Positions 1 through 45,227 of a DNA stretch of 45,227 nt are shown piece after piece. Under the pieces are notes generated by a model. The model was not told the origin of the DNA. It saw only the letters and a program-made list of their open reading frames with translations, and ran no database searches. Position 1 is the stretch's first letter; each line of letters begins with the position of its first letter. A program made the translations under genes and the position numbers. The stretch spans positions 1 through 45,227 of the forward strand of contig CASEIC010000046.1 in NCBI GenBank assembly GCA_949288045.1, given 5' to 3'. The stretch is from an uncultured Mycoplasma sp. (lineage in GTDB: Bacteria; Bacillota_I; Bacilli_A; Mycoplasmatales; Metamycoplasmataceae).

Positions 1-106
1 AAACAAAAAAAAAAAATAAAAAAAAAAAAACCCAAAAAAAAATTTTAAAAAAAAAACCCTTTATTTATTTTTTTTTTTTTGTAAAATTCAAAATTGAGGT
101 GAGAAT
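1..106 (+). promoter_or_regulatory. Homopolymer-rich edge with promoter of first gene
   Basis: The left edge holds A runs of 12, 13, 9 and 10 bases (5-56), then a run of 13 T (68-80) directly before a possible -10 box TAAAAT (82-87). A Shine-Dalgarno-like GAGGTGAG (96-103) sits 3 bp before the ATG at 107. No gene is seen here. The A run/T run pair could also be the end of an upstream transcription unit. Confidence 0.45.
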
Positions 107-520
107 ATGCAAAATAATATTGATGTAAAAAAATTAAAAAAAATTAGATTATTTTCTTTTATTTCAATTGGATTAGATATTTTATATATTCTTGGATTAC
201 TTTTGTTTATTATTATTATCTCAATCTCATCAATGAATGGTGAAGAAATTAGTTATGGAATTTTTGCCTTAATTCCTTTGTTTATTATTTCTTTTGTTGT
301 AGGTGCTGTTTTTTGCATAATAAATGCTGTTATGATTTTAAGTACTAAATGAACCATTAATGAGGTTGAAGAAAATAAAATTATTTGAGGTATTTTTACA
401 ATTATCCTTTTAGGTTGAATAGCATCATTAGTTTTTTCAATCCAAGCTATTAAAAAATACAATAATAATTCTAACAATCAAAATAATTATTCAAATAATG
501 ATAATCTTGCTAATTTTTAA
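107..520 (+). CDS. Small two-to-three-helix membrane protein, paralogue of 40881-41378
   Basis: A protein of 137 residues with TGA (358-360 region) read as Trp. It has a short polar N-terminus, hydrophobic segments at about 17-42 and 51-76, an amphipathic stretch, a third segment at about 98-115, and a Lys/Asn-rich tail ending in LANF. The same plan and many shared residues (NAV-IL-T-WT, then K-WGIFTI, then SLVFSI-A, and an Asn-rich tail ending NF) occur in the gene at 40881-41378, so the two are paralogues. Start chosen for the GAGGTGAG ribosome site just upstream. I do not recognise the family, and the function is unknown. The preceding T13 tract may make expression variable. Confidence 0.7.
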
Positions 521-545
521 TAAACTAAAGTTAATTTCATCATTT

Positions 546-576
546 TTGTATCTTATATATTAGTTAATAATATAAT
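546..576 (+). promoter_or_regulatory. Promoter of the aminopeptidase pair
   Basis: A perfect TATAAT lies at 571-576 with a weak -35 candidate TTGTAT at 546-551 (19-bp spacer). It is followed by a ribosome site AAAGGAG about 7 bp before the ATG at 606. Confidence 0.5.
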
Positions 577-605
577 TTTAGTAATTACTTTAAAGGAGAC
601 ATTGT

Positions 606-1982
<1,377 letters not shown>

Positions 1983-1984
1983 TT

Positions 1985-3340
1985 ATGATTAGAAAATTTA
2001 TTTCAAAAAATTTAATAAAAAATTCATTTTTATTAGTTGGGAAATTTAAAGAAGATAAAAAAATTGAATTAGAAAAAGAAAAATACATAATTGATAATCC
2101 AAATAATGAAACTTCTACTATTTATTTAGGTTCAAAAAAGGATTTTGATTTAAATAAATTGGTAGATGTACTTGAATTTATTGTCGCAAATAAAGAACGT
2201 TCATATCAAATAGATGTTGATTCTTTTGTTACTTCAAAAATCAAAGAATTAGATGTTATAAAAAATTTTATTTATACATGATACAAATTTTTTGGTCAAT
2301 CATTTAATTTGAAAACAACAAAAGAACAAATAAAACTAAAATACTTATTGACAAATAAAGAAGTTTCAAAATTTGATGATGATATTTTAATTGCATCACA
2401 AATGTGTGAAATAAGAACACTTCAAGATATGGCACCAAATATTCTAACTATTAATAAATTTACATCATATATTAAAAATTTATCAACAAATAATAAGTCA
2501 ATGAAATTAACTATTTTAGAAAAATCCGACTTACAAAAATTAGGGATGAATTTAATTCTTGGAGTAAATGCAGGATCAAAAGAAAATGTTAAGGTAATGG
2601 TTTTAGAATACAAAGGACTTCCAAATTCAAAACAAAAAATTACTTTTGTAGGTAAGGGAATTATGTTTGATTCAGGAGGTTACAATTTAAAAACACCTGG
2701 TAAGTATATGTTAGATATGAAATATGATATGTCAGGTGCAGCAATATCGGTTATTCTTGTTGATACACTTTCAAAAATGAGAGTTAAGAAAAATATTTCA
2801 TGTATTGTTCCATTGACAGATAATATGGTTGATTCTCTTGGGCAGTTACCTGAATCAATTTATACATCAATGAGCGGTAAAACAGTTGAAGTTGCAAACA
2901 CAGATGCAGAAGGAAGATTAATTCTTGCAGATGCAATTACTTATGCTTCAAAAAAAATGAACTCTTCTTTAATTATTGACTTATCAACCTTGACAGGAAC
3001 AGTCATTTATGCACTTGGTAGATATACAGGCGCTTGATCAACAAAAGATTCAAATTGAATGTTATTAGAAAAATCAGCAAAAAAAGTAAATGAATTAATT
3101 TGAAGAATGCCTATTGATGATATTTATCTTGAAACACTTACAAAAGATACATTTGCGGACACTTTATCTTGTTCATTAACAGATAGACCTGATTCGAACA
3201 TTGCTGCAACTTGATTGAATCAATTTGCTCTTGGTAAAGAATATATTCATCTAGATATTGCAGGTTCTGCAGATTTAAATTCAAAAGGCCAAGCACCTAT
3301 GTTTAAGACATTAATTGAATTTGTTAAAGAGTACAAATAA
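1985..3340 (+). CDS. M17 leucyl aminopeptidase, copy 2
   Basis: Second M17 aminopeptidase, 451 residues, starting 2 bp after copy 1 stops, so the two are co-transcribed and arose by tandem duplication. GKGIMFDSGG (about 223), MKYDMSGAA and NTDAEGRL (about 306) are intact, so catalysis should be retained. The N-terminal ~150 residues differ strongly from copy 1, while the catalytic cores match closely. No good ribosome site precedes the ATG, suggesting translational coupling. A small hairpin follows the stop. The retained metal ligands argue against a decaying copy; different peptide preference is the simplest explanation, but this is inference. Confidence 0.92.
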
Positions 3341-3342
3341 AC

Positions 3343-3361
3343 TAACCTTCAAAAGAGGTTA
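3343..3361 (+). terminator. Weak hairpin after the aminopeptidase genes
   Basis: TAACCT pairs with AGGTTA (6 bp, plus an inner C-G closing an AAAA loop), followed by a T/A-rich but not pure-T stretch. It is a possible weak terminator. Confidence 0.35.
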
Positions 3362-3368
3362 TTTATTA

Positions 3369-3374
3369 TATAAT
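3369..3374 (+). promoter_or_regulatory. -10 box for the 3403 gene
   Basis: TATAAT at 3369-3374, downstream of the hairpin and 28 bp before the next start. No clear -35. Confidence 0.35.
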
Positions 3375-3402
3375 TAAAGCAAGTGAAACTTAGAGGTGTT
3401 TG

Positions 3403-4425
3403 ATGTTTTCAATTATTGTGTTTTTAAATGAATTAAATAAAGAAGAAAACCCAAAGAAATTTATTTCTTCAATTTTTTCATCAATTAAAAAACAAAAAAA
3501 TACCGAATTAATTTTTGTAATAAATAAAAAAGATATTGACACTATTGATTTAATACAATCATTTGAAAAAAAAGAAAAATCAGCAATTGTTAAGTATATG
3601 TATACTTCAAGAGAAATGTCATTTAATAAATACATTCAAAACATCAATAACATCATTACAAATGATAATTTTTTTATTCTTTCATATCCATCAATGCTTG
3701 ATGAGAAAGTAATTGAAAAACTTTCTAAAATAGTTTCAACATATAATCCTGATGTTATTGAATTTAAACCATCATTTAGTGGTTTGATGAATTGAAAACC
3801 ATCAAATAGATTAACAAATGACAAGTGTAATAAATTGTTAAAAATTGAAGCACATCCTGAAATAGTGACTTATTCATATCCTTTTATTTATAACAAAGTT
3901 TTTTCTACAAATGTTCTAAACAAAACAATTAAAAGATTAAAGTTTATTGATGAAAGTATTTCTAATATATTTTTTACAAGCTTCATTTACTCATTGTTAA
4001 TTAATTCAGAAACATATTTTTATATACCTAATGATTTTTATGATTTCAACATTTCAACAAATAATATTCCAAATTATAAAGATGTTTTTTTACAATGAAA
4101 AACAATCATTGATATTTACAATGTTGATAAAAAATATTATGAAGAAATTAACTATGCTAAATATTATTATTTAAAAATTATTTTATGTTCGTTATATGTA
4201 TCACATGATAAATTTTTCATTTCAAAATTAAAACATAAAAATGAAAACACAATTTTACAAAAAAAATATTTTGATGTATTAAACCAAGTTCTTGACAAGG
4301 AATATAATCATTTTGGAAATAACAATAAATATATGATGTTGTCTAGTAAAAATGAAGCAAATATTTTAAAAGAAAATTATCCAATTTCTAAGTGATCAAA
4401 ATTAGTTAAAGAGTTGGAGACATAA
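3403..4425 (+). CDS. Glycosyltransferase family 2-like protein, catalytic motif not evident
   Basis: A soluble protein of 340 residues. The first ~130 residues follow the GT2 plan: FSIIVFLNE (beta strand 1 plus the NE that in this family touches the nucleotide sugar), SSIFSSIKKQKN and ELIFVINKKD as strand 2, then a region around 85-110 where the DxD should lie. Here that region reads FFILSYPSM, with no Asp pair. The C-terminal part is Lys/Asn/Tyr-rich and unplaced. It therefore resembles a diverged or catalytically dead glycosyltransferase. A TTG lies directly before the ATG; the ATG was chosen because AGAGGTG is about 5 bp upstream. The gene leads into an RDD-type membrane protein 6 bp downstream. 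The fold call is inference from pattern only. Confidence 0.5.
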
Positions 4426-4431
4426 TCATTG

Positions 4432-5169
4432 ATGAAAAAGGTTAATAAAAAGGCCGGTTTTTGAATTAGATTTTTATCAACATTAATTGATGTAGTAATT
4501 TTTTGTATTTTAGGAATTCTATCATCTCTTATGTGTATTGCTAAAGTGTACATTTCTGAAATTGATAAATCAATTTATTTAGTTAGTGAAAAACAATATT
4601 TGTATATATTGTGGTTATTATTATTAATTATTTTTTTGAATATACAATTTATGATAATTCCATATTGTTTAAATTGCAGAACAATTGGAATGGTTATAAC
4701 TAAGTTAGAAGTTGATTTTAAAAATTCTAGTAAATCACAAGTTCTTTTAAAAAAAATTGAAATTGGACCTATGTTATGAATAATCTTAATAATATTGTTT
4801 ATGTGTTTTGTGTGACCTAATACTATAAATAAAATGGTAATTTTTTCATACATAAAAACAAATTACAATAATGTACAAGAAGGTTCGCCATTATTTGATT
4901 CAATAAAATCACTGTTAGAAGCAAATAAATGAACCGTTCAACAAACAATTTTTTATTCTATACCATCTGTTATAAGTCCATTAATTGTTATCGTTCAACT
5001 ATTCTTTTTGATTTCGGTTGGTTTCAAAAAATCTAAAGAAGGTTTAATTGATAAATTTACTTCATCACAAGTTGTGTATAAAAATAAATTTGATGAAGTA
5101 TTTGAACAAAATTGAAAAATAATTGAACCAGAAAAAAATATTAAACAATTATTAATTTGAAAGGAATAG
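4432..5169 (+). CDS. RDD-family-like integral membrane protein
   Basis: A protein of 245 residues with about four hydrophobic segments. The N-terminus has the RDD-domain signature, aromatic-Arg then Ile-Asp in the first helix (GFWIRFLSTLIDVVIF), followed by a second helix pair and a Cys-rich turn (YCLNCRTIGM) similar to the loop after RDD helix 2. The long soluble C-terminal tail is charged. RDD proteins are small membrane proteins of mostly unknown or transport-like role. RBS GGAGA ends 11 bp before the ATG and overlaps the end of the upstream gene. It stops 3 bp before pcrA, so it may share a transcript with it. Confidence 0.6.
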
Positions 5170-5172
5170 AAA

Positions 5173-7326
5173 ATGAAGAAAGTCGAAAGTAAAATTCTTG
5201 AAGGTTTAAATAAGGAACAAAAAGCTGCAGTTGTTAACATCAAAACACCAGTTAGAATTTTAGCAGGAGCAGGTTCAGGAAAGACAAGAGTTTTAACAAG
5301 AAAAATTGCTTATTTAATTGATGAAATTGGAATTAAACCAAATAGAATTATTGCTTTGACATTTACAAATAAAGCAGCAAATGAAATGAAGGCTAGGGTT
5401 GAAGTTCTTATTGGTTGCAAAGCAGAAAATATGATTGTTTCTACATTTCATTCTTTATGTTATAAATTTTTAAGATATGAAATAAAAAATTATGATAAGT
5501 CGCTTGAAAATTTTGCTATATTAGATTCAACAGATCAAGATGGTGTTTTAAAAGAAATTTATGCTAATTTAGATATCCAAAAAACAACTATTCCATATCC
5601 AATTGCAAAAGAGTACATTAGTGGAAATAAAAACAATTTTATAAGTGTAGATAAAGCAAAAGAATTAGCAAATGAAACAGAAAATGAAACACTTATTTTA
5701 AAAAGCAAAATTTATGAACAATATCAATTACTTTTATCTAATTCAAAATCATTAGATTTTGATGACTTACTAATCTATACAAAAAGGATATTGGAAGAAA
5801 AACCAGAAATTAAGGATAAATGAAAGAATAAATTTGATTATTTTTTAATTGATGAATTTCAAGATACGTCAAAAATTCAGTATGAAATAATTGATCTTTT
5901 AGCACATAATCAAAATATTACAATTGTAGGAGACCCAGATCAAACAATATATAGTTGAAGAGGGGCAGATATATCTTTTATTAATAATTTTGATAAGTTA
6001 TATAAAAAAGTTTTAACAATTACATTAGCTCAAAATTATAGATCTACAAAAAAAATCCTTGATGCTGCAAATAATTTAATAAAACATAATGCAAATAGAT
6101 TACCAAAGGATTTGGTTACTGAAAATGTTGATGGTGAAAATATTGAATATTATGAGGGAACAACACAAGAAAATGAATCATTGTGAATTGCGTCACAAAT
6201 TGATAAATTGAAAAAATCAAAAAATCAATTAAAAGATATTGCTATTTTATATAGATCAAATTATTATTCAAGATCAATAGAAGATGTTTTAATAAAAGAG
6301 TCTATTCCTTATAAAATCATTAATGGACAAAAATTCTATGAAAGAGCAGAAATTAAAGATGCGCTTGCATTTTTAAGATGTATTTATGAACCAACAGATA
6401 TAAGTTTAAAAAGAATAATTAATGTTCCTCCTAGAAAATTAGGAGAATCAACTGTATCTAAATTGGTTGAATTTGCTAATAAGAAAAAAATGCCCTTATG
6501 AGATTCGTGATTAAAACATATTAATGAAATAAATATTCCTAATGAAAAAAAAGCGAATTTATATAAGTTTATTGAAGTTTTAAGAAAACACAACGCATAT
6601 TTAAATAAAAGAAAAACAATTCATGATGTTCTTGAAAATTTGTTAGAAGAAATTGGTTATATTAAGATGATAAAAGAATCAGAGGATGCAAATTCAAGTA
6701 GGTTAGATAATATAAAAGAATTAATTAAATCAATTAGACAATGAGAACATACAAATCCTGATAAATTCATTAGAGAATATTTGGACACAGTTTCACTAGA
6801 AAGTTTAAATATTGAAGACTCTACAAATATAAATTACATTTCATTAATGACAATACACTCTGCAAAAGGACTAGAATTTAAAAATGTTTTTGTGATTGGT
6901 TTAAATGAGGGCGTGTTCCCATCTAAAAAAGTACTTCAAGATGATGATGAAGATGGAGAAAGTGAATTATTAGAAGAAGAAAGAAGATTAGCATATGTTG
7001 CATTTACGAGAGCAAAAGAAAAACTTTTCCTTTCTTCATCAAGGGAGTTTATTGGAGATTATAAAAATTCTCATAATCCATCAAGATTCATTAATGAAGC
7101 CAATATTGAAGTGAGTGAATCTTTTAAAACGGGAGAAATATCTCTTCAGTCAAAAATACACAAAAATACAAGACATTTTGAACCAGGTGATAAAATTAAT
7201 CATATTAATTTTGGTGAAGGCATTGTGCTTGAAGTTGATGGTGATACTATCATTATTGAATTCAAAAATAAGAACTTTGGAATTAAACAATTGTTAAAAA
7301 ATCACAAATCAATTGAAAGGATTTAG
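5173..7326 (+). CDS. pcrA: ATP-dependent DNA helicase, PcrA/UvrD type
   Basis: Superfamily 1A 3'-5' DNA helicase of 717 residues, close to the usual ~720 of Gram-positive PcrA. Visible motifs are AGAGSGKT (about 31-38, Walker A), ALTFTNKAA (motif Ia), DEFQDTS (about 227, motif II), GDPDQTIYSWRGA (motif III), TIHSAKGLEF (motif V) and VAFTRAKEKL (motif VI). The last ~50 residues (FEPGDKINHINFGEGIV and on) form the Tudor-like C-terminal domain that in PcrA/UvrD binds RNA polymerase, pointing to roles in nucleotide excision repair and conflict resolution. Trp positions such as YSWRG are encoded by TGA. It starts 3 bp after the RDD gene and stops 2 bp before a GTG-started gene, so it lies within an operon. 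Confidence 0.96.
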
Positions 7327-7328
7327 AA

Positions 7329-8951
7329 GTGCAACAGGAAATAAAAATCATTATTTTTACCTTAACAATAATAATGTTGGTTATTTTTGCTGTTTCTATT
7401 TTTTTATATGGTTATATTAAAAAAAATAGCAAGAGAGATAATTCTATTTTCTTTTTACTTGAACTTGATTTAAATAATTGAAGATTTAAAAAAACAAATT
7501 CACTCTTAGATTCATTTACAACTAATGAATTAAATGATAAATTTAGCAAATATCTTGAAAGAAAAATTGGTATTGGGTGAGTTGATATAAATAAATTGTT
7601 TCGTTTAATTGGTTCAACAAAATCAGAGATGGTTAAAAAAGCAATTGAATATTGTATTCAAAATAAATCAAATATTTCACTAACAAGTGAATTTGTTTTT
7701 AAAACATTTTCATCAAAATCACAAAATACATCATTTATTTTTAATTTTAAGTTTAGATATATTAGTCCAGAAAAAATAATGATAGAATGCAAAACAATTG
7801 ATAAAGTGTTTGATTCATCATTACAAAAAAAAGTTATTTCAAAAGAAAAATTATTATCAAATAATAAAAAATATAAATTATTTATTGCTTTTTCAATGAA
7901 AGAAGAATCACACAAATCTTTCATTACTTTCATAGATAAGGTGAGTTCAATATTAAAAACAAAAAGTATAAAGTTTTTTAAATCTAATTCAATGATTATT
8001 CTATTGTTTTATTCTGATTCTTATAGACACATTAAAAACATTAATAAAAAGGTACATAATAAGTTTGCTAAGGCTGCAACAACAACAAATATAAACAGTT
8101 TTTTTGATGGTTCTACATATGTTGAATGTCAAAATCTAAAAACAGAGAGCGATTTTTCAAAAGTTATGACTAGAGTTTTATTTGGTCTTATTAAATCAAA
8201 AATTCAACATGAACCAATTTCGTTTAATTTAAAAAATATTCAATTTAATGAATTTGAAGAATTTAAAGAAAAAATTATTTCTATTAATAAGATGTTAGAA
8301 TCAAATAGTATCAATTTCGAATGTTTACCCATTAAATCTATAATTTCTAAAAAAGAACAGTTTGATTTTTATGTTCCAAAATTTGATTTATCTGAAGATT
8401 ATTGAAATAATCATATTTTGAGAATAAATGATTATGATATGAAAATTAATGATAAATTTGTTACAACAGTATTAAATTCATTAGAAGCAAAAACTACAAA
8501 GAAAAAAATATTTATAAACATAAATGATTATCAAATGCTTGAATTAATTGGAAAAGTGGATAATAAGGATGACTTTATTTTTATCATTAATAAAGTTAAA
8601 TTTAATGACATTAAACAATTTATTCAATTGCTGAATCTATTAGAAATTTCGAAAATTAAATATGGTTTATATGTTAAAGAATTTGATTCAGAATTTTATT
8701 CTGTAATTGCAAATATAAAACCAAAAGTTGTTGTTTTATCTCAAAAATTCAATGATTATTTAGTTGATGGAAAAATTAAATCAAAAATAAAAATTATGTC
8801 TGCAATTTTTATAACTGAACATTTAAACATAAATCTTGTATTTACCAATGTAAATGATGAGATGAGAAATGAAATTCAAATATTATCTAAAAAAGAAAAA
8901 TATTATATAAATAAATCATCGCACGGTATGTCAATATTGTCAATGTTTTAG
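7329..8951 (+). CDS. Membrane-anchored protein, possibly degenerate GGDEF/EAL-like
   Basis: A protein of 540 residues starting at GTG (AAAGGA 6 bp upstream; the start lies 2 bp after pcrA). A single N-terminal helix (about 5-30) is followed by a long cytoplasmic part. Residues ~364-540 follow the layout of an EAL phosphodiesterase barrel: a FIFIINKVKF strand, a helix then KIKYGLYVKEF, a VIANIKPKVVVLSQKF segment where EAL proteins have LKPDxIKID, then INLVFTNVNDE where they have VIAEGVE. The catalytic Glu and Asp residues are absent. The middle part (about 190-290) could be a ruined GGDEF domain. It sits directly upstream of glyA; I recall a similar unnamed family at this locus in other mycoplasmas. 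Domain assignment is inference; membership in no family is proven. Confidence 0.5.
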
Positions 8952-8962
8952 GAGGTGGTTAA

Positions 8963-10204
8963 ATGTATTCAAAAATAACAATAAAAGATAAAGATATTCA
9001 AAAAGCAATTAATAACGAATTAAAAAGACAAGAAGAACACATTGAGTTAATTGCTTCAGAAAATTATGTTTCAAAAGATGTGTTGATTGCAACTGGGAGT
9101 ATTTTAACAAATAAGTATGGCGAAGGTTATCCTGGTAAAAGATATTATGGTGGATGTGAAAATGTTGATGTTGTTGAAACATTAGCAATTGAAAGATTAA
9201 AAAAACTATTTAAAGTTAAATTTGCAAATGTCCAAGGATATTCAGGTTCAACAGTTAATGCAGCAGCTATTGCTGCAGTTGTTCCTAAAGGATCTAAAAT
9301 TTTAGGAATGGGTTTAACATCTGGCGGTCATTTAACCCATGGTTATAAAATTAATTTTTCAGGATATTTTTATGAAGCATATTCATATGATGTAAATAAT
9401 GATGGTTTATTAGATTATGATGAAATATTAAAAGTTGCAAAAAAAATTAAACCAGATTTAATTATTTGTGGTGCAAGTGCATATTCAAGAATAATTGATT
9501 TTAAAAAGTTTAGGGAAATAGCAGATAAAGTTGGAGCAAAATTGATGGCTGATATTGCTCATATAGCTGGATTGGTTGCAACAGGATTACATCCATCTCC
9601 AATTAAATATTGTGATATTGTTACTTCAACAACACACAAAACACTTAGAGGTGCTCGTGGGGGAATTATCATGACAAATAATGAGGAAATTGCAAAAAAA
9701 GTTGATAGATGGGTTTTTCCTGGATATCAAGGTGGACCATTATTTCATCAAATAGCAGGTAAAGCTGTTGCTTTTGGTGAAGCGTTAAAACCTTCATTTA
9801 AAAAATATCAAGAACAAATTGTCAAAAATGCTAAGGCATTTTGTAATGAATTTAAAAAATTAGGCGCTGAAATAATTTCTGGAACAACGGATAATCACTT
9901 GTTTATGATAAATGTCAAAAAAACATATAACTTGACAGGTAAAGAAGCTACCGAAATTCTTCACTCAATAAATATAACAGTTAATAAAAATACAATACCC
10001 AACGAAACAGAATCGCCGCAAGTTACTAGTGGTATTAGATTAGGAACTCCTGCTATGACTACAAGGGGTTTTAAGGAAAAAGAATTCATTAAATTAGCAA
10101 ATATCATTCATTTATCATTAAAAGAATTTAATAATAAAATTATTCTCAAAAAAATGAAATTAGAAGTAAAACATCTTATATCAAAGTTTCCGATTAAAGG
10201 ATAA
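8963..10204 (+). CDS. glyA: Serine hydroxymethyltransferase
   Basis: PLP enzyme of 413 residues that converts serine plus tetrahydrofolate to glycine plus 5,10-methylene-THF, supplying one-carbon units. Signatures include [25 protein letters not shown], an [10 protein letters not shown] stretch with the cofactor-binding Asp-His, and [13 protein letters not shown] (Lys about residue 226 as the Schiff-base lysine). Length is typical. It has an unusually strong ribosome site, AGGAGGTGG, 2-3 bp after the previous stop region and about 5 bp before ATG. It uses a standard TGG Trp codon at DRWVFPG. hslO follows after 2 bp. Confidence 0.97.
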
Positions 10205-10206
10205 TA

Positions 10207-11037
10207 ATGGTTAGAAATTTTACAAGAATAATTATTAAGAACAATATAAGAATATATTTATCTGATTTAACAGATGTTGTGAATCAAATTTTAAATTATC
10301 ATAAGTATAAGTCATTACCTTCTTTAATTCTTGCGAATGCAATTGCCACATTTTCACCTTTAAAATTATTATATGAATCAAATAATTTATTAATTAGAAT
10401 AAAGACAAATGGAGCAATTAAATCTTTAATACTAGAAACAAAATTTAATAATATTCGTGCTTTAATTTCTAATTCAAATATAGAAACAGAATATGATAAA
10501 AAAGGATTTAATACAATACCGTTAATTTTGGGTATTGGTGATAATGGTTCACTCGAAATTTCAAGAGAAGTTAAAGGAGAATATTTTAAATCAGAAACTT
10601 CACTGGCAAAGGCAGATATAGTAACTGATTTGGCCTATTTTCTAAATAAATCAGACCAAATTTATTCTGCAGTATTGACAGATGTATTTTTAAATGAAAA
10701 TAACCATTATGAAGCTACAAGAGCAAAAAATGTAATTTTTCAACTATTACCAAATCATACAGAAGAAGATAAAATATGAATTGAAGAATTTATTAAAAAT
10801 CATAAGTTTTCAAATTATTCAGTTTTAGATTATGAAAAAGAAATGGACGGGAAACTTCTTGATATAAAACAACTAGATGGTTCTTGTTGATGTTCAAAAG
10901 AAAAGATTATTTCAGCAATAAAACTTTTGAAAAAAAATGAAATTAATGATTTATTTAAAGATAAAAAAGAAGTTGAAGTAATTTGTGAATTTTGTGAAAC
11001 AAATCACAAAATTTCAAAAGAGGATGTAAATGAGTAA
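10207..11037 (+). CDS. hslO: Hsp33 redox-regulated chaperone
   Basis: Hsp33 family, 276 residues. The N-terminal substrate-binding domain has the family's NAIATFSPLKLLYE and GDNGSLEI stretches. The C-terminal zinc-binding redox switch is present as CWC (about 227-229) and CEFC (about 260-263), the CXC-X~30-CXXC pattern needed for Zn(II) and for oxidation-driven activation. The Trp between the first cysteines is TGA-encoded. It starts 2 bp after glyA and its last 8 bp overlap the start of coaD, so the three are translationally linked. Confidence 0.93.
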
Positions 11038-11443
11038 AGCTATATTTCCAGGATCGTTTGATCCTTTTCATGATGGACATAAATTTGTTATTGAAAAAGC
11101 ATTAGAAGATTTTGACTTTATCTATATTGTTATTTCTTGGAATGAAAACAAAAAAAGAACACAATCATTTTGAAAATCAAAATTACAAATTAAGAAAAAT
11201 TTTAAAAAAAACAAAAAGATAAAAATATTGTTCAATAAAAATAAATTAACTATCGAAATAGCAAGAAAACTAAATTGTTTTCAATTAATTAGAGGAATTA
11301 GAAATGAAAATGATATTAAATATGAGGATCTTTTAAGAAAAATGTATATTGACGCAGAACCTAGAATAAAAATCAAGTACTATAATGCAACTCAAGAAGT
11401 TAAGAATATAAGTTCATCTACCATTAGAAGTGATATAATTTAG
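11030..11443 (+). CDS. coaD: Phosphopantetheine adenylyltransferase
   Basis: A nucleotidyltransferase of 137 residues that adenylylates 4'-phosphopantetheine to dephospho-CoA, the penultimate step of CoA synthesis. Motifs are PGSFDPFHDGH (residues 7-17, the HxGH-type ATP site with His14 and His17), LIRGIRNENDIKYE (ligand-binding Arg) and SSSTIR near the C-terminus, matching the ISSTxIR signature. It is shorter than the usual ~160 residues because the C-terminal helix after SSSTIR is almost absent. The start overlaps hslO by 8 bp. A hairpin lies in the gap before rimP. Confidence 0.88.
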
Positions 11444-11461
11444 ATACAAATTGAATATATT

Positions 11462-11486
11462 CAAGGGTTGCTAAAAGCAACCTTTG
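11462..11486 (+). terminator. 10-bp hairpin between coaD and rimP
   Basis: CAAGGGTTGC and GCAACCTTTG form a 10-bp stem with one G-U pair around a TAAAA loop. No T run follows on the plus strand, so it may be an attenuator or mRNA-processing/stability element rather than a full terminator. It lies 22 bp before the rimP start. Confidence 0.5.
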
Positions 11487-11507
11487 AATTAAAAGAAGGA
11501 GTTTATT

Positions 11508-11945
11508 TTGATTGAAAAATTAAAAGAAAAAATACCATTTAAAATAAATTCAATTCAATTTGTGAAAAGAGATGGTTTTAAATTTTTGGAAATAGAACTA
11601 CCTGATTCAGATTTGAAAACTGTTGAAGAAAAATCAAAAATAATATCTCAAATCATTGATGAAATTGATGATTCAAGTGAAAATTATTATTTAGATATTT
11701 TTTCGAGCGGCACAGAAAAAGAAATTGAATTAAAAAATATTAATTTGTTTTTAAATCAATATATTTCAGTAAAAACATCAAAACATTATTTAGAAAAATG
11801 TGAGTGAGAAGGTGATTTTATTGAAAATAACATTAATAATATTGTTTTAAGAGTAAATAATAAAGGAAAATTTCAAAAATTAAAAATCGAAAAAACTGAT
11901 ATTAGTTACATAAAAACAACAGCAAAATTAAGAAAGGAAAAATAA
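11508..11945 (+). CDS. rimP: Ribosome maturation factor RimP
   Basis: A protein of 145 residues with the RimP hallmark YYLDIFSSGTEKEI (family consensus Y-LEVSSPG-ER-L) in the middle and an Sm-like C-terminal part. It helps late assembly of the 30S subunit. Start is TTG, supported by AAGAAGGAG upstream. Its stop overlaps the nusA start (TAATG). The rimP-nusA-ylxR-infB order is the conserved Firmicute/mollicute arrangement, which supports the call despite strong divergence. Confidence 0.88.
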
Positions 11946-13456
11946 TGAAAAAAGAGGGAAAAGATATACTTGAATTAATTAACTTTGTTTCAAGCACAAA
12001 AAATATCGATATTAATGTTATTATTGGTTTTCTTAAAAATTCAATTCAAAGAATTGTTAATTCTCAATTAGATCCTGATGCTGAAATTACGTTAGAAATA
12101 GTTGACAATCAATTAATTCTTACAAATAATAATAAATTAGTTATTGATGACGAGGAAGAATATAAGGGAGATTCAAAAGTTGTTGACATCCATTTATCAG
12201 AAGCGCAACAAATCAATCCAACAATCACTGTTGGAGAAACAATAGCATCAAGAATTTCTTTTGATGATTTTTCAAGATCTTTATATTCAAAAATTGAACA
12301 ATCATTTAGAATTGAAATTTTAAATTGAGAAAAAAGAAGGGTTTACGAAAAATATCAACCATTGATAGGAACAACTGTCGAAGCAAAACTTGAAGAGGAT
12401 TTTGGTGGTAAAGGAGCGACATTTACTTTAGAAGATGGAACTCTTTGTTATATGCCAACAAAATATCAAAATAAAAATATTAATTTAAATGATAAAAAAT
12501 ATCATAATGTAACAATTGAAGAAGTCTACGAAAATTCTAAGTCATATCAAGTTCTTGTGTCAAATGATTCTCCAAATAAAATTAGAGATGTATTAAAACT
12601 TGAAGTTCCTGAAATTGAAAGAGGAGAAATTCAAATTGTTGGTATTTCAAGAATTAAAGGTGAAAGAACAAAAATTTCATTTAGAAAAAATCCAAAATTT
12701 GAAGGTGAACTTGATGTAAAAGGATGCATTATTGGTCAAAATAGCGAAAGAATTAATAGAGTATCAGAAATTGTTGGTGAAAAAATTGATGTTGTTTTAT
12801 ATTCGGATAATATTTATGAATATATTGCTAATGCTTTAAGTCCAGCAAGAATCGTTTCTATTAACAAAAAAACTGGTACAAATGATTATTTGGTTGTTGT
12901 TCCAAATAGACATAATACAGTGGCTATTGGTAAAAAAGGTTCAAATGTAAGATTAACAGTTGAATTGATACGTGTAAATATTGATATTTGTTCATATTCA
13001 TATGCTATTGAAAATAATATTCCAATTCATTGAAATGGAAACATTACTAAAGAAGAATTAGAAGTATTAGATGCCGGTTTTGTTGAAGGACAAACATCAA
13101 CACCATTTATATCATCAAATAGAAAACCAAGACAGAATTGAAATAATAATCAAAGAAGACAAAATTTTATTGATTTTAGTGAGTTTGATAAAGAAATTGA
13201 GGAATTTAATTCTGAAATTCTTTCATATAAATCAGTTGACTTTTCACAATTTAATATTGATGATTCTATGATTAAAAATTCATCTAAAAAATTTGACACA
13301 GATGAGTTTTCTCACATTGAAAAAGAATTTGAAGATCAATTCAGCACAAGTGAAATTAAACATGCAAATGAGAATTTTAAATTTGATAAAGATATAGCGG
13401 GAGATATTAATCTAGATGATATAGATTTAGATGATTTTGAGGAAGATGACTTTTAA
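11945..13456 (+). CDS. nusA: Transcription termination/antitermination factor NusA
   Basis: A protein of 503 residues. The N-terminal RNA-polymerase-binding domain (about 1-130) is followed by an S1 domain (about 138-200) and two KH domains. The second KH carries the AIGKKGSNVRLTVELI signature, and the first has EIERGEIQIVGISRIKGERTKI. The C-terminal ~130 residues are a low-complexity tail ending in Asp/Glu-rich repeats (DDIDLDDFEEDDF), longer than in many relatives. It overlaps the rimP stop by 1 bp and precedes ylxR by 17 bp. Confidence 0.95.
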
Positions 13457-13473
13457 TAAGGAGTATCTAGTTA

Positions 13474-13740
13474 ATGATTACAAGAAAATGTATCATAACT
13501 GGAAAGATAGTACCCGTAAATAATCTTATTAGATTTGTATTATGTAAAAATGGTTCAATTAAATTACAAACTTCAAAAAAAATATGAGGACGTGGTGCAT
13601 ATTGTTTGAAGGATGAGGAAGTTATTGAAACTTTGTTTAAAAAAAGAACATTAAATAAGTCTTTTAAAAGAAATATTTCAACAGAAATTTACAATGAGTT
13701 GAGAAAGGAGGTGGATGAATATGTCAAAAAGCAAGAATAA
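13474..13740 (+). CDS. ylxR: YlxR-family RNA-binding protein (RnpM)
   Basis: A basic protein of 88 residues. RKCIITGK near the N-terminus matches the RxCxxxR/xxK core of YlxR, and GRGAYCLKDEE matches the GRGAYxC signature; both are the family's main marks. In Bacillus YlxR (RnpM) modulates RNase P. It lies between nusA and infB, its normal place. The last 20 bp overlap the infB start in another frame. It is too short and TGA-interrupted to show as an unbroken reading frame under the standard code. Confidence 0.88.
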
Positions 13741-15532
13741 TAAAAGAATTTCAAATGATGATGAAATTAAGAATCAACTTGTTGATGTTAAAGTAGAACT
13801 TAAAGATGGTGTTTTTATTTTTACTGGTCCAATGTCAATTGCAGATTTTGCCAAGAGAATAAATAAATCAGCAAGTGAAATTCTTACAAATTTATTTAAA
13901 AAAGGTGCAATGCATACTTTAAATTCAATTCTTTCTGAAGAAGAAATTGCAGAAATTTGTTTTGATTATGGTTTTGATTTCAAAAAAGAAATTGAAATGA
14001 ATGAATCAAATTTTATGGATTATTTTGAAATTCAAGATGATGAAAAAGATTTGGAACCAAGACCACCAATCATTACAATAATGGGACATGTTGATCACGG
14101 GAAAACAACATTGATTGATAAGATAAGAAATTCAAACATTGCAAGTGGAGAAGCTGGTGGAATTACCCAACATACTGGTGCTTACCAAGTCACTCACAAT
14201 AAAAGAATTATTACCTTTTTGGACACACCAGGTCATGAAGCATTTACAGCAATGAGATTAAATGGTGCAAAAGTAACTGATATTGTTATACTAGTTGTTG
14301 CAGCAGATGATGGAGTAATGCCACAAACAATTGAAGCAATTGATCATGCTAAAGCCGCTAATGTTCCAATAATTGTTTTTGTTAACAAGATGGATAAACC
14401 ATCCGCAGATCCTGAAAAAGTAAAAGGAGATTTATCTAAGCATGATATTCTTTGTGAAGAATGGGGTGGCAATACGACATTTGTTTATGGATCCGGATTG
14501 ACAGGTAAAGGTATAAATGAATTGTTTGAAGCAATTTTATTACAAGCAGATATTCTTGAATTAAAAGCAAATAAAAATCGTTCACCAATTGGTACTGTTA
14601 TTGAGGCAAATATTTCAACAGGTAAGGGAACAATTGCAACATTAATGATTACAAATGGAACAATTTACAAAAGAGATTTTATTGTTGCAGGATCAAATTA
14701 TGGAAGAATAAAAACCTTGTTAAGTATTGATGGAAAAGAGATTGAATCTGCCGGACCGGGAACTCCTGTTGTAATAACCGGTTTGAACTATCTTCCAAAA
14801 TCAGGTGATAAGTTTTTAGGTTTTGAAGATGAAAAATTTGCTAAAAAACTTGCATCTAAGAAAGCTTTTTCTGATAAGCAAAATGAATTAAGTTCCAAAA
14901 ATGTTTTAAATAACATTGATGACAAAAAAGTTATTAATTTAATCATTAAAACTGATGTTCAAGGAACAGCTGAAGCAATTAAGTATTCACTTTCAAAATT
15001 ATCTAATGATGATGCAATAATAAATATTATTAGATATTCAAGTGGAAGTGTTTCAAATTCAGATATATTGCTTGCAAAAGCTTCTAATGCAATTATATTT
15101 GCTTTTAATATGAAGGTTGATGGGTCTATAAGAAATTTAGCCCAACAAGAAAAAATCGTTATTAAAACCTCTTCAATAATTTACGAAATTATAGAAGAGG
15201 TAGAAAAAATAATAAAAACATATGGAACACCAGAATATGAAGAGATTAAAACAGGAGAGGCATTAATTCAAAAAATATTCTTTTATTCAAAAGTTGGAAA
15301 TATTGCAGGATGTTTAGCAACAAGTGGTATAATTAGAGTGAATACAAAAATGAGGCTAATTAGAAATGGCCAAGTTATTCATGAAGGAATTCTTGAAACT
15401 CTTCAACATGGTAAAGATCAAATTAAGAAAGTTGAAAATGGTAAGGAATTCGGAACACACATTAAGAGCTTTAATGACATAAAAGAAGGAGATGTGATTG
15501 AAACTTTTGAGGAAGTTTTGATCAATAAATAG
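13721..15532 (+). CDS. infB: Translation initiation factor IF-2
   Basis: IF-2, 603 residues, which brings initiator tRNA to the 30S subunit and promotes subunit joining. G-domain motifs are GHVDHGKT (about 122-129), GGITQHTGAY (switch I), DTPGHEAF (about 169) and NKMD (about 222). Domains II-IV follow, ending in the C-terminal fMet-tRNA-binding barrel (HGKDQIKKVENGKEFG). The variable N-terminal extension is very short. Of two ATGs (13715, 13721) the second is preferred, because the full-strength ribosome site AAAGGAGGTG ends at 13713 and leaves a normal 7-bp gap. Confidence 0.97.
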   Translation: MSKSKNNKRISNDDEIKNQLVDVKVELKDGVFIFTGPMSIADFAKRINKSASEILTNLFKKGAMHTLNSILSEEEIAEICFDYGFDFKKEIEMNESNFMDYFEIQDDEKDLEPRPPIITIMGHVDHGKTTLIDKIRNSNIASGEAGGITQHTGAYQVTHNKRIITFLDTPGHEAFTAMRLNGAKVTDIVILVVAADDGVMPQTIEAIDHAKAANVPIIVFVNKMDKPSADPEKVKGDLSKHDILCEEWGGNTTFVYGSGLTGKGINELFEAILLQADILELKANKNRSPIGTVIEANISTGKGTIATLMITNGTIYKRDFIVAGSNYGRIKTLLSIDGKEIESAGPGTPVVITGLNYLPKSGDKFLGFEDEKFAKKLASKKAFSDKQNELSSKNVLNNIDDKKVINLIIKTDVQGTAEAIKYSLSKLSNDDAIINIIRYSSGSVSNSDILLAKASNAIIFAFNMKVDGSIRNLAQQEKIVIKTSSIIYEIIEEVEKIIKTYGTPEYEEIKTGEALIQKIFFYSKVGNIAGCLATSGIIRVNTKMRLIRNGQVIHEGILETLQHGKDQIKKVENGKEFGTHIKSFNDIKEGDVIETFEEVLINK

Positions 15533-15534
15533 TT

Positions 15535-15846
15535 ATGCCAATTAAAAAAATTATCACTACCACTACTGAGTCAATCCCAGGAAAAGAGTATGAAATAATA
15601 GGTGTTATTTCTAGTGATAGTTTATCAGTATCATCAAAACTCATGATTCAACATAAAGGTTTAGATAATAATAATTTAGAAAAATTGAAACAAGTTGCCC
15701 AAGATTTGGGTGCAGATGCAGTGGTTGGAATAAGAATTTCACATGATTATGGTCGCGAAACTTATATAGGTACTGCCGTTAAATTTAAGTGAAATTATAA
15801 AAAAATTACCGAAGAGATAAAAGACAACAAAAAGGAGTGTAAATAA
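15535..15846 (+). CDS. UPF0145/YbjQ-like protein, copy 1
   Basis: A protein of 103 residues. It has the YbjQ/UPF0145 pattern: TTTESIPGKEYEIIGVI at the N-terminus, DLGADAVVGIRI in the middle and YIGTAVKFK at the end of the core. A charged extension of about 18 residues after a TGA-encoded Trp is not found in the two paralogues (15849-16115 and 33262-33495). The family forms ring-like oligomers and is sometimes called heavy-metal-binding, but no metal ligands are evident here. It starts 2 bp after infB. Confidence 0.75.
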
Positions 15847-15848
15847 TT

Positions 15849-16115
15849 ATGAAGTTAATTATTGATAGGTTATTAATTACTACAACAGAAAATATTCCGG
15901 GTGCTGAGTATTCAATTATTGGTTTTGTTGGAGGATTAAGTGATAACAATCCATTTGCAAAAGATGCTTTGAATACTGGATATGTTAGAATGCAAGAAGA
16001 AGCTGCAAAACTTGGAGCAGATGCAATTGTTGCAGTTAAATGTGAAATTAAAGGTGATTTTGCATATTTCTATGGTACTGCAGTTAGATATAAAGCTATA
16101 AGAAAAATAAAATAA
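15849..16115 (+). CDS. UPF0145/YbjQ-like protein, copy 2
   Basis: A protein of 88 residues, adjacent paralogue of the preceding gene: LITTTENIPGAEYSIIGFVGG, then KLGADAIVAVKCEI and YGTAVRYKAI. AAGGAG ends the previous gene and serves as ribosome site. Its stop overlaps the rbfA start by one base, so it is built into the infB-rbfA operon. The function of the family is unknown. Confidence 0.75.
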   Translation: MKLIIDRLLITTTENIPGAEYSIIGFVGGLSDNNPFAKDALNTGYVRMQEEAAKLGADAIVAVKCEIKGDFAYFYGTAVRYKAIRKIK

Positions 16116-16459
16116 TGAATGAAATACAGAGAAGAAAAAAAGAATCAAATTATTTACTTTGAATTTCAAAAATAATTAATGAAGAAGTTACCAATTCTAA
16201 TGTTAAGAATGTATCTGTTATAGATGCAAAACTTTCAAATGATGGTTCAATTTTAAAAGTGTTTGTTTCGTTTGATAAAAATGAGAAAAAAGCATTAGAA
16301 GCATTGAATAATGTAAAAGGTTTTATTAGAACAGAATTATCAAAATATGACTCATATTCTAGAAGAGTTCCGGATATAATTTTCAAAATTGATGAGGTTC
16401 AAAAATATTCATCAAGAATTGATGAACTTTTAAAACAAATTAAAAATGAAAATGAATAG
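16115..16459 (+). CDS. rbfA: Ribosome-binding factor A
   Basis: A 114-residue KH-fold protein for 30S maturation (16S 5' end). Features are the N-terminal RRKKESNYLLWISKIINEEV helix, VSVIDAKLSNDGSILKVFVSF strands, and the C-terminal RRVPDIIFKIDEVQKYSSRIDELL, close to the family consensus R-PEL-F--D-S---G-RI--LL. Trp in LLWIS is TGA-encoded. It lies downstream of infB as usual, separated by the two UPF0145 genes, and overlaps mnmG by 8 bp. Confidence 0.9.
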
Positions 16460-18279
16460 AAAATTTGATGCAATTGTAGTTGGTGGCGGGCACGCCAGGA
16501 ATAGAAGCAGTTTTTGCTCTTGCTAAAAATAATTTTAATGTTGCTCTTGTAAGTTTGAATACTTCAAGGCTAGCAATGCTTCCTTGCAATCCTTCGATAG
16601 GAGGTCCGGCAAAAGGGATTATTACAAGAGAAATTGATGCACTTGGTGGAGTCCAAGGAATTTTTGCAGATAAAGCAATGATTCAAATAAAAATGTTAAA
16701 TACATCAAAAGGTCCTGCCGTTCGAGCTTTAAGGGCTCAAATTGATAAAGATAAATATTCTCAAATTGTTTTGGATGAAATTAAAAAGCACAAAAACATA
16801 ACCTTAATTGAAGCTATTGCAGAAGAAATTATTCAAGAAAATAATGTTGTTAAAGGTATTAAATTAAATGATGGTTCTATTGTGGAATCTAAAGTTGTTA
16901 TATTAACAACAGGAACCTATATGGATTCAAGAATATTAAGAGGTTCAGATATAACAATTAGTGGACCCGATGGAGAAAAAACAACAAAAAATTTATCCAA
17001 GTCATTAATTGAAAACGGGATTGAACTTATAAGATTAAAAACTGGAACACCAGCAAGAATATTTGCAGATTCAATTAATTGGGATGAAGTTGAAGAAGAA
17101 ATTCTTCCAATTGAAGAATTGACTTTTTCATCTAAAACTAAAAATAAATTAAAAGCTCAAATACATTGCTGATTAACTTATACAAATAAAAAAACTCATA
17201 AAATTATTATGGATAATATAAATAAATCAGCAATGTATTCAGGCCTTATAGAAGGAGTGGGACCAAGATATTGTCCCTCTATTGAAGATAAGATTGTTAA
17301 GTTTTCACACAAAGAAAGACATCAAGTTTTTTTTGAACCCGAAACCGAAAAGCAAGATGTGTATTATATTAATGGTTGTTCAACTTCAATGCCTATTGAA
17401 GTTCAAGATCAATTTTTAAGAACAATTCCAGGTCTTAAAAATTGTCGGATTCAAAAATATGGTTATGCTATTGAATATGACGCTGTTACTTCGGGACAGA
17501 TTTACAAATCATTAGAATCAAAAAAAATAAGAGGTTTATATTTTGCAGGACAAATCAATGGAACAAGCGGTTATGAAGAAGCAGCGGGACAAGGTTTGGT
17601 TGCTGGGATTAATGCATCATTGAAATTAAAAAATAAGAAACCAATTGATTTAAAAAGAAATGATTCATATATAGGTGTTCTTATTGATGATTTGGTTTTA
17701 AAAGGAACAAAAGAACCATATAGAATGTTAACTTCAAGAGCTGAATATCGTCTTTTGTTGAGAAATGATAATGCAGATATAAGAATGTGTGAATATGCAT
17801 TATATGCAAATATGATTTCAAAAGAAGAATATGATAGAGTCAAAAACAAATATGAAATGATTGATAATAAAATAAATGAGTTAGAAAACATATATCTTTC
17901 ATCTAATGATGAACTTGCAAAAAAATATAATATTTTACATGGTTCATCATTATTAAAAGTAATAGTAAGACCTGATGTTGATTATAATGATTTTATTAAT
18001 GATTTTAAATATAAAGATGAACTTGTAATAAAAGTAAGATTAGAAGGTTATATTGAAAAACAAAATAAGGCAGCATCAAAAATGTTAAGGTTAGAAGCTC
18101 TTAAAATACCTAAAAATATTGATTATGATAATGTAGATAATTTATCCTTAGAAGCAAGAGATAAACTTAAAAAAATAAATCCTGAAACAATAGGGCAAGC
18201 TTCAAGAATTAGTGGAATTAATCCATCTGATATTGAAATGATATTATTTTATTTAAATTTAAAACATAGAAATAAATAG
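16452..18279 (+). CDS. mnmG: tRNA U34 carboxymethylaminomethyl synthase MnmG, apparent frameshift
   Basis: FAD enzyme that, with MnmE, modifies the wobble uridine of several tRNAs. Corrected length is about 608 residues, normal for MnmG. The N-terminal FAD motif starts perfectly (FDAIVVGGGHA) from ATG 16452, but the next codons are out of frame. Skipping one base near 16497 gives GIEAVFALAK and then an unbroken MnmG: CNPSIGGPAKG, RALRAQIDKD, GTYMDSRILRG, RLKTGTPAR, SGYEEAAGQGLVAGINA and a tRNA-binding C-terminal domain with QASRISGINPSDI. If only the downstream frame is used, a GTG at 16480 would lose the nucleotide-binding strand. It is either a one-base sequence/assembly error or a true inactivating insertion. 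Confidence 0.93.
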
Positions 18280-18293
18280 ATGTTTTATTGATT

Positions 18294-19286
18294 TTATACT
18301 AATTTCTGAAAACCTTCAATTATGTAAGTTCTTTCAATACTTTGTTCTCCTTTTGAATATTGAAAGTCAACAAACAAACAACCATCTTCAGGTAAGTATG
18401 ATAGGGATTTTATAGTTACAATTATTCCTTCCTTTGATTTTGGTAAACCATTAAAGTATTCATCTGTTATTTTTTCAATTGGCCAATTTTCCTCAGTTGC
18501 AGTTAATTTTTTAGAATCCTCTTTTGGAGTAATTTCGATATTAGGATACAATTCATTTACAATATCTCATAATGATTCAGGTTTTTTAAAACCAGTTACT
18601 GTATATGTTCTAGTAGTTACATCGTTATCTCTTGAAAATTCATATTTTATTTCCATTAAACACGCTAATTCATTTGTTTCAATTGAGATAACATTTACAG
18701 ATATTCCTTCCTGTTTTGTTGGCAATCCATAGAAATATTGTTGATTAATCATAGAAATTGTTCATGTATCTTTTGAAGCAGTTAATTCTTCGCCTTTTGG
18801 TGTTAGAAGAATTTGAACATCACTATATAATTCATCAATAATTTCATCAAATGATTTCACTTCAATAGCAAATCCTTCAATTAAATATTCTTTATCAATA
18901 GATTCTCCATCTCTAGAGTAATTTATTACAATTGTTATTTCACCTTGGTCAGGACTATATTTTTTAACTTCTTTAACTTTAACATCAATACCTTCTTGAC
19001 TTTTTGGAAAATTATTAAACAATATTTCATTAAAATTATTAATTGGAAAATTTTCTTCTGTTGCAGTGTATTCTTTTGCTAATTCTTTTGGTGATATTTT
19101 TATACTTCCATATAGTAAATTAACAACTTGTTCAAATGAAAGTGATGATAAATCAACATTTGAACTTTTTTTATTCAAAATAGTATAAACACCCGCTCCA
19201 CAAACAAAAAGACCAGATGCTATTAATCCAGAAGTTACAAAAATAAGAAATTTAGATTGGGTTGATAAGTTCTTTCATTTTCCCAT
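18294..19286 (-). CDS. Membrane-anchored surface protein with three tandem ~95-residue repeats
   Basis: A protein of 330 residues. The N-terminal signal-anchor (about 12-34, FLIFVTSGLIASGLFVCGAG) contains a Cys, but the preceding Phe-Val is a poor lipobox. The rest is three repeats (about 45-140, 143-238 and 240-330), each running from LY--(I/V)-I-P through T-A-(E/K)(E/D)-W/F, then GLP/NFP-K-(K/Q)EGI, beta strands, Y(S/E)(R/K), and ending (Y)(I/L/V)-GF. The pattern resembles the repeated lipoprotein-associated domain of mycoplasma surface lipoproteins (Lipoprotein_17 type), but this is not verified. GAGG lies ~15 bp before ATG. It converges on mnmG with a 14-bp gap. Confidence 0.65.
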
Positions 19287-19317
19287 AAATTTAATTAACC
19301 TCTTCTTTTCTTTATAA

Positions 19318-19336
19318 ATTATATTTCATTTATAAT
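19318..19336. promoter_or_regulatory. Divergent promoters between the repeat protein and 19362 gene
   Basis: TATAAT on the minus strand (ATTATA at 19318-19323) and TATAAT on the plus strand (19331-19336) lie within 20 bp and drive the two divergent genes. The plus gene has AAAGGAG (19348-19354) before its ATG. Confidence 0.5.
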
Positions 19337-19361
19337 AAAATTATTGCAAAGGAGATGATAA

Positions 19362-19814
19362 ATGTCATTAATTGATGAAGATTTTTCACCAAAAAAAGAA
19401 ACAGAAAATCAAGAACAAGAATTAGAATGTAAAATATGTAAGAGTAAAATTGATGTTAATTCTCCTATCTTGCTTTGTGAAAATGATTTTAATAAAACTA
19501 TTACTGGAACTTTAAACAATATAAAAATAAACGTCTATAAAATAAGAGGCGAACTTGAAAAAGTAAATACAACTTTGAATACTATTAATCTTGAGTTAGA
19601 GAATAATAAAAATATTCATATTATTGCTAAAAATAAATTAGAAATTGATAAATTGAATTTTGAAGCATTAGAGAAAAAACTAAAAATAGATTTAAAATTA
19701 AATTATGATGCATTTGAGTTAAATCAACAACAAGCAAATTCATTAAGAGAAATAATGAAATGAACAAAATTTGCACATGCAAGTTTAGAAGATTTAGAAC
19801 AAGAAAATAAATAG
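19362..19814 (+). CDS. Coiled-coil protein with N-terminal CxxC (possible half zinc ribbon)
   Basis: A cytoplasmic protein of 150 residues. The N-terminus is acidic (about 1-22). It is followed by CKICKSKIDVNSPILLC (about 24-40), three cysteines in a zinc-ribbon-like spacing, and then a long heptad-rich helix (about 50-130) suggesting a coiled coil. TGA-encoded Trp lies near residue 134. No family is recognised. It begins a short operon with a DUF1292-like gene (7 bp downstream) and a membrane-anchored methyltransferase-like gene. Confidence 0.6.
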
Positions 19815-19821
19815 AGGATAT

Positions 19822-20082
19822 ATGAATAATAAAAATTTTAAAAATGCAAAATTAAATGATAATGTATTAAATATTGAACTTGAAGATGGCAAATGAGTCG
19901 ATGCAAGTGTTTTATTTACTTTTGAAGAAAATGGTGATCAATTTATTATGTATGAGATAGAAGAAATGGCTTATGGTGCTAAAGTTAAAGAAGACAATAC
20001 ATTAATACCAATTGAAGATGATGAATGAGATTTGGTTGAAAAAATATTTAATGAGTGGTTAGATGAAGAAGAGGGAGAATAG
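19822..20082 (+). CDS. DUF1292-like small acidic protein
   Basis: An acidic protein of 86 residues; its two TGA Trp codons break it under the standard code. It reads LEDGKWVDASVLFTFEENGDQFIMYEI and then a Glu/Asp-rich C-terminus with W-LVEKIFNEWLDEE. The strand pattern (LFTFEENG-QFIMYE) and the -V-D-E-WDLVE-I end match DUF1292/YrzB proteins of Firmicutes, of unknown function. RBS is GAGG 6 bp before ATG. It sits between a coiled-coil protein and a membrane-anchored methyltransferase-like protein. Confidence 0.65.
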
Positions 20083-20086
20083 TATA

Positions 20087-20785
20087 ATGTCTGACGCTTT
20101 AATTATTTCAATAGTTTTAGCATCATCTGCTGGGATTTTTATTTTGTGCGCTTTGATTTATTGAATATTCATATTCAAAAAAGTAAGAGCAAAAAGAAAA
20201 GAAATTTTAGATAATCAATTTAAGATTGAAAAAGAAATAGAAAATAATAAAGGTGAAATAGCAATGCGTTCAAGAGAAGATTTTGGTGAACCATTGGTAG
20301 ATTTACAAAATGATTTAGGAAAAACAATAAGTCATGAAATAGTTGAGTTTTGTATTAATTCATGTATTAGAAATGAATTTAAAAACATATTATTGATTGG
20401 AAATGTTGAACCATATGAGGCAATAACAATTTCTAATAAATCTTCATGTGTGGTTAATGTAAGAAAGAATGAATTTGACAAAGAAAAATATGATGAAATT
20501 AAAAAAAGCAGATCAATAGTTAGACATAATATAAATATTTTAGAAGATATAAATGATGCTCAATTTGATTCGATTATGTGCTTGAATTCAACAAATAATT
20601 TTGATCAGTTATTTTTAAAAAACGAAAAATTCCTTAGAGAAAAAGGGATGTTTATTTTTGCAAATACTAAAGCAAATAAAAGTTCCCAAAAAGCATTAGT
20701 TCGAGAAGTTGAGTGATTAAAATATAGATATGATATTTTGAATTGATATACTGGTTTTGTGACAATAGTCAAAGATTTTAACTAA
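20087..20785 (+). CDS. Membrane-anchored protein with methyltransferase-like Rossmann fold
   Basis: A protein of 232 residues. A single N-terminal helix (about 5-27) is followed by a basic stretch and a cytoplasmic domain whose order of strands fits a class I SAM-methyltransferase: FKNILLIGN where motif I should be (its Gly-rich loop is reduced), INILEDINDAQFDSIMCLN (motif IV position) and FLREKGMFIFANT (motif V/VI-like). The Gly-x-Gly of motif I is not intact, so activity is doubtful. Its last 8 bp overlap the stop of the convergent permease. I recall similarly annotated putative methyltransferases in mycoplasmas, but have not compared them. Confidence 0.55.
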
Positions 20786-22448
20786 TAACAAATGTTTGTT
20801 CTTTTCATTGTTCATATTTTTCCAAAGAACCATATTTTTTGATGTATATTTTATCCTCAATAAATCTTATTCCATAAGTTAAACCAATTATAATAAACAA
20901 TGTTAAAACAAGCATTGAACGACTAATTATTTCTTGTGTGTAATTATTGACTTTATTTTCATTTAATATTACAACCATTATCAAATCAATGAAAGGAACA
21001 ATAACTGTAATTATAGTTGAAACACCAATCATTATTGAACTAATTCAAGCTGTTGGCAAGAAATATTTTGTTTTTTTAGTTTGAACAAAATTATTTTTTC
21101 TATTTATAATTCCACCAAAAATCGCTGCAACTACAAGAGCAAAAATAAATACAGACATTCAATTAGCAACTAAGTCTGCAAATGAATATAAATTATCCAT
21201 TTTATCTCCATACCCCACCCCATAGTTATCAATATATGCAAGAGCACCTATTATTGAAAAAATAATAACAAGTGGCAAAGTTGTAATTATTGAAAAAATA
21301 ACACCAACTTTTGGTTTGTGTTCATTTAATTTATTTTTATATTTGTATGAAAAAGGCAATTCTCCTTCTTTCATTAATGTTTCTGTGTATCTTGGCATTC
21401 ACATTGAAAATGCATTGATAATTCCTAAAATACCAATAGCTATAAGTATATTTATAATTCCATAGATAATTCTGCCTGTGTCTCCTCATTGATTAACCAT
21501 GTATTTTCCCATATTTGAAAATGAACCATCATTGATTGACATAGTTATAGCTATCACTAAATATATGATTGTTGTAATAATAAGACCAATAAGAATAACA
21601 AGAGGAGTTTTTTTTGGTTCTTTTAATTCTGTTTGAATTCCTGCAACAACATAAAATCCATCATATGCAAAGAAAATTGCACTAATTGATAAAAACATTC
21701 CAATATGAGGAAAAATATTTGCAAATTTTCCACCACTACTCATGTAATCACCAACATCACCAATACTTGGCATTCCCGAATTATCAAAACCTATTTGAAT
21801 TTTTCCTCCCGCATTCATACCAATTAGGATAATCCCAATTATTGCAACACCACCAAGTGGAATAAATTTTATATATGTAATAATTTTATTTTGGATATCA
21901 CCTATTTTTGAGAACAATCCTGAAATTACAATAAAGTATAATGAAATTACAATTGATATAACTGTTCAAATAATTCAGTCATAATTTGTACCAAAAGAAT
22001 AAGGAATTATTCCTCCAATTTCGCCAGTTGGACTAACACTAAACCCATTAACAAGCGCTCCAACACCATCTTGTAAAGACATAATTACATACAGAGGCAT
22101 ATAAAAAAGATTTAATGGTAGATATAAATAGAACATAAAATTTTTTGCTGCTTTAAATGTTTTTTTACTATTAAATGTTTTTGTTCATCCTAAAATTGAT
22201 AAATCATCATTTCTGGCAGAAGCAATTTCTACAAGAGCAAGAGCCATACAAATTACAGAAGCGGCTGCTATTAATCATGAAACAATTGCTAAAACTAATG
22301 AATTTTGAACACTACTTAGTACAGAACCAGATTTGAAAAATATTCCAGCACCTATTGAGGAACCCATAACAACTAAAATTGCAGAAAAAAAAGAAATTTT
22401 TCTCATAGTTGTTTGATTTGCAATTAATTGTTCATTTTTTTGTGTCAT
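20778..22448 (-). CDS. APC-superfamily amino acid permease
   Basis: A polytopic membrane protein of 556 residues with about 12-13 hydrophobic segments. The first helix pair carries the amino acid/polyamine/organocation permease signature GSSIGAGIFFKSG (about 29-41), and FFAYDGFYVVAG matches the family's helix 6 F-Y-GF region. It probably imports amino acids or peptide-derived substrates; specificity cannot be read. Several Trp are TGA-encoded. It appears leaderless: TATAAT on this strand lies only 7 bp before the ATG, with no Shine-Dalgarno. It is transcribed away from pstS and convergent with the methyltransferase-like gene, overlapping it by 8 bp. Confidence 0.88.
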
Positions 22449-22455
22449 GACTTTT

Positions 22456-22461
22456 ATTATA
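22456..22461 (-). promoter_or_regulatory. Leaderless-type -10 box for the permease
   Basis: ATTATA on the plus strand, i.e. TATAAT on the minus strand, 7 bp before the permease ATG at 22448. The predicted transcript start coincides with or is next to the ATG. Confidence 0.5.
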
Positions 22462-22544
22462 TTAGAGTTATTAGAGTATTGATAAAATTAAAATTAAAAA
22501 TTTAATTTTGTAAAAATTATTTTAAAATTTTATTGTAATGAAGT

Positions 22545-23660
22545 ATGAGGACTAACAGAAAAAAAATTCTTAAAATAGGAATTCCAATTTTGGGTGTAGT
22601 TATTTCAACAACATTAATTGTGTGTGTTAGTGGTATACTAGTTAAAATTCCAACTATAAGTGTTGGTGGTTCGACTGCTGTTTTACCACTTATGTCTTCA
22701 TTTTCAAATCATTATAAAGGAGTTGATATTGTTACTTCAGCAGGAGGATCATCTGTTGGTATAAATTCTATTATTGATGGAACAAAAGTTATTGGTATGG
22801 CTTCAAAAAATCCCGAAATGGTTAAAACACCAGAAGGTAAAAAATATGAACAATGAAAAAATAAGAATGTAAAAACTTTAACCATTGCTTGAGATGGAAT
22901 TGGATTAGTTTATAAACCTTCATCACTACAAGAAAAAGATTTAGACTTAAATGAAGATGTCTTGGCAAAAATATATGTTGCATTTAGTGGACTTAAAAAA
23001 ATAACATTTGGAGACTTATTTGGTAATGATGATAAAACAGTAATTACTCCTTATGCAAGGAATGGGGGTTCATCTATTTCTGGTACAGCTGATGCCTTTT
23101 ATAAAGATTCAAAATTAGATTATAGAAATTCATCATTTTGAAAAGAATTAGAAAGATCAGAAAAAGATTTTGTTGTAAGTGCCTTAACTAATGGTTCATA
23201 TGGAACAAATGTTGTACAGACTGCAGAGGCAAATTCTCAAGCTTGAAATAGAGTCAAAGACGGTCCTAAAGGTTCTATGATTTATTTATCATCAGGTTTT
23301 ATTATAAATAATATGAAAGCAATTGAAGATGCAGGTTTTAAAGTAGCACTATATAATGGTAATAATTTGACAATAGAAAATATAACAAATGGTTATGAAT
23401 GATATCGCCCATTTAACTTGATGTATTCAATTAATCAAATAAAAAATAACAACAATATAATAGATATGCTTAAATGAATTTTGTTTGATAAAAAAGCAAA
23501 AAAAATAATTTCAGAAGAAGGATATGTTCCACTTAATAATAAACAAATAAAATCAATGGGATGGGATGAAACAGAAGAAAATAAAATAGAATTTTTAGTT
23601 GATGTAAAAAAAGCAGACTATGAACTAGGATTTTGTGGAGCGGGTGAAGTAAATAATTAA
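22545..23660 (+). CDS. pstS: Phosphate ABC transporter substrate-binding protein
   Basis: A protein of 371 residues with an N-terminal membrane anchor (about 9-33). The mature part is a PstS-like periplasmic-binding fold: ISVGGSTAVLPLM and SAGGSSVGINSIIDG are the phosphate-binding loops, IGMASKNPE corresponds to the IG-ASR stretch, and ARNGGSSISGTADAF to the R-x-SGT loop. A Cys occurs in the anchor (LIVCVSG), which could be a lipid attachment site, though the preceding residues are a weak lipobox. No ribosome site precedes the ATG. pstC-pstA follows after 2 bp. A divergent permease lies upstream. Confidence 0.9.
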
Positions 23661-23662
23661 TT

Positions 23663-25630
23663 ATGGAAGCAAAAAATGCAAATAATCAAAAAAAATATAA
23701 TGACATAGCAAAGTGAACTTCATTAGGATTTTCATTTTTTGTAATCACATTATTTTTAGTGTTGGTTATTTTTATTTTTGTATTTGCAATCAAAGGTTTT
23801 ATTAATTTTGGTTTTGTAAATATTTTATTTAGTGGCAAATTTAACCCTAGTTCAAATCAATATTCATTTTGAGTTCCTTTTTGCATAACAATAATTACAT
23901 CAGCTATTGCATTATGTATAGCTGCGCCTGTTGGAATAAAGGTTGCTTTATTTGCAAAATATAGACTACCAAAAAAATATAGAAGATCAGTTTTAATAAT
24001 TTTTCAAGTTTTAAGTGGAATACCATCTGTAATATTTGGATTGTTTGCAGAGCAATCATTAGGAAAAATTTGACAAACATTATTTGGAATTAATCCAAAT
24101 TCAATTTTTAATGGTTCAATTATGTTATGCTTTATGGTAATTCCAACAATTGTTACTCTAACACTTGATTCATTAAATAACATTGATGATGCATTAATTA
24201 ATAATCCTTTAGCTTTAGGAAATACAAAAACTCGAGCAATCTATAAAGTTGCAAAAAAAGCAGCAAGACCAGGAATTATAGTAGCAATTATTCTAGCAAT
24301 TTCAAGAGCTATCGGAGAATCAATGGCGGTTTCTATGATTCTACAATCTCAACCATCAACACATATTTTTTCATCTGGTATTGGATCGTTTTTAAATTCT
24401 GGCTCACAAACATTAGGTGCTTTTATTTCAACCTCAATGTTTTCAGATAGTGATGCTGAAAAAATTAGGCCATTACTTTATTCTTTTGGATTTATTATGT
24501 TGTTAATTTCAATGTTATTAAATATGTTTATCCTTGTTTTTTCTAAAAAAAGAAGTAAAAAACATAATTCGAAATTTATAAGATTTGAGCAAAATCTGTA
24601 TGAATATGTTTCTTGAATTCCAAGACAAATAAAAATATTTTTTGAAGCAATTAGTTTTAAGTCAAAATTTCAAATAAATTCTAATAACTTAGATAATGTT
24701 CATAATTATGTAAAAGACAGAAGTGCAAATTATAAATTTAAAAATATATATCCAGCATGAAAAATATTTTGAGAAATATTATTTACAATGATTTGTTTTG
24801 CATTTGTGTTATGAATTGTCGGTGATATTATTTTTAATGGAATTATTGGTATCAACGAAGAACCAAAATTATTTTTTGTTTATTCAAAAAATTCAACTTC
24901 ACAATCATTGATTAATACACTATTGATAATACTTGTTTGTTTAGTGATTGGATTTCCTGTATCTTTATTCGTAGCAATTTATCTTAATGAATATTCGACA
25001 CAAGGAAGAATTAAAAAAATAATTGTCTTTTTCTTAGATTCATTAGGAGCAACTCCATCAATTATATTTGGTATGTTTGGTTTATTATTGTTTATTCAAA
25101 CATTTGGGTGATCTTCTAATGGCGTATATGGTAATTCACTAATTGCAGGTGCATTAACTTTAATCATTGTTATTATTCCGTCATTTTCAAGGTTATTGGA
25201 ACAATCATTAAAAAATGTACCAAATGAAATTAGAACAAATTCATTAGCTCTTGGTAATACAAAATTTCAAACTATTTGAAAATTAGTTTTACCAATGGCA
25301 ATGATTTCCATTACAACTTCAATTATTTCAACAATTGGAAGAATTTTTTCAGAAACTGCACCATTGTATTTAACTGCAGGACTTTCTTCATCAAAATATT
25401 CAATGTTGAATAGACCAGGAACAACATTAACTACACAAATTTATGCTCAAATTTTTTCAGCTAGTCAAAATGCTATTGATATACAATATCAAGCAGCATT
25501 CACAACAATAATTATTGTTTTAATGTTAATTTTAATAGGTTACATTTTAATTCCTAATAGAAAAAGAATAAGAGAATGATTCATAAATATTAAAAACAAT
25601 TTAAACCCAAAAGAGATAAAAGAGATATAG
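23663..25630 (+). CDS. pstA: Fused phosphate ABC transporter permease PstC-PstA
   Basis: A membrane protein of 655 residues holding both permease subunits of the phosphate importer. The N-half (about 1-290) ends with the PstC-type loop AISRAIGESMAVSMI; the C-half (about 365-655) carries the PstA-type loop GRIFSETAPLYLTAG. Each half has about six helices and a NPLALGNTKTRAI / NSLALGNTKFQTI coupling (EAA) loop for contact with the ATPase. A ~75-residue soluble linker joins them. Such a fusion is known in other mycoplasmas. pstB and phoU are not next door: the following gene is unrelated, so the ATPase must be encoded elsewhere. Confidence 0.92.
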
Positions 25631-25631
25631 T

Positions 25632-25655
25632 TTTCCTTTTTATTTTCCTTTTTAT
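25632..25655 (+). repeat. Two tandem copies of a 12-bp T-rich unit
   Basis: TTTTCCTTTTTA occurs twice in direct succession in the gap between pstCA and the 695-residue protein gene, just upstream of that gene's promoter. Confidence 0.6.
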
Positions 25656-25685
25656 TGTATAAAATGAGGAAAATTATGATATAAT
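25655..25685 (+). promoter_or_regulatory. Promoter of the 25695 gene, leaderless type
   Basis: TTGTAT (25655-25660) and TATAAT (25680-25685) with a 19-bp spacer. The ATG follows 9 bp after the -10 box, without a Shine-Dalgarno sequence. Confidence 0.5.
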
Positions 25686-25694
25686 TCATGCATT

Positions 25695-27782
25695 ATGATG
25701 TTAGATGTGAAAGATCAAATTTGAGAAAAACAAATAGGTAAAGGTAGAATTGTTGGGGAGGATTTTTCAGGTAGAGAGATTCATTATGATGCTTATCATA
25801 ACTATTCATCTCCGTTTGGATGAACTTTATTATCATTTGGTGGTGATGAATATTTAATAACTCATATAAAAACAGAAGAAGAGTTTCCAAAAACATTTAC
25901 AGGTTCAGAGGATGAAGAGTTTGAAGTTAATGGAAAAACATTTAATATAAGAAAAAACATTTCAGGTGAGTGAGATATTAATTTGGTTGAATATGATGAA
26001 GAATATATTCCAGCAAATCAAGTTTCTTATAACCCAGAACCAGTTACAAATTTAAATAATTCAATGTACAACAATCAACAACAAATAGTACCCCCAGTTG
26101 ATGCAACTCAATCATTTTCATTTAATAATTACAGTTCATCATCAACTCCAATTGTTGAAAATCCTGTTACAAGTGCAACAATCAAAAACCAACAAAAACA
26201 AATTGAAGAATTACAAAAACAAATTGCTTATGAACAAACACAACAATATGAAATTCAACAAAATAATAAAAAATTAAATGATTTAAAAAATGAATTAGCA
26301 AGAACTCAATCAATTAATATTTCTTCGGTTAATAATGTACCTTTTAGTTTTGGAAGAACTCAATCAATTCCAGTACCCCCAGTGGTAAATCAATTTAATA
26401 CTGGTTTTGTTCCTTTCTCACCATCATTACAACAACCAACAACTATTGACCCAGTAAATCAATTCCATACTCAATCAATAAATGCAATAAATAATGTTCC
26501 AAATAATAATGTTCAATCAGTTGCACCATCTATTAATAAAAATTTAATTAGTAATTTAACAAAAAAACTTGATGAACAAACAATGCAAATTAAATCTTTA
26601 AGAATTGAACAAAAAAATAATGCAAGAAAATTAGATGATATTGAGAAAAAGAAAGCAAATAAACTAAAACAACAAAAAAATATGCAAAATCAAGAGGGAA
26701 TGATTGAAGATAGTCAAAATAATTTAAAAACATCATTGTTAAATGAGGAAAAATTAATAAAAGCTCTTGAAGAAGAAAGACAAAAAGATGCTAAATTAGC
26801 AGAAGAAAAAGTTAAAAAAGCTATTGCAGATGAAAATTTAAAAAGAGCACAAGGTGTTTGAGAAGCATCGTTTGGTTCAAATAGTTTAGCTACTGATTTT
26901 GCTGGTAGAGTGATAATCAAAGAAAAATTTGAAGAGGATGTAGAAGGTGGTTGAAATCTAGATTTTTATAATAAGCAAAAATCATCTGATCAATATCCCG
27001 CTTCTGTTCAAACAATTAAAGAACGTAATGGACAATTAAATTTCTCAATTAATGGAAAAGGTTATATTGTTAATAATGTTGATGGTGTGTGAAAGATAGA
27101 AACAATTGAAAAGGGACAAAATGTTCAGTATTCTTCAAAAAATATGACTTCAATTGCTTCAAATTATGCACCTGATGACAACAAAGAATTTAATGGTAAT
27201 TATGAATCATATTCATCATTATTAATTAATTTAAATCACTTCCCACTAATTCATTTAGAAAAATTTGAAGACTTTTTAAAACAAACATTACAACCTTTAT
27301 CATTCTTCAAAGAGTTATTCATTTACTCAAATGAAAGACTATATAGAAAAGATGAGTCAAATATTTCAGCTTATGCAAGAGTATTTTTCAAAACAGGATC
27401 AACAAAAGAAGATATTGAAATCTTATTAGCATCATTATCATTGAAAAAAGCTATGATGAAATTTACATCAAACTTTAAACAAACAAATTTAAGAGATCAA
27501 ATCTCATTCTCGATGGTATTGATGTCACATCAAAGAACTTTAAAATTTGTTCATGCACAAACAAATTTTGAGTTATTAAGAAAACATCCAATTCCTTTAA
27601 AAGTACCATTAGAAAGATTGATTCTTGACAAGGAATACAATTCAATTTTAAAATTCCATGAAAACAATTTATGAAAACAATTAAAACCATTTGCTTTAGA
27701 TTGAAATGGAAATACATACTATGTATGTGATATTGATGTAGAACACATGGATTTATCAGTGTTAAACAAAAATAACAATTAG
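25695..27782 (+). CDS. Large cytoplasmic protein with duplicated domain around Gln/Asn-rich coiled coil
   Basis: A protein of 695 residues with no signal or membrane segment. Residues ~8-103 and ~388-475 are diverged copies of one domain: each begins W-E----G, then DFSGR-I / DFAGRVI, a GW-L strand, and ends with NGK--(N/I)---(N/V)-G-W-I. Between them is a region rich in Gln, Asn, Ser and Pro with two heptad stretches (about 157-200 and 285-385) that should form coiled coils. The C-terminal ~215 residues (about 480-695) form a separate alpha/beta domain. No family is recognised. It resembles a scaffold or cytoskeleton-associated protein of mycoplasmas in composition only. It converges on rsmE with a 4-bp overlap. 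Confidence 0.6.
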
Positions 27783-28453
27783 TTTTTAATTCTTGATAGT
27801 AAAAATATTGAGGCAGTTTCAGCTCTCAATATTTTTTTTCCTAGTGAAATAACTTTTATATTATTATCTTTTGCTAATTTTATTTCAGTTTCATCAAAAC
27901 CACCTTCAGGGCCAACAAAAAAAGAAACATTAGTTTCAAATAAATAATTGATAGAATCGTTAGAATTCTCTTTTTCATGTGCAATGAATTTATTGTTACA
28001 TTTAAATTTAACAGCATCCTTAAATTCAATAGGTTCATTTATTTCAACAAGAATATTTCTAAATGACTGTTCACAGGCGTTTTTGCTAATTTCTTTTAGT
28101 CGAGAAATTTTTGTTTTTATTTGATCCGCATATTTTTTATTTGTGTTTTTTGTAATCATTGGAAAAATTTTTTTAACACCTAATTCGGTTGCTTTTTGAA
28201 CTAGTCATTCAAATTTTTTAATATTTATTATTGCTGCAAACAAGACAATTTCACCATCAAATTCATTGTTGATATCTGTTTCTTTTTCAATGACTGCAAA
28301 ATTATTATCTAAATGACAAATGTAATATTTATTTTCAAAGTTACAATAAAATTTTTCATCTTTTTTAAGCCTAATTATTTTTAAATGATTTAGAACTTCC
28401 TTAGATAATTTAAATTTATTCCCAATTTTCTCATCTACAAAAAAACGATACAT
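27779..28453 (-). CDS. rsmE: 16S rRNA (uracil1498-N3)-methyltransferase RsmE
   Basis: A SPOUT-class methyltransferase of 224 residues acting on U1498 of 16S rRNA. The N-terminal PUA-like domain (YRFFVDEKIG, HLKIIRLKKDEKF) is followed by the knotted domain with KATELGVKKIFPMIT, EQSFRN, VGPEGGFDETE (about 187) and SLGKKILRAETA, all family signatures. Trp in EWLVQKATE is TGA-encoded. It appears leaderless, with TATAAT 6 bp before the ATG. It is divergent from the FAD oxidoreductase gene. Confidence 0.94.
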
Positions 28454-28459
28454 TTATTT

Positions 28460-28480
28460 ATTATAATCTTTTGTTATAAT
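28460..28480. promoter_or_regulatory. Divergent promoters, rsmE and FAD oxidoreductase
   Basis: TATAAT on the minus strand (28460-28465) serves rsmE and TATAAT on the plus strand (28475-28480) serves the oxidoreductase. Both lie within 6-12 bp of their ATG and lack a Shine-Dalgarno sequence. Confidence 0.5.
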
Positions 28481-28492
28481 TTTAAAAATATT

Positions 28493-29914
28493 ATGAAAAG
28501 AAAAAAATCATCAAATATAGAGAATATAGATAGATTTCATGTTGCAATAATTGGTGGCGGACAGACAGGTCTAATTTTAGCTAAGCAATTAATTAAAAAA
28601 GAAATAAAAACATTAGTTATTGATAAAAAAGATTTAGGGATAAAAACCTCTCTTGATTTAAGGAATTTTACAAAAATAATAAAAAGAACCATTGAGAAGA
28701 ATCAAGATCCAAAATCAATTATTTCATCATTTCCACAAAGATTAGACCATATTAATCGTGAGCAAAATAAAGATTTAATTGCTCCCTTAATTTCTAACTC
28801 ATTTTTTAAATTTGTTAAAGGTAATGTAGAACATATTGATGAATATGAAATAACGGTTGATGGTAAAAAATATGCATTTAGAAAATTGGTTTTTGCAACA
28901 GGATCATATTATGCTGAACCAAAAGATTTTCCAAACCTTCAAAGAGATATGTATTTTAATTTAGATGAAGTTTCAAAAATAAATCGTTTTTACAAAAATG
29001 TGGCAATTTACGGAACAAATGTTCAAGCTTTAGAATTAGCTTATGCCTTTGCACTTCTAGGATCAACAGTACATATTTTTGATGAAAATGTTAATCCATT
29101 CAATAACTTTGATGATGATTTTGAATCTATTTTAAAATCAAATTTTATGACAGAAAATATTAAATGATGTTTAGAGTCAAAAGTAACTAATCATATTAAA
29201 GCATCAGATGATACAACAAGAATAATTTATACAACCCAAGGACAAAATCGTTATATTGAAGTTGACAAAATATTTGTTACAAATAATAAAGTTAGTGAAA
29301 CAAGAAATTTAAATACAAAATATGAACTTGTGTTAAATAAAAAAGGATCAATTGTTATTGATAATACATTTAGAGTAAAAAATAATCAAACTTATTATGC
29401 AATTGGTGATGTTAATGGTATTAAGCCAATGACTTCATATGCTAATACACAGGCAATAACATTGTCAAGAATAATAACTGGACAAAAATCTGTAAAGTTT
29501 AATTTATATAATACTGGTTTTACAATTGATATAGAACCCCAAATATGTTTTTATGGAATGAGCAAGTCAGATTTGGATTTTCATGGTATTAAATTTAATG
29601 AATTTATTTATGATTTTGACTATGAATTAAACTCAAAATTGTTCTCACATAAATCAAAATTAAAGGTTTATACAAATGAAAAACATGAGATTTTAGGTGT
29701 ATTTTTATATGGACATAAGGTAAAAGAATTATTATCAATATTTATACTTGCAGCAAATAATAAGGTAAAATTTCATAAGCTTGCTAATTTAGGCTTTCCA
29801 TTTTATTCAAAGTCAGAGTTCATCCGTGATGCGGCAATCGACTATGAACTCGAGTTTGTAGGATTGTCTAAAAAACTCGATAGAGTTAGAGGCAAAAATA
29901 AAGAAAGGAGATAA
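28493..29914 (+). CDS. FAD/NAD(P)-dependent oxidoreductase without the redox-active Cys pair
   Basis: A protein of 473 residues with the plan of class I pyridine nucleotide-disulfide oxidoreductases (dihydrolipoamide dehydrogenase type): GGGQTG FAD motif (about 21-26), an NAD(P)-binding motif around YGTNVQALELAYAFALLGSTV (about 175-195), ATG motif FATGSY, YAIGDVNG second FAD motif (about 300) and a dimerisation-like C-terminal domain. The CxxxxC helix that normally follows the first motif is missing (here KDLGIKTSLDLRNF, no Cys), as is the C-terminal His-Pro. It therefore cannot run disulfide chemistry, and may be a diaphorase/oxidase or a non-catalytic relative. It lies just upstream (2 bp) of a DUF2188-type gene. 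Confidence 0.75.
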
Positions 29915-29916
29915 AA

Positions 29917-30438
29917 ATGGGTTGATTCAAAAATTGAAGAGAAAGTAAGAAAAAGAAAAAAGAAACACAAGACATAAAACTCCCACAAAGTTCTTATGAA
30001 ATATATAACCAAAGCGAAACATTAGAACTTAAAGCGGATGTTAAAGAAGATTTAAGTAGTCTTGATGAAAGAAAAGTTGATGTTTCAATTACTAATACAA
30101 ATCTTGATGTTAAAAAATTAAAAAAACAAGATAAAACAAAAACAGTAACAACTTCAACAAAAACAAGAACAACACAAGTTAAAACAAAGGAGAGAAAAAT
30201 GGCTAACGAAAAAGGAAGAAATATTTACTACGTATCAGCAAGAAAAGATAAAGATGGAAAAAAAGTTGGATGAGAAGTTAAAAAAGAAAATGCAGAAAAA
30301 ATAACAAAACTTTGCGAAACAAAAGAACAAGCAATTGAATTTGTTAGAGAAAAAGCTGGTAACCAAGGTTCAACTTGCATCATTAGAAGATTAGATGGTT
30401 CAATTGAAAAAACAATGAAATTTGTTGATGAAAAATAG
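29917..30438 (+). CDS. DUF2188-like protein with basic N-terminal extension
   Basis: A protein of 173 residues with two clear parts. Residues 1-94 are Lys/Thr-rich and low in complexity (TKTVTTSTKTRTTQVKTK), starting MGWFKNWRE with two TGA Trp codons. Residues 95-173 look like a DUF2188 domain: NIYYVSARKDKDGKKVGWEVKKENAEK, KEQAIEFVREKAGNQGSTCIIRRLDGSI. A second in-frame ATG at 30199 is preceded by a good ribosome site (AAAGGAGAG) and would give the domain alone (79 residues). The main start has GAAAGGAG upstream. The function of the family is unknown. Confidence 0.7.
30187..30201 (+). promoter_or_regulatory. Strong internal ribosome site for a short DUF2188 product
   Basis: AAGGAGAG ends 4-5 bp before an in-frame ATG (30199-30201) in the middle of the 29917 gene. 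Translation from it would yield just the conserved C-terminal domain. Site quality equals or exceeds that of the main start. Confidence 0.5.
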
Positions 30439-30454
30439 TTAACTATTTTAATGT

Positions 30455-32503
30455 ATGTTTACATATTCTATTCATAGAGAAAACAAAACCTATTTATTAT
30501 CAATCCTAAAGGAAAATAGAATTTTTATACTATTCTCTTTTCTTTCGTGTTTAATGCCTATAACTTTTTGTCTATTGGCATCATTAGTAAAACCTGATGG
30601 CTCTCAGGTTGTTATGGCACTAGGGCATGTGATGCCTTTTTTGCTTGCTTTTATGCAAATTTCATTTACTATATCTATGATTATTTTTGCAAAACTTCGA
30701 GATTTAAAAAATCTAAGGCAAGAAGATGAAAGGTATGTTTTAATATCATCAACCATATGAATGTCATTATTCATAGGTTTTATAATGACTATATTTTATG
30801 TAGTTTCAACATTTTGCTACATGTATTTTTCAAATAATAGACCAAATACTCAAGGAATGTTATGATATGGATTAGATTTTACTTGAGTAACAATTCCCTT
30901 TGTATTTTTATTTCCTTTATATATATGTTCAATTTTTTATATTAGAAAAAATGAAACAAAATCATCATTATTGTTATTGTTTGTGTTTTTTGTAATTTCT
31001 ACTTTGCTATCATTTTTATTTGGTAATGTTTTAGGATTGAAAAGTTATGGTTTTGGAATTGGCTTAACTGTTGGACTAATAGTATCTTTTATTATTAATT
31101 GTGCCTATATTCATGCATTTAATCCTATTACAATTTATAGTCCTTTTTCTGTTAGTGAATTTAATATTGCAATCTCAAGAATAATATTAAAAGAATCAAT
31201 GACTTCAATATCTATGTCTTTATTTAAAGGAATTGCTATTATTTGTTTATCATTTACAATTCCAAATACAATAAGTGGTTTTGTTCCACTTTCTTATCAA
31301 ATGTCAAGAGTAATTTGGTTCAATATGATGTATTTCATTCCATTTTTAGGAATAGGAATTGGTGAAGGAATAAGATATCATTATTTATCAAAACATAGTC
31401 CACACAATAATCATAATTGCTATTTAAATCATAGATGAAGAAATGATTTAAAAATAATTTTTGCTGCAGCAATAATCACTTTGCTAATATCAACTGGTTG
31501 CATTTTTATGGTTAAACCATTAAACTATCTTTATACACAAAATGATTACAACACATTTAAAAATGGTTCAATGCCAATGATTGAAGGATGAGGAGTTCCA
31601 ACACTTCCACCAACAGAATTTATTGATTTTCAACATTTGAAAGAATTAGAATTTACACCATTACCAGAATTCAAACCAACCAATACAGGTAATAAATTGC
31701 AAGATGCATTAAATAAAGTTCATAATTTATCCGCTTTTAGAAATTGAGTAGATTTACAAATTCAAAATAATAAAGAAGCATTAAATCAGATTGGTACAGA
31801 TCTAAATTCATTAAATAAATGATATGAATGGTTAAATCAAGAAAATAATGGTGTGATACTTCTTGATTTTATCCAAGAAAAACATGGAATCAATTTTAAG
31901 GATGAAATAAATAGCATCATTGCTGGTAATCAAATTAGTGAAGGTATGATTGGAGCAGTAAAAGGATGTTTATCTTACTTTGTTTATTTATGATTGTATT
32001 CATCAACAAATAGTATTGTTACTGATTCATTTTTATTACTAAGACCTATTATTGATTACAACAATGTTATAACTTCTTCGCCAAATATTTTGATTGCACT
32101 TGTTAACAATCCGTTTTCAGATATATTAACATCATTATTTTTAACAATTAATACTTTTGAAGCAAAAGCAATGATATATGTTGCTATATGAGGTTTTTTT
32201 AACTCTATTTGAGCAATATTAATTCAAGTAAATCAAAGAAATTTAAAAGAAGGTATGCCATATTGATTATTAACAGTAATATATGCTGTATGTATTGGAG
32301 GACTTGTAACATTTGGTACATTATTTGCTGTAACATTTAAAGATGTATTAGGAACAAATAATCCATTTAATTATTTAGATGCTTGAACATTCCCACTTGT
32401 AATTATTTCGTTTGCTGTTATTACAGTTTTATCAATAAAATGTTTTGTATCATATAAGAAATTAAAAAATGAAAATGAAAAATTCAAAAGTGGAGCTAAT
32501 TAG
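30455..32503 (+). CDS. Large polytopic membrane protein, possibly MATE-like transporter
   Basis: A protein of 682 residues. About eight or nine hydrophobic segments lie in residues 20-355, followed by a soluble stretch (about 360-500) predicted to be outside or between halves (Pro/Thr then a charged helix-rich region), and four or five more segments at 505-665. The split into two membrane halves with a helix-rich loop, and the EGMIGAVKGCLSYFVYLW segment, loosely suggest an antiporter of the MATE type or a lipid flippase, but no signature is decisive. Many Trp are TGA-encoded. ysxC follows after 2 bp. The upstream gap of 16 bp has no obvious ribosome site. Confidence 0.5.
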
Positions 32504-32505
32504 TA

Positions 32506-33054
32506 ATGTGAAAATTTATTAAATCAGCATCTGATAAAACAAATTGATATAAACACAATCAAAAAGAGATTTGTTTTATTGGTCGTTCAAATGTTGGTAA
32601 ATCATCATTAATTAATGCTTTAGCAAATAGTAGCAAATTAGCTAAAACTTCAAAAACTCCAGGAAGAACTCAATTAATAAATTATTTTGAAACAGAAGAT
32701 AAAACAATTATTGTTGATTTACCAGGTTATGGTTTTGCAAACATATCTTTATCAATTCAAGAGAAAATGTTTGAAATGGTAGATCAATATTTTAATGAAG
32801 CTAAACCTGAAGTTGTTTGTGTTCTTATTGATTCAAGGAGAGGTATAACTGAAAAAGATGATGAAATAATAAATCATTTACTCTCATTAAGTCACAATGT
32901 AGTTTTGATATTAACAAAAATTGATAAAGCAAAACAAAGTGAATTAGCTCAAGCACTAAAACATCCATTTTTTAAAGAATTAAAATACTTTCAGTCATCT
33001 ACAAATAATTCTAAATTGATAAATCAAATAAGAAGTTTTATAAAAAGTGTATAA
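32506..33054 (+). CDS. ysxC: Ribosome-biogenesis GTPase YsxC/EngB
   Basis: A protein of 182 residues, a 50S-assembly GTPase of the TrmE-Era-EngA-YihA-Septin class. Motifs are GRSNVGKSS (G1), KTPGRTQLINYF (G2), DLPGYGF (G3), LTKIDKA (G4) and a short SS(T) G5. Length is normal. The first codons are ATG-TGA, i.e. Met-Trp, so the true start is invisible under the standard code. It is placed 2 bp after a membrane protein gene; a hairpin follows, shared with the convergent tRNA operon. Confidence 0.95.
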
Positions 33055-33076
33055 AAAACTTTGACTTTGTCAAAGT
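33053..33076 (-). terminator. Rho-independent terminator of the tRNA operon
   Basis: ACTTTGAC and GTCAAAGT form a perfect 8-bp stem with a TTT loop (33058-33076). On the minus strand it is followed by a T run (A tract 33053-33057 on the plus strand), as expected for the end of the minus-strand tRNA operon. The hairpin may also end ysxC transcripts. Confidence 0.75.
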
Positions 33077-33098
33077 AGTTTCGGTCATTTTCATGAAA

Positions 33099-33174
33099 TG
33101 GTGGCTCCGGCAGGAATCGAACCAGCGACACACAGAGCTTCAATCTGTTGCTCTACCGACTGAGCTACAGAGCC
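33099..33174 (-). tRNA. tRNA-Phe (GAA)
   Basis: A 76-nt cloverleaf with encoded CCA. The acceptor GGCTCTG pairs with CGGAGCC (one G-U), anticodon loop TTGAAGC, T-loop TTCGATT. Last gene of the minus-strand tRNA operon. Confidence 0.95.
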
Positions 33175-33175
33175 A

Positions 33176-33252
33176 TGGCGGTCCAGACGGGGATCGAACC
33201 CGCGATCTCCTCCGTGACAGGGAGGCGTATTAAACCACTTTACCACTGGACC
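33176..33252 (-). tRNA. tRNA-Asp (GTC)
   Basis: 77 nt with encoded CCA and discriminator G. Acceptor GGTCCAG pairs with CTGGACC; anticodon arm CCTCC-CTGTCAC-GGAGG; T-loop TTCGATC. Separated from tRNA-Phe by one base. Confidence 0.93.
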
Positions 33253-33261
33253 TTAATAGTT

Positions 33262-33495
33262 TTAATCAAGGAATTTTATTGCTGTACCAATAACACATGT
33301 TGATCCATTAGATGTTGTGAAGACTCTTATACCAATAAGCCCATCAGCACCCATACTTCTAGCTTCTTCAATACATTTTTCTAATGCTTTATTGAATTCT
33401 GTCTTACTTAAAAATGAAACAATTCTATTTCCAGAAGTAATACCTAATACTTTGTATTTTCTATCAGGTAAGAAATCCACTGTTGCTACAAACAT
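33262..33495 (-). CDS. UPF0145/YbjQ-like protein, copy 3, inside tRNA operon
   Basis: A protein of 77 residues: FVATVDFLPDRKYKVLGITSGN, then RSMGADGLIGIRVF and CVIGTAIKFLD. The LP-(K/E)Y-(V/I)(L/I)G, MGADG(L/V)(I/V)GIR and GTA(I/V)KF marks match the two copies at 15535 and 15849. RBS AAGGAG lies 5-6 bp before ATG. The gene sits between a tRNA-like element (its 3' end directly abuts the ribosome site) and tRNA-Asp (9 bp away), so it must be co-transcribed with the tRNAs unless it has its own promoter, which I do not see. Confidence 0.78.
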   Translation of the reverse strand: MFVATVDFLPDRKYKVLGITSGNRIVSFLSKTEFNKALEKCIEEARSMGADGLIGIRVFTTSNGSTCVIGTAIKFLD

Positions 33496-33508
33496 TTTTC
33501 TCCTTTTT

Positions 33509-33587
33509 TGCTCATTTAAGGATTCGAACCCTATCTTCTAATTCAATTAATGAATAAGATGTAATACCAATTATACTATTATGAGCA
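33509..33587 (-). tRNA. tRNA-like element with abnormal anticodon arm (pseudo-tRNA?)
   Basis: A 79-nt element with a 7-bp acceptor (TGCTCAT with ATGAGCA), a D-arm-like segment with TTGGT, and a good T-arm (TAGGG-TTCGAAT-CCTTA). The region between D- and T-arm is about 6 nt too long: it folds into a 9-bp stem with one T-T mismatch (TCTTATTCA/TGAATTAGA) closed by a 5-nt loop TTAAT, so no normal 7-nt anticodon loop forms. CCA is not encoded, unlike all eight neighbours. It could be a decayed tRNA, an unusual tRNA, or a tRNA-like processing/regulatory structure for the downstream UPF0145 gene. The anticodon cannot be assigned. Confidence 0.55.
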
Positions 33588-33589
33588 TA

Positions 33590-33665
33590 TGGTTGCGGAG
33601 ACAGGACTTGAACCTGTGACCTTCGGATTATGAGCCCGACGAGCTACCAACTGCTCTACTCCGCG
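33590..33665 (-). tRNA. tRNA-fMet (CAT), initiator
   Basis: 76 nt with encoded CCA. Starts CGCGGAG; the first base faces A (C1-A72 mismatch), the initiator hallmark. Anticodon arm TCGGG-CTCATAA-TCCGA keeps the GGG side, with one G-U replacing a G-C. Confidence 0.93.
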
Positions 33666-33670
33666 ATGTA

Positions 33671-33709
33671 AAGGCTTGCGCCTTGATTGGTAAGAACTTT
33701 TAATTCTTA
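33671..33709 (-). other. Two hairpins in the Ser-fMet tRNA spacer
   Basis: On the minus strand, TAAGAA/TTCTTA (33691-33709) and AAGGC-GCAA-GCCTT (33671-33684, with a GNRA-type loop) form two small hairpins in the only long plain spacer of the tRNA operon. No T run follows. They may be processing signals or simply neutral. Confidence 0.45.
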
Positions 33710-33711
33710 AA

Positions 33712-33804
33712 TGGCGGGCAAAGAGGGATTTGAACCCCCGCGGGCCGTGAAGCCCCTGCTAGTTTTCAAGACTAGTCCCTTCAGCCAGACTTGGGTATTT
33801 GCCC
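33712..33804 (-). tRNA. tRNA-Ser (TGA)
   Basis: 93 nt with the long variable arm of class II tRNAs and encoded CCA (discriminator G). Anticodon arm CTAGT-CTTGAAA-ACTAG; acceptor GGGCAAA pairs with TTTGCCC. Confidence 0.95.
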
Positions 33805-33807
33805 ATA

Positions 33808-33884
33808 TGGTGGTCCCACCAGGACTTGAACCTGGAACCTACCGGTTATGAGCCGGGTGCTCTAACCAATTGAGCTATAGGACC
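33808..33884 (-). tRNA. tRNA-Ile2 (CAT, lysidine-modified)
   Basis: 77 nt with CCA. The anticodon loop CTCATAA reads CAT. Acceptor GGTCCTA, D-arm and position among the three CAT tRNAs fit the minor isoleucine tRNA that needs TilS, rather than elongator Met, which is the next gene upstream. Confidence 0.85.
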
Positions 33885-33916
33885 ACAACTTTTTAGTTAG
33901 ATGAATAAGACTCATA

Positions 33917-33993
33917 TGGTAGCACCGAAGAGAGTCGAACTCTTGACCTTTCGGGTATGAACCGAACGCTCTAACCAACTGAGCTACAGTGCC
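33917..33993 (-). tRNA. tRNA-Met (CAT), elongator
   Basis: 77 nt with CCA. Anticodon arm TTCGG-TTCATAC-CCGAA with the TTCATAC loop typical of elongator Met; acceptor GGCACTG pairs with CGGTGCT (one G-U and a terminal G-T). Confidence 0.9.
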
Positions 33994-33994
33994 A

Positions 33995-34071
33995 TGGTGG
34001 AGAGGAAGGGAGTCGAACCCTCTACCTCCTGCGTGCAAGGCAGGCGCTCTAGCCAAGTGAGCTACCCCCCC
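33995..34071 (-). tRNA. tRNA-Ala (TGC)
   Basis: 77 nt with CCA. Anticodon loop CTTGCAC. The acceptor GGGGGGG pairs with CCTCTCC and contains the G3-U70 identity pair for AlaRS plus a second G-U at position 5. Confidence 0.94.
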
Positions 34072-34079
34072 AAATAAAA

Positions 34080-34156
34080 TGGTGAAGAAGACAGGATTTG
34101 AACCTGCGACCGCTTGGTCCCAAACCAAGTGCTCTACCAAGCTGAGCTACTTCTCC
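34080..34156 (-). tRNA. tRNA-Pro (TGG)
   Basis: 77 nt with CCA. Anticodon loop TTTGGGA; acceptor GGAGAAG pairs with CTTCTTC (with G-U). First gene of the operon. Confidence 0.94.
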
Positions 34157-34193
34157 ATGAAATAAATGAAGTCCATTCTTTATATGCTTTTTA

Positions 34194-34199
34194 ATTATA
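34194..34199 (-). promoter_or_regulatory. -10 box of the tRNA operon
   Basis: ATTATA on the plus strand gives TATAAT on the minus strand, 37 bp before tRNA-Pro. No convincing -35. The 112-bp gap 34157-34268 otherwise holds only T-rich sequence and the dnaX promoter. Confidence 0.5.
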
Positions 34200-34251
34200 T
34201 TAAAATTTTGTTTATTTTTTTATTTTTCATTTAGCTATTTTTTATGGTTTT

Positions 34252-34257
34252 TATAAT
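34252..34257 (+). promoter_or_regulatory. -10 box of dnaX, near-leaderless
   Basis: TATAAT ends 11 bp before the dnaX ATG. The intervening sequence has no Shine-Dalgarno. Confidence 0.5.
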
Positions 34258-34268
34258 AAAATAACAAT

Positions 34269-36851
34269 ATGAATTATAAAGCTTTTTATAGAACTTATAG
34301 ACCTTCTAATTTTAGTGAAGTTGTTGGACAAGATCACATTGTTAGAACGTTGGTGAATTTAATAAGAATGAATAAAATATCGCATGGATATTTATTTTGT
34401 GGACCAAGAGGAACAGGTAAAACATCAATAGCAAAAATATTCGCAAGTGCAATTAATTGTATTCATTCTGAATTTCCAGAACAAATTTGTCAAAGATGTG
34501 CTGAAAATGTAAATACAACACTAGATATTATTGAAATTGATGCGGCATCAAATAATAGTGTTAATGATATAAGAACAATAAGAGAGCAAGTTGAATTTGC
34601 ACCAACTAATAGTCCTTATAAGATTTACATAATAGATGAGGTTCATATGTTATCAAAAGGAGCGTTTAATGCTCTTCTTATGACTCTTGAAGAACCGCCA
34701 GCACATGCTATTTTTATTTTAGCAACAACAAATCCAGACAAAATTCCTGACACAATTCTTTCAAGAGTTCAAAGATATAATTTTAAAAGGATTTCAAAAT
34801 CTATTTTAGAGTCACAACTTAGATTTGTTTTCAATAAAGAAAATATTAATTATGATGAAGAATCTATTGATATGATTGCAACATTAGCAAATGGTTCGTT
34901 ACGTGATGCTTTATCGATTGCTGATCAAATTAATGCTTATTCAAATTCAAATATAAAGTTAGAAGCTTTAATTGAAATTTTTGGTTTATCAACAGTTGAG
35001 GCACAAGTTCATTTTTTAAATCTACTTGCTAATAAATCAGTATCGGAATCACTACAATATTTTGATAATCTTGTTAATAATGGTGTAGATATTTCAAGAT
35101 TTATTATTTCATTAATAAATTTATTAAAAGATTATTTAGTATACGAAAGTACAAAAAATTCTTCTCTTGTTTCTTCGGATATTCAGATGCTAGAAATGAT
35201 TATTATTAAAAATGAATTTGTTTATAAAATTCTTGACATTTTAACTCCATTACTAAATGATATTAAATATTCAGATATTCCCCAACAACTAGTGCAACTT
35301 GCAATTATTAAAATATGTTCTTTTGAAGATTCGATGATTGACATTCAAAAAAAAGATGTAACATCTGAATTACTAAAAACAGCAACAATGAAAATTGATA
35401 CATCAAAAAATAAAACAAAAGAAAATTCATTTAGTAATACAAACACAATGAATAGTATAAATATTCCTAATTATCAAGCAAAAACACAAACAATAGAAAA
35501 AACATTGCCAACAACAATTGAGCAATCATTTTCAAATACTAAAAAAATTCATGTTACACAAACAAATGATTTTAATGAAGAATATAGAGATATCACCGAT
35601 GAATATTTTGCTACTGAAATGTTAAACACTCCAAATGAAAATGAAATTACACAAAATGAAGTATCAACACAAAGTCAAACAATTACAATTTCAAATAATG
35701 AAATTGTTAGACAGGAAAAAACAGAAACAAAAACACTTTTAAGTGATTATTCAAATAAAGATATTGAAAAAAGTTTTGAAGATTTAATGGATGATTTTTC
35801 ACTTGAAGATGAAGTTAATAAATTAAAATCACAATCTCAATTTGAAAATCAAAATATAGACATAAATAGTAAAGAAAATCAAGAAACAATAAATGAATTA
35901 AATAAAACAATTGAAGAAAAATTAAACCAATTAAAAGAAAACACACTTCCTCTTGATTTCAATTCTTCATTAAATGAATCTTCATCAACTACACAAAAAA
36001 TAATTGATGATACAACTGAATTATTAAATATTTCTCATGAGGCTGATGGATCTGAACAAGAGGTTAGTGAATCATTATTAAGAGATTATGATACAGCAAA
36101 ACAAGTTTTTGATACAAATGAAATAAATGTTCAATCTAATCAACAACAAAAAATTAAGACTGCAGAATTTTCGAATCAAGATGATAGCGAATCATATTCT
36201 TTTAAATCAATAGTTACAAATGAAATGGAAAATGAATCTTCATCAGAAATTTTAAAAACAAATACAACCAATATTAATAATGTGGTTACAAAAGAATTTG
36301 AAGTTAATGATGTCAAACCACAAACATTAAATAAAACACAAACATTCCCAAATCAAGTTCAAATTGAGTTGACCCAACCCAAAATCATAAATTTATTCTT
36401 GTTGTCACAAAAACCAACATTTGAAATTTTTAAAAAGAAATTACAAATGTCAACATGTTCAGATAAGGAAGAACACGATTCATTCACAATATTATTAAAA
36501 GAAGCGGAATTTATATGTTCATCTAATGATTTTATTCTTGTGTCTTCTAAAGAAGATTGAGTTGTTGATGATATAAACAAAAAACTATTAGATCCAGAAT
36601 TTAAATCATATATTTCAGAATTTTTCGGAAATAATACTCATTTTTTTGCAATAACTAAGAAAGATTACATTCTTTCGAAAGAACTTTATGTTGAGTTGAA
36701 AAAAAGCGAAAGAGTGCCCGAAGCTAAACCTTTAAATGAAATAACACACATTATCGATAATGATAAAATTAGACTAGATAATCAATTAAATGATGTAGAA
36801 TCAAAATCAAAACAAATATTTGGAAATATTTTTTCAAGAAAAAAAGAATAG
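34269..36851 (+). CDS. dnaX: DNA polymerase III subunit gamma/tau
   Basis: Clamp-loader ATPase of 860 residues. The N-terminal AAA+ module has YRPSNFSEVVGQ, GPRGTGKTS (Walker A, about 45-53), a short Cys cluster (NCIHSEFPEQICQRC), DEVHML (Walker B) and ATTNPDKIPDTILSRVQRY (sensor 1 and SRC). Residues ~360-680 are a long low-complexity Gln/Asn/Ser/Glu/Thr-rich linker, and the last ~130 residues form a small folded tau-type domain. At residue ~361, where the clamp-loader part ends, lies a run of eight A (35347-35354); slippage there would truncate the protein within a few codons. It heads dnaX-ebfC-recR-tmk, the usual Firmicute order. Confidence 0.95.
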
Positions 36852-36860
36852 GAGAATGTT

Positions 36861-37148
36861 ATGGATATAAATAAGTTAATGCAACAAGCAAATAAAATGA
36901 AAGCTGAAATGGAAAAGAAAGAAAAAGAGTTTGGAGAAAAAACTTTTCTTTATGAAAAACAAGGTGTTAAATTAGTTATGGATGGAAGATTACAAATTAA
37001 ATCACTTCAAATTAATGAAGCATTAATTGATCCAGATGATGTGGAAACATTGCAAGATATGATAACAATTACTATTAATGAAGCAACAGAGGACATTCAA
37101 AATAAAAAAAGACAAATAGGTGATTCAATTACTAAAGGTATGTTCTAA
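36861..37148 (+). CDS. YbaB/EbfC-family nucleoid-associated protein
   Basis: A 95-residue DNA-binding protein. N-terminal helix MDINKLMQQANKMKAEMEKKEKE, central strands with VKLVMDGRLQIKSLQINEALID, and C-terminal helix with ITEAT-type residues; all are normal for YbaB/EbfC. RBS AGGAGAATGTT precedes ATG. Stop overlaps the recR start (TAATG). Conserved place between dnaX and recR. Confidence 0.92.
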   Translation: MDINKLMQQANKMKAEMEKKEKEFGEKTFLYEKQGVKLVMDGRLQIKSLQINEALIDPDDVETLQDMITITINEATEDIQNKKRQIGDSITKGMF

Positions 37149-37741
37149 TGCTTCCAAAAGAATTTAACAATCTTGTTGATAGTTTAACTAAATTACCAGG
37201 AATATCAAGAAAACAAGCTACTAAGATTGTTAATTATTTATTGATAAACAAAAAAGAAAACCTTGAGAATGCATTAAAAGATTTTTTAAGCAATATTAAC
37301 AAAATAAAGAATTGTTCAATTTGCGGGTATTATTCAATTGATAATAAATGTGAAATCTGCAATTCAAACCACAGAGAAAATAAATTGTTAATTATTGAAA
37401 ATTGTGAACAAATTGAAAAATATGAAAATTGGAAATTATGGAATGGAAAGTACTTTAAAGTACCACAATTATTTAATAAAAAATTTGAGAAAATAGAATC
37501 AAATTTTAATTTTGATTTTTTAAATAGTTACATCACAAGTTTTGATGAAATTGTTATTGCATTAAGCCCAACACCAGAAGGTGTTTTAAGTGCTAATTAT
37601 ATTTTTGATATAATCAAAAACAAAAATCAAAAAATAAAAATATCTAAGTTAGCAATTGGAGTACCAATGGGTGCAACCATTGATTATATGGATCAGTTAA
37701 CATTATCTTACGCAATAAAAAATAGAAAGGATATTGACTAA
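37148..37741 (+). CDS. recR: Recombination mediator RecR
   Basis: A 197-residue protein of the RecFOR gap-repair pathway. The helix-hairpin-helix LTKLPGISRKQATKIVNYLL (about 13-32), the zinc finger CSICGYYSIDNKCEICN (about 57-73) and a Toprim domain starting LLIIENCEQIEKYE follow in order. The Toprim ends with the ALSPTPEGVLSANYI stretch and LAIGVPMGATIDYMDQLTL, near the family's LA-G-P-G-ELEY-D--TL. It overlaps both neighbours by 1 bp. Confidence 0.95.
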   Translation: MLPKEFNNLVDSLTKLPGISRKQATKIVNYLLINKKENLENALKDFLSNINKIKNCSICGYYSIDNKCEICNSNHRENKLLIIENCEQIEKYENWKLWNGKYFKVPQLFNKKFEKIESNFNFDFLNSYITSFDEIVIALSPTPEGVLSANYIFDIIKNKNQKIKISKLAIGVPMGATIDYMDQLTLSYAIKNRKDID

Positions 37742-38370
37742 TGTTTATAACATTTGAAGGTATAGATGGAAGTGGCAAATCAACTTGTCTTGAAAAATTA
37801 AAAAAATATATCGAAGATAATTTAGATATTAATAATTTTGTTTTCACAAGAGAACCTGGTGGTTCTAATCTGAAAGAATGTGAACAAATTAGAAATATCA
37901 TTTTGGATAAGGATAATATTATTGATGATACAACTGAAATGCTATTATATCTTGCTTCAAGAAAACTTCATGTTGAAAGATTAATTATTCCATCAATCAA
38001 TCAAAATAAAATTGTTTTATGTGATAGATTTTATGATTCATCAATAGCATATCAAGGTAATGGTAGAAATCTAGGAATGGATAAAGTTGAAAAATTAAAT
38101 TTAGAAATTTTAAATAATATAGAACCAAATTTTACTTTTTATTTTAAATTAGATTATGAAACTGCAATTGAAAGAATGAAAAAAGGAAATAGAGTTTTTG
38201 ATCGCTTGGAAAAAGAAAAATCTGATTTTTTTAAAAGAACAATAGAAGGTTATGAAATTCTTGCTAAAAAATATAGTAATCGTTTTATTGAAATTGATGC
38301 AACTAAAACAATTGATGAAGTATTTAATCAAGTATTGAGTGAGTTTAAGAAGATAATATATGGAATCTAG
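37741..38370 (+). CDS. tmk: Thymidylate kinase
   Basis: dTMP kinase of 209 residues: FITFEGIDGSGKST (P-loop, residues 2-15), TREPGGSN (the DRx-type Arg region), CDRFYDSSIAYQG (about 98-110; contacts the base) and an RVFDRLEKE lid. Makes dTDP for DNA synthesis. It lies 3' of recR as in many Firmicutes and overlaps its stop by one base. Confidence 0.96.
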   Translation: MFITFEGIDGSGKSTCLEKLKKYIEDNLDINNFVFTREPGGSNLKECEQIRNIILDKDNIIDDTTEMLLYLASRKLHVERLIIPSINQNKIVLCDRFYDSSIAYQGNGRNLGMDKVEKLNLEILNNIEPNFTFYFKLDYETAIERMKKGNRVFDRLEKEKSDFFKRTIEGYEILAKKYSNRFIEIDATKTIDEVFNQVLSEFKKIIYGI

Positions 38371-38374
38371 AGTT

Positions 38375-38985
38375 ATGAAAAAAGTTTATTTTTGTATTTT
38401 CGATGGTGATGATCCTAATAATTTTTTAACTGGTTGAAATAGTAATTCTTTTATAAAATTGAAAATAATAAAGTGTATTTTTGTAGTAAATTTGGTAAAA
38501 AAATTGAAGTAAATTTTTACTATATAGTACCTAAGTTGAATGAAGAATTTATAAATCAAGTTTCAAAGTTTATAAATCCAGCAATTCAAGATGCTGGAAA
38601 AATTTCAGATGAACCCATTTTGTATGATGAATTGATTATAGATAAAATTAAAGCGATTATTACTTCAAAAGTTAATAAATATTATTATGAAAATTTAAAT
38701 CATAAGATTTCTATCTTTGATTTCATTACCGATATATTTATTTCTTGTTTGATGAATCATGTATTTCAAAATGGAAATAAAAGATTTTCTCTTTGTTTTT
38801 TAATTTTAGAAAGTTTTGGTTATTATTTCAAATGAAGTAAGGGTTTATGGAAAAATTACAAGGTACACGAACTACAAATAGTTGAGTTTGTTGAAAAAAT
38901 GAAAAATAACCAAATTGAAAAACATTTTGATGAAATTAAATTATGAATTAAATATAATATTGTTATATCAATACCGAGAATGTAA
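38375..38985 (+). pseudogene. Fic/Doc-like protein gene, apparent one-base frameshift
   Basis: From ATG 38375 the frame reads MKKVYFCIFDGDDPNNFLTG and stops at about 38512. One base missing near 38455-38463 (ATAAAATTG) joins it to the frame FIK-IENNKVYFCSKFG and on to 38985. The joined product (~203 residues) carries HVFQNGNKRF, matching the Fic/Doc core HxFx(D/N)(G/A)NKR, preceded by LINK helices and followed by LILESFGYYF as in death-on-curing toxins. Alternatively, a GTG at 38473 without a ribosome site could start a shorter protein that keeps the motif. Doc-type enzymes phosphorylate and Fic-type enzymes AMPylate targets; which applies here is unknown. It lies 4 bp after tmk. Confidence 0.55.
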
Positions 38986-38996
38986 AGGAGTGCAAA

Positions 38997-39155
38997 ATGA
39001 AAAAAGCGAATAAAATTCCAAAAATAGAACAAGCTTTTGATGTGGAGTACAAATTTACAACACAAGAAATCAATGAAATTTCAAGAAGATGTTTTTATGA
39101 TAATAAAGATTATAAAAAAATAAAGAAAACTTTTAAAGCTCTTGCAAAAATGTAG
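38997..39155 (+). CDS. Small basic protein downstream of the Fic/Doc-like gene
   Basis: A 52-residue Lys-rich protein (MKKANKIPKIEQAFDVEYKF and on) with a strong ribosome site AAAGGAG 7-8 bp before its ATG. It starts 11 bp after the Fic/Doc-like stop, an arrangement seen in toxin-antitoxin pairs. Fic antitoxins more often precede the toxin, and the (S/T)xxxE(G/N) inhibitory motif is not found here, so an antitoxin role is only a guess. Codon quality and the RBS support that it is real. Confidence 0.5.
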   Translation: MKKANKIPKIEQAFDVEYKFTTQEINEISRRCFYDNKDYKKIKKTFKALAKM

Positions 39156-39206
39156 TTTTTATTACATTTAAATTATTGAGTTAATAGTAAAATAAGTAGA
39201 GAATAT

Positions 39207-40163
39207 ATGGACTATAAAAAATTAATTGAATCAATTAAAACATTTGAAGATTATAAATTAATAAAAAGCAAAATACTTTCAAAAGAAGGTCCAGTTTTTG
39301 AGTTACAAAATAAAATCAAAAATGCTGAAGGTAAGGACAAAGCTGAATTTGGTAAAAAGCTTTCTCAATTGAAAAATGAAATTGATTCATTATTAGATAA
39401 AAAACTCGAAGAAGTAAAACAAAATGAATTGAAATTAAAGATAGAAAATGATAAAAATGATATCTATACTCATACAGAAGGATTTGTTAATTATCATCCA
39501 TTATTTTTAGTTTCTCAAAGAATAAGAGAATGATTTTTACAAAATGGTTATTTTGAAGAAAAAGCACTTGAATTAGAAAGTGATTATTATAATTTCGAAC
39601 AATTAAATATTCCTAAAAATCACCCAGCAAGAGATATGCAAGATACTTTATATTTAAATGATAACATTCTTTTAAGAACCCATAATACAGGTGTAACTGC
39701 AAGAATGTTGGAAAAATATCAAAATTGTGAATTTTCATATTTCACAATTGGTAAGGTTTATCGTAATGATGATGATGATCAAACACACTCTCACCAATTT
39801 ACACAAGTTGATTTTTTATCAGTTGGTAAACACAATATTCAATCATTATTATGAACTTTAAAATCATTACTTTCATATGTTTTTGAAGAAGATGTAAAAA
39901 TAAGAACAAGACCATCATTTTTCCCATTCACAAAACCGTCAATGGAAGTTGATATGTTTTATAAAGGTAGATGAGTTGAAATATTAGGTTCTGGAATGAT
40001 TAATGAGGATGTTTTAAAATTGGCAGGTTATAAAGAACCATCTAAATTTAGAGGAATAGCTGGTGGAATAGGTATTGAGCGTGTTGCAATGATTAAATAT
40101 GGAATTAAAGATATTAGAGAATTCTTTAAAAATGATTTGAGAATGTTAAAACAATTTAGATAG
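39207..40163 (+). CDS. pheS: Phenylalanyl-tRNA synthetase alpha subunit
   Basis: A 318-residue class II synthetase subunit. N-terminal coiled coil (about 1-90), [14 protein letters not shown], motif 2 region [12 protein letters not shown] and [49 protein letters not shown], and motif 3 [22 protein letters not shown]. It charges tRNA-Phe together with PheT. pheT normally follows but is not here: the next gene (2 bp on) is mtnN, so the beta subunit must be elsewhere. Confidence 0.96.
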
Positions 40164-40165
40164 AT

Positions 40166-40822
40166 ATGAAAATAATTAGAAAAAGAATAGGCTTAGTAAT
40201 AGCAGATAAAAATGAGATTCATGGATATGATGGTTTTAAATTTATAAAGAATGTTAGTTCAAATCTATTTGTAAATTTATATCAATATAAAGACTTAGAT
40301 ATTTATGTTATTTATTCAAGAATAGGTTTAGTAAACTCAGCTATTGCTACTCAATTTCTAATTGATCATTTTAATGTTGAACAAATTTGAAATTATGGCG
40401 CAGTAGGTTCAACAGGAAAACATAATTTATATGAGGTTGTAGTTCCAGATAGATTTTATTTTTATGATGTAATTACTCCTTGATATAAAAGAGGACAAAC
40501 TCCTGGTGAGAAAGAATGTTATTTTAATGCATATAATAATTGTGATGATGCAAACATTGCTTCAGGAAATTCATTTATAGATAGTAGAAGTTATGTTAAA
40601 AAATTGAATAAAGAATTAGCCATTCATTTAATCGATATGGAATCATGTGCAATTGCTCAAACATGTGATAGAAATAATATCCCATTTTATTGTGTAAAAG
40701 GCGTTAGTGATGTTATTGCTAAATCAATAGTTGATAAAGATAAAATTAATGAGTCAATAAATAAAGCATCAAAATTAGCGTTTGAAAGAATGTTTGAGAT
40801 GATTGATGAAGTTAATGGGTAA
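40166..40822 (+). CDS. mtnN: 5'-methylthioadenosine/S-adenosylhomocysteine nucleosidase
   Basis: A 218-residue purine-nucleoside phosphorylase-fold enzyme that hydrolyses MTA/SAH to adenine. SRIGLVNSAIATQFLIDHF, NYGAVGSTG, VVVPDRFYFYDV, LIDMESCAIAQTC (Glu contacting the ribose) and VKGVSDVI (catalytic Asp region) match MTAN. The protein is diverged but keeps key residues. It starts 2 bp after pheS, and no other methyl-cycle gene is near. Confidence 0.82.
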
Positions 40823-40877
40823 AAATGTGATACAATTTACTTATCTTGTAATTGCAGGATTTAGTTGAGGTTTTTAA
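40815..40877 (+). CDS. Possible 20-residue hydrophobic leader peptide
   Basis: MGKNVIQFTYLVIAGFSWGF, overlapping the mtnN end and ending 3 bp before the next ATG; it contains that gene's ribosome site. It may be chance. The mtnN stop lies inside it. Confidence 0.2.
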
Positions 40878-40880
40878 TAT

Positions 40881-41378
40881 ATGAATCAAGAAAATTTACA
40901 AATACAAAATTCAAATTTTTATAGTTCAAATATAATGACAGATGAAACACAGATCAAAAAAATTAGAGGCATAAGAACATGTTCAATAATTAATTTAGTT
41001 TTTTATGTGTTGACTATTATTTTGGTATCAATTTCATACTCAAATATCATAAGTTTATCAATGAGTTATAATCCTGAAGGTGAAAATGCTGATAGTGTTA
41101 TTTATGACATAATTCCGTATTTAATTATGTTGCTTTGTTCTTTAGTTATTTCATTCGCTATGTTAATAATGAATATTGTAAATGCTGTAAAGATATTGCG
41201 TACTAGTTGAACAAATTCAAAAGTAAATGATATTAAGGTTTTATGAGGTATATTTACAATATTTATTTTAGGATCAATTTCTTCATTAGTATTTTCAATA
41301 GTTGCTCTGAAGGAAATTAGAAAAGAAAAACCAACAAGTATTTATAGTAATAATAATAGTAATCAACTTAATTTTTAG
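40881..41378 (+). CDS. Small membrane protein, paralogue of 107-520
   Basis: A protein of 165 residues with three hydrophobic segments at about 37-60, 76-105 and 119-138, and an Asn/Ser-rich tail ending NNSNQLNF. Similar to the gene at 107-520 over the second and third segments (NAVKILRTSWT, VLWGIFTIFILG, ISSLVFSI-A). RBS GAGGT lies 9 bp before ATG. Function unknown. The gene lies at the right end of the conserved block, next to the convergent restriction-modification system. Confidence 0.7.
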
Positions 41379-41388
41379 ATTAAAAAAA

Positions 41389-42570
41389 TTATTTGATGTT
41401 TTGAAGACGCTTGATAGAGGATTTTAAATATTTTTCAAAGTAATCTAATGTTTTAGGGTTATTGTTTATAGTGTCAATATCTAAGTAATTTTCTTTTAGT
41501 ATTTTTCCATTTTTTAATATATTTCCATTCCTATCAAATTCAATTATATGATCATCTCACATTTTGTGATAACTTTGATCAATTCTTAAACAATTAAAAG
41601 GATTTATAACATCCTCAAATGATTTTTTTGTTCCTTGTTTAATTAATTCACTTTTTGAAATAATATGAGCATTTGTGACTTGAGACAAATTATTCTTTTG
41701 TATGGTGTGGTGTAGAGGGATTAACTTTTGTTTAATACAAGACAAGATGTTCGAAGTGTAAAATGAATGAAGTTTTTGTCCCAATTTTGTTTTATTGTTT
41801 GAATATTCTTCATATTTATCTAAAGTCCCATTTAAGAAACTTTCAATAAACATAATTTGATTATCTTTAAATTTGAAAACGTTATTTTTATATTCTATTT
41901 TTTGATAATTAACAATATCTTCTTCATCCAAAATATTGTCAGGAAGATTTTCACGATACTCAAAATCTTTGTTATATTTATAAAATAAAGCGCTAAAACC
42001 ATTAATTAATTCATTTTTAATCATATCATCTAATTCAACAACTCTTAAATCATCTCAATCTTTTTTAAGCTTATTTGATTTTGAACATTTATAGTTATTG
42101 ATAACATTTGCAAAATTACATCCAAAATAATTTGGATTTATGCAAACCATTTGAGTTGCAGTGTTCTTAGTTTCAGCACCAGTAAATCTTGATCCTGAAA
42201 AAAATGAAAACATAGTTCTATTTGTTGTTTTCAATTTCTTTATATATTCATTAACCTCAATAATTTGATTTTTTGATAATTCAATATATTGCATATCATT
42301 GATTGTGTTAGGATCAATATTTGAATATTTATCAAGAAAATTGTCTCTAAAGCTTCTAACAATATTGTCCTCATAATAACTTGTTGGTTTGATCATAGCT
42401 TTATCTGTTAATCTAAAATTTGTATTGATAATTTCAATATATTCATCAACATAATATTGATTAATTAAATCAAAAATATAAAAAGCAACACCTTTCATTC
42501 TGTGTCCTGCTTTATTCTTTATCAAACTTTTTGTCGCAAAAGGAATTCTAAGTTTTACATATCTTTCCAT
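41389..42570 (-). CDS. HNH-family type II restriction endonuclease
   Basis: A protein of 393 residues. Residues ~300-350 read NAHIISKSELIKQG then NPFNCLRIDQSYHKMWDDHIIEF, the HNH_2 layout (H-I--- then NG/NC-L-L---H-----D), giving a one-metal nuclease site. The N-terminal ~250 residues have no recognised motif and probably carry DNA recognition. The adjoining gene is a cytosine-C5 methyltransferase, so this is almost surely its restriction partner. ATG is 1 bp after the methyltransferase stop; the ribosome site AGGTT lies within the methyltransferase end, so translation may depend on ribosomes finishing that gene. Confidence 0.72.
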
Positions 42571-42571
42571 A

Positions 42572-43736
42572 TTAAAACCTCAAACTTTCAAATATTTTTT
42601 CTAATACTTGAACAACGATAGAATTACCTGCAAGATAAATTATTTTTGTTTCAGTAAGTTTTGTTTTAATGATTTTTTTGTAATCTTCTTCTGTGAACCC
42701 CATATATTTAATAGCTTCTTTTCCACTTATTCTTCTTATTTTTTTTGTGTTATTATCCAATATTTTGATTCTACTATTAGCGCCAGAAGCTGTTAAAGTG
42801 GGGCCAGTATATTTAGGATTATAAATATAAGCTTCTGATGAAAAGTTTGTGTATCCTATTAACTTAGATTTACAAATATTTGATTTTGTTAATTTAAAAG
42901 ATTCTCTACTATATTTTTCTAATTCAGGCATCAAACATTTTTTATTTACTTTTTTATCTAATATTGTTTTCATAGGCAATTTATCTTTTTGATAAATTGA
43001 TTCTAAATCTTGAAATTCAAATTTAACTTTTTTCTTTCAATCTTTTCTAATAGATAAACCAAAAGCTCTTTCTCTATTTTGTGGTGAATTAAAATTGGAA
43101 GAATTTAAATAATACATTTTAGTTTCATAACCTAATTCATCTAATCTTTGTATTCAACTATTTAAAGCTTTAATATTTTTGTAATTACCAATTTGAGCAA
43201 CATTTTCTAACAATAAATATTTAGGCATTTCAGATTGTTTTCAATTTTGATGCATTTCACTGAATATTCTTTCTACTTCCCATAATAAGCCACTTCTTGT
43301 ATTAGATCCTTTATTCATTCCTTTTTGTTTTCCTTGATTTGATAAATCTTGACAAGGGAAGGAATATGTAAAAATGTCAATATTTTTAGATATTTGATTA
43401 TATGTAGTTTTGGTAATATCAAAAGTGTTATTAAATTCTTTTTTTGATCTTAGGATGTAGTTAAAATATTTATCAATTGCTTTAATCTTAGTTGAATTAA
43501 TAAGAGGTTTTTTAGAATCTAAACTAAGTGATAATGAATAAAGTCTCTCTCTCTCTCAATCCTATTGATTTGTTATTAGAATGAAGTTCAACATAAGCAC
43601 AAATTGCAGGAATGAATCATTCTATTATTCCTACTACTTCTATATCTCAATCTTTTCTTTTGCTTATATTTTTCAAAGCTTTGTACTGAGAACCGATTCC
43701 AGCAAAAGCTTCAAATAATTTTATTTTTCTTGACAT
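42572..43736 (-). CDS. DNA (cytosine-5)-methyltransferase, split by (GA)7 tract
   Basis: With the tract corrected by +2 bases this is a 388-residue C5-methyltransferase: FEAFAGIGSQY (motif I), DIEVVGIIEW (II), YSFPCQDLSNQGKQKG (IV, catalytic Cys in PCQ), LLENV (VI), NSPQNRERAFGL (VIII, QxRxR), LTASGANSRI (IX) and LAGNSIVVQV (X). The N-terminal ~63 codons from ATG 43736 (MSRKIKLFEAFAGIG) reach a TAG at 43524 because (GA)7 (43544-43557) is one unit short of continuous reading. Eight units give GLRERERLYSLSLD and a full frame. As sequenced the gene is OFF. It is followed by the HNH nuclease at a 1-bp gap. Confidence 0.85.
43544..43557 (-). repeat. (GA)7 dinucleotide tract inside the methyltransferase gene
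   Basis: TC repeated seven times on the plus strand (GA on the coding strand), at the junction of two frames of the methyltransferase. Frames upstream and downstream differ by one base; (GA)8 or (GA)5 would join them. Confidence 0.95.
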
Positions 43737-43785
43737 ATTATGGTTAATATTTTAACGTGTAAAATAAATGGATTTGTTTATTTAA

Positions 43786-45129
43786 TTAGTCCTTCAGTCT
43801 ACTTAATTCATATTTAAGAAATCCTATTGCATAAATAGGTATTTTTTTAATCTTTGTTTTTTGATCAAAACTAAAGTTTGATGAACTTAAAATTATTCCA
43901 TAATCTATATCATTTCAATTATCATTAATTAACTTATTTAAACTTATTGCTTTATTATTTCCAAATTTGACTTCAATAGGAACAATTTTTGTATTTGAGT
44001 TTTCAATACAAAAATCCACTTCAAATTGGTTTTTGTTTTTATCTCTAAACGAATAATAAGAAATAAATTTTGGATTAATATGATGTTGTAATTCTGATAA
44101 AACAAAGTTTTCTGCAATTGCTCCTTTTAATCTATTATTTGTTTGTAGATTATTTATGTTTAATTGAAAAATATGTGATAAGAATCCACAATCATTGTAA
44201 TAGATTTTAAATTCAGATTCTAATCTATTGACAATGATTGGAGATGTAAATGAATTTAGATTATTAACTTTATAAATTATTTTTGTTGTTAACAATGAAT
44301 AAATTGCTAAATCATAATCTCTATATCTTGCATTTTTATCTATTTTAGATAACATATATTTTTTGTTTTCTTTAGCTAAAAAAGTAGGGATATTGTTATA
44401 TATATTTTGAGCTTTTAGTTTATATGGAGTATACTCAATATATTTAACAATATCTTGTAAATATGAATTTAGTATTTCATCTTTTATATTGTTAACTGTA
44501 AGTAAATTGTCTTTGTCTGTTATGTAATTTTGAACAGCTCTTGGCATACCGCCTATAATCATGAATTCATGCAATAAATTCATTAATTGTTTATGATATT
44601 GATCAGAAATAGGTAAATTATTTTCAATTGAATGTTTTATAATCTCAATTAATTCATATTTTTCATCAGCCATAAGAAATTCTTCAAAATTCATCGGGAA
44701 CATCTCAAAGTATTGTATTTTACCCACAGGGAAAGAATCTTTATCATTAAGCATATTTCCTAGATAAGATCCCAAGCAAATTATTTTATATTTTAGATTT
44801 TGTTCAACAAAAAGTTTTAATGATGTTTTTATTCCAGAAATTTCTTGAATTTCATCAAATATTATTAATCAATCTTCTTGAATATCTAATTTTGAAGTAT
44901 TTTTCAAAATATTAATAATTTCTTTTGGATTAGTTTTACCATTAAGTTCGTTAAAGTATCTATCTTTATTCATGAAATTAATATATATAAATTTATCCTT
45001 AAAATAATTATTAGCAAAATTTAAAACTGAATATGTTTTACCTATTTGACGAGCTCCAATTATAAATAATGGTAAACTGTTTTTATCATTAGATCAACCA
45101 TATATTTTTCTTTCTATTAGTCTTTTCAT
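43786..45129 (-). CDS. AAA ATPase with DUF4143-type C-terminal domain
   Basis: A protein of 447 residues. GARQIGKT (residues 25-32, Walker A of the RQ-GKT type), WLIIFDEIQE (Walker B) and LGSYLGNM (sensor-like) form an AAA module; the C-terminal part with FVLSELQHH, FEVDFCIEN and IVPIEVKFG matches the DUF4143/PD-(D/E)XK-like ending of this widespread prokaryotic ATPase family. The ExxxE-K nuclease-like residues (E-VDF...E-KFG) are present. The role is unknown, although such ATPases are frequent in accessory regions. It starts 9 bp after TATAAT with no Shine-Dalgarno, so the transcript is probably leaderless. The methyltransferase gene begins 49 bp downstream on the same strand. Confidence 0.8.
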
Positions 45130-45138
45130 AATATCTAT

Positions 45139-45144
45139 ATTATA
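45139..45144 (-). promoter_or_regulatory. -10 box of the ATPase gene
   Basis: TATAAT on the minus strand, 9 bp before ATG 45129. A GTGAAA about 16 bp upstream, within the first 32-bp repeat, could serve as -35. Confidence 0.55.
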
Positions 45145-45145
45145 T

Positions 45146-45209
45146 ACTATTTTGTGAATTTTTCACATTTTAGTAATACTATTTTGTGAATTTTTCACAT
45201 TTTAGTAAT
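45146..45209 (-). repeat. Two tandem 32-bp repeats, each with a TGTGAA dyad
   Basis: Two identical 32-bp copies (45146-45177 and 45178-45209), each containing TGTGAA-TTT-TTCACA, a 6-bp inverted repeat with a 3-base centre. The copy next to the gene overlaps the promoter spacer of the ATPase, as operators do. More copies could lie beyond the window. Confidence 0.9.
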
Positions 45210-45227
45210 ATATTTGATTAAACATTT

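Follow-up and report, generated by a model that had tools for sequence, protein, structure and literature searches.

Element W, a tRNA-like sequence positioned between tRNA-fMet and tRNA-Asp in a tRNA cluster of an 805-kb draft Mycoplasmatales genome (whose proteins read TGA as Trp), may belong to a small class of tRNA-derived RNAs of this order in which the acceptor, D and T arms are kept and a functional anticodon arm and CCA end are gone, and which would work in cis as punctuation, a proposal for and against which we consider the probabilities to be evenly balanced. Judged from their sequences, the elements described here appear to constitute a family of non-chargeable, non-decoding tRNA-like RNAs. 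The window denotes the whole stretch of DNA that was analysed (45,227 nucleotides), and the principal features are listed in Table 1.

Table 1. Location of element W, its neighbouring features and element T
Feature	Position	Strand	Basis and remarks
tRNA-like element W (acceptor of 7 bp, D and T arms, aberrant anticodon arm, CCA absent)	33509..33587	-	Rfam tRNA score, fold, chance null
Host tRNA cluster Pro-Ala-Met-Met-Ser-fMet-[element-UPF0145]-Asp-Phe	33099..34156	-	ARAGORN
tRNA-fMet	33590..33665	-	ARAGORN, Rfam 66.2 bits; CCA end 2 nt before element W
tRNA-Asp	33176..33252	-	ARAGORN, Rfam 65.1 bits; begins 9 nt after UPF0145 stop codon
UPF0145 (YbjQ_1) gene, 77 codons (33265-33495) plus TAA stop	33262..33495	-	Pfam PF01906, E 2.8e-6
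Shine-Dalgarno AAGGAG	33500..33505	-	Sequence; 3 nt after W, 4 nt before ATG
Element T	L121:2560-2615 (G288 C3)		Between tmRNA and tRNA-Thr; no gene

Structure and position of element W

ARAGORN identified eight tRNAs in the cluster and skipped the fMet-Asp interval, which holds an insert of 337 nt composed of 2 nt, the 79-nt element, 13 nt, the UPF0145 gene with its stop codon and a further 9 nt. The two flanking tRNAs had been described in an earlier note on this DNA as usually adjacent, and this was borne out in all five same-genus genomes whose cluster was read (G002, G004, G008, G010 and G011), where the interval measures 1–7 nt and contains neither element nor gene.

The tRNA-like element reported in this interval is real, as established by its Rfam score, its cloverleaf fold and a chance null. 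Against the Rfam tRNA model (RF00005) W scored 27.2 bits (E 5.6e-4 per 805-kb genome), thereby failing the gathering cut-off of 29 bits, and a genome-wide scan with this model returned no other sub-threshold match at E ≤ 0.001; covariance-model scoring thus identifies W as tRNA-like and does not call a normal tRNA with a valid anticodon. The minimum-energy fold is a cloverleaf both for W alone and in its mRNA context (z −2.3 against shuffles). Under a Markov null of the same composition, with 7/7 acceptor pairs, 5/5 T-stem pairs and a D stem required, 0.0006 matches are expected per 337-nt interval, and a scan of the window for this layout returned W and the tRNAs of this cluster only.

The acceptor (TGCTCAT/ATGAGCA) and the T stem (TAGGG-TTCGAAT-CCTTA) are fully paired (7/7 and 5/5, respectively), in agreement with the good acceptor and T arm described previously, and the D arm (GTAT-AATTGGTA-TTAC) has three pairs; the D and T loops are of the ordinary tRNA type, with one extra unpaired base at the stem junction. 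The anticodon arm comprises some 27 nt of poor hairpin (3 bp, a mismatch and 5 bp, closed by a loop of 5 nt), so that the loop size given earlier was correct, the stem having eight pairs and one mismatch instead of the nine base pairs proposed; the 5-bp anticodon stem and 7-nt loop of a canonical tRNA are absent. As had been stated earlier, W encodes no CCA, AAAAAGGAGAAAAATG following directly after its last base. The element was also said to abut the ribosome binding site of the UPF0145 gene, which holds true with a gap of 3 nt, and in the predicted fold of the W leader the acceptor is paired and the Shine-Dalgarno sequence mostly unpaired (mean p 0.73).

Two other tRNA loci in the genome of the window present a different arrangement: tRNA-Thr(GGT) (L049:900-1011) is followed just after its CCA by a small hairpin and then an apparent folD, and tRNA-Trp(CCA) (L008:210-320) by a small hairpin, likewise just after CCA, and then a Shine-Dalgarno-like site, with no tRNA-like element at either. 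The hairpin after CCA is an alternative design of the tRNA-mRNA junction, and since these junctions do without a tRNA-like element, such an element is no general need.

Related elements in other genomes

A search of genome contigs for a homologue of this UPF0145 gene gave a single match, L024, which is from another family (genome G150, the same loci of which appear as G288) and in which the tRNA operon reads Tyr-Gln-[element Y]-UPF0145-Lys-Leu-Gly-Ser. Element Y begins 4 nt after the CCA of tRNA-Gln, has an acceptor CTGTCTC/GAGACAG, a D arm TAGTTTATGTAGTTAAAAC and a T arm TAAGG-TGCAAAT-CCTTA, and is followed downstream by CAATTAAGGAG and then ATG. The unit tRNA-CCA / 2–4 nt / element / Shine-Dalgarno / UPF0145 / 8–9 nt / tRNA is therefore found in two families and two operons, and its reappearance in a different family, in a second tRNA operon, indicates that it is movable or heritable as a unit. 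The earlier note had offered a decayed tRNA moved in with the gene; mobility or inheritance as a unit is upheld by this finding, whereas plain decay is a poor fit to the relatives, in which the arms are kept by compensatory changes (see below). At the fMet-Asp site itself neither component was present in the five same-genus genomes read, and the complete unit recurs in the Gln-Lys operon of another family.

The UPF0145 proteins of the window and L024, both encoded inside tRNA operons, are 68% identical. In a phylogenetic tree the copies of G000, G288, G302 and G304 fall into a single group (91/94), separate from the genus paralogues, the fork not being firmly settled; the members of this group come from one species in genus g1 and from three in family f3, a distribution suggestive of inter-family transfer. 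Within it, only the two tRNA-operon copies stand behind an element. The genus paralogues are at best 41–47% identical and are located outside tRNA operons. Two tandem divergent paralogues are present in the window itself (15556-15786 and 15873-16091, + strand; sharing 36% and 22% identity, respectively, with the tRNA-operon copy), flanked by frames that resemble the C-terminal part of infB and the beginning of rbfA, an arrangement that recurs around paralogues in L018, L020 and L021. The only function assigned to UPF0145 is ‘putative heavy-metal-binding’.

The element is separable from the gene, as it occurs without the gene at the orthologous site in three genomes of the sister genus g49. In G302 and G304 a Y-orthologous element occupies the same Gln-Lys interval, and in G307 a new element at Gln-Lys was found through the family-model search (52.6 bits), which passes the RF00005 cut-off (34.6 bits) despite having no normal anticodon arm. 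The Gln-Lys site of G303, G284, G285 and G217 holds no element. Element T, the second element of the genome that carries Y, also lacks an anticodon arm, a 7-nt linker replacing both this arm and the variable region, and scores 41.6 bits against the Rfam tRNA model, above threshold; in G284, which belongs to the genus of G150/G288, tmRNA and tRNA-Thr are 2 nt apart. None of these elements, Y included, was called by ARAGORN, and tRNA annotation would therefore usually skip them.

The family model used (R2) was built from four elements (Y, T, G302 and G304). Applied with stricter filters to 320 genomes of the order it returned five elements in four genomes, and a more sensitive run on 40 genomes of family f3 gave no further element. 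A model of ordinary tRNAs minus the anticodon arm (R1) matched T and missed W and Y, and was useless for a wide search since it matches ordinary tRNAs too. Matches to a tmRNA model that covered the T arm only in other genomes proved to be ordinary tRNAs. In contigs L089-L097 of genus g49, most tRNA-tRNA gaps of over 30 nt contain a hairpin rich in A+T, and several of these hairpins include TATAAT.

tRNA-like sequences also occur on two viral contigs (L132:3247-3320 and about L133:1545-1620), neither of them called by ARAGORN; one closes an array of phage tRNAs directly ahead of a terminator-like hairpin, and the other lies between phage genes. Both share the signature TAGTTTA..TAGTTAAAAC .. 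GGTGCAA (D arm, T loop) of the elements, and phage records searched with two element sequences gave no match. Derivation of the Y-type elements from phage is possible but unproven.

Conservation and covariation

Covariation was assessed on five aligned elements (Y, T, G302, G304 and G307), in which all 80 pair cells are standard and none of the 16 pairs of the acceptor, D and T stems is lost in any element. Eleven of these pairs covary, with both sides changing, namely all seven of the acceptor and four of the five in the T stem; none of 500 shuffles reached this value and no slid register came near it. The D stem is invariant and hence uninformative either way on selection. The linker that replaces the anticodon arm measures 7, 7, 7, 13 and 18 nt and has no conserved sequence. 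With all three arms maintained, two of them by compensatory changes, and the anticodon domain varying freely, the acceptor-elbow half has been retained and decoding lost. Conservation extends beyond pairing in the D-arm sequence TAGTTTA..TAGTTAAAAC and the T loop TGCAAAT.

W was left out of this count because it is a single sequence with an extra junction base and ordinary-tRNA loops that the family model does not pick out, its score of 16.8 bits being no better than that of ordinary tRNAs. Found in one genome, W is accordingly linked to the other elements by structure and context, and it alone is placed less securely in the family. The loss of pairing that marks a tRNA pseudogene is not seen: the relatives are 100% paired, and W, which has no orthologue for comparison, retains its complete acceptor. 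This acceptor shares nothing with that of the nearest candidate source, tRNA-Trp, and neutral decay to such a distance (50–90% substitution) would keep seven of seven pairs with p of about 0.002–0.01.

CCA addition and 3′ processing

No element encodes CCA; the ordinary tRNAs of these clusters do. The CCA-adding enzyme (PF01743) was found in none of eight genomes, several of which are incomplete, so that one absence could be missed but hardly eight, and the search was positive in ten bacterial control genomes. Full-length RNase Z above the cut-off was likewise found in none of the eight; only weak partial matches were obtained, nearly all within reading frames of some 540 aa that resemble RNase J, the naming being inferred. 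These absences agree with the published picture of the Mollicutes, in which RNase P, RNase R and RNase J are kept, the CCA enzyme has been lost, and RNase Z is dispensable and has been lost in many species (PMC4014445). With neither an encoded CCA nor a detectable CCA-adding enzyme the element should not be chargeable, and it cannot decode.

Discussion

The sequence data fit one part of the function first proposed for W, i.e. that of a tRNA-like, non-decoding punctuation mark at a tRNA-gene boundary, and speak against the other, its excision with CCA addition. A second cut at the 3′ side followed by CCA addition is unlikely as the enzymes were not found, and such a cut would part the element from its own Shine-Dalgarno sequence. 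Like t-elements, W and Y place a tRNA-like fold at the boundary of a coding gene; each stands 2–4 nt downstream of a tRNA with a Shine-Dalgarno sequence directly following, a spacing from which co-transcription may be deduced. Together with the 8–9 nt between stop codon and following tRNA, the 2–4 nt after the tRNA CCA fit RNase P punctuation on both sides.

RNase P recognises the acceptor-T half. In the proposed mechanism it would cut the tRNA transcript at the 5′ end of the element, freeing the upstream tRNA with a trailer of 2–4 nt to be removed by RNase R, and the element would stay on the mRNA as a folded 5′ end right before the Shine-Dalgarno sequence. RNase P acting at the next tRNA would free the mRNA 8–9 nt past the UPF0145 stop codon, and the folded leader would protect the message against decay from its 5′ end and may aid translation. 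Where no gene follows, the element would serve only to mark the 3′ limit of the tRNA or tmRNA that precedes it. Tight coupling is opposed by genus g49, where element and gene are not tied together. The wider notion of a dedicated bacterial tRNA-punctuation device, in which anticodon-free and CCA-free modules follow a tRNA or tmRNA, RNase P sets the boundary and the same small protein gene has at least twice been embedded in a tRNA operon with a folded 5′ end, is tentative, and we place it a little short of even probability.

Decay is a competing explanation for W, which would then be a functionless, decaying tRNA pseudogene, either brought in with the UPF0145 gene or left behind by it. Its occurrence in one genome only, just under the tRNA threshold, with five same-genus genomes bearing no trace of it and with its anticodon arm and CCA gone, speaks for such a history, yet the intact acceptor, wholly unlike that of tRNA-Trp and improbable under neutrality, the compensatory changes in the relatives and the same element-gene order in another family render this reading rather unlikely. 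That W is instead a working tRNA whose anticodon arm happens to be unusual is hardly credible: its near-threshold score is outweighed by the lack of a 7-nt anticodon loop, by the missing CCA in clusters whose ordinary tRNAs encode one and in genomes in which no CCA-adding enzyme was found, and by three relatives that have no anticodon arm altogether.

The element might also be cut out to act in trans as a free small RNA, for instance as a decoy for RNase P, RNase R, EF-Tu or a tRNA-modifying enzyme, with the gene incidental. The copies that lack the gene (three genomes at Gln-Lys, and G288 downstream of tmRNA) and the D-arm and T-loop sequences conserved beyond pairing would be accounted for in this way; without RNase Z or CCA, however, there is no obvious means of forming a 3′ end, and a Shine-Dalgarno sequence only 3–6 nt from the end of the element in W and Y points to a leader, making a trans-acting role quite unlikely. 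A cis-regulatory leader that controls UPF0145 translation in the manner of a riboswitch (cf. yjdF), and not a processing signal, is distinctly unlikely. Pairing of AAGGAG with CCTTA, the 3′ strand of the T stem, would be possible in W and Y, though not in the gene-less copies; the predicted ensemble of W contains no such pairing and leaves the Shine-Dalgarno sequence mostly open, so that sequestration by the T stem was rejected, and the persistence of gene-less copies and the lack of a match to any riboswitch family also count against control of this type. Rfam riboswitch models gave no match in the window, nor, with E values up to 10 allowed, in the fMet-Asp interval. An internal promoter, suggested by TATAAT in the D arm of W and the linker of Y, was discarded as it cannot explain the covariation, and the hexamer is common at this A+T content. 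The effect of a tRNA-like leader on translation is itself documented in vitro, where tRNA-like structures before a Shine-Dalgarno sequence raised translation 2–6.3 fold and mutation of the ACCA end caused minimal loss (PMC9142559), a result that would suit regulation as well as the leader of the punctuation model.

If punctuation by these elements is true, it would show how a strongly reduced kit of RNase P, RNase R and RNase J, with neither RNase Z nor the CCA enzyme, cuts mixed tRNA-mRNA transcripts. The elements further offer naturally occurring material on which to test tRNA-like leaders and tRNAs reduced to the acceptor-elbow half, and no report of such elements in Mollicutes was found in the open-licence literature.

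tRNA punctuation is a mitochondrial idea. The present elements share with mitochondrial punctuation and t-elements a tRNA-like fold located where a tRNA meets an mRNA, or at an mRNA boundary, and an expected cutting by tRNA-processing enzymes, but they reside in bacterial tRNA operons, have no RNase Z for a 3′ cut, are predicted only to be cleaved and, in the best model, are kept as a leader. The yjdF riboswitch likewise places a tRNA-derived fold just upstream of a bacterial Shine-Dalgarno sequence (PMC9142559); W differs in standing inside a tRNA operon, in having lost the anticodon domain and in giving no yjdF match in Rfam. The tRNA-Other pseudo-tRNA of Bacillus cereus is also a tRNA-like RNA not used in translation, but it retains an anticodon for Trp and undergoes poor aminoacylation (PMC3399842), whereas the elements have neither anticodon nor CCA. 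The tRNA-like domain of tmRNA resembles them in combining an acceptor and a T arm with no anticodon. The elements are distinguished from it by the lack of a tag reading frame, of CCA and of G3-U70, the third acceptor pair being U-A (W, G302, G304 and G307), G-C (Y) or C-G (T), by being separate from tmRNA itself, and by the presence of a full D stem.
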